Virus record (IMG/VR): IMGVR_UViG_3300048927_000439
Location: 1-34,398 of that record
DNA length: 34,398 nucleotides
Direction: 5' to 3' (one strand)
From: a virus
Shown here: positions 1 to 34,398 of the stretch, one piece after another
How positions within the stretch are numbered: position 1 is the stretch's first letter
Layout of the letters: every line of letters starts with the position of its first letter
Notes under the pieces: model-generated
Told to the model about the DNA's origin: nothing
Databases searched by the model: none
Seen by the model: the letters and a program-made list of their open reading frames with translations, nothing else
Translations under genes and position numbers: made by a program

Positions 1-10
1 TCGACCGCGC

Positions 11-358
11 TCAGACCTTTTCCGTCTTCTTGACCTTCACCTTGGGTTCGACAGGAGCATCAGGCGTGGGGTTCAGCAGCTTGCGCAGAGACGAGATCTT
101 GTCTTTGACGAGCGGCCGGAAACGTGTCGCGCGAAACGGCATGTCGGCGGCGCCGTATCCTTCCGGCCCGTCATCGTTGCCGCGATGCAGCTCTTCCAGC
201 TTCACGCCGAAGAAAGTGCCGTCGATGTAATGCGTGTACTCGCCGACCCAACGTAGCGTATAGATCTCGCCCTTGCGAATGCCCTGGTCGATGCTGACGT
301 GCTTGAACGTATCGTCGATGCAAACGACCTTCTGGCCAACGTGAAAATCGTAGCTCAT
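11..358 (-). CDS. Phage-associated hypothetical protein
   Basis: A 115-residue soluble protein with no signal peptide or membrane segment. The start is ATG at 358 with a purine-rich ribosome site (GGGAAGAGAG) just upstream. The N-terminal half is beta-rich (FHVGQKVVCID, GEIYTLRWVG, YIDGTFFGVKLEEL), suggesting a small SH3-like barrel. The C-terminus is a basic Pro/Lys/Val tail. Proteins opening with this kind of 'VGQKVVC(I/V)D' motif are common as uncharacterised genes in rhizobial prophages, but I cannot assign a function. It lies at the left edge on the same strand as the glycosidase gene to its right, about 150 bp away. It may be a phage remnant. Confidence that it is a gene is good; the function is unknown. 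Confidence 0.75.
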   Translation of the reverse strand: MSYDFHVGQKVVCIDDTFKHVSIDQGIRKGEIYTLRWVGEYTHYIDGTFFGVKLEELHRGNDDGPEGYGAADMPFRATRFRPLVKDKISSLRKLLNPTPDAPVEPKVKVKKTEKV

Positions 359-506
359 CGTCTCTCTTCCCTTTCGGCGACGCTGTCAGGCACGTCTTTG
401 CAGCAATCGCGTCGGCGCGGCAATCATCTGATCTCGAATTGAGACGAGAGCAGGGCGCCGCGGCACTAAGCAGACGAGCGCATCTCGCCAATCCCACGGG
501 ATAGGC

Positions 507-1277
507 TCATCGCTCCACGAGGCCCAAAATAGGGCCGAAACCGCCATGCAGGGACATGTCGTTGCGCTCCAATGCAGGAGCGTAAATCCCCACACCGCCG
601 CCGCCGTCGAGAAACAGCGCATTGGTACATTTCAGCTGGTCGCGAAATAGTCGCGCGAAATCGTGAAAATTCACCGCGTCTTCGCTGAGTGCAAAGCGAA
701 CCTCGCCCCCGCACTCACCTACACCGCTGCGGCGGGTTCTGTCTGACGAGCCTGGGATAAAGATCGGGTTTATCCTGTTCTCGATGACAAGGAGCGGGCC
801 GGACTGGGTGGCGAAACGCACATCGAGCCCACGCTTCAGATAATCATCGGTCGGGAGTATCCCAGCGCCTTGCTCCTGAACAAAGAACACGCCATTGGGC
901 TTCTTGTAGAAGTTCGGCACGATGGAGCCCGTCATTTGTGCCGTATTGGCGGGTCGTAGCTCGTGGCCGTTTTCAACGTAAAGACCCAGCGGCGAGAAGT
1001 CGGGAAGGTACATGCCGGCATTGACCGCAAAGGTCAGTGTACGGCCCTCGGCGCGAACGGCTTCGGCAACATTCGAAAAATAGCGGTAGGGCTCACCCTC
1101 GCCATTCTTCCAGAACAATCGCAGCTCGGCCTTTCCCGGTTCCCACGTACAGACGATGTAGCGGGTCTCCTCAAAGGTCTGCGGTTCGCATGGTTCGGCG
1201 AGAGCTGAAGACAGGGACACCACTGGGGCCGCAAGCAGTATGGCTGCGGTGAAAAAGCCTAGCCCGGCAAGACCCAT
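507..1277 (-). CDS. Secreted phosphodiester glycosidase family protein (NAGPA/DUF2233)
   Basis: A 256-residue exported protein of the NAGPA-like phosphodiester glycosidase family (pfam NAGPA/DUF2233), whose members hydrolyse sugar-phosphodiester bonds in envelope or glycan substrates. Family hallmarks seen: FAVNAGMY, PNGVFFV, ATQSGPLLV, RRSGVG and FLDGGGGVGIYAP near the C-terminus. The N-terminus is a signal peptide (MGLAGLGFFTAAILLAAP, cleavage probably after ALA). I chose ATG at 1277 because AAGGGG lies 7 nt upstream and the signal peptide begins there. Longer in-frame starts exist (ATG 1337, GTG 1370), but the GTG lies inside a strong inverted repeat and has no ribosome site. The substrate is unknown. 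It may be a chromosomal gene or phage cargo. Confidence 0.85.
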   Translation of the reverse strand: MGLAGLGFFTAAILLAAPVVSLSSALAEPCEPQTFEETRYIVCTWEPGKAELRLFWKNGEGEPYRYFSNVAEAVRAEGRTLTFAVNAGMYLPDFSPLGLYVENGHELRPANTAQMTGSIVPNFYKKPNGVFFVQEQGAGILPTDDYLKRGLDVRFATQSGPLLVIENRINPIFIPGSSDRTRRSGVGECGGEVRFALSEDAVNFHDFARLFRDQLKCTNALFLDGGGGVGIYAPALERNDMSLHGGFGPILGLVER

Positions 1278-1362
1278 CGGAACGCCCCTTGTTCTCGGTG
1301 CAGACGCGTCTTCGTTTCCGTCGTCAGCGCGTGGCATCGGCCGCAGATGATCCGATTTTGGC

Positions 1363-1405
1363 GAGGTCACCGCAAAACAGACAACGTTCGTTTTGCAGTG
1401 ACCTC
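1363..1405. repeat. 16-bp-arm inverted repeat
   Basis: The arm GAGGTCACCGCAAAAC (1363-1378) pairs with GTTTTGCAGTGACCTC (1390-1405) across an 11-nt spacer, with a single internal mismatch. There is no T-run on either side, so it is not a typical intrinsic terminator. It lies directly upstream of the glycosidase gene and overlaps its longest theoretical GTG start. It could be an operator, a recombination site or an RNA stem. Confidence 0.6.
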
Positions 1406-1425
1406 TTGATGATTAGGCAAAGTAA

Positions 1426-1851
1426 TCATCCGCGGACATCGTAACCGCTGCAGGAGATTCGGAAATTTCCCAATTGCAGCAATCCACACATTCTTTGGAG
1501 GTAATGCAGCATGAGCATACACTCCAAAGTGTCAGAGGCTCCATCACAAAGAGCTTCGGTCGCTTGAGCGAGGATCTTTGCGCCTTCGACGAAAGGGTGC
1601 CTTTTCCGCTGATACGAACGGCGAGGCTAGGTGTGGCCGTCCTTGTACATCGCATAATTTTTAGAGTGCGAGGTACAATTGCGGCATGGGTGATCCAAGG
1701 GCTCCACCGCGGTCGATGAATACATATCGAACAGATCAGCCACCAGCCGGTCCCGAGACTAAAGGTACGAATACGCTGCTTGCCCGATGACCGCGCTTCT
1801 GCTGGGATCTTGGTTGTGCCTCTTGCTAAACGCCTGAGGTTCTCCGTCAAA
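1426..1851 (-). pseudogene. Possible decayed gene, frame interrupted only by TAG codons
   Basis: One minus-strand frame ending at TGA 1426-1428 reads like protein (segments RDRLVADLFDMYSSTAVEPL, PCRNCTSHSKNYAMYKDGHT, HPFVEGAKILAQATEAL, LECMLMLHYLQRMCGLL). It is broken by TAG at 1627-1629 and 1759-1761, and a third in-frame TAG lies at 1852-1854. A CxxC motif lies in the middle segment. I do not recognise a family. The simplest reading is a pseudogene. A plus-strand reading frame overlaps it but looks less protein-like. No other gene is visible between 1406 and 1957. Confidence 0.25.
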
Positions 1852-1957
1852 CTAAATGGTGCTCTCCGACAGAAAAGCGATCAATCGGCGTGCAGACCCT
1901 TGTATCTCGCGGCTCGTGCGGCATTTTCGCTTATAGCGAGCGCGGTTAGGAGTGTTT

Positions 1958-2140
1958 ATGGGCGCGATTCGGACATCTGTCGCCGCCGGATTGATGGCAG
2001 GTTTAGTCGTGATCAACGCAGCTTGCACGACACACCCCAATCCCAGTCCGCCGGATTATCAGTACAACCCACGCACGTCCGTGAACCCGGCTTGCGACGC
2101 TGGATTCAGGCCAACCAACAACTGGACCTGCAGCTACTGA
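1958..2140 (+). CDS. Small secreted or lipoprotein-like peptide
   Basis: A 60-residue protein with a hydrophobic N-terminal export segment (AAGLMAGLVVINAAC) followed by a Pro/Asn/Tyr-rich mature part with two further cysteines near the C-terminus (NPACDAGFRPTNNWTCSY). The Cys after INAA could be a lipobox, but Asn at -3 is unusual, so cleavage by signal peptidase I is as likely. The start is ATG 1958, with TAGGAG 5-6 nt upstream; a GTG two codons earlier sits on the ribosome site itself. A terminator-like hairpin lies about 220 bp downstream. No family recognised. Confidence 0.6.
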   Translation: MGAIRTSVAAGLMAGLVVINAACTTHPNPSPPDYQYNPRTSVNPACDAGFRPTNNWTCSY

Positions 2141-2288
2141 ACCTCGATAGGCGTCGAAATCAAATTCGCAGCCTCACGCCAGTCCGTGCTGGTGAGTTGT
2201 TCGGCGCCGCGAATTCCTTCGTTCCAAAGTGGCGCGAGCGCTCATCTTAGGCCCGCAGTGAGAGGAAAAATAACAACTCACAGTAGGA

Positions 2289-2319
2289 GATGGTGGGCCC
2301 GGAGGGAGCGCCCACCATC
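2289..2319. repeat. Perfect 10-bp inverted repeat
   Basis: GATGGTGGGC (2289-2298) and GCCCACCATC (2310-2319) form a perfect stem with an 11-nt loop. No T-run follows. Together with the hairpin at 2357-2377 it is the only structure in the gene-free stretch 2141-2553. It may protect the 3' end of the transcript from the small gene upstream. Confidence 0.5.
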
Positions 2320-2356
2320 GCTTAAAAGCCTTAGAAATCGGGCTTTCAGGGATGGT

Positions 2357-2380
2357 AGGGGGGCACAATGTCCCCCTTTT
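2357..2380 (+). terminator. Intrinsic terminator candidate
   Basis: The arm AGGGGGGCA (2357-2365) pairs with TGTCCCCCT (2369-2377), including one G-T wobble, around a 3-nt loop. TTTT follows on the plus strand. It would end transcripts from the small secreted-protein gene at 1958-2140. Confidence 0.5.
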
Positions 2381-2553
2381 GTGTCTCTGCATTGCACAAT
2401 GTGGTTGAGCATGCAACAGGGGCAATGGAGCTACGGGCCCGCAGGGCACACCTATCATTGTCATTGCTGTATCCGCTGTGCCGAAATTGACTACTGTCTT
2501 CAGCTGGACGAACTTGCGGCAAGACATGCTTCCGCCGTTGTTGGAAGATCGTG

Positions 2554-2799
2554 ATGGAATTTGAAGGGGGACCGCGATTGGGAGCTAAAGACAGATGGAC
2601 CATTGCCATCAGATGTCCAGCGTGTGGCAAAACTGGCGATGTCGAAGTCTCTCAGGAGGATGGATGGTCGTACATGCGCAACCAATCGACTACCATTGAT
2701 CATGTGCCAGGCGGATTTTCGGTGCAGGGTACTGACGATAGCGCAGCTTCTATGACCTTCTTCTGTAACAAAGACGGCGTCATCGCGGAAAAGGTTTGA
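2554..2799 (+). CDS. Small protein with a single CPxCG knuckle
   Basis: An 81-residue protein with one zinc-knuckle-like CPACG motif near residue 22 and a later Cys in FFCNKDG, so three cysteines in all. That is one short of a classical four-Cys ribbon, although a His is available (IDHVPGG). No export signal or membrane segment. The start is ATG 2554 with GGAAGA 5-6 nt upstream; GTG 2551 is an alternative. It is the last gene before the restriction cluster, on the same strand as the nuclease and about 150 bp upstream of it. Co-transcription is possible, but I see no evidence that it belongs to the system. Function unknown. Confidence 0.6.
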   Translation: MEFEGGPRLGAKDRWTIAIRCPACGKTGDVEVSQEDGWSYMRNQSTTIDHVPGGFSVQGTDDSAASMTFFCNKDGVIAEKV

Positions 2800-2947
2800 G
2801 TGGGTACAGGATCGGAACACGAGTATGGTTCCTTGGCTTTACGCACCATCGACCTACCGCTGTACACGTGACCGCCAATAGCCGTCTGAGTGCCTAGGAT
2901 TCCCCGACCAGAATCAGCTAACGTTGCTGAGTAACGGGAGGGGCCAT

Positions 2948-4027
2948 ATGTGGGTTTTACAAACACCTGAAGCTACTAGCCAGAAGCTGCTAAGTTTGAT
3001 CGGAGCGGAAGCTGGAAAGGCAACACGAGGCGGCGGAGCTTTCGCTTTTGTCACTGCTGCCGGTGCGAGAATGCTGGAGGCAGAGCCTGGTTTCAAAGCA
3101 CTGCTTGCTAAAGGCAAGTTTGTGATGGTCGTCGGAATGGATGCCATAACAGACGCGAATGCGTTAGACGCTGTCCAGAGCATCGCCAAATCCAATCCCA
3201 ACTTTGAGCCATTCGCCTTCATGCATTCAAAGTCTGGGTCTCTGTTTCATCCAAAGACTGTGTGGTTTCGCAGCGCAAGTGGTGGCTCTATCATCGCAGG
3301 CTCGGGGAACCTGACGCCAGGTGGATTGAACAAAAACTGGGAAGCCGCTTCTCTGTTATCTGTGGGCACGACTGACATTGAACAACATGAGGCCGCTTGG
3401 GAAGAGTGGTTGAAAGTCCACAACGCTTGTCTTCTTCCGCTGGATCACAAACTAGTGGTTGAGCAAGCAAGGCTCAATAAGATTCAGAAATCGAAGGTTA
3501 AAAAAGCCCTCGTAATACCAGACGAGGACGAGGGCGCCGACGAGGTTGTTGCCACCACCGAGGATGGTCTTGCAAGCCTGGACAGCGGATCTGTCCTGAT
3601 AGCAGAGGTTCCAAAGAGCGGTGACAGATGGAAGCAAGTCAACTTTGACATTGCAACCTATCAAAATTACTTTGGCGTCACGCTCGGTTCGGGCAAAGAT
3701 GTTGAGTTCCGGCAAGTCCGGGACGACGGTTCACTTGGCCCAGCAGAGCATAGGCATGCGGTGGCGGTCAAAAGCCAAAACTACCGCTTTGAGGTTGGGG
3801 CGGCCGCGAATCTGCCCTATCCCGCCAAGGGCCATCCAATCTTGGTGTTTCTACAAATCAGCGACCAGTTGTTCTTCTACGTTTTGCTGATGCCGGGTGA
3901 GCAAAACCATACGTTAATTCAGAAGTATTTGGACGATAATTATGCTTCAAGTAGGTCGAAAAGAAGAGTGACGCTGACGCTTTCAGCCTTGCGCAAAGCT
4001 TGGCCCGACGCTCCTTTTTCCAGTTAA
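2948..4027 (+). CDS. BfiI-like PLD-fold restriction endonuclease (candidate)
   Basis: A 359-residue protein with an N-terminal phospholipase D-type nuclease domain (about residues 1-150). The active-site pattern is H101-x-K103 (FHPKT), N121 (GSGNLT) and E132 (NWEA), so HxK-x17-N-x10-E, with no Asp after the Lys. From memory, the Type IIS enzyme BfiI (358 residues) uses His105, Lys107, Asn125 and Glu136, the same spacing. BfiI cuts DNA without metal ions and has a C-terminal B3-like recognition domain. Here residues about 195-359 form a separate beta-rich domain that could play that role, but I cannot confirm a B3 fold. The start is ATG 2948 after a strong GGGAGGGG site. It converges with a methyltransferase gene, with 1 nt between the two stop codons. 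Alternative: another PLD-family nuclease of unknown specificity. Confidence 0.75.
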   Translation: MWVLQTPEATSQKLLSLIGAEAGKATRGGGAFAFVTAAGARMLEAEPGFKALLAKGKFVMVVGMDAITDANALDAVQSIAKSNPNFEPFAFMHSKSGSLFHPKTVWFRSASGGSIIAGSGNLTPGGLNKNWEAASLLSVGTTDIEQHEAAWEEWLKVHNACLLPLDHKLVVEQARLNKIQKSKVKKALVIPDEDEGADEVVATTEDGLASLDSGSVLIAEVPKSGDRWKQVNFDIATYQNYFGVTLGSGKDVEFRQVRDDGSLGPAEHRHAVAVKSQNYRFEVGAAANLPYPAKGHPILVFLQISDQLFFYVLLMPGEQNHTLIQKYLDDNYASSRSKRRVTLTLSALRKAWPDAPFSS

Positions 4028-4028
4028 T

Positions 4029-5399
4029 TTAACGGCAAGTGATGATCACTTCCGCTTCGTCGCCAGCCTCTAGATGATGCTGGGTCGCGTTGAGCTTGCT
4101 GTGGCTGATCCTGCCTGCCGAAGCAACCTCAACGTTCGCGAAATGAGGCTTCGCGAGGCTAAGGATCTGCTCGATCGTCATTACCCTCGGGTGGACCGTA
4201 CCCGTAGATTTGAACGGTGAATAAGACAGTACTAAGCTCGCCCCCGCATGCTTCACACCTGCGAACATTGCATTGAACGCACCGGGTGCTTGTGACCGGA
4301 TGCAGAAGGGAGATTGATGTCTCTCTGCCCTATAGACGCCTCTGCTGATGCGTGGCTCTTTTGCTCTGATGCGGGTTGTAGATAAAGTGGGTTCGTCGCC
4401 TAGGCACATCGTTTCCAGTACGTGATAGAATCGGCTGTAGTGTTCCCGCGTGTACGGAGGGTCGGCGTAAACCACACCGACTTCGCCTCTGATAGCCGTA
4501 AGGGTATCGACGTAGTCGCCCTTGATCACCCGGTGCATTCGAGAAGTGGTGTCAACGATGTCATAGCGACTGGCCCACCTAGTCGCAGCTTCTGAGGCTT
4601 CCAATCCTCTGTCCCGCACTATCTTTGCAATAAGGTGGCGCTTCGGATCGCCTGAGGAATCGCGGGGCTGGATTGGCTGTGCGAACTGCTTCCCAACAGT
4701 ATTTACGATCTCACTGGCGGTGCTAACTGCTATTGCAAGCAGCGTCTCTCTTAGGGGCGAAGCCGCTTTGTGCGCTGATGCTAGGAGCGCGTCTAGGTAG
4801 GCCGCCTGCTTGTAAGAGAAGTAGAGGCCGCCGTAGTGCCGGATCATCACTGTTCCTAATCTGGGCTCGGTGCCTGCTAGTAGTTTTGCTACTTCGCGCT
4901 GCGCTCGATTCCCCTCACTCGATGACATCCAATCTGTCGTCACCAGCGACGCATGTTCAATCAGATCGCAGATTGCTTCTGGATGTCCCCGTCTTGCCTG
5001 GGCAAGAGCTTCTTCTTCGTACTGAATGAGGGGTGCAACCCGTTCAAGTCTGGCTGATAAATCACGTTCGAACGTGTCGCTGAATATCCCACTGCGGATC
5101 TCTGCACCTATGGAACTTGGAAGCAGTATGGCCGAGCATAAGACCCTGGAATACTCCTGAATATCCGCTGCAACGACGTTACGTGTGAAGCTCAGAGCGG
5201 CAGCTACTGTGCCTGATCCTGCGAACAGATCGCAGACAGCCTCATCTTGCGAGCTGACACTATCTATTGCTGCCTTTACCGGCTCTAGTAGGCGGAGTTT
5301 GCTGCCCAGGTAGTGGATGGGACGCCATGGGGTCAGCTCTTCGAAACTCGATGACGGCGCAGAGACGCCCCCGATTGGTGTATCTAAACTCTTGTCCAT
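4029..5399 (-). CDS. DNA adenine-N6 methyltransferase, alpha (D12) class
   Basis: A 456-residue S-adenosylmethionine-dependent DNA methyltransferase. Motif order is that of the alpha/D12 class: an N-terminal YLGSKLRLLEPV (motif X, about 30-41), the AdoMet-binding CDLFAGSGTVA (about 56-66), a long target-recognition region and the catalytic YADPPYTREHYSRFY (DPPY at about 313-316). DPPY indicates m6A. It is somewhat longer than Dam-type enzymes, as expected for a restriction-associated enzyme. It converges with the PLD nuclease and diverges from the second methyltransferase, whose start is about 75 bp away. In BfiI-type systems two methyltransferases protect the two strands of an asymmetric site, and this is probably one of the pair. 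The ribosome site is weak. Recognition sequence unknown. Confidence 0.88.
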   Translation of the reverse strand: MDKSLDTPIGGVSAPSSSFEELTPWRPIHYLGSKLRLLEPVKAAIDSVSSQDEAVCDLFAGSGTVAAALSFTRNVVAADIQEYSRVLCSAILLPSSIGAEIRSGIFSDTFERDLSARLERVAPLIQYEEEALAQARRGHPEAICDLIEHASLVTTDWMSSSEGNRAQREVAKLLAGTEPRLGTVMIRHYGGLYFSYKQAAYLDALLASAHKAASPLRETLLAIAVSTASEIVNTVGKQFAQPIQPRDSSGDPKRHLIAKIVRDRGLEASEAATRWASRYDIVDTTSRMHRVIKGDYVDTLTAIRGEVGVVYADPPYTREHYSRFYHVLETMCLGDEPTLSTTRIRAKEPRISRGVYRAERHQSPFCIRSQAPGAFNAMFAGVKHAGASLVLSYSPFKSTGTVHPRVMTIEQILSLAKPHFANVEVASAGRISHSKLNATQHHLEAGDEAEVIITCR

Positions 5400-5429
5400 A
5401 AAATTCTATCTACTATGATTCCGGCATTG

Positions 5430-5452
5430 TGCTGCTCAGGATTCGGGCAGCA
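5430..5452. promoter_or_regulatory. Inverted repeat in the divergent methyltransferase promoter region
   Basis: TGCTGC (5430-5435) and GCAGCA (5447-5452) form a perfect 6-bp inverted repeat with an 11-nt spacer. It lies in the short region that must hold both promoters of the divergent methyltransferase genes, if the second one starts at 5475. No controller (C) protein gene is visible nearby. It is short enough to be chance. Confidence 0.25.
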
Positions 5453-5474
5453 GGCATCAGTCTATAGGTTCAAT

Positions 5475-6704
5475 ATGAGCGATATACCAGCCGGAAGGCG
5501 AGGGCGCAGCCAGTCCTTGCGAGTTCTAGACTCTTGTCATGGCGATGCTCCGCTGGGGATCGATACAAACACGATTATCCGGGGCGACAATGTGGTGGCC
5601 CTGCAACGACTCTTAGCGACGCACAGAGAGACAGTGCGATGCGCATACATCGATCCTCCATACAACAATATGGAGAGCTACAACCATTATACGGATCGCC
5701 AGACCCATGGGCATTGGCTAGAGCAGATTGAGGATGTTTGCCGTCGTATTCATCCACTGCTAACTCCGGACGGTAGCTTATGGGTGTCAATCGACGACAG
5801 GGAAATGCATTACCTTAAAGTGGCGTTGGACGGCATCTTTGGAAGGCACAACTTTATCAACACCATCGTTTGGGAGCAGCGGACCACGCGAGAGAACAGA
5901 AAAGTGTTCTCGAACAATCACGAGTACATACTCGTCTATGCCAAAGATTGCGTGTCATTCAAGAAAACGCGCGGCTTGCTGGAGTGGGATGAAGCCGTGC
6001 TTACGAGATATAAAAACCCTGATCGCGACTTACGCGGCCCCTGGCAGTCGGTGTCCGCCAATGCGCAAGCTGGGCATGCCACAGCGTCCCAGTTCTACGA
6101 GTTGGTTGCACCTAACGGGCGCAGACATCTGCCGCCAAAAGGTAGATGCTGGGTTTACTCGGAAAATCGCATGAGAGAGGAGATCGAAAAGGGAAACATC
6201 TGGTTTGGACGGGATGGCAGCGGCGTGCCTCGGATCAAGAAGTTTCTGCATCAAGTAAAGCGAGGATTCACGCCACATACCCTCTGGAAAGCGGAGGAAG
6301 TGGGCACCAATGATGCGGCGAAAAAACACCTTCTAAATCTCTTCCCTGATGAACAGGTTTTCGACACACCCAAGCCTGAGAGCTTGATTCATCGCGTTCT
6401 GACCATCGCAAGTAGCCCCGGTGACCTGGTACTAGACGCGTATCTGGGTTCAGGAACAACTGCGGCAGTAGCTCATAAGATGGGCCGCCGATACGTGGGA
6501 ATCGAGTGCGGGGATCATGCCATTACACATTGCGCAGATCGTATACGCAAAGTCATTGCGGGAGAGAATGGCGGCATATCTAGTGCGGTGAAATGGGAGG
6601 GAGGCGGTCCCGACTTTGAGCTTATCGAGATTAACAGAAGCAACAACAACAACTTACAATTACCCCAGAGGAGCCGAGGGAAGATACGGCGCGCGCATGA
6701 GTGA
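5475..6704 (+). CDS. DNA adenine-N6 methyltransferase, beta class (Mod-like)
   Basis: A 409-residue methyltransferase with the reversed motif order of the beta class. Catalytic YIDPPYNNMESY (DPPY at about 60-63) comes first, then a recognition domain (about 130-300), then the AdoMet site VLDAYLGSGTTAAV (about 319-332) and RRYVGIE. This is the layout of Type III Mod and related Type II m6A enzymes. No res helicase follows, so Type III is unlikely. The start is uncertain: ATG 5475 gives a natural N-terminus and has a weak AGG upstream, whereas ATG 5415 adds 20 residues without a ribosome site. Divergent from the alpha-class enzyme. Two classes of m6A enzyme next to one PLD nuclease fit strand-specific protection of an asymmetric site. 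Confidence 0.88.
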   Translation: MSDIPAGRRGRSQSLRVLDSCHGDAPLGIDTNTIIRGDNVVALQRLLATHRETVRCAYIDPPYNNMESYNHYTDRQTHGHWLEQIEDVCRRIHPLLTPDGSLWVSIDDREMHYLKVALDGIFGRHNFINTIVWEQRTTRENRKVFSNNHEYILVYAKDCVSFKKTRGLLEWDEAVLTRYKNPDRDLRGPWQSVSANAQAGHATASQFYELVAPNGRRHLPPKGRCWVYSENRMREEIEKGNIWFGRDGSGVPRIKKFLHQVKRGFTPHTLWKAEEVGTNDAAKKHLLNLFPDEQVFDTPKPESLIHRVLTIASSPGDLVLDAYLGSGTTAAVAHKMGRRYVGIECGDHAITHCADRIRKVIAGENGGISSAVKWEGGGPDFELIEINRSNNNNLQLPQRSRGKIRRAHE

Positions 6705-7079
6705 GCCAAATCGAAAAATATCACCAATTTTTACGAGAGCGTGTTTAAGCCTCCTTGTTCAGCCGCTCCCCCCGTGGGGGGCGCGCGCTGCCTCCGTTTA
6801 AGCGCTGGCCGGCGTGCAATTGGTGCCGGGCTCAGAGCGAGGCATGATCTACGACACACAATGCGAGGGGTACGGGTTGTCCGCTAGGGCATAGCTGAGC
6901 GTACACGGGAGCTATGTCCGTAGAGGTAGCTTGGTACAAACGTACATCGTGCTCAGGGAAAGTACCGCAATACACCGGCGGCTAGTGCCCTGCGTCAGCT
7001 GAACCGGCTACGGCTAGCCGCGAGACGCGCCGTTTTGTATCGTGGCACGTCATTTAGCAGATAGTGTAGGCGTCCGATC
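6705..7079. other. Gene-free stretch after the methyltransferase
   Basis: No convincing reading frame. It holds one copy of an imperfect repeat (6734-6780) that includes the palindromic core CCCCCCGTGGGGGG, which could act as a hairpin downstream of the methyltransferase. The rest is mixed-composition DNA without recognisable features. Confidence 0.5.
6734..6780 (+). repeat. Imperfect direct repeat, copy 1, with GC-rich palindrome
   Basis: Begins CGAG, then TTTAA, then CAGCCGCT followed by a C6-GT-G6 palindrome. A related sequence in the same orientation lies at 8113-8160. The two copies flank the GIY-YIG gene. Identity is highest in CAGCCGCT and the C-run/G-run core and only moderate elsewhere. 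Confidence 0.4.
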
Positions 7080-8015
7080 TTATTCGGCTGCATCAGGGAC
7101 TGAAGGAAGTGTCTGGTTCTGCCATTGGTCGTAACTCTCACTTGTCCCCTGTACCTTCCAGGCAGAACGACCGTTGGCCGCCCTTCCGTATATGATGGCG
7201 GCAGCCGCACTTGGGCTGGAGAATGCCACGTCCTCTTTGAAAAGCCAGCGTCCCGTGTCGTCCGGGCCGATCTTTCCCTGATGTGCAAGAGTCTCCCATA
7301 GGTTCCGGTATGTATGGGTTGTTGTTCCCTCCCATGAGGAACGGCACAAAGACCCGTGCTGAACAGTGAACTCTCCATCGATCTCTTGAGCATATGCGGT
7401 CAGGCTGTGCATTCTGCTGGTTAGCTCGAAAACGGGGGACAATGACGGTATCATTGCACTCGTCGCAAGCTTTGATGGATTTTGTTTAACGGTAGCAATC
7501 TCCCGAAGAAAGACGAAATCAAGGAGGGGCAGCATCAGACGAAGCTGCGCCACAAAGTACTCCATGTCTGCCCGATCAGCTTCGGGAAGATTTGAAGGTT
7601 CCGGTGCTGTGTCGTTTGTCAAAGTCACTAAGCCAGAGGCCCTGGACACGGAAATAAGGCGACTTTCTAGATATTTTATATGACCGCTAGTGAGGTTGTG
7701 GTCCTTGCTTGTCACTATGCATGTTTTCTCCCAAAAGGATTTCTTGTCGTCTTTGTTGTGCTGTGCCAGCCGCCTGCCAATGTTCTCACTCTGCCCAATG
7801 TAGACTAGGCTTTGTCCGTCGTTGTCGGGGTCGATCCCTAGTAAGAAGTAGACGCCGGCCTTGCTGGTTTCGTCTCTTGCAAGGAGGGCGGCCAACTTGG
7901 ACCGAGGTGCCGTGATGACATGTCCCGTCCAGTTTATGATCTCTGCCGTAAGGATGCCCTGAGGGTTGCCTTCAACGAGGTGTATTCTCACGGACTTACC
8001 AAAGTTTTCGGACAT
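7080..8015 (-). CDS. GIY-YIG nuclease family protein with C-terminal DUF4357-like domain
   Basis: A 311-residue protein. The GIY-YIG nuclease core starts at GVYFLLG (about 54-60), with VYIGQSENIGRR (about 71-82) and a likely catalytic Glu117 in KYLESRL. The C-terminal about 70 residues (FSSPSAAAAIIYGR, then ANGRSAWKV) resemble DUF4357, a domain that accompanies GIY-YIG or restriction-type proteins. Family members are DNA nucleases found in defence islands, but the target of this one is unknown. I chose ATG 8015 because the fold begins soon after it; ATG 8156 would add 47 residues and overlap a repeat. It points toward the methyltransferase gene, 375 bp away, and lies between two imperfect repeats, as if inserted as a cassette. 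Confidence 0.8.
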   Translation of the reverse strand: MSENFGKSVRIHLVEGNPQGILTAEIINWTGHVITAPRSKLAALLARDETSKAGVYFLLGIDPDNDGQSLVYIGQSENIGRRLAQHNKDDKKSFWEKTCIVTSKDHNLTSGHIKYLESRLISVSRASGLVTLTNDTAPEPSNLPEADRADMEYFVAQLRLMLPLLDFVFLREIATVKQNPSKLATSAMIPSLSPVFELTSRMHSLTAYAQEIDGEFTVQHGSLCRSSWEGTTTHTYRNLWETLAHQGKIGPDDTGRWLFKEDVAFSSPSAAAAIIYGRAANGRSAWKVQGTSESYDQWQNQTLPSVPDAAE

Positions 8016-8112
8016 ATGTCTGCTCGATGACTGCACTGGGGTTAATGAATTTGAACGCGGAGGTGGTAATCCGCTGAATGTAAAGTTCTCGTAATAAAAT
8101 TGAAAAAAATTC

Positions 8113-8160
8113 TCGAGGGGGTATTTAAACTCTCTGGGCCAGCCGCTTCCCCCCATGGGG
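8113..8160 (+). repeat. Imperfect direct repeat, copy 2
   Basis: CGAG, TTTAA and CAGCCGCTT followed by CCCCCCATGGGG; the relative of the copy at 6734-6780, about 1.38 kb away. It lies just upstream of the chosen start of the GIY-YIG gene. Confidence 0.4.
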
Positions 8161-8395
8161 CCTGCTACGTAGGTGCACTAAGTCTTCAACCGCTGCGCAT
8201 TATCTCCTCACGCTATTTCATCACAACAAAAGGGATACAGGCCGGGGGATATGCCTTCGTCCACAAGAGCAAAAGTGTAGCCGTTCCTCACGACGCCGAT
8301 GCAGGTTCCTATCTGCGCATGGCGTTTTTTTACAGTGTAGTCCACAGGTGTGGCTACCAGCAATGGCGAAACGACTAACCGTTCAAATGCAGCCA

Positions 8396-8471
8396 TGTGT
8401 ACACAAAGGTATACCTTACTAGTGCATGCCACTTGACTGTACACTTAGCGTACACTAATTGTGTGTACACA
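8396..8471. promoter_or_regulatory. TGTGTACACA palindromes upstream of serine recombinase
   Basis: Two perfect 10-bp palindromes TGTGTACACA lie at 8396-8405 and 8462-8471, centres 66 bp apart. Between them are TGTACAC (8438-8444) and GTACAC (8450-8455). The array ends 26 bp before the recombinase start. Resolvases of this family bind paired inverted sites next to their own gene (res sites), which also autoregulate, so this is a natural candidate recombination site or operator. Nothing else recognisable lies in 8161-8497. Confidence 0.5.
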
Positions 8472-8497
8472 TTTGCTTTAGAGAAAAGGGTACGATC

Positions 8498-9055
8498 GTG
8501 GCTGAAATCGTTGGGTATGCGAGAGTTTCCACCGGTCAGCAGGACTACGCTGCTCAAGTGGAGCGACTAGAGGCTGCAGGGGCTAAGAAGGTATTTACAG
8601 AGAAAAGGTCCGGCCTTGATGATAAGAGACCGTCGTTGGCTGAGTGCCTGCGCTATGTGAGGGAAGGTGACACACTACTCGTGACCAAGCTTGATCGATT
8701 GGCGCGTTCGACGGCAGATTTGTATGCAATTGTGAGTGATATCGATAGGCGAGGCGTTGCATTCAAGGTGTTGGATGATGCCGCTATCGATACCAGTAGC
8801 CGTACTGGTAAACTTGTAATGGGTGTACTTGCGCTGATCGCTGAGTTTGAAACCGACATCCGCAAGGAGCGGCAGATGGAGGGCATTGCCAGAGCAAAAG
8901 CGGAGGGGCGTTCTGGCGGTAGGCCTGCTCTCGTTGATGACGAGATTTGCGCGCGTGTATTTCAGTTGCGCAGTCAGGGTCTTAGTATTCGGAAGCTGGC
9001 TCAAGAGATCGGCTTTTCGAAGGCGACAGTTCAAAAGATCTTAGCCAAACAATGA
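8498..9055 (+). CDS. Serine recombinase (resolvase/invertase family)
   Basis: A 185-residue small serine recombinase. The catalytic Ser11 lies in GYARVSTGQQD. LVTKLDRLARS and the GVLALIAEFE...RKERQMEGI segments match the catalytic core and long E-helix, and a C-terminal helix-turn-helix (LSIRKLAQEIGFSKATVQKI) should bind DNA. The start is GTG 8498 with AAAGGG about 7 nt upstream; further upstream in-frame codons lie inside the palindromic site. Length and layout match Tn3-type resolvases and DNA invertases, not the large phage serine integrases. No transposase partner lies next to it. It may be a stranded resolvase of a mobile element, or an invertase. Confidence 0.9.
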   Translation: MAEIVGYARVSTGQQDYAAQVERLEAAGAKKVFTEKRSGLDDKRPSLAECLRYVREGDTLLVTKLDRLARSTADLYAIVSDIDRRGVAFKVLDDAAIDTSSRTGKLVMGVLALIAEFETDIRKERQMEGIARAKAEGRSGGRPALVDDEICARVFQLRSQGLSIRKLAQEIGFSKATVQKILAKQ

Positions 9056-10147
9056 TCTCGTGGCTGAGATACGGCGGGGCGCTATGGTCCGCCTAGACGC
9101 GACCTGATCGGCCCACTGTATTATCTCTGCCGAGAAGGCGCACTGCTTGTGACTGCGCTGCACCTCCGAGTGTGGTCCCATGCCGGAGAAGCTTCCTATA
9201 CGGATAAAGTACCGGATATCGGTTGCCTGCCAGAGGCAGATATGCACAGTACAAAATACAAAATATATATGTTATGATATTGAATAATATATGTGTACAA
9301 TACATATTGTAATAGCTGTATATAAATAAGCAATTTATACAATTTAATATGTAATATATATGATTTGTTCTTTATCTGGTATAGATATAATTGTATTATT
9401 CTATGTATTGGTATAATTTCAGTATTATATTGTATGTTGAAATGTACTGATTTATATGTTTTAGTTGTCTTCTTGTTATGTATTTATTGTTGTTTATGTT
9501 GTTTTATCTAGATATAATTCCAATTATGTAGCAGTTCAACGTTAGCTAATATATATAGCTGACGCTTATATATACGGGTAGTCTATAGATGCGCGTGGTC
9601 AATTGAGATCCAATGATTGACCGGCGTTGCGTTGTTATATTCGGCATTAAGGTTGGCTCTAGCTCGGGTCGAGGCTTCCAGCTAGGTAAGCGTAGTTGGT
9701 ATGAATTGATGCAACGAAACCACTGGTGAGCAGCCTGGCTACGAGCGAGCCTCGTTGCTGATTGGCGTTAGGCGCAGTAGCTGCCGCTATGTACTTAGGG
9801 GACACATTCAGCAGTGGTCGCGGTGATCGGCTTGCTTGGCTAAGCTGTCCGGCCGCCGTTGAGGTCGGAAATGCGCTGTCGGGATAAAAAGATCTGGTGG
9901 GTTGCCGCCGATGCGCCTTGAAATTCACGCAGCGGGCCGCTGGTTGCGGTCTGGGCTGTGGCCGGCTGCTACCGCCATGCGGGCACTCTTCGTGCGCCGT
10001 TGGGCCTCTGTGTGGATATGCCGAAATCCTAAAATAACGGAGCAAGATATTGAAAGTACTTAGTAATGCGGACTACGTTGTCTGCGCTAGCTCGCGCTGA
10101 ATGACCTAACTCTGGCGATTATTCGATAGTGTGGCCGACATAAGGGA
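9056..10147. other. Long gene-free region including a very AT-rich tract (about 9245-9590)
   Basis: No credible coding sequence in about 1.1 kb. From about 9245 to 9590 the DNA is roughly 80% A+T, against GC-rich surroundings, with runs of TATATA, a TGTGTACA copy at 9292-9299 (the core of the recombinase palindromes) and the inverted repeat AGCTA(9544-9548)/TAGCT(9556-9560). Such tracts can be nucleation sites for xenogeneic silencers, promoters, replication origins or junctions of foreign DNA. The rest (9590-10147) is of normal composition; one 128-codon minus-strand frame there is low-complexity and unconvincing. Confidence 0.6.
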
Positions 10148-10774
10148 CTATCGACCCGCGCTGAATTCGCCGTGCAGCATTGCAGCCAACGATTTCGGGT
10201 GCACGCCATCAGAAAAGGCGCGTTCCAACGGTTCTGTGTCCATGAGTTCTATAGGGTGTAGTTCTGTATACTGCTTACCAGAAAGCCGCTTAAGCTCAGC
10301 CAAAAGCTCTTGGTAGTATTCGTCGAATGCCCTTGCTGGTTTTGAGACAAGAGGAGTGTGTGGTGATCGGTCTTCCTTTGCGCCCTGGCTGCCAGTTCTG
10401 CTTTCCCGTTCCTTCATTGACAGAGGGGTCGTGTATCTTGTCGACACGGAATGCAGAGCCGGGGCATTTGATGCAAACGTCCGATGCCATCCTGCCAGTT
10501 CCGGACGCATGCCTCGCCTATAGGCTTCTGCAATGAGCGGTAGTTGTTTGCCGTGCGCAGTCTGAATATTGTTAGTGATTTTCTGGAGGGCGGAGGGCTC
10601 CAGCGTAAGCATATCGCGGCTGACAAGGTCTGCGGCTTCGGCCGCACTGCCGCCATGCAGCATAGATTCGAGATACAGATAAGCTCGAACAGTCTCGGCA
10701 CCCACAGCCGTATTGAACTTTAGAAACTTATAAGCTGCCCAACCCAAGGCGGCAACAATCGCGATGGTCAACAC
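10148..10774 (-). CDS. Membrane-anchored hypothetical protein
   Basis: A 208-residue protein. Residues 1-20 (MLTIAIVAALGWAAYKFLKF) form a single N-terminal transmembrane anchor. The rest is a charged, largely helical cytoplasmic region, with a linker rich in Ser/Arg/Thr (about 115-145) and a C-terminal helix pair (YYQELLAELKRLSGKQY). The start is GTG 10774, with GGAGAG about 7 nt upstream. It lies beyond the 3' end of the integrase on the same strand, separated by a hairpin-rich segment. No family recognised. It could be cargo of the integrated element. Confidence 0.6.
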   Translation of the reverse strand: MLTIAIVAALGWAAYKFLKFNTAVGAETVRAYLYLESMLHGGSAAEAADLVSRDMLTLEPSALQKITNNIQTAHGKQLPLIAEAYRRGMRPELAGWHRTFASNAPALHSVSTRYTTPLSMKERESRTGSQGAKEDRSPHTPLVSKPARAFDEYYQELLAELKRLSGKQYTELHPIELMDTEPLERAFSDGVHPKSLAAMLHGEFSAGR

Positions 10775-10792
10775 GGCGGATCTCTCCCCAAA

Positions 10793-11037
10793 GGGCGATG
10801 GTCGCGGTACGTCCCCGCGAAATGGCCCTTCGATCCTCTGGTGATCGGGGAGTTAGTAACCGCATGACACGGCCCTACGGCCTTTAGTTCAGGGAACCTG
10901 TTGCATACGCCGCAGGCTCCCCGACCATAAGGTCGAAGAGTGGTGCTGTTTTGGCAGCACGGTCCTAGTCATGAGGGGTTACTACGCCCCAGAGCCGCAC
11001 GTACGGCTCCGATATCTGTTTGAGTCCTCGGGGACTC
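10793..11037 (-). ncRNA. Dense hairpin cluster, candidate structured RNA
   Basis: Nine short stems lie in about 245 bp between the integrase stop and the membrane-protein gene. Arms are 10803-10807/10815-10819 (within 10793-10796/10825-10828), 10832-10835/10843-10846, 10871-10874/10879-10882, 10892-10900/10913-10921, 10922-10926/10931-10935, 10943-10948/10955-10960, 10975-10978/10987-10990, 10992-10997/11004-11009 and 11022-11027/11032-11037. A further 8-bp stem (10845-10852 with 10917-10924) is mutually exclusive with the fourth. The fourth stem has a wobble that pairs only in the minus-strand RNA, so transcription on that strand is preferred. No T-runs follow, so they are not ordinary terminators. 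Confidence 0.35.
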
Positions 11038-11066
11038 TCTGTCAATAGGTATGGGCGGCTATGGTC

Positions 11067-12350
11067 TCAATAGTCGTATTTCAGCTTGCTAAGCGCGTCG
11101 CTCAGCTGCGCTACAGTGTAACCAGCCTTGAAGTAAACTTGCTGCGTGACGCCTGCTTGCTGATGGCCCACGATAGCCTTGACGAATGTCTGGTCTACAC
11201 CGGCCTGAGAGAGGTGGGTTATCACGGTGTGCCTTAGCGAATGAAAGACTAAGTCTTCAGACTTGATCCGAAGCGCAGGCAAGAGTGACTCATTGAACCA
11301 CCGTCCAAGTGTGCGCCCCCAACCGTTGTTCGGTGAGTACGAGAAGTCAGGAAACAACTTCAGGCACTGTTTCTTTTTCATCGATTCGACATAGTCGAGT
11401 AGGCCCAACTCTATCAGTTGAGGATGCACAGGAACGATACGTTTTGCCGCTGTGGTCTTGAGGTGTTTTCCATCACCTGCATCATTGATGTCGAAGCACC
11501 AGATGCCGTCCTTTTCGATGAAATCAGATAACGCAAGTTGTGCGATCTCGTTCAGACGTGCTCCTGTATAGGCGCCAATTAGTGGGCCCCATTTCCGATA
11601 GGCTTTGCCAGTTAGAGGTGACGTCTCATCCGTCACTACTCTCAAAATAGAGGCCATTTGATCTGGGGAGAAGGCCGAACGACCATGCTTTCGATCCCTG
11701 CGGACTCGTATTGCAAGACCGGAGAAATGGTTCTTCTCAATGAGTCCATTCTTATGAGCCCATTCGAACATGTCGCTGTAAGTCTGGAGATATTTGTTGA
11801 TTGTCGGGACTTGGATACGGTCCACGCCTACCAGTTTGATGACCTCTTCTAACGACTTGCCGCGTGTTGCCGGGTTCTTTGACCTATTCTTCGGGTAATG
11901 GCTCAGCACCTCTTTTACCTTCCGCGCTGACAGAGCATTCAACGTATCTAGCGTTGTTGTCTCGCCAAGCGCTTCATTCAGCAAAGCTATATGGTCTGAT
12001 TTCTCAAGGATTGTTTTCGGGACCCAACTGTCTGCGCGCTGCTTTTCGGCAGTGTAAGTTTCAGCGAGTTGTGCAATTGTGAGTGCGTTGTTCGCAACCG
12101 GGTTGGCTTCAATCATCGCGGCGGTGCCGCTGCCTTGGTCAAAGCTGTAATGCCTCAGCTTGGTTTCATAGTCGAGAAGACTTTTGAGGGCGTCACGGTA
12201 CGCATGCCGATAGTCCCTCTCTAGTATTCCGTACTCATCGGTGCCGGGCTTTAGCTCAGAGAGCTGGCTCGGGAAATCTGAACAGCGGGGATAAGTGGAA
12301 TTTCTGCCTGACTTCGGCTTAGATGCCGGGAACAGGAGAGACCATGACAA
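11067..12350 (-). pseudogene. Tyrosine integrase, 5' end replaced by an IS element
   Basis: A phage or island-type tyrosine recombinase catalysing site-specific integration and excision. The catalytic residues are present: Arg265 in YTGARLNEIA, His370-x-x-Arg373 in FHSLRHT, His396 in VGHQQ and the nucleophile Tyr406 in QVYFKAGY. The core-binding domain (about 90-215) is also intact. The first 24 codons are IS3-element sequence read backwards; native sequence begins at 12278 (DFPSQLSELKPG). Family members normally have about 50-100 more N-terminal residues that bind arm-type DNA sites, so this copy has lost its own start and probably that domain. The catalytic part could still be translated from within the IS, but activity is doubtful. 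Confidence 0.85.
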
Positions 12351-12655
12351 AGCGACCGCGCCGGAACCATAGCCCGGCTTTCAAGGCAAAGGTGGCGCTT
12401 GCCGCCATCCGAGGCGAGCAGACGCTGGTGGAACTATCCCAGCAGTTCGACGTGCATGCCAACCAGATCAAACAGTGGAAAGACCAGCTCCTTGAGGGGG
12501 CCACAGGCGTTTTCGGCGATGAAGCGAAGACGGAGCCTGCGGGTCCAACCGTCGATGTGAAAACACTGCACGCCAAGATCGGCGAACTGACACTGGAGAA
12601 CGATTTTTTATCCGGTGCGCTCGGCAAGGCGGGATTGCTGGGCGGAAAGAAATGA
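12344..12655 (+). CDS. IS3-family transposase OrfA
   Basis: A 103-residue protein with an N-terminal helix-turn-helix (FKAKVALAAIRGEQTLVELS, then QQFDVHANQIKQWK) that binds the IS ends, and a C-terminal leucine-zipper-like helix (LHAKIGELTLENDFLSGALG). ATG 12344 is preceded by AGGAGAG. Its stop overlaps the OrfB start (ATGA at 12652-12655). In the IS3 family a -1 frameshift before this point usually makes the OrfAB transposase; here the sequence GGAAAGAAATGA offers an A-rich slip context. Confidence 0.9.
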   Translation: MTKRPRRNHSPAFKAKVALAAIRGEQTLVELSQQFDVHANQIKQWKDQLLEGATGVFGDEAKTEPAGPTVDVKTLHAKIGELTLENDFLSGALGKAGLLGGKK

Positions 12656-13482
12656 TCAACCGCGAGCATAAGCTATCCGTCGTGCGCCAGGCGAAGCTTC
12701 TCGGCTTCAGCCGTGGCAGTGTCTATTATCTGCCTCGTCCAGTGCCTGACGGCGATCTTGCCCTGATGCGTCGAATCGACGAACTGCATCTCGACTACCC
12801 CTTTGCCGGAAGCCGGATGTTGCAAGGGCTCTTGAGAGGAGAAGGGCTGGAGGCTGGGCGGCTGCACGTCGCCACGCTGATGAAAAAGATGGGCATCGAG
12901 GCGATCTATCGTCGCCCGAACACATCCAAACCAGTGCCAGGTCACAAAATCTATCCCTACCTCCTGCGAAAGCTGGCGGTCATCCGACCCAACCAAGTCT
13001 GGGCAATGGACATAACGTATGTCCCGATGGCTCGCGGCTTTGTCTATCTCTGTGCCGTCGTGGACTGGTTCAGCCGGAGGGTTCTGTCGTGGCGGCTATC
13101 GATCACGATGGAAGCCGCTTTCTGTGTCGAAGCGGTTGAGGAGGCACTTGCGCGCTACGGCAAGCCCGACATCTTCAACACCGACCAGGGATCGCAGTTC
13201 ACCTCCATCGACTTCACCGCCGTGCTGAAGAAGGCTGAGATTGCCATATCGATGGACGGCAAGGGCGCGTGGCGGGACAATGTCTTCGTCGAACGGCTCT
13301 GGCGCTCGATCAAATACGAGGAGGTCTATCTCCACGCCTACAAGACCGTGTCCGAGGCCCGCGCTGGCATCGGCCGATATCTGACCTTTTACAACAGCCG
13401 ACGCCCACACTCATCCCTTGACCGGCAGACGCCGGATCAGGCTTACTTCAAAGCGCTGACACCGATGAAGGCGGCAGCATAA
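12652..13482 (+). CDS. IS3-family transposase OrfB (DDE integrase core)
   Basis: A 276-residue catalytic subunit. The DDE triad is visible: Asp120 (WAMDITYV), Asp178 (FNTDQGSQFTS) and Glu214 (NVFVERLWRS), with the 35-residue D-E spacing typical of IS3. An HTH_21-like segment (IDELHLDYPFAGSRMLQGLL) precedes it, and the C-terminal YNSRRPHSSL motif is also diagnostic. It overlaps OrfA by 4 bp. No internal stops, so the transposase appears intact. Confidence 0.93.
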   Translation: MINREHKLSVVRQAKLLGFSRGSVYYLPRPVPDGDLALMRRIDELHLDYPFAGSRMLQGLLRGEGLEAGRLHVATLMKKMGIEAIYRRPNTSKPVPGHKIYPYLLRKLAVIRPNQVWAMDITYVPMARGFVYLCAVVDWFSRRVLSWRLSITMEAAFCVEAVEEALARYGKPDIFNTDQGSQFTSIDFTAVLKKAEIAISMDGKGAWRDNVFVERLWRSIKYEEVYLHAYKTVSEARAGIGRYLTFYNSRRPHSSLDRQTPDQAYFKALTPMKAAA

Positions 13483-14236
13483 TCGAGGCGGAAATCCACT
13501 TAGCGAAACGCCCCAAACTGTTCAGACAAACCGAGCCACCTCTGAGCGCCGAGACGCGAACGCCGTTGTCTAGGATGGCAGGCGTGCCGATCATGCCGGT
13601 CTCCGGCGTGATCAAGACCACACCGCCGATGAACCCATCGCCGGGCACAATCTCCATCGTTTCGTTCTGCAGGCTCCAGTAGAAGCCATTCCCGCGCCCG
13701 ATGGTGTCCAGCTCGCGAGAGCACGCTCCACATACAGCATAGGGACGCTTGAACGACTTGTTCTCCACGTCGTCAGGGAATTTCCACTCGCCGCGGCTGA
13801 CGCCTTCCTTCTCAAGCTGCTTATAAAGCTCGTCGACTACCTCCTTGACCGGGGTGCCTTTTGCAAAGCTCTTTGAGATCGTGGCACGCCGCAAAGCCTT
13901 GGAGCCGTCACCACACGAGATGATCGTGAGGATGTTCGGTCCTTCGCGCCGGTTCTCGACGTCGCGAACCGCTCCCTTGAAGATGATGCCGACGTTCCCG
14001 GCGCCGTCCGGAGGGATGTATCCAGCTTCAAGCGTGATGCTGTCGAACTCCTTGCCGACACTGTTTCGGTGGCTCTCCGACAGATTGTAGATCGTGATCT
14101 CAGCCGAGTTTGGCGATGACGAGGTGTCCTTGTCGATCGTGAACTCGATGCGCATTTCATGAGGGTTGATCCCGCCGGGGTTGATGACCAAGCCACCGTT
14201 GAACGTGGCCCTCACCTTTCTGAGGTATTGGAGCAT
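13448..14236 (-). pseudogene. Baseplate hub-type tail protein, 3'-truncated by IS
   Basis: An open frame of 262 codons. Residues 1 to about 237 (13525-14236) are phage sequence and the last 25 or so come from the IS end. The start, MLQYLRKVRATFNGG, leads into a beta-rich domain (EITIYNLSESHRNSV, GYIPPDGAGNVGIIFKG, RDVENRREGPNILTI) like baseplate hub proteins of contractile tails that follow a Dit-like protein and a plug protein. Full-length hubs are usually longer, so the C-terminal part is missing. Its start overlaps the plug gene stop (TGATG), showing the original operon order. Loss of the hub end and of everything downstream should make the prophage tail-defective. Confidence 0.75.
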
Positions 14237-14559
14237 CAGGCAGCCACCGCTGCGTCGACTTCATCGTCCGACGCCTGGAAGAGGCGGACGGTACCGGCTG
14301 GCAACGCAGCGCGATTGGGGACCGCACCGGGAGTGACCGCAACCGCAAAGATGACACCCAGACCGAAATTGAACGGCTTGAGCAGATCGACGCCCGTCAC
14401 CACCCGCCGACCTGTCAGAACCGGAAGATTGTCGATCGAGAGATCGAAGCTCCACCGGTCGTTCGACGCATTGTAGCGGAGCCGGATGGTCACGCGGCGC
14501 TGATTGATGATCGCACCGAACTGCTGATCGGCATAGTCGACGATGTTGAAGACGTTCAT
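14236..14559 (-). CDS. Baseplate plug protein (DUF6983 / Pam3 gp18-like)
   Basis: A 107-residue protein (FGAIINQRRVTIRLRYNAS, then DRWSFDLSIDNLPVLTG and RRVVTGVDLLKPFNFGLG) matching the pattern of the small baseplate plug of cyanophage Pam3 and relatives, which closes the tail tube at the baseplate centre. It overlaps the preceding Dit-like gene by 4 bp (ATGA) and the hub gene by 1 bp. The order Dit-like, plug, hub is typical of this myophage type. The final residues are Ala/Asp-rich. The assignment rests on pattern and synteny. Confidence 0.65.
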   Translation of the reverse strand: MNVFNIVDYADQQFGAIINQRRVTIRLRYNASNDRWSFDLSIDNLPVLTGRRVVTGVDLLKPFNFGLGVIFAVAVTPGAVPNRAALPAGTVRLFQASDDEVDAAVAA

Positions 14560-15119
14560 TGGAAGACACTCTTCAGAATTGACGTGTCACTGGTCGTCGA
14601 CACACCGGCATCCCCGCGCTGGACAGTGCCTGTCGATCTGTCGCTCGTCACCGCGTCACCAGAGCGTTCGGACGCAGGTGGCGCCGCTCGTGTGCTCTTT
14701 GCCCCGCCTGCCTTGCCACGCGTACCGGTGCTGTCGCCATCAGGGTCTGTCGCGTAGGACGTCCCTACGATGATGATCTCCTGCAGATCGCAGCGGCAGC
14801 GAAGAATCTTCGAGAACTGAGCGTCCCGACTGGCATCGAGCCGCTTGATCAGCAGGTTGCTGTAGACCGCGAGGCCCGTGACCAGCGTGAATGGCACCCG
14901 GCTCTCTTGGAAGGAGACGAGCGCGGCATAGGTGGCGGCTGCACCGCTGTCCGCGGCGTCAAGCGACAGGCGCTTCGGCACGATGACGGCGTGATCTGTG
15001 ATCTTCGCGCCGGTCTCGATCGGGATCTCGGTGATGTCGAGCTCGGAGCTGTGGTTCTCCGAGACGATGCAGTCGATCGGCACCGGTCCGATGGCGCTTG
15101 AGAAGGCGATGACAGACAT
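14556..15119 (-). CDS. Dit-like phage baseplate/tail protein
   Basis: A 187-residue protein. The N-terminal about 125 residues (GPVPIDCIVSENHSSELDIT, ITDHAVIVPKRLSLDA, FTLVTGLAVYSNLLIKRLDA, CDLQEIIIVGT) follow the Dit N-terminal fold of Pam3-like tails, where hexamers connect the tube to the baseplate. The C-terminal 55 residues are a disordered Ser/Thr/Gly/Asp-rich tail. The start overlaps the tape-measure stop (TGATG). A structural role at the tube-baseplate junction is inferred from the fold pattern and position. Confidence 0.7.
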   Translation of the reverse strand: MSVIAFSSAIGPVPIDCIVSENHSSELDITEIPIETGAKITDHAVIVPKRLSLDAADSGAAATYAALVSFQESRVPFTLVTGLAVYSNLLIKRLDASRDAQFSKILRCRCDLQEIIIVGTSYATDPDGDSTGTRGKAGGAKSTRAAPPASERSGDAVTSDRSTGTVQRGDAGVSTTSDTSILKSVFQ

Positions 15120-16744
15120 CAGAAAGCATCATCCTTCTCGAAGCGCGAGGCGCGAGCGCCACCGGCAGCAGCCTGGCCGACGGCATTGCCGACCGCTCCG
15201 CCAACCGCCGGGCCAGCGTTCGGCACGCCATTGACCGTGACCCCGCCCACCTGGACAGTGACTGACTGGTTTCGGCTATCATTCACGACGTTGTCACTCG
15301 CTCGACTTGCCAAGGCAGCCATGCGTTCTTCGAAACCAGCGAAGACATTTCCCGTTGGTGCAGTCGGGCCGGCGTCATCGTGAATGCCGTGCGCAGACGC
15401 GGGTGTGCTCGACATCGGTCGCATTGGTCTGCGTCCGAGCACCCGATAAGCATTCGGCGCGTTTGCCGCCGCTTCCTGAGCAGCGGTATCTCCCATTGGG
15501 ACATACCCCCCCTCGCGAGCCAAGGCGTCCTTCTCTTCTTTGCTCCCCATCCAGAACTGCCGGCCAAGAAAAGAATAGCCGCGCTTCTCCAGCGTCTTCG
15601 AAACCGCGTCCTGGTAGCTGACCTCTCCGGTAAGTGCGTTAAGCGCGGCAGAAACAGTGGGAGATGCGGCCGCGCCAAGGGATTTCATGAAGTTGTCCCA
15701 CGCCGTTGACATATTCTGAATGCTGGCTGTGGTGTCAGTCGTGAACTTCTGGACGTCCCGAAAGACTGTTCCCTCGACGTCTCCATTCACTGACGTCAAA
15801 AACTTCGCGAGAGACTCCTGGCTCGTGGTCAGAGAAATCATGCCCTGCTGAAACTGCTGGTCGGCAAACAGGTCACTGATCTTCGCTGTTGGGTTCTTAT
15901 CCAGAACTTCCTTGGTCAGGCGAATGTAAGCGCTGACAGCATCCTCGCCTGACTTCTTGGCCTTCTCAATTTCCGATCGGATATCGACACCGAACTCTTT
16001 GAAATTCTTCTCCGTCTCCTGAGAGAACATTTTGGCGAAGATATTTTGGGCATTAGTGGCCGCCTCGCCCGCCGTTCCTGTGTCCTCACGAAGCGTCTGC
16101 AGGATAGCGATGAGGTGCCTGAGACCATCCTGTCCGGAATACCCGAGCTGGGCGAACTGACCGGCAAGAGATGGGATGTAGCTCGCCATATCCTTCAATT
16201 CGAACTGGCCAGCTTTGCCACCGGCGACCATGATATCAAAGGCCTTCTGCATATCTCCGGCTTGGATTTTCAACGCCGACGACGCCTTCAGCGCAGTGTT
16301 CGCAACATCGTCCACGCTAGCGCCAGATGCCTGCGCAGTGGCGAGAATCGAAGGCAGGAACTCCATGGCCTCTTTGAGATCGACACCCGACGCGGTCAGG
16401 GTGTCCAAACCGCTCACGGCCTCATCAATAGGCAACGCAAACTTGGTGGCGAGGTTTTGCACCTCTCTTGATGCCTGCGTCACCTGTTCCGCAGTTGCGC
16501 CTGCATTTGTCCCGATGCGCCCCATTTGGCGTTCGAACGCAGCGAAGTTTTTAACTGCGGATGTTCCGATCGCGACCGCACCGGCAGCTACAGCGCCGGC
16601 TGCAATGCCAAGGTTACGAACCCGCTCGGAAGTTGTCTTCGCGCTCTTCTCGGCGTCGTCCATCCCCTTGTTGAACTTGCGAAGGTTTTCCTCACCTTCC
16701 AGTTTGAAACCGAGGATGTTGATGAGCTCTCCGGCGATGGTCAT
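15119..16744 (-). CDS. Tail tape measure protein (TP901 family)
   Basis: A 541-residue protein. The N-terminus (about 1-35) is helical and charged. A hydrophobic Gly/Ala segment follows (RNLGIAAGAVAAGAVAIG), and then the TP901 core (FERQMGRIGTNAGATAEQVT, LDTLTASGVDLKEAMEFLP, AGDMQKAFDIMVAGGKAGQF). The C-terminal third is Ala/Gly/Pro-rich. The protein sets tail length and is the scaffold around which the tube assembles. At 541 residues it predicts a fairly short tail. Its ATG overlaps the stop of the frameshifted chaperone extension (ATGA), as expected for the chaperone-tape measure arrangement. Confidence 0.9.
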   Translation of the reverse strand: MTIAGELINILGFKLEGEENLRKFNKGMDDAEKSAKTTSERVRNLGIAAGAVAAGAVAIGTSAVKNFAAFERQMGRIGTNAGATAEQVTQASREVQNLATKFALPIDEAVSGLDTLTASGVDLKEAMEFLPSILATAQASGASVDDVANTALKASSALKIQAGDMQKAFDIMVAGGKAGQFELKDMASYIPSLAGQFAQLGYSGQDGLRHLIAILQTLREDTGTAGEAATNAQNIFAKMFSQETEKNFKEFGVDIRSEIEKAKKSGEDAVSAYIRLTKEVLDKNPTAKISDLFADQQFQQGMISLTTSQESLAKFLTSVNGDVEGTVFRDVQKFTTDTTASIQNMSTAWDNFMKSLGAAASPTVSAALNALTGEVSYQDAVSKTLEKRGYSFLGRQFWMGSKEEKDALAREGGYVPMGDTAAQEAAANAPNAYRVLGRRPMRPMSSTPASAHGIHDDAGPTAPTGNVFAGFEERMAALASRASDNVVNDSRNQSVTVQVGGVTVNGVPNAGPAVGGAVGNAVGQAAAGGARASRFEKDDAF

Positions 16745-17369
16745 CTGACACCCCTTCTTTGCTCTGCTTTTTCAGCGGAGGCCGTTCTCAGATCGAGAAT
16801 TTCGTGCATGTCGAGCAACTGCTTCAGCGTCACCTTTTCGCACTCGATGAAGGAGCAGAGAGGCGGGTTGGCTATGGATGGGCGGTAGATGAAGAAATTG
16901 ACGTTCGGCGCTATGCGCTCGATTTCTTGTTCCGTAAGACCTCCGTCAGAAGGCTGAGGATTCCACGCTTGCGGCTTCCGATAAAAAAATCCCTGAACTG
17001 CTCCTCCAAGACGAACTTCACCAACGGAACCAGCGCGGAGACCTTGCCCGTGAAGTCACCTGAGAGATCCACCGGATCATACTGGCCTGACGGCCGTTTG
17101 ATCTGAGCGATCCCGACTATCCGGCTGACCAATCCTGATACCTGGTCTGAAGGGACCCGGGACAGGATATCCGACACCGCAGCTAGTGCGGCAACGTCGG
17201 CCATCATCTCTTGCCCGTCATCGCCGGCGGAAAGCGCCAGAATGATGGACGGGAGCCTGTTTGCGGCGGGCCCCAGCAGCCGGAGAATGTCAGCGTAAAG
17301 TTCGATCGCCTCAATGGCAGGGATCGGCTGGACGCGATATTCAACACCGTCTAGTTTCTTTTCGGCCAT
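16741..17369 (-). CDS. Tail assembly chaperone GT, -1 frameshift product
   Basis: Predicted 209-residue fusion made when ribosomes slip -1 on TTTTTTT (minus strand, 16989-16983). It has residues 1-129 of the short chaperone, then 80 residues in the -1 frame (YRKPQAWNPQPSDGGLTEQE, ... CSFIECEKVTLKQLLDMHEI) ending at TGA 16741-16743. The -1 frame is open and protein-like across the whole distance and has no good start of its own. In lambda and many other phages the G and GT proteins, made in a fixed ratio, bind the tape measure before tube polymerisation. The gene position directly upstream of the tape measure fits. Slippage has not been shown here. Confidence 0.75.
16911..17369 (-). CDS. Tail assembly chaperone G (unshifted product)
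   Basis: A 152-residue helical protein (IPAIEAIELYADILRLLG, LSAGDDGQEMMADVAALAAV, LVPLVKFVLEEQFRDFF), typical in size and helix content of G-type chaperones located between the tail tube and tape measure genes. The T7 slip run encodes Asp127-Phe128-Phe129; in the zero frame translation continues for 23 more residues to TAG. The start at 17369 is divergent from a plus-strand secreted-protein gene only 20 bp away. Confidence 0.75.
   Translation of the reverse strand: MAEKKLDGVEYRVQPIPAIEAIELYADILRLLGPAANRLPSIILALSAGDDGQEMMADVAALAAVSDILSRVPSDQVSGLVSRIVGIAQIKRPSGQYDPVDLSGDFTGKVSALVPLVKFVLEEQFRDFFIGSRKRGILSLLTEVLRNKKSSA
16983..16989 (-). other. Slippery heptamer T TTT TTT for -1 frameshifting
   Basis: In the chaperone reading frame the bases are GAT TTT TTT ATC, an exact X XXY YYZ heptamer. 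After a -1 slip the next codons are TAT CGG AAG, and the frame stays open for 80 codons to the tape-measure start. Seven identical bases are unusual within GC-rich coding sequence. Confidence 0.75.
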
Positions 17370-17389
17370 AGCTTCACCACGAGGTTCAA

Positions 17390-17731
17390 ATGTTTCGACG
17401 TTTCAGTTTAGGTTTCGCCGTCGCCTTGATGGCATGTCCGGCTGTCGCGCTGGAGCAGAACACCGTTCTCGCGCTCCACAGAATGGGAGAGGTCATTGCC
17501 GCCACCCATCTTTGCGCTTCCGTGGAAGCCAATCAGTCTGCTGTGCAAACTGATCTCCAGCTCAACGGCGTTGATCCCAGCCAGCAAAATCAACTGGCGA
17601 TCGCCCTCGCCTTTCGATCCACGACAGAAGGCGAGTGGAAGGGGAGATCGCAGGAGGATGCCTGCAACTTCTTCCTCACGCGGTATGGCCCAGGCGGATC
17701 AGAAGGCATCAACTTCCTGCGAGAGAAGTAG
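17390..17731 (+). CDS. Small secreted protein, probable moron
   Basis: A 113-residue protein with a clear Sec signal peptide (MFRRFSLGFAVALMACPAVA, cleavage probably after AVA). The mature part is about 93 residues with two cysteines (THLCASV, DACNFF), likely a periplasmic disulfide. ATG 17390 follows GAGGTTCAA. It is read against the surrounding late operon, 20 bp from the divergent chaperone start and 15 bp from the convergent end of the tube gene. An independent inserted gene facing the other way is the hallmark of a moron expressed in the lysogen. Family not recognised. Confidence 0.7.
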   Translation: MFRRFSLGFAVALMACPAVALEQNTVLALHRMGEVIAATHLCASVEANQSAVQTDLQLNGVDPSQQNQLAIALAFRSTTEGEWKGRSQEDACNFFLTRYGPGGSEGINFLREK

Positions 17732-17746
17732 CAAGCGAGGCACCGG

Positions 17747-18184
17747 TTAGGTGTTGTCGGGGATTTCCTTGCTCCACTGCGCAGTCCAGAGCACCCACTC
17801 CCGCACAACTGCGTTTTTCCCCTTGCTGTCAGCCGGAGGCGTCTGGATAAAGACGCGGTCGGAAGAACCGCCCTCATTCGATCCTGTGTCGATGAACGAG
17901 AACGGAAATGCGGCAGCGACCGAGCCAAGAGCACGTTGGCGCTTCAACTTCTGATGAAGAAGCCGATGGGTCGGGCTGGTATGCTGCAGCTTCACGCTAA
18001 TCTGAGCCGACTGATCAGCGGAGATTGAGAAGATGCCGGACCCGTCCGCACCTACGATCCCAGATCCGGCGGCGGCACCGTCGGTTACGACGATTGCATC
18101 ATCGCCATCCCAAAGTCCCTGCACGGTCTGTCCGTCCAAAGTCGCCGACACATTGACGAAAGAATACGCGGTTGAATTGCCCAT
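17747..18184 (-). CDS. Tail tube protein (DUF3277)
   Basis: A 145-residue protein of the DUF3277 type: YSFVNVSATLDGQTVQGLWD then GDDAIVV, VGADGSGIFS, and QISVKLQHTSPTHRLLHQKL. Proteins of this family form the inner tube of contractile tails of the Pam3 kind. It lies 11 bp downstream of the sheath gene, as expected for the sheath-tube pair, and just before the chaperone/tape-measure genes. Confidence 0.82.
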   Translation of the reverse strand: MGNSTAYSFVNVSATLDGQTVQGLWDGDDAIVVTDGAAAGSGIVGADGSGIFSISADQSAQISVKLQHTSPTHRLLHQKLKRQRALGSVAAAFPFSFIDTGSNEGGSSDRVFIQTPPADSKGKNAVVREWVLWTAQWSKEIPDNT

Positions 18185-18195
18185 GTGTCAGCTCC

Positions 18196-19338
18196 TCAGA
18201 ACGTCATGACGTAGTTGATGGTGGTGTAGTGCACCGCGCCGGCGTAGCGGAACCGGACCGAGATCGCCGGAGCGATACGGGCCTTGCGCTGGCTTTCCGG
18301 CACATCGAACACCGACGGAACGGTGATTTCGACTGCAGGGGCATAGTCGCCGGTCTCGGGGTCGAGGTCCTGGGCAATCAGGCCAGCGCGGGTTGCCTGC
18401 TGCATGACGGTGCGCGCCGCAGAGGCGAGCGTCTGCATACCGGCATCGGTAAACGGCACGCGGGCATTGTTGAGCAGGATGCCCAAGCTTTCCTCTTCCG
18501 TGCGCGCGATGATCCAGTCCGTCGTGTGGATCTCGTCCAGGAAGACGTTGGCCGTGAGGGTCGAGCCCTCGACCACGAAGTTCCGACTGCCGATGTCGAT
18601 ATAGGTGTTGGCCATATGACCAACCGATTCCGACTGACCAACGCCAGGCGTGAAGCCGGTGATTGCTGCGATCGCCGCAGAACCCAGATTGACGGCGCTG
18701 ATGCCCTTCAGGTTCTTGAACTTTGCCGTGTAAGCGCTGTTGGCATCGTCGAAATTGCGGGTCGACATCCAAGCCGCCAGAGCGGCGGCAGGGAACAGCG
18801 AGGCGTCCGTGTGGTAGAAGACACCACTCCGCTCGAAGTCGCCCTTGTTGCGGGCAGCGATCGAAGTAGTGTCGGTCGGCGACTGGGTGGCTACCGCGTT
18901 GCTGTCGATGATTGCCAGCTTGTTCTTTGCTTCGGTCCACTGGATAAGACCATCGGTCGCGGCAATGTCGCGAAGCGTGGTGTCAACCGTGATGAAGTAC
19001 CAGTCCTGATCGGCATCATAGAGCGCGTTTAGCTCTGTCTGAAGCTCGGCAGCCGTCGGGGTAACATCGATCGCGACGAAACCGATCTTGATCTGCGTCG
19101 GGCGCGGGTTCTGCGAGAAGGCAGATAGAGCGGCCTTGTACGCATCAGCCGTGGTCGCGAAGTCGGCGGCCACTTCCTCGATCGAGGCATAGAGCTTCGT
19201 CCGGTGGGTCGCATCGACCTTGCCCGTCAATGCGACGGTGGTGAGAATGAGCTCAGTTCCGAAACCGCGACGGCTCGGAAAGGCATCGTTACGCGACAGC
19301 GTCACGTTGACGACGCGGTTGTAGGGTAGGATTGCCAT
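18196..19338 (-). CDS. Tail sheath protein (DUF3383)
   Basis: A 380-residue protein of the DUF3383 family, the contractile sheath of Pam3-like myophages. The N-terminal VVNVTLSRNDAFPSRRGFG and the internal YASIEEVAADFATT and FSQNPRPTQIKIGFV segments follow the sheath pattern (compare the 'fgp.s......yf...p' segments of other sheaths). The C-terminal domain contains TVMQQATRAGLIAQDL and RKARIAPAISVRFRYAGAVH. Its presence shows that the phage had a contractile tail. Confidence 0.85.
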   Translation of the reverse strand: MAILPYNRVVNVTLSRNDAFPSRRGFGTELILTTVALTGKVDATHRTKLYASIEEVAADFATTADAYKAALSAFSQNPRPTQIKIGFVAIDVTPTAAELQTELNALYDADQDWYFITVDTTLRDIAATDGLIQWTEAKNKLAIIDSNAVATQSPTDTTSIAARNKGDFERSGVFYHTDASLFPAAALAAWMSTRNFDDANSAYTAKFKNLKGISAVNLGSAAIAAITGFTPGVGQSESVGHMANTYIDIGSRNFVVEGSTLTANVFLDEIHTTDWIIARTEEESLGILLNNARVPFTDAGMQTLASAARTVMQQATRAGLIAQDLDPETGDYAPAVEITVPSVFDVPESQRKARIAPAISVRFRYAGAVHYTTINYVMTF

Positions 19339-19362
19339 CCTGTCGTCCTTTCTTGGTTGAAG

Positions 19363-19869
19363 TTATCCAGCTCGAGCGATGTCGAAGCTGCGTTCATCGA
19401 TGGTGTCGATCACGAAGCCGTCGCGGGTCAGGCCGCGAACGTTGAAGTCGATCTGGGCGCGAGGCTCCCATTTGTTGTCGACGTATTCCGGCAGGTTCCG
19501 GATCTGCGACAGGTCAGCGATCACGAGATCCGGGAACATCGGCTCCATGACCTGACGAAGCTTTGAGGCGGATACGATCGGGCGGAGGATGCCTGTCGGC
19601 TCGCTGCCGTAGGCGTGGACCGAGAAGCGCCATTCAGCTTCGATGACCGGTGCGGCACTGATCTTGTTCTTGCCAGCGCTGTTCGGCTCCCCGGTGTCCG
19701 TGTACTCGACCATTTGTTCGTTGGCGCGGACCTGGGCGAAGCCCACGAAGTTGACCATGACGTACGGTAACGTCGGGGCCTTCTTCCCCTCATGGGAACG
19801 GATGGTCGCAACCTCGGTCACTGACGCGATCCAGCGCACCACGGCGCTCCAAACCTCATCATTGGTCAT
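19363..19869 (-). CDS. Neck/tail terminator protein (LIC_12616-like)
   Basis: A 168-residue protein. MTNDEVWSAVVRWIASVTEV, LPYVMVNFVGFAQVRANEQM, EAEWRFSVHAYG and WEPRAQIDFNVRGLTRDGF match the mixed alpha/beta pattern of neck proteins (gp12-like, LIC_12616 family) that cap the sheath or connect tail to head. It overlaps the upstream gene by 4 bp and precedes the sheath by 24 bp. The assignment rests on pattern and synteny. Confidence 0.6.
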   Translation of the reverse strand: MTNDEVWSAVVRWIASVTEVATIRSHEGKKAPTLPYVMVNFVGFAQVRANEQMVEYTDTGEPNSAGKNKISAAPVIEAEWRFSVHAYGSEPTGILRPIVSASKLRQVMEPMFPDLVIADLSQIRNLPEYVDNKWEPRAQIDFNVRGLTRDGFVIDTIDERSFDIARAG

Positions 19870-20201
19870 TTCGTTTTCCTGCCAAGCGCTGCGCGGTAGA
19901 AGGCACCCTCATCTCGCGGCCAGACATAGACGACGCGGTACTCGACGCCCTTGTGTGTCACGACATCGTCGAGAAGGACTTCCGAGCGGCTCCACAGCAG
20001 CCATTGTGCTTCGGTCCGAACGCCTTCCGGCAGGTCCCGAAGCTGGTTGCCGGTCGCCGGCTGGATCACCGCCCTGATTGACGTCGTGGTAGAAGCGCCA
20101 TCGACGCCCTTCCCCGTGTTGGGATCGTAGGTGTCCGGTGCCCGACGGGTCAGCGACATGCCGACAGATTCGCCGTCGATAGCGATAGCAACGTCAATCA
20201 T
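19866..20201 (-). CDS. Head-tail connector/closure protein
   Basis: A 111-residue small beta-rich protein (MIDVAIAIDGESVGMSLTRR, VVTHKGVEYRVVYVWPRDEG) in the position of head closure or stopper proteins. ATG 20201 overlaps the previous stop (ATGA), so I prefer it to a start 15 bp further upstream. Its own stop overlaps the neck protein start by 4 bp. The specific homologue is not identified. Confidence 0.6.
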   Translation of the reverse strand: MIDVAIAIDGESVGMSLTRRAPDTYDPNTGKGVDGASTTTSIRAVIQPATGNQLRDLPEGVRTEAQWLLWSRSEVLLDDVVTHKGVEYRVVYVWPRDEGAFYRAALGRKTK

Positions 20202-20662
20202 GACCCTACTTTCCATGTAACGGCGGCCCGCATCTCGCCGTCGGCGATGAGCGGGTGGCTTGAGCCCTTGAGCTTGATCGTCACTGGGCTGTTTGAAGGT
20301 GACTGCATGGCAGTGATCTCCGCTTGAATATCGCCCTGCGCCACGATGCCCAGCTTTGACATTACCTGTGTGAGCGTGGTCTTCCCGGTCAGAAGTTTCG
20401 CAGCGGAAGTCCGAAGTGCATCACGATATTTTGCGCGGTTATTGCGCATCGCATTACGCATGAATGGGCGCTCCGGGATCGGTCCACCCCAGCCGCCGCC
20501 GGATGCACCGCCACGAGTGCCGAACTCGTTGAAAATCGCCTTCATAATATTGGACTGCTCGGCTTCGCTCGCCGGGAATCCGGCTTTCACTGTCTGTGGC
20601 CCCGGTATCCTGTTGGGCACTTGCACGTATACCGACCTGACAACGCGGGAGGTAAAGCTCAT
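20198..20662 (-). CDS. Phage neck/tail completion-type protein
   Basis: A 154-residue protein with a Gly-rich middle (GTRGGASGGGWGGPIPERPF) and the sequence PERPFMRNAMRNNRAKYRDA. The 'IPERPFMR' motif is characteristic of HK97 gp10-like and virion morphogenesis neck proteins, where it follows an internal loop. ATG 20662 overlaps the upstream stop (TGATG); GTG 20665 is an alternative. It lies between the DUF4054 connector and the closure protein. Confidence 0.6.
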   Translation of the reverse strand: MSFTSRVVRSVYVQVPNRIPGPQTVKAGFPASEAEQSNIMKAIFNEFGTRGGASGGGWGGPIPERPFMRNAMRNNRAKYRDALRTSAAKLLTGKTTLTQVMSKLGIVAQGDIQAEITAMQSPSNSPVTIKLKGSSHPLIADGEMRAAVTWKVGS

Positions 20663-21051
20663 CACACCGCCGCAACTGCAGGAAAATTCTTCCGCAACAG
20701 AGCCAGATACTCTTGGCCATAGATAGAAGCGACGTATCCTGTCGCGGCAAAGCCGGTCTGGCTCGACCCCGGAGTGGCAAATTCGACCTCGACGTCTCCG
20801 ACCTTGCGTCGACGTACGGCTCCGGTGCCAGCGCTTCCTTGACCCGTCGCCGTCCGGCCGGGCTCGCCTTCCATGGTCAGGGTATGAGCGGCAAGCAGCA
20901 TCTGTGCCCGCGCGCGGTCCTTTTCCACCCAGGTATCGCCAACATCGCCGATCGCATCGTCGAGAACGAGCTGGACGAGCGCATCAGATACTGCGGCGAA
21001 CTCAGGATAGCGGGCCTTAAACGTTGCTGGCGTTGGTGCTTGATACGCCAT
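20662..21051 (-). CDS. DUF4054 head-tail connector protein
   Basis: A 129-residue protein matching DUF4054: [50 protein letters not shown] and a C-terminal [16 protein letters not shown]. Members are adaptor-type head completion proteins that bind the portal. The start at 21051 lies inside the end of the preceding gene (35-bp overlap), which implies translational coupling. Confidence 0.8.
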
Positions 21052-21256
21052 CGCTATCGCCCTTCTTTGCCTTGGCCTTCGCCTTCGGCCCTTCTTCAGC
21101 CGCGACTGGCTCGATCACACCGGCGTTCAGCAACGCCTTGGCCTGATCCGAGTGCTGCAGCACGCCCCAGCGCTCGATGAGTGCGGTACTGCGCGGGCTG
21201 ATTGACACGTTTCCGATCCGCACCGGAAATTCGGAGAGGTTCTTGATGTTCGACAT
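21017..21256 (-). CDS. Small phage structural-region hypothetical protein
   Basis: A 79-residue protein: a short beta-rich N-terminus ([20 protein letters not shown]), then a Lys/Ala-rich acidic-basic tail ([18 protein letters not shown]). ATG 21256 has GGAG 7 nt upstream; ATG 21301 is a longer alternative. It overlaps the DUF4054 gene. The length and the charged tail resemble head decoration or FluMu-type small proteins, but I do not assign a function. Confidence 0.55.
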
Positions 21257-21358
21257 GACATGCTCCGATGAACTTTCGTCCGCACTCTTTCCTTTGGCCA
21301 AGCGTCACATAGTTAAGTGACTGTTGCCGAAAGGCATTCTTTGAAGGAGTGGGAATAA

Positions 21359-21526
21359 ATGGGTGCTTCGGTACTGATAGGAATTCTGATCACTTTTCTC
21401 GTAATCATTCTGGTCCTGTACCTGGTGCAGCGGTTGCCGATTGAGGCAAAGATGCGTCAGATCGTGCAGATCATCGTCATCATCATCGGCATCATATCGC
21501 TTCTGAAGTACTTAGCCGTCTTCTAG
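21359..21526 (+). CDS. Small two-helix membrane protein (Thivi_2564-like)
   Basis: A 55-residue plus-strand gene with AAGGAG upstream of ATG 21359. Two transmembrane helices (VLIGILITFLVIILVLYLV and IVQIIVIIIGIISLLKYLAV) are joined by QRLPIEAKMRQ. The hydrophobic-loop-hydrophobic layout with a central QRLPI matches the Thivi_2564 family of small inner-membrane proteins as I remember it. It is an insertion in the minus-strand head operon and has its own terminator 25 bp downstream, so it is probably a lysogenically expressed moron. Function unknown. Confidence 0.75.
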   Translation: MGASVLIGILITFLVIILVLYLVQRLPIEAKMRQIVQIIVIIIGIISLLKYLAVF

Positions 21527-21551
21527 ATCGGCAATGACTTTGACTTGCGTT

Positions 21552-21589
21552 ACACCCCCGGCAAATTACTGCCGGGGGTGTTTTTGTTT
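21552..21589 (+). terminator. Strong intrinsic terminator
   Basis: A 12-bp perfect stem (ACACCCCCGGCA 21552-21563, TGCCGGGGGTGT 21570-21581) with a 6-nt loop, followed by TTTTGTTT on the plus strand. It ends transcription of the small membrane-protein gene immediately before the convergent minus-strand gene at 21588. Confidence 0.9.
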
Positions 21590-21998
21590 AAGCGGCGAGC
21601 TTCGCGTCGATCAGCTCTTTAAGCTTCACGTTCGAGATGTTGCCGGGATATTCGAGACCAAGCTCGGACGCCTGCTTCTTGAGCTCGTCGCGCTCGGACG
21701 GCGTTGCATCCGCCTTCAGCTTGGCCAGTTCAGCCTCCCGCTCGGCAAGCTGCTTCCTGAGCTCGTCGAGTTCGGAGGAGGAGCTGGCCACCGACACCGT
21801 CGAGGAGCCTGAAACGATCGATACCTCGGACGGATTGTCCGTGTAATCGCCGTCGACCGAAAACCAGCCGGAAGCCTCGATGTGCTTCTGCTCGCGGGCG
21901 AAGATGTCCGCCTCAATGGTCTGACCCGGTTCGACGAGAACCGGGCCGTTGATCGTATTGATGCCGCGAGGGCCACGCTCGGTGTTTGTGATCTGCAT
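21588..21998 (-). CDS. Capsid-region protein with coiled coil and HeH/SAP-like C-terminus
   Basis: A 136-residue protein. The N-terminal beta region (TERGPRGINTINGPVLVEPG, then QTIEADI) resembles small head-decoration or FluMu-type domains. A charged coiled coil follows (ELDELRKQLAEREAELAKLK), and the C-terminal KKQASELGLEYPGNISNVKL resembles a HeH/Rho-N or SAP-like helix-extension-helix motif that may bind nucleic acid. It lies 12 bp downstream of the major capsid gene. A head-associated accessory role is inferred from position only. Confidence 0.6.
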   Translation of the reverse strand: MQITNTERGPRGINTINGPVLVEPGQTIEADIFAREQKHIEASGWFSVDGDYTDNPSEVSIVSGSSTVSVASSSSELDELRKQLAEREAELAKLKADATPSERDELKKQASELGLEYPGNISNVKLKELIDAKLAA

Positions 21999-22010
21999 CG
22001 CCGAATCTCC

Positions 22011-22964
22011 TCAGATGCCGTCGAGGTAACGGACAGACTTCGGACGACGGATATCGACACCACCGACGCGAAAGATGCCCGGGACATCGAACTTCATCGG
22101 TCCGGTCTGCCAGACAGGCAGGAAGCGGAACGGCATCGGGACGTGCATCTTCAGCACTTCCGGCGAGCGGCGGTATGCCACCATGCGCTTGGTGCTGGAT
22201 GCGCCGGCCGTGTCGAGGAAGCCGAACACGCCACGGATCGTGAGCGGCTGTCCAGTCGTCAGGGTGTAGATGTTGTTCTTCTGCACCCACTCGAGGATGG
22301 TCGTCTGGTTGACGGCATCGATACGACGGGTGGAGATGTCCAGCAGGACGGAGTACGGCAGGAGCAGCGTGTCAGCTATTTCGGTGCCCAGGGTCCCGGT
22401 GAAGATGCCGGTAAGCTGGCCGTTGATATCGCGGAGGATCTGGTCGGGCGTCTTGCTGGCGAAAGTCGTGGCCGAGCTCGTACCGTCGGCGGGGGCCGTG
22501 GTAGCCGTGACCGACGAGTTATTGACCAGACCAGCGTAGCCCTTGCCGGTGTCACCGACGAACGCGACCTGTTCGATCTTCTCCTCGGAGGCGCGACGCG
22601 CCGAAGAGGCCTTCTCAGGCGTCAGATTGATGCCGAGCAGCTGAGCGGTGCCGAGCTCTTCCAGCGTGTAGCCGTAGCCGATCGCGGCCATGCTGACGCT
22701 GGTTTCGAACTTTTCGCGAGTCAGTTCGACCTTCGGCACGTCGTGTGCGTTGCCGGAGAACCACTGCGCCTGGCCGACCGAGTCCATCGAGAAGTAGGTG
22801 ACGGACTGAATCCATTCGGGCGCGGAGGTGTCGACGGGGACCAGGGACGGATACTGAATGTCCTGGTACTTCATCGCGTAGACCGTCGGCTCGATGAGCG
22901 AGGCCTGACGGATAAGGAAGCTCATTGCGACCTGCTGAGCGTCCCGAGTGATAACCATGTTCAT
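22011..22964 (-). CDS. Major capsid protein (DUF2184, HK97-fold)
   Basis: A 317-residue protein of the DUF2184 family, the major capsid protein of many proteobacterial prophages. Features seen are ASLIEPTVYAMKYQDIQYPS, SVTYFSMDSVGQAQWFSG, AAIGYGYTLEELGTAQLLGI, a VAFVGDTGKGYAGLVNNSSV segment typical of the capsid A-domain, and a C-terminal IFRVGGVDIRRPKSVRYLDG. It follows the cement protein by 15 bp. No N-terminal delta domain is visible, which fits a separate scaffold. Confidence 0.88.
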   Translation of the reverse strand: MNMVITRDAQQVAMSFLIRQASLIEPTVYAMKYQDIQYPSLVPVDTSAPEWIQSVTYFSMDSVGQAQWFSGNAHDVPKVELTREKFETSVSMAAIGYGYTLEELGTAQLLGINLTPEKASSARRASEEKIEQVAFVGDTGKGYAGLVNNSSVTATTAPADGTSSATTFASKTPDQILRDINGQLTGIFTGTLGTEIADTLLLPYSVLLDISTRRIDAVNQTTILEWVQKNNIYTLTTGQPLTIRGVFGFLDTAGASSTKRMVAYRRSPEVLKMHVPMPFRFLPVWQTGPMKFDVPGIFRVGGVDIRRPKSVRYLDGI

Positions 22965-22979
22965 GTTCGATCGCTCCTA

Positions 22980-23417
22980 TTAGCCGAGGCGAACAGCAGC
23001 GAGGCCGGCACCGGAGGTGCTGGTGTCCCACTGAGCGTTCGCGATGAGGGTGTTGGAGGTCGACGTCTTCGAAAGGACGCCGGTCGCCGGGGTGTAGTAG
23101 ACGGGATCGCCGACGGCGACTGCTTCCGAGGCCTGCACGACGATGACGCCCTTCTTCATGACGGCGACATTCTCGTACTGCTCGTATTTGCCAGTCTGGC
23201 GGGTCGGGTCGAGGACTGCGATGCCGACGAACTTGACGGTAGCTTCGGAGTCGACGACCTGGTTGTCGGCCGTGCCCTGGACCGCGACCTTACCAAAGCC
23301 GATGCCTTCGACGTCTTCCGCAAGACGGGTAACGATGACGGACGGCTCCATGTTGAGGACCATGCCCTCGACCCAGCGGGCGTGCTGGGCAAGGTAGGTA
23401 GTCTGAATTGCAGGCAT
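22980..23417 (-). CDS. Structural cement/decoration protein (DUF2190-like)
   Basis: A 145-residue beta-rich protein (FGKVAVQGTADNQVVDSEAT, FVGIAVLDPTRQT, VAVMKKGVIVVQASEAVAVG, DPVYYTPATGVLSKT). The 'GdpVY..pATG' segment is characteristic of DUF2190 and related capsid cement proteins, which bind the outside of the capsid and stabilise it. It sits between the scaffold/protease gene and the capsid gene, as is usual. Confidence 0.8.
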   Translation of the reverse strand: MPAIQTTYLAQHARWVEGMVLNMEPSVIVTRLAEDVEGIGFGKVAVQGTADNQVVDSEATVKFVGIAVLDPTRQTGKYEQYENVAVMKKGVIVVQASEAVAVGDPVYYTPATGVLSKTSTSNTLIANAQWDTSTSGAGLAAVRLG

Positions 23418-23430
23418 GAGCGTGCTCCCT

Positions 23431-23988
23431 TTACTGGTTGCCCATCCACGCCGACGTCATGTGGTCGGTCATGGCCTTGTGCGCGGCACTTGCGGTGGTA
23501 TTGGCGTCCTGCTGGGTGACCCCATTCTTGACGACAACGGCGAATGGATCGGCTTTCTTCGCGTCCTCGACGAGGATGTCGAAGCGAGCGTCGATGTAGG
23601 CGTCGGCCTTGTCAGCCACAGCGGCGTCACCGAGCTTCGCGGCAACGACAGCCTTGCGGATCGCTGCATCGGTCAGGCCCTCGGTACGGAGATCTTTGGC
23701 GATGGACTTGGCGACAGCGACGAGGTCGGCGCGGTCCTGGACCCGCTTGTCGAGATCCGCATCCGACAGAAGCTTCTTCGTCAGGTCGTCGATCTGCGCA
23801 TCCTTCTTGGCGATCTCGGCATCCTTTGCCGCGATAACCTTGGCGTGGTCGGCGTCCGCCTTGGCCTGGATGGCCTGAGCATCGGCAATCTGCTTGGTCA
23901 GGGCATCGATCGCGCGCTGCACGATCTGAGCGTCCTTATCGGTCAACTCGACCGAGAGGCCATCAACCATGAGGGTTCGGGTCGTCAT
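23431..23988 (-). CDS. Nested capsid scaffold protein from internal start
   Basis: A probable 185-residue product in the same frame as the protease gene. ATG 23988 (MTTRTLMVDGL) is preceded by AAAGGAAC at about 8 nt, as good a site as those of neighbouring genes, and marks exactly the boundary between the protease and the coiled-coil scaffold domain. Lambda C/Nu3 and P2-like genes use the same in-frame arrangement to make excess scaffold. This is inferred from the sequence only. Confidence 0.55.
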   Translation of the reverse strand: MTTRTLMVDGLSVELTDKDAQIVQRAIDALTKQIADAQAIQAKADADHAKVIAAKDAEIAKKDAQIDDLTKKLLSDADLDKRVQDRADLVAVAKSIAKDLRTEGLTDAAIRKAVVAAKLGDAAVADKADAYIDARFDILVEDAKKADPFAVVVKNGVTQQDANTTASAAHKAMTDHMTSAWMGNQ

Positions 23989-24549
23989 TGACCGTGTTCC
24001 TTTCTCTTCATCTCCGATTTTGAGGTGAGAACCGCCCCTTGCTGCGGAGACGACCGCAAGGTGGTTCATTCGAAGGTTGGTCTGGATGGCGTCATACTGC
24101 TCACCGGCAGGTGACACGCCGTCCTGAAACTTGAGAGCGGTGTCGTAGCCCATTGAAAGCTCGCGCTTTCCGCCCTCGACCTTATCAATGGCAGCCTTAT
24201 CCATGAGGACCATGGGGACGCGGACGAACTCGCCATCGCGCACCACCTCGCCACCGGTCTGGCCGACGGCAAGCTGCTTCCAGTTGTCAGAGGTGACGGA
24301 TTCCGACGGGTGATCGTCGGTCACCGGGCGGTAGGCATACGAGTGCATCGCATCCTGCGCGAAGACTTCCTCTTCAGGACGGTAGACGCGAACCACAGCC
24401 TTGTCGCGGAGACCATGCTTGTTCTCCGGATCGACTTCCCTGCCTGCATAAAGCTGGATGCCGGTCCGCGCGACCTTCACATCGGCAACGAGATAGCCAT
24501 CCTGGGTACGGCGAATGCCGTCCAAGGTCACAGTGTCAAACAGTTGCAT
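23431..24549 (-). CDS. Prohead protease-scaffold fusion (DUF2213)
   Basis: A 372-residue protein. Residues 1 to about 180 are the DUF2213 domain (VYRPEEEVFAQDAMHSYAYR, PVTDDHPSESVTSDNWKQLA, GGKRELSMGYDTALKF, NLRMNHLAVV), which includes the histidine- and serine-containing segments of the phage prohead protease group. Residues about 185-372 form a long helical, Ala/Lys/Asp-rich scaffold with a coiled coil (AKDAEIAKKDAQIDDLTKKL). ATG 24549 has GGGAGATCACCT before it. An internal ATG at 23988 with its own ribosome site suggests a separately made scaffold. Divergent from the sunset-domain gene 97 bp away. Confidence 0.82.
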   Translation of the reverse strand: MQLFDTVTLDGIRRTQDGYLVADVKVARTGIQLYAGREVDPENKHGLRDKAVVRVYRPEEEVFAQDAMHSYAYRPVTDDHPSESVTSDNWKQLAVGQTGGEVVRDGEFVRVPMVLMDKAAIDKVEGGKRELSMGYDTALKFQDGVSPAGEQYDAIQTNLRMNHLAVVSAARGGSHLKIGDEEKGTRSMTTRTLMVDGLSVELTDKDAQIVQRAIDALTKQIADAQAIQAKADADHAKVIAAKDAEIAKKDAQIDDLTKKLLSDADLDKRVQDRADLVAVAKSIAKDLRTEGLTDAAIRKAVVAAKLGDAAVADKADAYIDARFDILVEDAKKADPFAVVVKNGVTQQDANTTASAAHKAMTDHMTSAWMGNQ

Positions 24550-24646
24550 AGGTGATCTCCCTGCCCTTATTCAGAGCTGGCGCGTATCATTAGAATTTTA
24601 GTGGGCCGAGAAACCAAAACTACAAGCTCACCGTGTATCATGGGCC

Positions 24647-24910
24647 ATGAGCAAGTTTTCGGTTGTCGTCTTACTTTCATCGGCAGCGTCATTCTTTGGC
24701 GCGGGCGGCTACACGCTCGTGCCTCGATCGCTCTATGACCGCGCTTGCGACATCAAGGGCAATATTTCGATCGACACTGGCGAACGGATCTACCACGTCA
24801 AAGGCCAGGAATATTATGACGAGACCGTCATCCGCTACGAGCACGGAGAGCGGTGGTTCTGCTCCGAGCAAGATGCCCGCGCTGCTGGATGGCGCCGCGC
24901 TCGTAGATGA
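24647..24910 (+). CDS. Sunset-domain small secreted protein
   Basis: An 87-residue protein. The N-terminus is a hydrophobic export signal or anchor (FSVVVLLSSAASFFGAGGYT). It is followed by the compact domain CDIKGNISIDTGERIYHVKG, then QEYYDETVIRYEHGERWFCS and EQDARAAGWRRARR. This Cys-x-IKGN ... ERIYH.pGq.YY ... GERWFCSE.eA.aAGWR pattern is the 'sunset' domain, common in rhizobia, often at the C-terminus of thermonuclease-like proteins. Its two cysteines probably form a disulfide. It is read against the head operon and coupled by ATGA overlap to the next plus-strand gene. Likely a moron with an extracytoplasmic role. Confidence 0.75.
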   Translation: MSKFSVVVLLSSAASFFGAGGYTLVPRSLYDRACDIKGNISIDTGERIYHVKGQEYYDETVIRYEHGERWFCSEQDARAAGWRRARR

Positions 24911-25158
24911 CGAGCATTGCCAAGAGTCCCCATATGCGTCACAACTGGCGCATGACCGACGAACAGTTCCGAGCTTTGCGGCAGTTGATCCTTGACCAAA
25001 ACGTCAAGATCGAAGCGCTGTCCCTTGAGGTCCGGAAGCTCAAGCAGATCCTTGAGACAACCGAAGTCCTCGTCGTAGAGGATGAGCGCGTCACTAGCGA
25101 CGAACTCGAAGAACTCATCAGAACTCGACAATCCCGCGGGCCACGCACCGACAATTGA
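24907..25158 (+). CDS. Small coiled-coil protein, second gene of plus-strand moron pair
   Basis: An 83-residue charged protein. The helix EQFRALRQLILDQNVKIEAL, then SLEVRKLKQILE has heptad-spaced hydrophobics, and an acidic helix (ERVTSDELEELIRTRQSRG) ends it. The ATG overlaps the sunset gene stop (ATGA 24907-24910). Its last 41 bp overlap the convergent MuF gene end, so the two transcripts are antisense there. MTDEQF at codon 16 is a possible internal start. Function unknown. Confidence 0.55.
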   Translation: MTSIAKSPHMRHNWRMTDEQFRALRQLILDQNVKIEALSLEVRKLKQILETTEVLVVEDERVTSDELEELIRTRQSRGPRTDN

Positions 25159-25933
25159 TCGGCTGGCCTGGCGGTAGGCCGTCCTCGGCGCCCGTTGGCT
25201 CGCCCCACTTATAGGTGTTGCCGTCAAGCTTCCTGTGCAGCGCCCTCACCCGCTCATCATGCGCGGTCACCCACACATATGATGTAACGCCTGCCTGCTG
25301 TTGCCGGATCTTGTTGAGATCCGAGTTGAACTTGCCGGTCTGGTCGCGAGCGATCAGCTTTGCGCGCCGATCGGTGATTCCGAACTGCTTCTGCAGCTCT
25401 TTCCGCAAGGTGGCGACCGAGTTGCCGGCGATGCTGTTCGTGTAGACCGTCTGTTCGATCCGCTTCACGATGTCGTCGGACATGCTCTGGATCAGAGACG
25501 TGTTCCGAGCGACCGCCGCCTGCAGATAATCACTCAGGTCCTCGTCCCGAACGACCGACGACAGGTTGATGCCCAGCGCCCGCTTGGCCGTTGCCATGAA
25601 GGCTTCGGTGTGGCGCTGCCCTTCGAGATCAAGGATGCGGCTCACTGTGTCGGATGCCACCCGCTGCAACTGGTTCGCCAGCGCTTGCAAGGTCGAGAAC
25701 CAGGTTCGGTCCGCGTCTCCCGTGAAGGCGCGCGCGGCGCGCTTCTGCGTCTGTTCCTGTTGGTAGAGCGGGATGATGCTATCCCGCGCTTCCTTCGCAA
25801 TCTCATTCAGCATCGACCACAGAGCGGCGTAGTACTGCTTTTCGAACGAGAGCCGGACATCGACCGCCGGCAACTCGACTACAGTGCCCTTGGGCTTCTC
25901 GGCCAGCTTGGCAATGGAGTAACGGAGCATCAC
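25118..25933 (-). CDS. MuF-type minor head protein
   Basis: A 271-residue protein with the Mu F / SPP1 gp7 domain: AKLIARDQTGKFNSDLNKIR, YVWVTAHDERVRALHRKLDG and the C-terminal LPPGQPINCRCVARGIVEF with its CxC pair. Such proteins bind the portal inside the head and may be ejected with DNA. Its start overlaps the portal stop by 4 bp (ATGA). The N-terminal about 130 residues are helical. Confidence 0.9.
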   Translation of the reverse strand: MMLRYSIAKLAEKPKGTVVELPAVDVRLSFEKQYYAALWSMLNEIAKEARDSIIPLYQQEQTQKRAARAFTGDADRTWFSTLQALANQLQRVASDTVSRILDLEGQRHTEAFMATAKRALGINLSSVVRDEDLSDYLQAAVARNTSLIQSMSDDIVKRIEQTVYTNSIAGNSVATLRKELQKQFGITDRRAKLIARDQTGKFNSDLNKIRQQQAGVTSYVWVTAHDERVRALHRKLDGNTYKWGEPTGAEDGLPPGQPINCRCVARGIVEF

Positions 25934-27744
25934 TCCTCACTGACGTTGGACTGCCAGTCCTCTTTGACCTCTTTGAACACTTCGGGGCCGAGCACGATCT
26001 CGCCCTGGTAGGGTTCGACCGTCGATAGATCCGGCGCATCCGGGTCATAGCTGATGGTGATGTGAGGCTGATACTCGGGATGATCCCAAGTCGCGCCCCG
26101 CTCCACCATCTCGTCATGACGCCAGCGGAGCATGTTGGAGGAGAAGAGTAACACGCGAGCCTCGCCGAACTTCTCCATCAAGCGAGCACCACCGCGCGGA
26201 ACCTTCATCTCTTCGTCCCATGCGCTACCCATCTCCATCCAGTCGACGGGTGTGCGGCTGTAGGTGATGGTCACATGCAGGTCGTCTGCGGGAAGCGTCT
26301 TGAAACCCTGCCCCTTTGCCCAGGCGATGATCTCGGCGGCGTTCACGACGTTGCGAGAGACATACAGTGTCCGAGGAGCCGCATCCTTGGCCTGCTGTTT
26401 GGCAGGCTCTTCCGTCGGGTCTGTCTCGTCATCCTCGCCGAGGTCGAACTCGCCCTTGGCATCGGTGTCGGCTACCGCCTGGTCGAGACCCGGATAGAAA
26501 CTCGACTCCACCAACTGATTGGTGACGACCGTGCGCAGCTCGACAGGCGTGAAGATGCCCGTGTCCGTCAACGTCTTTGCCGTCTCGGCGTTCATCTTGC
26601 CGATCTCGGCCTGTTCCTTCTCGGTCATCTGCTTGAGCGGAGACCAATCGTAAAAGACTTCCGGCGGCCGGCTGCCGAGTGCAGAGCGGATCAGGCACTC
26701 GTCGAACCGATACAGCGCCGGCGTGATCTCCAGCATCTGGATCGAAGAAACCCGATCGTAGTAGTTGTTCATGTCGGACTCGCCGGTCGACGACATACCC
26801 GCCGGCGACTGACCGAGGAGACGGGTCACCGGGATATCGGCGGCACCGGCCGCCATCTGCAGGAACGACTGCATGACGTCTGGCAACGTGGCGAAACTGA
26901 CCTGCTTGCGCTCGTATTCCTCGTCCTTGTCGAGGATCAGCGCGCGGTTGATACCCTTCGAGGTGGCCGCCAGCGTGAAGCGCTCAAGCAACTTGTTGCG
27001 ATAGACCGGGTCCGCCAAGCTCGCCATGAAATCAGGGATGCGGAAGACATCGACATTCGCCTCGAAGACAAGGCTCGCGATGTTCGCCGCGGTCGCGTCC
27101 GCATTCCTCATGGCGGAGTAGACGGACTCGATGATGCTGTCGCCCCAGCCCTGGTTGACACCGAAGTTCAGCAGGTTGTCACCGTGCGGTGCGCCGATAA
27201 AGATGGCGAGCCGCGATGGGTGAATTTTCACCATGGTGGCGTTGCCCGTCACCTCGTACCAGGCGGGTTTGCCAAAAAACTCCGACAATACATCCTGCTC
27301 GATCGGGCCCGCCGTGACATCGCGGCGCGACAGCACCGTGAGATACTTGATACCGCCCTTGCCCATGCGCTCGACATTAAGCGGCTGCATAAGATCCTGC
27401 TCGCCGGTACCGATATAGAGCGCAGCACCACCCCACAGGCGAGCCTTGACCTTTACATCAAGGAGTTTTCCCCAGAAGTTGAGGCGCTTCTCCTCGCCCT
27501 CGATGAGTTCTATCTGGTCCTGTTCGGCCTGCCATTCTCTACCCTTGCGGATGGCATCCATCGCCGGGATATCGACGATCTTCCGGCCAAGCCAGTTGCT
27601 CTTGTAGATCGCGGCAAGCTGATAGTCGTCGATGTATTGAAGGCCATAGGAGGCCGTCGCCATCTTGTCCCGGTTAGGATCGCCAAGGCCAGCGACGACC
27701 GAGCGCAGGCTGTCATTCGCCCGAAGCTGGATCACGTTACCCAT
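25930..27744 (-). CDS. Portal protein (DUF1073) with C-terminal Acb1-like 2H phosphoesterase domain
   Basis: A 604-residue protein. Residues 1 to about 420 are a DUF1073-type portal (LVFEANVDVFRIPDFMASLA, VTRLLGQSPAGMSSTGESDM, NNYYDRVSSIQ), the dodecameric DNA channel of the head. After an acidic linker (EFDLGEDDETDPTEEPAKQQ), about 150 C-terminal residues form a 2H phosphoesterase domain with its two HxT motifs, LHVTITYSR (His about 490) and QPHITISYD (His about 561). This arrangement is shared with Acb1, the phage enzyme that cleaves cyclic oligonucleotide signals of CBASS. I use ATG 27744 because AGGAAGGG lies just upstream; ATG 27762 lies before that site. Portal function is sure; enzyme activity is inferred. 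Confidence 0.88.
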   Translation of the reverse strand: MGNVIQLRANDSLRSVVAGLGDPNRDKMATASYGLQYIDDYQLAAIYKSNWLGRKIVDIPAMDAIRKGREWQAEQDQIELIEGEEKRLNFWGKLLDVKVKARLWGGAALYIGTGEQDLMQPLNVERMGKGGIKYLTVLSRRDVTAGPIEQDVLSEFFGKPAWYEVTGNATMVKIHPSRLAIFIGAPHGDNLLNFGVNQGWGDSIIESVYSAMRNADATAANIASLVFEANVDVFRIPDFMASLADPVYRNKLLERFTLAATSKGINRALILDKDEEYERKQVSFATLPDVMQSFLQMAAGAADIPVTRLLGQSPAGMSSTGESDMNNYYDRVSSIQMLEITPALYRFDECLIRSALGSRPPEVFYDWSPLKQMTEKEQAEIGKMNAETAKTLTDTGIFTPVELRTVVTNQLVESSFYPGLDQAVADTDAKGEFDLGEDDETDPTEEPAKQQAKDAAPRTLYVSRNVVNAAEIIAWAKGQGFKTLPADDLHVTITYSRTPVDWMEMGSAWDEEMKVPRGGARLMEKFGEARVLLFSSNMLRWRHDEMVERGATWDHPEYQPHITISYDPDAPDLSTVEPYQGEIVLGPEVFKEVKEDWQSNVSEE

Positions 27745-27886
27745 TGCGGCCCTTCCTGACATTCGGCGGGTTCTTCACGACGTCACGAGCGACCTTCGGC
27801 AGCACTTTCAGGACGCCCTTGGCTCCTGCCTGCTTCCGTGCTTCGGCAATCATCTGCCGGCGCTTCTCACAAGGTCCACAGGCCAT
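27737..27886 (-). CDS. Tiny phage protein between terminase and portal
   Basis: A 49-residue, very basic protein beginning MACGPCEKRRQMIAEARKQA and ending in VVKNPPNVRKGRNG. The CxxC near the start and the basic helix are the only visible features. It begins 4 bp after the terminase stop and ends inside the portal start region (8-bp overlap with the chosen portal ATG), which supports a coupled gene in the chain. Too short for default gene callers. Function unknown. Confidence 0.65.
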   Translation of the reverse strand: MACGPCEKRRQMIAEARKQAGAKGVLKVLPKVARDVVKNPPNVRKGRNG

Positions 27887-27889
27887 AGG

Positions 27890-29329
27890 TCATCCAATAT
27901 TCGACAGAGTGTAGTTCGAGCCGGTGATGTGGACGTTGTCGGCAGCGATCACCGCGTCCGCAAGATTGTGAGACTTCACGCCCAAGTCCTTCTTGAGCTT
28001 CAGTTTCGGGACAACCCGCTTTTTCCCCTCACTCTCAGCCCACCAGGGCACACAAAGCTCGGTGAACAGAGCATCCAGCTTCTCTTTCCCCATCTTCGAG
28101 GAGAACGAAAGGATATCCTCGGGTTTGACCGGATGCCCTCTAACCACGGCGTTGAAGGTGAGCATGGCGCGGCGAGCAGTATTGGCCCAAGCCTGCGCCT
28201 TGAGGTTCAAATACTCGTCCTTGTTGAGAGGACTGTTTTTGTTTAGCGGATCGCTAGGCTTCTCGCCGTCCATGACGGCGCCGCCGGCGTGAAAAGCATA
28301 GTGCTTCACCTTCGCGCCACCTGCGCCGTTCTGCTCGTCGATATAGCCACCGACGAAGGCGCCGACGCCGATCGTGTCGTAGGATACTGTCGCGCCGGCA
28401 TGCTTGGCCTTGGCCCAAACCCGCTTCGCGTTCTGGACGAGCTCGTCCTTGCCAGAGGCCCAATCCTCGGCATCCATGAAGACGCCATTGATCTTATCCG
28501 CGGTCGCGCTCTTGTCTTCGCCGTCGTCGGCCGGGTCAAACCCGACGATGTTCCGGCCCGTCATCGAGATACCGAGCACCTCGTGGGCATCGACACAGGC
28601 ATCGAGCCATTTGCGCTTGAAGATCGACAGCTCGCTATCGCCGAGCGGCACCCCGCCATAGACGTGTTCGAACTTCTCCGGGTTGCGCTCCTGCATTGCC
28701 GCGATGTCGCGCAGCGCTTTGGCCGAAAGGAACGGGTTCTCGGTGTAGTCGATCTTCCGCACAATGCAGTGAGGCGGCACGTTGACGACAAAGTTCTTCC
28801 AGACGTAGTCAGTGACCAGCTTAGGATTGAACAGCAGTATCGCCAGACTGTCTTCCTTGCGGATCGTCGGGCCGATGACGGTCCACTGATCCTCGGTCAG
28901 CTTCTCCGCTTCTTCAACCCAAAGGATATCGACATCGGACGTGCCCTTGATGTCCTCAAGGTTTCGCTCGATGCCGTAGAAGATGAACTCCGCCCCGGTC
29001 CGCCGGTGGATGATCGTCGTCTTCTGGACGTCATAGGCGGCCTCAAGCCCGAGATGAGCGATCGCCCACTTCAGTTCGGTGTAGACCGAGTCCTGAATGC
29101 GGTTCTGAAAGCGACGAATGCAGAGAACGCGCATCCTGACGCCGACGTGATCGACCAGACGGACCAGTTGGCAAGCTGTGTCTCTGGTCTTCGAGCTCGA
29201 ACGCCCACCGTGAAGAACAGCGATGTCAGCTTGGCCCAGAAAAACCTCTTCCCAAAAGTCGTGAAGGGCTGGGTTGGTGAGGTGGGTGGTAGCGTCTAGC
29301 TCTTTTCGCTGCGCAGCACTTCCCGCCAT
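27890..29329 (-). CDS. Terminase large subunit
   Basis: A 479-residue packaging motor. ATPase: Walker A-like VLHGGRSSSKTRDTA (about 38-52) and Walker B DILWVEEAEKL, with RRFQNRIQDSVYTELKWAI typical of the PBSX-type TerL. Nuclease domain: GFDPADDGEDKSATA (first catalytic Asp) and VSYDTIGVGAFVGGYIDEQN. The length is standard. It overlaps the small terminase gene by 34 bp. It drives headful or site-specific DNA packaging through the portal. Confidence 0.93.
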   Translation of the reverse strand: MAGSAAQRKELDATTHLTNPALHDFWEEVFLGQADIAVLHGGRSSSKTRDTACQLVRLVDHVGVRMRVLCIRRFQNRIQDSVYTELKWAIAHLGLEAAYDVQKTTIIHRRTGAEFIFYGIERNLEDIKGTSDVDILWVEEAEKLTEDQWTVIGPTIRKEDSLAILLFNPKLVTDYVWKNFVVNVPPHCIVRKIDYTENPFLSAKALRDIAAMQERNPEKFEHVYGGVPLGDSELSIFKRKWLDACVDAHEVLGISMTGRNIVGFDPADDGEDKSATADKINGVFMDAEDWASGKDELVQNAKRVWAKAKHAGATVSYDTIGVGAFVGGYIDEQNGAGGAKVKHYAFHAGGAVMDGEKPSDPLNKNSPLNKDEYLNLKAQAWANTARRAMLTFNAVVRGHPVKPEDILSFSSKMGKEKLDALFTELCVPWWAESEGKKRVVPKLKLKKDLGVKSHNLADAVIAADNVHITGSNYTLSNIG

Positions 29330-29907
29330 GTTCTCGTCTCGGTCTGTATCGGTGCGCCGTCGGGGCCGGAGTGCTCGTGGCGCTCGACGAACATGCCAAG
29401 ATGCTTGCCGATATCGACAAGCGCGCCCTTCTTGTCGTGGAACTTGATCTTGATTCCGCCCGTCGAATTCTGGCTGATCTCAGCGATCGCGGCGGCCGTG
29501 TCGTCGTCGATCTCGTCACTGGAGATGAGCTGCACGTTGCTGGTGACGACAGTCTTGACCACGAGGACATCACCGCCGTCGGGATTGTCCTCCTCGGTGA
29601 CCAGCGTGCCTTGCCACTTGATGGCCTTGCGGATGTCAGCGAAGCCGATCTTGGCCAACTCTGCCAACACGCGCTCTTTCGTGATGGCGAGCTTGTCGAT
29701 GGCCTTCTCGGTGGCTTTCCGCTCTACAGTCCGCTCCCACTCCAAAAGCTCGGACACGCGCTGTCTGATGTTGTCTTTCTGCTGTAAGCGAGACGCATTT
29801 CCTCGGTCAGGCCTGAATCCAGCGGCGGCATATGCGTCATCTGCTGTCTTGCCTTTCGCCAACTCATGCGCGAACTTCTCGTGCCGTGCGTTCTTCAGGA
29901 CCGACAT
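29296..29907 (-). CDS. Terminase small subunit
   Basis: A 203-residue protein of the Terminase_2 family. The N-terminal NARHEKFAHELAKGKTADDA, YAAAGFRPDRGNASRLQQKD is the DNA-binding helix-turn-helix region that recognises the pac/cos site. The remainder is oligomerisation helix plus a beta region (EEDNPDGGDVLVVKTVVTSN). ATG 29907 is only 9 bp from the divergent plus-strand gene at 29917, so the minus-strand promoter must lie further upstream or be shared. Confidence 0.9.
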   Translation of the reverse strand: MSVLKNARHEKFAHELAKGKTADDAYAAAGFRPDRGNASRLQQKDNIRQRVSELLEWERTVERKATEKAIDKLAITKERVLAELAKIGFADIRKAIKWQGTLVTEEDNPDGGDVLVVKTVVTSNVQLISSDEIDDDTAAAIAEISQNSTGGIKIKFHDKKGALVDIGKHLGMFVERHEHSGPDGAPIQTETRTWREVLRSEKS

Positions 29908-29916
29908 CGGTGAACC

Positions 29917-30159
29917 ATGGGGCTATTGATGGGTTGGTTTTCAGGCGACAAAGAATTTGAGAAGTATCAGGCTGAGCAGCGGATGCTCGACAAAGCCAAA
30001 CCCCATGAGTACGTGGGATACTTCATCGGAGTGAACAGCAAGGCCATTCTCACAGAACTGCGGATCATCAGGTGGCTGCTCGTTGCCATCCTCGTACTGA
30101 TAATGACCTTCGCAACCCACTATTTACCGGCCGGCTGGTGGTACAAGGGCTGGCTCTAA
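29917..30159 (+). CDS. Small single-pass membrane protein
   Basis: An 80-residue protein: a charged cytoplasmic N-terminus (GDKEFEKYQAEQRMLDKAKP) and one transmembrane helix (WLLVAILVLIMTFATHYL), then the short aromatic tail PAGWWYKGWL. Translation starts at ATG 29917 or 29929; neither has a strong ribosome site. It faces away from the terminase genes and is followed 4 bp later by another membrane-protein gene. A holin is conceivable by size, but the location beside terminase and the opposite strand argue for a moron. Confidence 0.6.
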   Translation: MGLLMGWFSGDKEFEKYQAEQRMLDKAKPHEYVGYFIGVNSKAILTELRIIRWLLVAILVLIMTFATHYLPAGWWYKGWL

Positions 30160-30163
30160 TCCG

Positions 30164-30454
30164 ATGATAGACACGGCGGTCCGCTTTCTATGGGCCTACC
30201 TTCTCTTCGGTTGGTTGGCCACGTTCGTGTACAATTGGTACTTGATCGAAAAAACGGTCAAGGCAACTGGCGGCGATGGTCCGTGGGTTAAGCGAGGCCG
30301 GGATCAATTTCCGTATGTCCTCGCGAAGCACCCAGAATGCCCACCAGAGCTCGCGCGCATCCACCGGATCTGTACCAGATGGATATTCGGGACATTTGCC
30401 GTCTTCGTCATCGCGCTGTATTTTTGGAGCTGGCTCCCACACCCAAAATGGTAA
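30164..30454 (+). CDS. Small two-pass membrane protein
   Basis: A 96-residue protein with hydrophobic helices near both ends (FLWAYLLFGWLATFVYNWYL and WIFGTFAVFVIALYFWSWLP), joined by a charged loop with two cysteines (HPECPPELARIHRICTRW). It begins 4 bp after the preceding stop, so the two are probably one plus-strand transcription unit. Not recognised. Confidence 0.6.
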   Translation: MIDTAVRFLWAYLLFGWLATFVYNWYLIEKTVKATGGDGPWVKRGRDQFPYVLAKHPECPPELARIHRICTRWIFGTFAVFVIALYFWSWLPHPKW

Positions 30455-30578
30455 CCAGTCGATGGCTGTCGTTTGACAATCCATCGCCTCTAGCTAATGT
30501 TCCCCCATGGCAACCGAACGGTGCGGCTTGAGAAGGCGTACGGGGACCCGCCTTAGTGGGACGAATTTCGATGCCAGA

Positions 30579-30628
30579 GGAAGGGGGTCATAGGGCTCTC
30601 CGGAGGCAACACCTATGACTTCCCTTCC
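30579..30628. repeat. Long hairpin with nested palindromic loop
   Basis: GGAAGGGGGTCATAGG (30579-30594) pairs with CCTATGACTTCCCTTCC (30612-30628), about 15 base pairs with one bulge. The loop contains the palindrome CTCCGGAG. No T-run follows. Candidate RNA stem or DNA-binding site. Confidence 0.5.
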
Positions 30629-30781
30629 GTTTGCCTGCCGCGTTCCTTCCGAAGCAGCGCACGCGACTCACGGTCGTTAGGAAGGCCATTGCTTCGACGA
30701 AGCCAAGCGTCTTGGCCCGAATTCCCTTACTATTGAACGACCAATGATAGCTAGCTCTCCCTTCACAAGGAGAAGACTCAG

Positions 30782-30835
30782 ATGGCCAAAGGTCAGGTAA
30801 AAAGCAACAAGGAAGCTCGGCCGGAGGCGGCCTGA
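30782..30835 (+). CDS. Very short basic peptide, probably a gene stub
   Basis: ATG 30782 with a good AAGGAG about 10 nt upstream encodes MAKGQVKSNKEARPEAA and then stops. The first 13 residues resemble the start of small basic rhizobial proteins (MAKGQ.(R/K)SN(R/K)EA(R/K)...), which normally continue with a Lys/Pro/Ala-rich tail. This copy may be truncated. A real short peptide cannot be excluded. Confidence 0.3.
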   Translation: MAKGQVKSNKEARPEAA

Positions 30836-30908
30836 TATGATGAACGCTTAACGCAAATCACCACTATGCTTTTTCTATAGCTGCTTCGGGTTCTGATTGG
30901 AATAGGCG

Positions 30909-31469
30909 TCAAGCTCGTTTACGCATTTTTCCATGGTTTTCGTACCCGAAGTGAACAGCGAGTGCGGTCAGCGCCTGCTTTAGAATTTCTATATAGGCGC
31001 GTTGCAGATTCTTGCTCGGCGTTATTTCGGCGACGGCCTTCCCCTCCCCAGCAACCTTGACCATGATGTCGTAGCCAATGCCGAGGATACGACGGCAGTC
31101 AGCCAGGTCGATGCCGGCCTGGATTTGTCGATCGGATAGCGCTGAGCGGGGTCCACCACCATCCACCGGCTCGCGGCTGTAGTCGAACGATCCAGCGCCA
31201 GATCCGCCCAAGGCTTCCCAGATTGATCGGAAACGATTGCCTGCGGCCACCTGCGCTTCGTTCAATAGGCCCCGCTGCTCAAGCGTGACAAGCGCGCTTT
31301 CCTTCATGTTCTTGAGCCCGGTGATTTTCTTCGGATTCCAGCTCTCCCCGTCGTGCGCCGGGTTATGCAGCGGATTGTCGATCTCGCTGAATACCGGCTG
31401 CACCTGCCGGTGACCGACTTCCGCCAACGACACTGGCGCCACCTTTGCCTTCCGACCTCGTCTTGCCAT
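30909..31469 (-). CDS. Phage early-region protein, DUF6456-like
   Basis: A 186-residue protein. A basic N-terminus (MARRGRKAKVAPVSLAEVG) leads into ALVTLEQRGLLNEAQVAAGN, then RFRSIWEALGGSG, and a C-terminal helical domain (YDIMVKVAGEGKAVAEITPS, then a helix ending in LTALAVHFGYENHGK). The pattern resembles DUF6456 and related phage proteins with possible DNA-binding roles, near the end of the early operon where late activators often lie. The family call is tentative. Confidence 0.6.
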   Translation of the reverse strand: MARRGRKAKVAPVSLAEVGHRQVQPVFSEIDNPLHNPAHDGESWNPKKITGLKNMKESALVTLEQRGLLNEAQVAAGNRFRSIWEALGGSGAGSFDYSREPVDGGGPRSALSDRQIQAGIDLADCRRILGIGYDIMVKVAGEGKAVAEITPSKNLQRAYIEILKQALTALAVHFGYENHGKMRKRA

Positions 31470-31471
31470 CG

Positions 31472-31786
31472 TCAGCCCCTCGCCTCTATCCGTTCGACTT
31501 CGACAGTGTTGCCGCCGCCCAAGAAAATCTTCTCAGCCCGCGCCCGCGCGACAGCTGACGGGGATACAGAGACATCAAAGGTCTCGCCTCGGATCTCCCT
31601 CCCGTTCATGAACGCCACCATATGCTTGAGGCATTCTTCAGCAGCTTCGCCTTTGCTGCCGAACACCTTCGGCCTAGCTCCGATGTCCATGATCGGCGAC
31701 GGTTCACTGTCCCTGCAAAGGCGTATCATCGCCCAGTAGCCGAGCCCGCCGGGAATACGATGAGGATAGGCGTTGTATCGGTTCAT
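31472..31786 (-). CDS. Phage early-region hypothetical protein
   Basis: A 104-residue protein (HRIPGGLGYWAMIRLCRDSE, then a helical segment SKGEAAEECLKHMVAFMNGR and ETFDVSVSPSAVARARAEKI). ATG 31786 overlaps the stop of an 18-codon frame upstream (ATGA), and the downstream gene starts 2 bp after its stop. No recognised domain. Confidence 0.6.
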   Translation of the reverse strand: MNRYNAYPHRIPGGLGYWAMIRLCRDSEPSPIMDIGARPKVFGSKGEAAEECLKHMVAFMNGREIRGETFDVSVSPSAVARARAEKIFLGGGNTVEVERIEARG

Positions 31787-31839
31787 GCATCACCTCGCAT
31801 CTCAATGGCACTCGTGAACTCTCTGGCTGTGACGATCAT
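31783..31839 (-). CDS. Micro-ORF (18 codons) coupled on both sides
   Basis: MIVTAREFTSAIEMRGDA, with AAGGAG upstream. Its ATG overlaps the DUF1376 gene stop (ATGA 31836-31839) and its stop overlaps the next start (ATGA 31783-31786). Being exactly in the chain of 4-bp overlaps suggests that it is translated, perhaps only to carry ribosomes to the next gene, or that it is the remnant of a longer gene. Confidence 0.45.
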   Translation of the reverse strand: MIVTAREFTSAIEMRGDA

Positions 31840-32600
31840 CTAAAGCTCCTTTCGGATCGCTCCCTTTCGGAGCGGAGGTATTCTTCTCGGGATTGGGGTC
31901 TGCTGAGATGGGCTAGGCCGTTTGGCTTCGGAGGCGGCTTGTCAGGCGGACGGGCCGGCTGGTCCTTCCAACGATCCTCGGAGAGCCACTTCACCGGATT
32001 GCACCACTGCCGATCGTCGGTCTTCGCCGCGTAGGCTCTGGCGCCGATCATGATCTCGTCGAGCGAAGCGCGAGAGACGGCTTTGGAGAAGGCTTTGCGA
32101 GCCGCTGGCCCACCGACCTTGTTCGGGTAAACATCCCAAAATTTATCGAAATCGGTATCGATCTCGGGCGCGCTCGCGTCTTCCGAACGAAGTGAGGAAG
32201 ATTGGTTATCGGTAAAAGGTGGCACGCCCGTATCACTGCATTTGCTATGCACATGCATCGCATTTGCATCTGAGGTGTCTTTCTTCCCCTTCGAATACCG
32301 AGCCTCTGCCGCGGCGCGCCGCTTCTCGATGATCTCGTCGGCCTTCGACAGTTCGGCATCGATCCGCTTGTGGGTCCAGCCGGGACCGAAGAGCATGGCG
32401 AGCATGTCACGGCTTTCTTCCCACTGCTCTGGCGACAGCTTGGCGATGCGAGCTATGACGCGCTCGTTCTCCGGCAAGCTGCCGTTCTGCCAGTAATGCA
32501 TGATGAGCAACAGATAAGCGCCGTGCTCGGTCGCGGTGAGATGACCGGTGTCAGCGAGGTAGTCTCCGATGTGTAGAGGCATCCAGGCGCGGTTGCTCAT
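31836..32600 (-). CDS. DUF1376 (YdaU-like) replication-region protein
   Basis: A 254-residue protein. The N-terminal about 110 residues are a DUF1376/YdaU domain (WMPLHIGDYLADTGHLTATE, HGAYLLLIMHYWQNGSLPEN), a winged-helix-like domain found in phage replication modules. A Ser-rich linker follows, and then FWDVYPNKVGGPAARKAFSK and WCNPVKWLSEDRWKDQP, a C-terminal motif common in phage replication initiator or helicase-loader-like proteins. It is coupled to VRR-NUC by a 4-bp overlap. It probably acts in initiation of phage DNA replication. Confidence 0.82.
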   Translation of the reverse strand: MSNRAWMPLHIGDYLADTGHLTATEHGAYLLLIMHYWQNGSLPENERVIARIAKLSPEQWEESRDMLAMLFGPGWTHKRIDAELSKADEIIEKRRAAAEARYSKGKKDTSDANAMHVHSKCSDTGVPPFTDNQSSSLRSEDASAPEIDTDFDKFWDVYPNKVGGPAARKAFSKAVSRASLDEIMIGARAYAAKTDDRQWCNPVKWLSEDRWKDQPARPPDKPPPKPNGLAHLSRPQSREEYLRSERERSERSFR

Positions 32601-32917
32601 GCTGCCCTCCTCACGATGCCAAGCTCCTCGAGCAGTTGGATCGGCTCGTCACGGCCGAAAGTGACGTAGAAGGGAATACCCCGAGCGATGCAGAGTTCTT
32701 GGAACTCCTGCTGCGGTGCCGTGAGCTTGCCGGTATCAGTTTTCAGCTCGAGATATCCATGCAGCTTCGGAGCTATCAGGATCAGGTCTGGCAAGCCCTT
32801 GGTGAGGCCGTGCTGTCCCATGGCGCCCATGTTCGGAATCGTCGCCACCAAGGTTCCCGGCATGCCGAGAGCCTTCCAATGGGCAACGACAGCTTTGTGG
32901 ATCTGGCTTTCCTTCAT
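32597..32917 (-). CDS. VRR-NUC domain nuclease
   Basis: A 106-residue stand-alone VRR-NUC domain. The PD-(D/E)xK active site is visible as GLPDLILIA and YLELKTDTGKLTAPQQEF. The N-terminal KESQIHKAVVAHWKALGMPG is the usual helix. Phage VRR-NUC proteins act as structure-specific or Holliday-junction-type nucleases in replication and recombination. ATG 32917 overlaps the preceding 51-residue gene (ATGA). Confidence 0.88.
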   Translation of the reverse strand: MKESQIHKAVVAHWKALGMPGTLVATIPNMGAMGQHGLTKGLPDLILIAPKLHGYLELKTDTGKLTAPQQEFQELCIARGIPFYVTFGRDEPIQLLEELGIVRRAA

Positions 32918-33069
32918 GCCGGCCGCCTCCGATAGGCGATCCGCTTCTCGTACCGGCGCTCCATCAGCTCGTTGATGAGGTGATCGACCTCAGGCGGCGC
33001 AAGGCCGCTCTCGGCGGCGATGCGCTCGACGTCGTAGGGATAGAGGGCGAAGGCTTCCGAGAAGGTCAT
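32914..33069 (-). CDS. Small helical hypothetical protein (51 aa)
   Basis: MTFSEAFALYPYDVERIAAE, then SGLAPPEVDHLINELMERRY and a basic tail (EKRIAYRRRPA). It looks like a helix-turn-helix-sized domain. Its ATG overlaps the stop of the upstream gene and its stop overlaps the VRR-NUC start, both as ATGA, so it fits the coupled chain exactly. Too short for default callers. Confidence 0.7.
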   Translation of the reverse strand: MTFSEAFALYPYDVERIAAESGLAPPEVDHLINELMERRYEKRIAYRRRPA

Positions 33070-33263
33070 GCCGCGTCCCTCTTCGACAACGCCTTCAGAT
33101 ACGCCGCCTTGATCTCCTCAAAGCGGGTGATGTCGTATTCCTTGGTTTCGATCTCGTGATCTGGGCGAGGCTTCTTGGAGCCTTTGCCGTGATCGTCGAG
33201 CCAGGTCATCGCGCTGGCGATACGGCGATCGAGCCATTGGATCATCTCGGCGGGATCGGTCAT
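33066..33263 (-). CDS. Small charged hypothetical protein (65 aa)
   Basis: A 65-residue helical, highly charged protein (DPAEMIQWLDRRIASAMTWL, DDHGKGSKKPRPDHEIETKE, EEIKAAYLKALSKRDAA). Both ends overlap neighbours by 4 bp. No domain recognised; it may be an accessory to the neighbouring nuclease or to the DNA-modification genes. Confidence 0.6.
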   Translation of the reverse strand: MTDPAEMIQWLDRRIASAMTWLDDHGKGSKKPRPDHEIETKEYDITRFEEIKAAYLKALSKRDAA

Positions 33264-33604
33264 GCTCGTGCCCTCGCCGAAACCCGCATCGTCTGGACGT
33301 CGCCGCCGAATGGAGGCCTGATCAACAGGTCCGCAAACGCTCGAACGGGAACGCGAACGACGTCATGAACTCGGACGGCAAGCTCCTGGATCATCTCTTC
33401 CATGCCGCGGATATCACCTCGCCCGCCGACATACTCATTGACGAATGAGGCAAGGTCTTCGACCGGAAACACGACGGCGTCAGGTCGATAGCAAACCGTG
33501 AGCTTGGAACCGCGAATGGGGTTGCCGGAAAACGGGCAGCATGGCGGTACCGCGAGAGTGTGGCTGATGAAGGATGCTACTAAGGGATTGCATGTTCTGA
33601 TCAC
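33260..33604 (-). CDS. QueF-like (T-fold) protein, candidate 7-deazaguanine enzyme
   Basis: A 114-residue protein. The region CCPFSGNPIRGSKLTVCYRP, then VEDLASFVNEYVGGRGDI and a C-terminal LLIRPPFGGDVQTM follow the layout of unimodular QueF, which reduces preQ0 to preQ1: nucleophile Cys in a CPxTGxP loop, VExxSLxxYLxxF helix, GDxHE, then RGGI. The Cys is present (22 or 23), but the QueF Asp (QPDF) is Ile and the His-Glu pair after GD is Arg-Gly, so the chemistry may differ or be lost. I start at GTG 33604, which overlaps the dpdA-like stop (GTGA). Its position beside DpdA supports a role in 7-deazaguanine metabolism. Confidence 0.45.
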   Translation of the reverse strand: MIRTCNPLVASFISHTLAVPPCCPFSGNPIRGSKLTVCYRPDAVVFPVEDLASFVNEYVGGRGDIRGMEEMIQELAVRVHDVVRVPVRAFADLLIRPPFGGDVQTMRVSARARA

Positions 33605-34395
33605 GCGAACATCTCCATCTGCCAAGGTTGGAAATTCTGATTGGCTGCGTGCTTGACGCGGCGAACGAGGCGATCAGCTTCACGCCAATCGTTGGCGTCC
33701 CTGCCCTGCTTTCGAGCTGCGAAGCTCCACGCCATGCTGTCCGCGGTCGCGAGCAATTCTCTGACGCCTGGATGCAGTAGCGAGGTGATTTTTACGCCGA
33801 ACCCGTGGAGCAGAAAATCCGGACGCTCTGCCGCGATCGCTTGCAAAACCGCGATGATGGCTCGTGGGTCGCCTTGGCGCTTGCAGACGGATCCGACGCC
33901 TACCCACATGCCATTCTTGAGACGCTCGCCATAGATGCGGATGTGCTTGACGTAATCCTGAGGAGCAAAGCCCTGAAGGACCGGCATCACGTGGAACGGG
34001 ATATCCCCGCCAAATAGCCTCTTTAGTGCCGCGACCAACGCGTCGTAGCGCTCGATCGTGAGGGCCTGGTGTTCTTCAATCGTCAAGCCGGTCTTCGCGA
34101 GGATAAACGGCTCGCACATGTAGTCCTGAGCGACAGCGGCTGCGATCCTAACGACCCCAATGGAATAGAGGCGATAGAGTTCCGCGGCATAGTCTTCGAC
34201 CGAGTGCCTGTAGTGGCCATACTTTGAGATTTCGGTGAAGGCACCGCTGTCCACGAGCACATCACCGCAGGGTACCTGCTTCTTGCGACCACGAAGGCGA
34301 TTGATGCTGATGCAAGCCAGATCGAAGTGCTGGGCATCTGCTGGCTGATGGAGGCCCACGTAGAATTTTACAAAGGAGTTCGGCTCTGTCGTCAT
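33601..34395 (-). CDS. dpdA: DpdA-like 7-deazaguanine DNA transglycosylase
   Basis: A 264-residue protein resembling phage DpdA, the tRNA-guanine-transglycosylase-fold enzyme that exchanges guanine in DNA for a 7-deazaguanine base. Features seen: FYVGLHQPADAQHFDLACIS at the N-terminus, VLVDSGAFTEISKYGHY (Asp49, candidate catalytic residue), a second Asp in VAQDYMCEPF, the WVGVGSVCKRQG phosphate-binding-like segment and LLHGFGVK, all in TGT-barrel order. Phages use such modification to escape restriction. It is the first gene of the coupled early chain in this window, with ATG 34395 3 bp from the edge. Other pathway genes (folE, queD, queE, queC) are not seen here and may lie upstream or come from the host. 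Confidence 0.78.
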   Translation of the reverse strand: MTTEPNSFVKFYVGLHQPADAQHFDLACISINRLRGRKKQVPCGDVLVDSGAFTEISKYGHYRHSVEDYAAELYRLYSIGVVRIAAAVAQDYMCEPFILAKTGLTIEEHQALTIERYDALVAALKRLFGGDIPFHVMPVLQGFAPQDYVKHIRIYGERLKNGMWVGVGSVCKRQGDPRAIIAVLQAIAAERPDFLLHGFGVKITSLLHPGVRELLATADSMAWSFAARKQGRDANDWREADRLVRRVKHAANQNFQPWQMEMFA

Positions 34396-34398
34396 TAG

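Follow-up and report, generated by a model that had tools for sequence, protein, structure and literature searches.

Acb1, described from phages T4 (gene 57B) and FBB1, has the catalytic residues H44, T46, H113 and T115 and the base-stacking residues Y12, W74, F107 and W147, with E141 contacting adenine N6; the protein with 3'3'-cGAMP is PDB entry 7t27 (Hobbs et al., PMC9117128). According to a preprint (PMC11722364), the activity of T4 Acb1 appears early, and the protein is relatively rare and confined to particular groups of phages. The word "portal" is absent from the main text of Hobbs et al. 2022 (PMC9117128). Portal-2H fusions with a proposed counter-signalling role have been in print since 2017 (Iyer et al., PMC5512222), and a paper of 2022 considered it probable that such fusions are packaged and, once injected, act against nucleotide signalling (PMC9503650). 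Iyer et al. also gave RNA processing as one option for the 2H fusions and regarded ADP-ribosyltransferase (ART), PBECR, MuF-like and polyvalent proteins as packaged or injected (PMC5512222). The available portions of the 2017 and 2022 papers mention neither an empty site nor swapping of the cassette, fusion to a protease or a link to Acb1, and no description of an Acb1-portal cassette was found in titles and the openings of abstracts, in a partial coverage of the literature.

The window, that is, the whole stretch of DNA that was analysed, is an IMG/VR virus contig of 34,398 bases. The features of the locus are as follows.

27890..29329, minus strand: terminase large subunit (PF04466, E 2.7e-36)
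25930..27762, minus strand: fused portal-Acb1 gene, 610 aa, with Phage_portal_3 and Acb1 matches in Pfam
26575..27624, minus strand: portal domain, PF06381 (Phage_portal_3), aa 47-396 (Pfam E 6.7e-104)
26383..26460, minus strand: acidic linker, aa 435-460, pLDDT below 50 in the predicted model
25948..26373, minus strand: Acb1-family 2H phosphoesterase domain, PF23474, aa 464-605 (Pfam and predicted model)
26269..26277, minus strand: first catalytic motif HVT, aa 496-498 (H496, T498)
26056..26064, minus strand: second catalytic motif HIT, aa 567-569 (H567, T569)
25972..25974, minus strand: Lys597, the counterpart of the adenine-contacting Glu141 in T4 Acb1, from a hand-read gapless C-terminal alignment with IME08 57B
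25118..25933, minus strand: MuF-like minor head protein (PF04233, E 2.6e-18)
23431..24549, minus strand: DUF2213 head protein (PF09979, E 1.7e-54)

The original prediction, made for the interval 26403-25933 (the final 157 codons of the ORF 27762-25930 on the minus strand), was of an Acb1-like 2H phosphoesterase fused to the C-terminus of the portal behind an acidic linker. This architecture was borne out: PF06381 and PF23474 both match within one ORF, and the linker lies between the portal and the domain that bears the motifs. The portal is a genuine one, since PF06381 matched at full length (347.8 bits, profile positions 1-356 of 357) and the terminase large subunit and MuF genes flank it on the same strand, the MuF start overlapping the portal stop as TGATG. 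In the predicted model the portal part superposed on the Pam3 portal 8hds_A with Z 30.6 (VIA-align). Translation probably starts at Met7 (27744) and not at the first codon of the ORF, because the relative L344 has no Met ahead of MGDVIQ. By its position, the DUF2213 gene may correspond to the phiPSA1 gene annotated as head maturation protease. Elsewhere in the window we noted a tail sheath gene at 18199-19338, as in a contractile tail, matches to an integrase (11070-12350) and, close to it, to a transposase (12652-13479) where the tail-gene cluster ends (11067-13482), and at 4029-6704 a divergent gene pair, each with a DNA methyltransferase family match (PHROGs). PADLOC gave no match.

With a 2H domain and a portal in one ORF, the gene belongs to the 2H-portal class of Iyer et al., and it shares with the described 2H-portal and 2H-MuF fusions (PMC5512222; PMC9503650) both the class of architecture and the general idea of immune-nucleotide degradation or packaging. 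The PBECR, ART and InPase cargo of portals and MuF proteins (PMC5512222) are likewise effector domains on head proteins; those are nucleases or host-modifying enzymes, whereas the Acb1 of the window is a predicted counter-defence enzyme.

The Pfam Acb1 profile matched the whole protein at aa 464-605 with 145.8 bits (E 9.6e-43) and the last 157 residues alone with 150.1 bits (E 4.5e-44), the curated cut-off being 27, and phmmer against PDB gave the Pam3 portal (9.8e-38) and phage Acb1 7t26 (5.8e-11), so that the assignment is not due to chance. LigT_PEase and 2_5_RNA_ligase2 (PF02834, PF13563) stayed below their cut-offs (22.7 against 23.3 and 20.3 against 27 bits), as did the NCBIfam RNA cyclic phosphodiesterase model TIGR02258 (12.1 bits against 65.7). 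When profiles of the relatives were run against all PDB sequences at E up to 10, the matches were the Pam3 portal and the Acb1 entries 7t26/7t27, 9q2g and 9q2y, with one unrelated chance match (E 0.2) for the profile from alignment A3; no LigT/CPDase chain was among them. The original prediction would have been contradicted by a better alignment with RNA-repair LigT/CPDase enzymes; since the Acb1 profile is ahead and PDB gave no such chain, this was not the case at the level of sequence, and the scores support a member of the Acb1 family and not a generic LigT/CPDase enzyme. The structure comparison proposed at the same time agreed: the predicted domain (464-607) superposed on 7t27 with Z 16.8 and rmsd 1.8 Å over 132 aligned residues at 29% identity (VIA-align). 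The model was built from a 41-row alignment and had mean pLDDT of 75 to 94 in blocks across residues 461-600, while an alignment-free version reached a pLDDT of only 31.8. As far as this predicted model goes, the domain has the Acb1 fold; the VIA-align list was dominated by the portal part, and the absence of LigT entries from it carries no meaning.

Two HxT motifs some 70 residues apart had been read from the sequence, with both histidines intact. Their histidines are 71 residues apart, and H496, T498, H567 and T569 are all present. For comparison we assembled 194 distinct domains, 168 within portal_3 ORFs and 26 in others, from queries that favoured portal_3 ORFs. Among the portal_3-fused domains the first motif has H in 167/168 and T in 168/168, the second H in 167/168 (one gap) and T in 158/168 or S in 7/168. 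The quartet, T or S being allowed, was complete in 189 of the 194 domains, and in strict HTHT form in 181; the exceptions have a changed catalytic letter (L013, L034, L299) or are cut or decayed (L047, L188). Column conservation averaged 0.65 over the domain and reached 0.99-1.0 at H496, T498 and H567, and dN/dS had a median of 0.105 and a maximum of 0.31 (48 usable of 53 independent pairs). The catalytic residues are thus intact and under purifying selection.

With Acb1 of T4 and FBB1 (PMC9117128) the domain has in common the fold, the HxT/HxT quartet and the equivalents of Tyr12 and Trp147 (Tyr467 and Trp603). Residues were mapped through 57B of phage IME08, in which all nine letters, by hand count, stand at the paper's numbering minus one. 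The Phe107 position is taken by His561, and the residue there is H, Y, W or F throughout the 168 portal_3-fused domains. T4 Acb1 stands alone and is early, whereas in the window it is a C-terminal portal domain with Lys in place of Glu141 and an uncertain partner for Trp74 (Glu530 by alignment, with Phe532 close by). With Lys597 the protein departs from the adenine-reading T4/FBB1 subtype, which has Glu141; Glu is found at this position in 90/168 of the portal_3-fused relatives.

Homology to the Pam3 portal (8hds) extends along the entire protein (1e-187, query residues 13-608), with HIS as the second motif of Pam3 where the window has HIT. Of the 621 residues of the Pam3 portal 442 were built in 8hds_A, and 396 of these align to the portal part of the window's protein, in an alignment that ends at 436. 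Consequently its Acb1 part, about 150 residues, is unbuilt, and is either flexible or removed.

Carriage on the portal had been called unusual, which did not hold. In a portal-centred scan of 54 loci, not selected for Acb1, the domain was present on 20 of the 25 portals at least 46% identical to that of the window and on 0/29 below 46%, a group that includes four cut or partial portals; portal-2H fusions were, besides, already published. Among GenBank phages, 1646 records matched the portal and 33 extended over 80% or more of the fused query, while 1451 matched the domain alone at E 0.01, mostly T4-like relatives by the organisms listed. An IMG/VR scan gave 49 loci, and an IMG/VR scan with a single motif gave at least 594 confirmed relatives among the 599 stretches listed, of which 80 were kept. 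A search of genome contigs with the closer alignment A3 gave 51 loci out of 72. Thus, despite the reported rarity of Acb1, one motif finds at least 594 relatives in IMG/VR, and those examined are mostly on portals.

Close portals exist without the domain, L344 being 88% and L346 84% identical to the portal of the window. Comparison of L344:3986-5374 with window positions 25930-27762 revealed a natural empty site: as far as the linker the DNA is 83.9% identical (2,993 columns), and from the final codons of the gene onward it is 82.1% identical (1,031 columns). Between these stretches L344 has 12 nt in place of the 465 nt that encode the linker end and the Acb1 domain in the window, and the stop-start overlap into the MuF gene is the same in both. 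No Acb1 remnant was found in this locus or in the whole L344 record. The idea that phages with an unfused portal carry a separate Acb1 was rejected, since none of 12 records with a domain-less portal had Acb1 elsewhere (several are fragments, and control genomes had none either); the function is therefore dispensable.

Portal and Acb1 identities were moderately correlated (Spearman 0.45; 12,246 pairs from 157 of the 168 proteins, the others being left out for short portal matches). In the pair L012/L023 the portals have 38% protein (50% DNA) identity and the Acb1 domains 95% (89% DNA), and in L306/L308 the values are 43% (56%) and 95% (93%); the opposite pattern is seen in L004/L334, with portals 91% and Acb1 domains 60% identical. 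These observations show that the domain behaves as a cassette, which portals gain, lose and exchange at their C-terminus and without which they can work.

The cassette also occurs on other head proteins. By Pfam, Acb1 is carried by Portal_Mu in L043, L179, L185 and L309, and by the HK97-type Phage_portal (PF04860) in L176, L177, L184, L339, L224 and L263, the last also with MuF. It lies N-terminal to a prohead protease Peptidase_S78 (L186:3941-5104) and to a DUF2213 head protein (L338:3818-5698), on a large polyvalent protein with LPD1/3/5 (L189) and on a 2714-aa open frame (L267). L340 and L341 are MuF-like carriers with MuF scores of 20.7 and 23.9 bits against a cut-off of 29.6, and L048 is presumably another, going by a motif. 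The ORF at L340:1802-6325, of 1508 aa, joins GNAT, topoisomerase IB and Acb1 to its weak sub-cut-off MuF-like match. Further cargo follows Acb1 C-terminally in the orders portal_3-Acb1-ADP-ribosyltransferase (L037:163-2745; L190:2994-5933, minus strand) and portal_3-Acb1-PBECR3 nuclease (L137:1830-4223). The tail of L261 was considered as ADP-ribosyltransferase-like and rejected, there being no Pfam support.

Short or near-solo forms of Acb1 were found in L049, L250, L251, L058 and L059, and L178 has Acb1 with a Gp49 match. A stand-alone Acb1 in Synechococcus phage Yong-M3-232 (L057) was rejected, a 127-nt tandem duplication splitting the ORF (L057:1464-1717). The Acb1-family protein at L058:2116-2712 (Edwardsiella phage vB_EpM_ZHS), just upstream of portal genes, is annotated as prohead protease, probably a misannotation. 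In Rhizobium phage RHph_I72 a 2.6-kb gene labelled "FAD dependent oxidoreductase" (L051:6100-8685) lies between the portal and head morphogenesis genes. Two portals without Acb1, L368:3790-7152 and L369:3863-6877, have tails of 670 and 568 aa with weak sub-cut-off Ntox50 ends, which may be cargo of another kind at this position of the portal.

For a tree we removed L057, L188 (decayed) and one domain shorter than 120 aa from the 194, and thinned the remaining 191 to 132. This tree has at least 14 changes of carrier label and at least four of portal family; support was modest, stars being given to 16 of the 129 inner branches, and starred branches alone force no multiple origins per portal group. 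What is new here is the cassette behaviour and the breadth of head-protein carriers; the fusion itself was previously predicted.

We consider it probable, though far from certain, that the domain is an active cyclic-oligonucleotide phosphodiesterase borne on the head, made late and carried as a dispensable, swappable cassette. An intact Acb1-family 2H enzyme would be tethered to the portal by the flexible acidic linker and, by homology, would hydrolyse the 3'-5' bonds of the cyclic oligonucleotides that serve as alarm signals (of CBASS, possibly also the rings of type III CRISPR); going by Acb1 biochemistry, cleavage would be metal-independent and 3' of adenosine. From portal biology, synthesis would be late, alongside the head proteins, with 12 copies per head on the capsid-lumen side: the portal C-terminus lies inside the capsid, a portal ring has 12 copies, and the PDB portal entries have 12 chains. 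Against this reading stand Lys597, His561, the uncertain partner of Trp74 and, among the 194 domains, the three with a changed catalytic letter and the two that are cut or decayed. In host genomes SMODS scored over the cut-off in 13/47 (47 of the 51 loci from the genome-contig search) against 13/101 controls (Fisher p 0.037), the control being one family with unmatched taxonomy, so that the association with hosts that have CBASS is a weak one.

That the enzyme instead processes RNA, acting on 2',3'-cyclic phosphate ends or as an RNase like Usb1, would agree with the 2H fold, with the weak LigT match below cut-off (22.7 against 23.3 bits) and with T4-type relatives annotated as RNA ligase in many records. 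We regard it as distinctly improbable: the Acb1 profile is ahead by more than 120 bits, the PDB profile searches at E up to 10 held no LigT/CPDase chain, and Iyer et al. never found these 2H versions with RNA ligases (PMC5512222). It is much less plausible still that the domain is a structural or degenerate decoration without catalysis, as its fusion to an essential structural protein and the window-specific letters Lys597 and His561 might suggest. The catalytic letters are among the most conserved across the 194 domains, the domain moves between unrelated proteins, and close portals do without it. An artificial joining of two adjacent genes by a sequencing or assembly error can practically be discounted; the duplication that splits L057 means that errors are possible in this region, but the fusion is uninterrupted in scores of independent contigs and isolates, with 168/194 domains in a portal_3 ORF (in a set whose queries favoured such ORFs), and in named phages as well.

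The same enzyme could also serve delivery, being freed from the portal (for example by a head protease that cuts the linker) and injected with the DNA, so as to destroy signals when the next infection begins. This is an unlikely but serious alternative. It draws on the repeated occurrence of Acb1 on head proteins, MuF-like and polyvalent proteins included, on its co-fusion with ADP-ribosyltransferase (L037, L190) and PBECR3 (L137), types held by Iyer et al. (PMC5512222) to be packaged and injected, and on the unbuilt Acb1 part of the Pam3 portal. The domain missing from that map is equally explained by flexibility. Portals, moreover, stay part of the virion and are not known to be cleaved, so that action inside the infected cell, while heads are being assembled, is slightly favoured over delivery. 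A review reports an interaction of the prohead protease of Bas13 with a CBASS sensor (PMC12409349), which, together with the fusion of Acb1 to a prohead protease in L186, also points to action at assembly. A portal is late, whereas the activity of Acb1 in T4 appears early, and this difference in timing counts against the favoured reading.

More speculatively, and with the balance leaning against it, head proteins (three portal families, the prohead protease and MuF-like proteins) may form a swappable counter-defence slot with Acb1 as the commonest cargo, in which the alarm would be destroyed where it is raised, some CBASS sensors detecting head assembly, or pre-empted by a virion-carried enzyme. 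The portals of the window and L344, 88% identical, one with and one without the cassette, provide a natural design for testing the time and place of action of the enzyme. If the domain is active, counter-CBASS enzymes would be common in phages, in those of Alphaproteobacteria in particular, and would be positioned or delivered by the head itself.

Follow-up and report, generated by a model that had tools for sequence, protein, structure and literature searches.

The window, by which we mean the whole stretch of DNA analysed (an IMG/VR virus record of 34,398 bases), encodes an integrase (11067-12350) along with terminase, portal and tail genes, and part of its DNA is related to Sinorhizobium phage phiLM21. 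Thus, it likely derives from a temperate rhizobial phage. The record is a fragment that ends at a dpdA-like gene (33601..34395, minus strand), whose ATG at 34395 lies 3 bases from the window end and whose product, of 264 residues, is a candidate DNA guanine transglycosylase. Directly downstream on the same strand is a gene for a QueF-like T-fold protein of 114 residues (33260..33604). As the initial annotation had noted, the two genes overlap through a GTGA start/stop sequence (33601..33604, minus strand); an equivalent ATGA overlap occurs in one related contig (L006), and translational coupling of the pair is suggested by this arrangement. A TTG further upstream, at 33625, would extend the mechanically called reading frame (33260-33625) to 121 residues. 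The QueF-like genes of the relatives begin at the position of the GTG at 33604, with ATG or GTG, giving 114 residues. No Rfam match to a preQ1 riboswitch was found near the pair at the gathering threshold.

Relative to three relatives, both genes are under purifying selection, with changes mainly at codon position 3, dN of 0.13-0.35 and dS above 1.2. Given this third-position bias and a dN well below dS, both reading frames are real genes.

Elsewhere in the window is a pair of DNA methyltransferase genes transcribed divergently (4029-5399, minus strand, and 5415-6704, plus strand), one of the D12 type and one resembling Type III modification subunits. Nearby, a GIY-YIG and DUF4357 protein (7080-8156, minus strand) matches the PADLOC candidate defence model PDC-S14 (E 3e-116). 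Modification and restriction had been described as lying side by side in this DNA; the two methyltransferases and the GIY-YIG protein are real, but none of the window proteins tested was identified as a restriction nuclease. The portal protein (25930-27762, minus strand; PF06381, E 6.7e-104) has an anti-CBASS Acb1 domain at its C-terminus (residues 464-605; PF23474, E 9.6e-43), both in a single reading frame. The family phrog_146 spans the whole portal-Acb1 protein, which shows that such fusions are common among its portals. Beside the integrase is an IS3-family insertion (approximately 12260-13550) that shares about 91% identity with Rhizobium plasmid copies.

A distinct DpdA subfamily

The initial annotation had assigned the 264-residue protein to DpdA and had named a profile search as the test. 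The Pfam DpdA profile (PF23859) matches it with E 9.8e-43 (146.6 bits against a cut-off of 27), as does phrog_1279, annotated as queuine tRNA-ribosyltransferase (E 1.6e-80). The fold and the catalytic residues agree with this assignment. The AlphaFold model (pLDDT 91.5) has the TGT-type TIM-barrel fold, and its top PDB matches are all TGT or the DpdA structure 7ui4. In Foldseek the best E-value is 3e-8 and the top seven matches include TGTs and 7ui4; VIA gives Z 19.9 over 241 residues (rmsd 3.5). The catalytic Asp pair and the conserved His are present and invariant in 36 aligned relatives. These are Asp49 in the motif DSGAF (codon 34249..34251, minus strand), His197 in LHGFG (33805..33807, minus strand) and Asp219 in ADSMAW (33739..33741, minus strand). 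We take Asp219 to be the nucleophile, by analogy with TGT. The corresponding motifs in the DpdA of Escherichia phage CAjan, also of the TGT-type family, are DSGAF, LHAFG and CDSSSW. CAjan DpdA is experimentally required for 7-deazaguanine in the phage DNA, and a conserved His has been noted in 9g-type DpdA (PMC6884629).

The closest named relatives are the DpdA proteins of Rhizobium phage RHph_TM3_3_3 (84% identity) and phiLM21 (77%), which have the same kind of host. In the RHph_TM3_3_3 record (L110), an attL (6162-6176) is placed inside the dpdA homologue. A DpdA relative is encoded in 399 phage records, nearly all of them mycobacteriophages, with about 40% identity among the matches listed. 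In contrast to the window protein, which belongs to phrog_1279 and PF23859, the DpdA proteins of CAjan, Cellulophaga phage phiSM, Mycobacterium phage Funsized and Mufasa8 fall in phrog_887, a separate subfamily. PF23859 matched neither the CAjan, phiSM and Funsized DpdA proteins nor any part of the records of Salmonella phage 7-11, Dp-1, HVTV-1, KVP40 and Mufasa8. Our own DpdA profile gave a single weak match, in Dp-1, across the same five records. None of the experimentally tested phages compared carries the window DpdA subfamily.

A QueF-like family with an altered active site

Searched alone, the window QueF-like protein matched no family in profile searches, including the QueF profile, and single-sequence searches of GenBank phages, of plasmids and with viral peptide patterns returned no relative. 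When two more divergent members served as queries, the result was either no hit or weak hits to phage proteins annotated as QueF. Across 50,697 GenBank phage records, tblastn with three members gave no clear relative. Single-sequence queries being insufficient, relatives were recovered by an alignment-based search, which yielded a family comprising the window protein and members on nine other contigs. A nine-member profile (A2) ranks the QueF-Like structure 5jyx (E 0.0039) ahead of QueF (0.026) and GTP cyclohydrolase I (0.47) in the PDB. The Pfam QueF profile matches four of nine members (best E 1.4e-4), and hhalign of the family against an alignment of seven QueFs gives Prob 96 and E 3.7e-9 (Prob 0.6 for the negative control, the QueF-like profile against DpdA). 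The strand and helix order of the AlphaFold model (pLDDT 79.7) is that of a T-fold. With this model, Foldseek ranks 1 to 12 are all QueF-Like chains, and VIA-align scores QueF-Like at Z 12.0, level with GTP cyclohydrolases (about 11). From the profile comparison and the fold rankings, we are sure that the 114-residue protein belongs to the QueF superfamily, and it is likely nearest to QueF-L. The initial QueF-like call thus stands through the profile of the relatives, the fold and the pairing with dpdA, but not through the QueF profile applied to the window protein alone.

GTP cyclohydrolase I, a structurally close T-fold enzyme, was considered and rejected: its CEHH motif, in which the His residues are zinc ligands, aligns with CCPV, and the His residues are absent. 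The family was found in one of 298 Rhizobiaceae genomes, that one being the seed genome itself, and therefore is not a host family.

Two QueF active-site positions are invariant in all ten members. Cys23 (codon 33536..33538, minus strand) aligns with the thioimide-forming Cys55 of B. subtilis QueF and Cys21 of QueF-L, and Glu69 (33398..33400, minus strand) aligns with Glu97 of QueF. The Cys forms the thioimide (PMC5485725, PMC5372742) and Glu97 anchors preQ0 (PMC5372742). QueF is defined by Cys55, Asp62, Glu97 and an NADPH-binding QueF motif, and sequences missing any of these are treated as non-QueF (PMC5372742); QueF-L has the Cys and the general acid/base Asp in common with QueF (PMC5485725). 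Equivalents of Cys55 and Glu97 are present in the window protein, but those of Asp62 and the NADPH motif are not. Following C-P-x-S-x-N-P, the ten members have I, L, Q or R and then R, P, E or A, with no conserved Asp. The NADPH motif, E(S/L)K(S/A)hK(L/Y)(Y/F/W), reads PVEDLASF in the window protein; its first Lys is missing in every one of the ten members, and none has the full motif. The RGG motif is also absent from the family. Other residues are invariant and specific to it (N28, P29, G32, S33, R66, M68 and Q73).

Measured against QueF-L, the protein has the T-fold and the Cys and likewise has no NADPH motif, but the general acid/base Asp, found in the CPISKTVD of QueF-L, has no counterpart. 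Judged from its sequence, which has no QueF Asp, NADPH-binding motif or RGG motif, the protein is not a canonical QueF, and it is not a bona fide QueF-L either. With Cys and Glu invariant and the Asp, QueF motif and RGG absent, binding of a preQ0-type base and formation of a covalent Cys adduct are likely, and NADPH reduction is unlikely.

The best profile and fold match is the Pyrobaculum calidifontis QueF-Like archaeosine synthase (5jyx, 5k0p), which has the thioimide Cys and no NADPH motif. Identity in the structural match is about 18%, however, the Asp of its CPISKTVD is not conserved in the window family, and it acts in an archaeal tRNA context rather than a phage context. QueF superfamily genes are also found in Streptococcus phage Dp-1, Halovirus HVTV-1, phiSM and Funsized, with DpdA annotated near QueF in all except HVTV-1. 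Unlike the window protein, these viral QueFs keep all canonical residues and have a full preQ0 pathway alongside. D59, E-x-K-x-L-K-x-Y and RGG are retained in every one of the seven comparison QueFs, those of Dp-1 and HVTV-1 among them.

Gene pairing and the source of preQ0

The QueF-like gene adjoins dpdA in eight of the nine other contigs, usually with overlapping ends, and in one contig (L087) the gene order is reversed. In another (L055, 8001-9727), dpdA is separated from the QueF-like gene by an HNH endonuclease gene and a further copy of its own 3' end, an arrangement that resembles the outcome of a homing-type insertion. The neighbour of the QueF-like gene in the ninth contig (L090, 6260-8998) encodes a protein of 912 residues with C-terminal ParB domains and, at its N-terminus, the DpdA-type motifs QG...GFGGxC...HLFG. 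ParB-like genes also adjoin DpdA in phiSM and Mufasa8.

Most dpdA loci of the subfamily have no QueF-like partner, which is present in 4 of 80. The gene following dpdA in RHph_TM3_3_3 is a short ORF of no known function, and in phiLM21 it encodes a Vut_1/YhhQ-family transporter, as also in two other loci by sequence (L021 and L075). In a further record (L023) a Vut_1/YhhQ-family gene is near dpdA. YhhQ is a preQ0 transporter (PMC6884629), so the two unrelated partners of dpdA, QueF-like and YhhQ-family, both point to preQ0.

Because the window is a fragment ending at dpdA, the absence of preQ0 genes from the window alone proves nothing. Among the virus records searched, QueC was identified in 2 of 46 (one of these matches being weak and below the cut-off) and QueD in 2 of 46; FolE and radical-SAM (QueE) matches were found in 1 of 15 tested. 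The record IMGVR 3300011403_000004 (48.3 kb) has a terminal repeat of 123 bases and is probably complete; it carries the dpdA/QueF-like pair and has no match to folE, queD, radical-SAM (queE) or queC. No preQ0 genes were found in phiLM21. CAjan, unlike the relatives of the window phage, has its own folE, queD, queE and queC as well as a transporter. The pair is also present in the genome of Rhizobium sp. Root483D2, where the DpdA is 83% identical to that of the window. This genome encodes folE, two queC-queD-queE sets, two yhhQ-family genes and a canonical queF; the two queC-queD-queE clusters are separate (L097, L094) and one is followed by a yhhQ-family gene. The initial annotation had proposed a search for folE, queD, queE and queC to the right of the window. 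Such a search would probably be futile, as these genes are absent from relatives that extend further, including the apparently complete one, and are present in the rhizobial host genome. Host supply of preQ0 has been proposed for phages that encode only DpdA (Hutinet and colleagues; PMC6884629), and from the gene content the phage probably makes no preQ0 itself and takes it from its host.

A predicted host-dependent DNA modification module

We suggest, with a probability of about 0.5 for the explanation as a whole, that the pair is a minimal, host-dependent module for 7-deazaguanine modification of DNA, in which preQ0 is converted to archaeosine and protects against restriction. We infer that DNA is the substrate and preQ0 the base inserted, and that the order of steps, the product and the protection would be as follows. 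The rhizobial host would make preQ0 for the queuosine of its own tRNA, and the phage DpdA would exchange guanine in phage DNA for it. Cys23 of the QueF-like protein would attack the preQ0 nitrile, whether the base is free or already in DNA, with Glu69 as its anchor. The resulting thioimide would be resolved by ammonia, most likely to archaeosine (dG+), and the modified bases would shield the phage DNA from restriction. Resolution by ammonia is favoured because the protein has no NADPH site, and archaeosine is our best guess because of the nearness to QueF-L. Modification of DNA by DpdA is highly probable, as is a role for the QueF-like protein in the same pathway. The identity of the product as dG+ is proposed tentatively. 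It is supported by the loss of the NADPH motif, in a helix that resembles QueF-L, and by the presence of a canonical QueF in the host, which would make a second reductase redundant. Counting against the explanation as a whole, the rarity of a QueF-like partner among the relatives of the window DpdA is one consideration, and the ranking of QueF-L over QueF rests on modest E-values. Archaeosine chemistry is also not assured, as there is no conserved equivalent of the Asp that serves as general acid/base in QueF and QueF-L (PMC5485725). Dp-1 and HVTV-1, whose QueFs were predicted to be QueF-L, carry dPreQ1 rather than archaeosine (PMC6884629), but their QueFs, unlike the window family, keep the NADPH motif.

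The same precedent, along with membership of the QueF superfamily, would fit a divergent preQ0 reductase and dPreQ1 in the phage DNA. We consider this unlikely given that the window family has in full none of the Asp, NADPH and RGG features kept by all seven comparison QueFs, that sequences without these residues are treated as non-QueF (PMC5372742), and that the rhizobial genome already encodes QueF. Somewhat less doubtful is that the protein acts on the nitrile by hydration or some other conversion, giving dADG or another, undescribed base, or only binds preQ0 and delivers it to DpdA. Retention of Cys and Glu with loss of the general acid and cofactor motifs, the other family-specific invariant residues and the coupling to dpdA would all be consistent with such roles, and Salmonella phage 7-11 has dADG and DpdA with no known preQ0 genes (PMC6884629). 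It is possible, if still on the doubtful side, that the protein founds a separate T-fold family with undescribed 7-deazaguanine chemistry in DNA, perhaps yielding a new base, and with all of the precursor derived from the host.

Two further explanations would remove the effect on phage DNA. The DpdA might make no detectable modification, leaving the pair as cargo, as in Mycobacterium phage Orion, which encodes DpdA and has unmodified DNA (PMC6884629); the window DpdA subfamily is, moreover, distinct from the tested ones compared. However, the host of Orion has no preQ0 genes whereas the rhizobial genome with the pair has all of them, and the purifying selection and invariant catalytic residues described above make this improbable. 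Least probable is action on tRNA, altering host queuosine. The TGT fold would permit it, and archaeal QueF-L works on tRNA (PMC5485725). Set against this are the strong Pfam DpdA match, a length of 264 residues without the additional length of tRNA TGTs (chains of about 350-390 residues), and the DSGAF, LHxFG and DS motifs, which also occur in CAjan DpdA, an enzyme needed for modification of DNA (PMC6884629).

Earlier work has described phages that encode only DpdA, as well as phages that combine DpdA, QueF or QueF-L with a full preQ0 pathway (PMC6884629; PMC7472734). What appears to be new is a coupled dpdA/QueF-like pair without preQ0 genes, in which the partner has neither the Asp nor the NADPH motif; we found no description of such a pair in the literature compared. 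Further phage 7-deazaguanine bases and enzymes were reportedly the subject of a 2023 paper in Nucleic Acids Research, and our literature search did not find the gene names from it in the context of the window pair. DpdA phages without precursor genes are a large group, and whether their DNA is modified is still open (PMC6884629). From a dedicated partner gene in such a phage one can predict that preQ0 of the host is put to use and further remodelled, and the QueF-like partner would reveal the capabilities of a QueF fold that lacks the canonical Asp and NADPH site.
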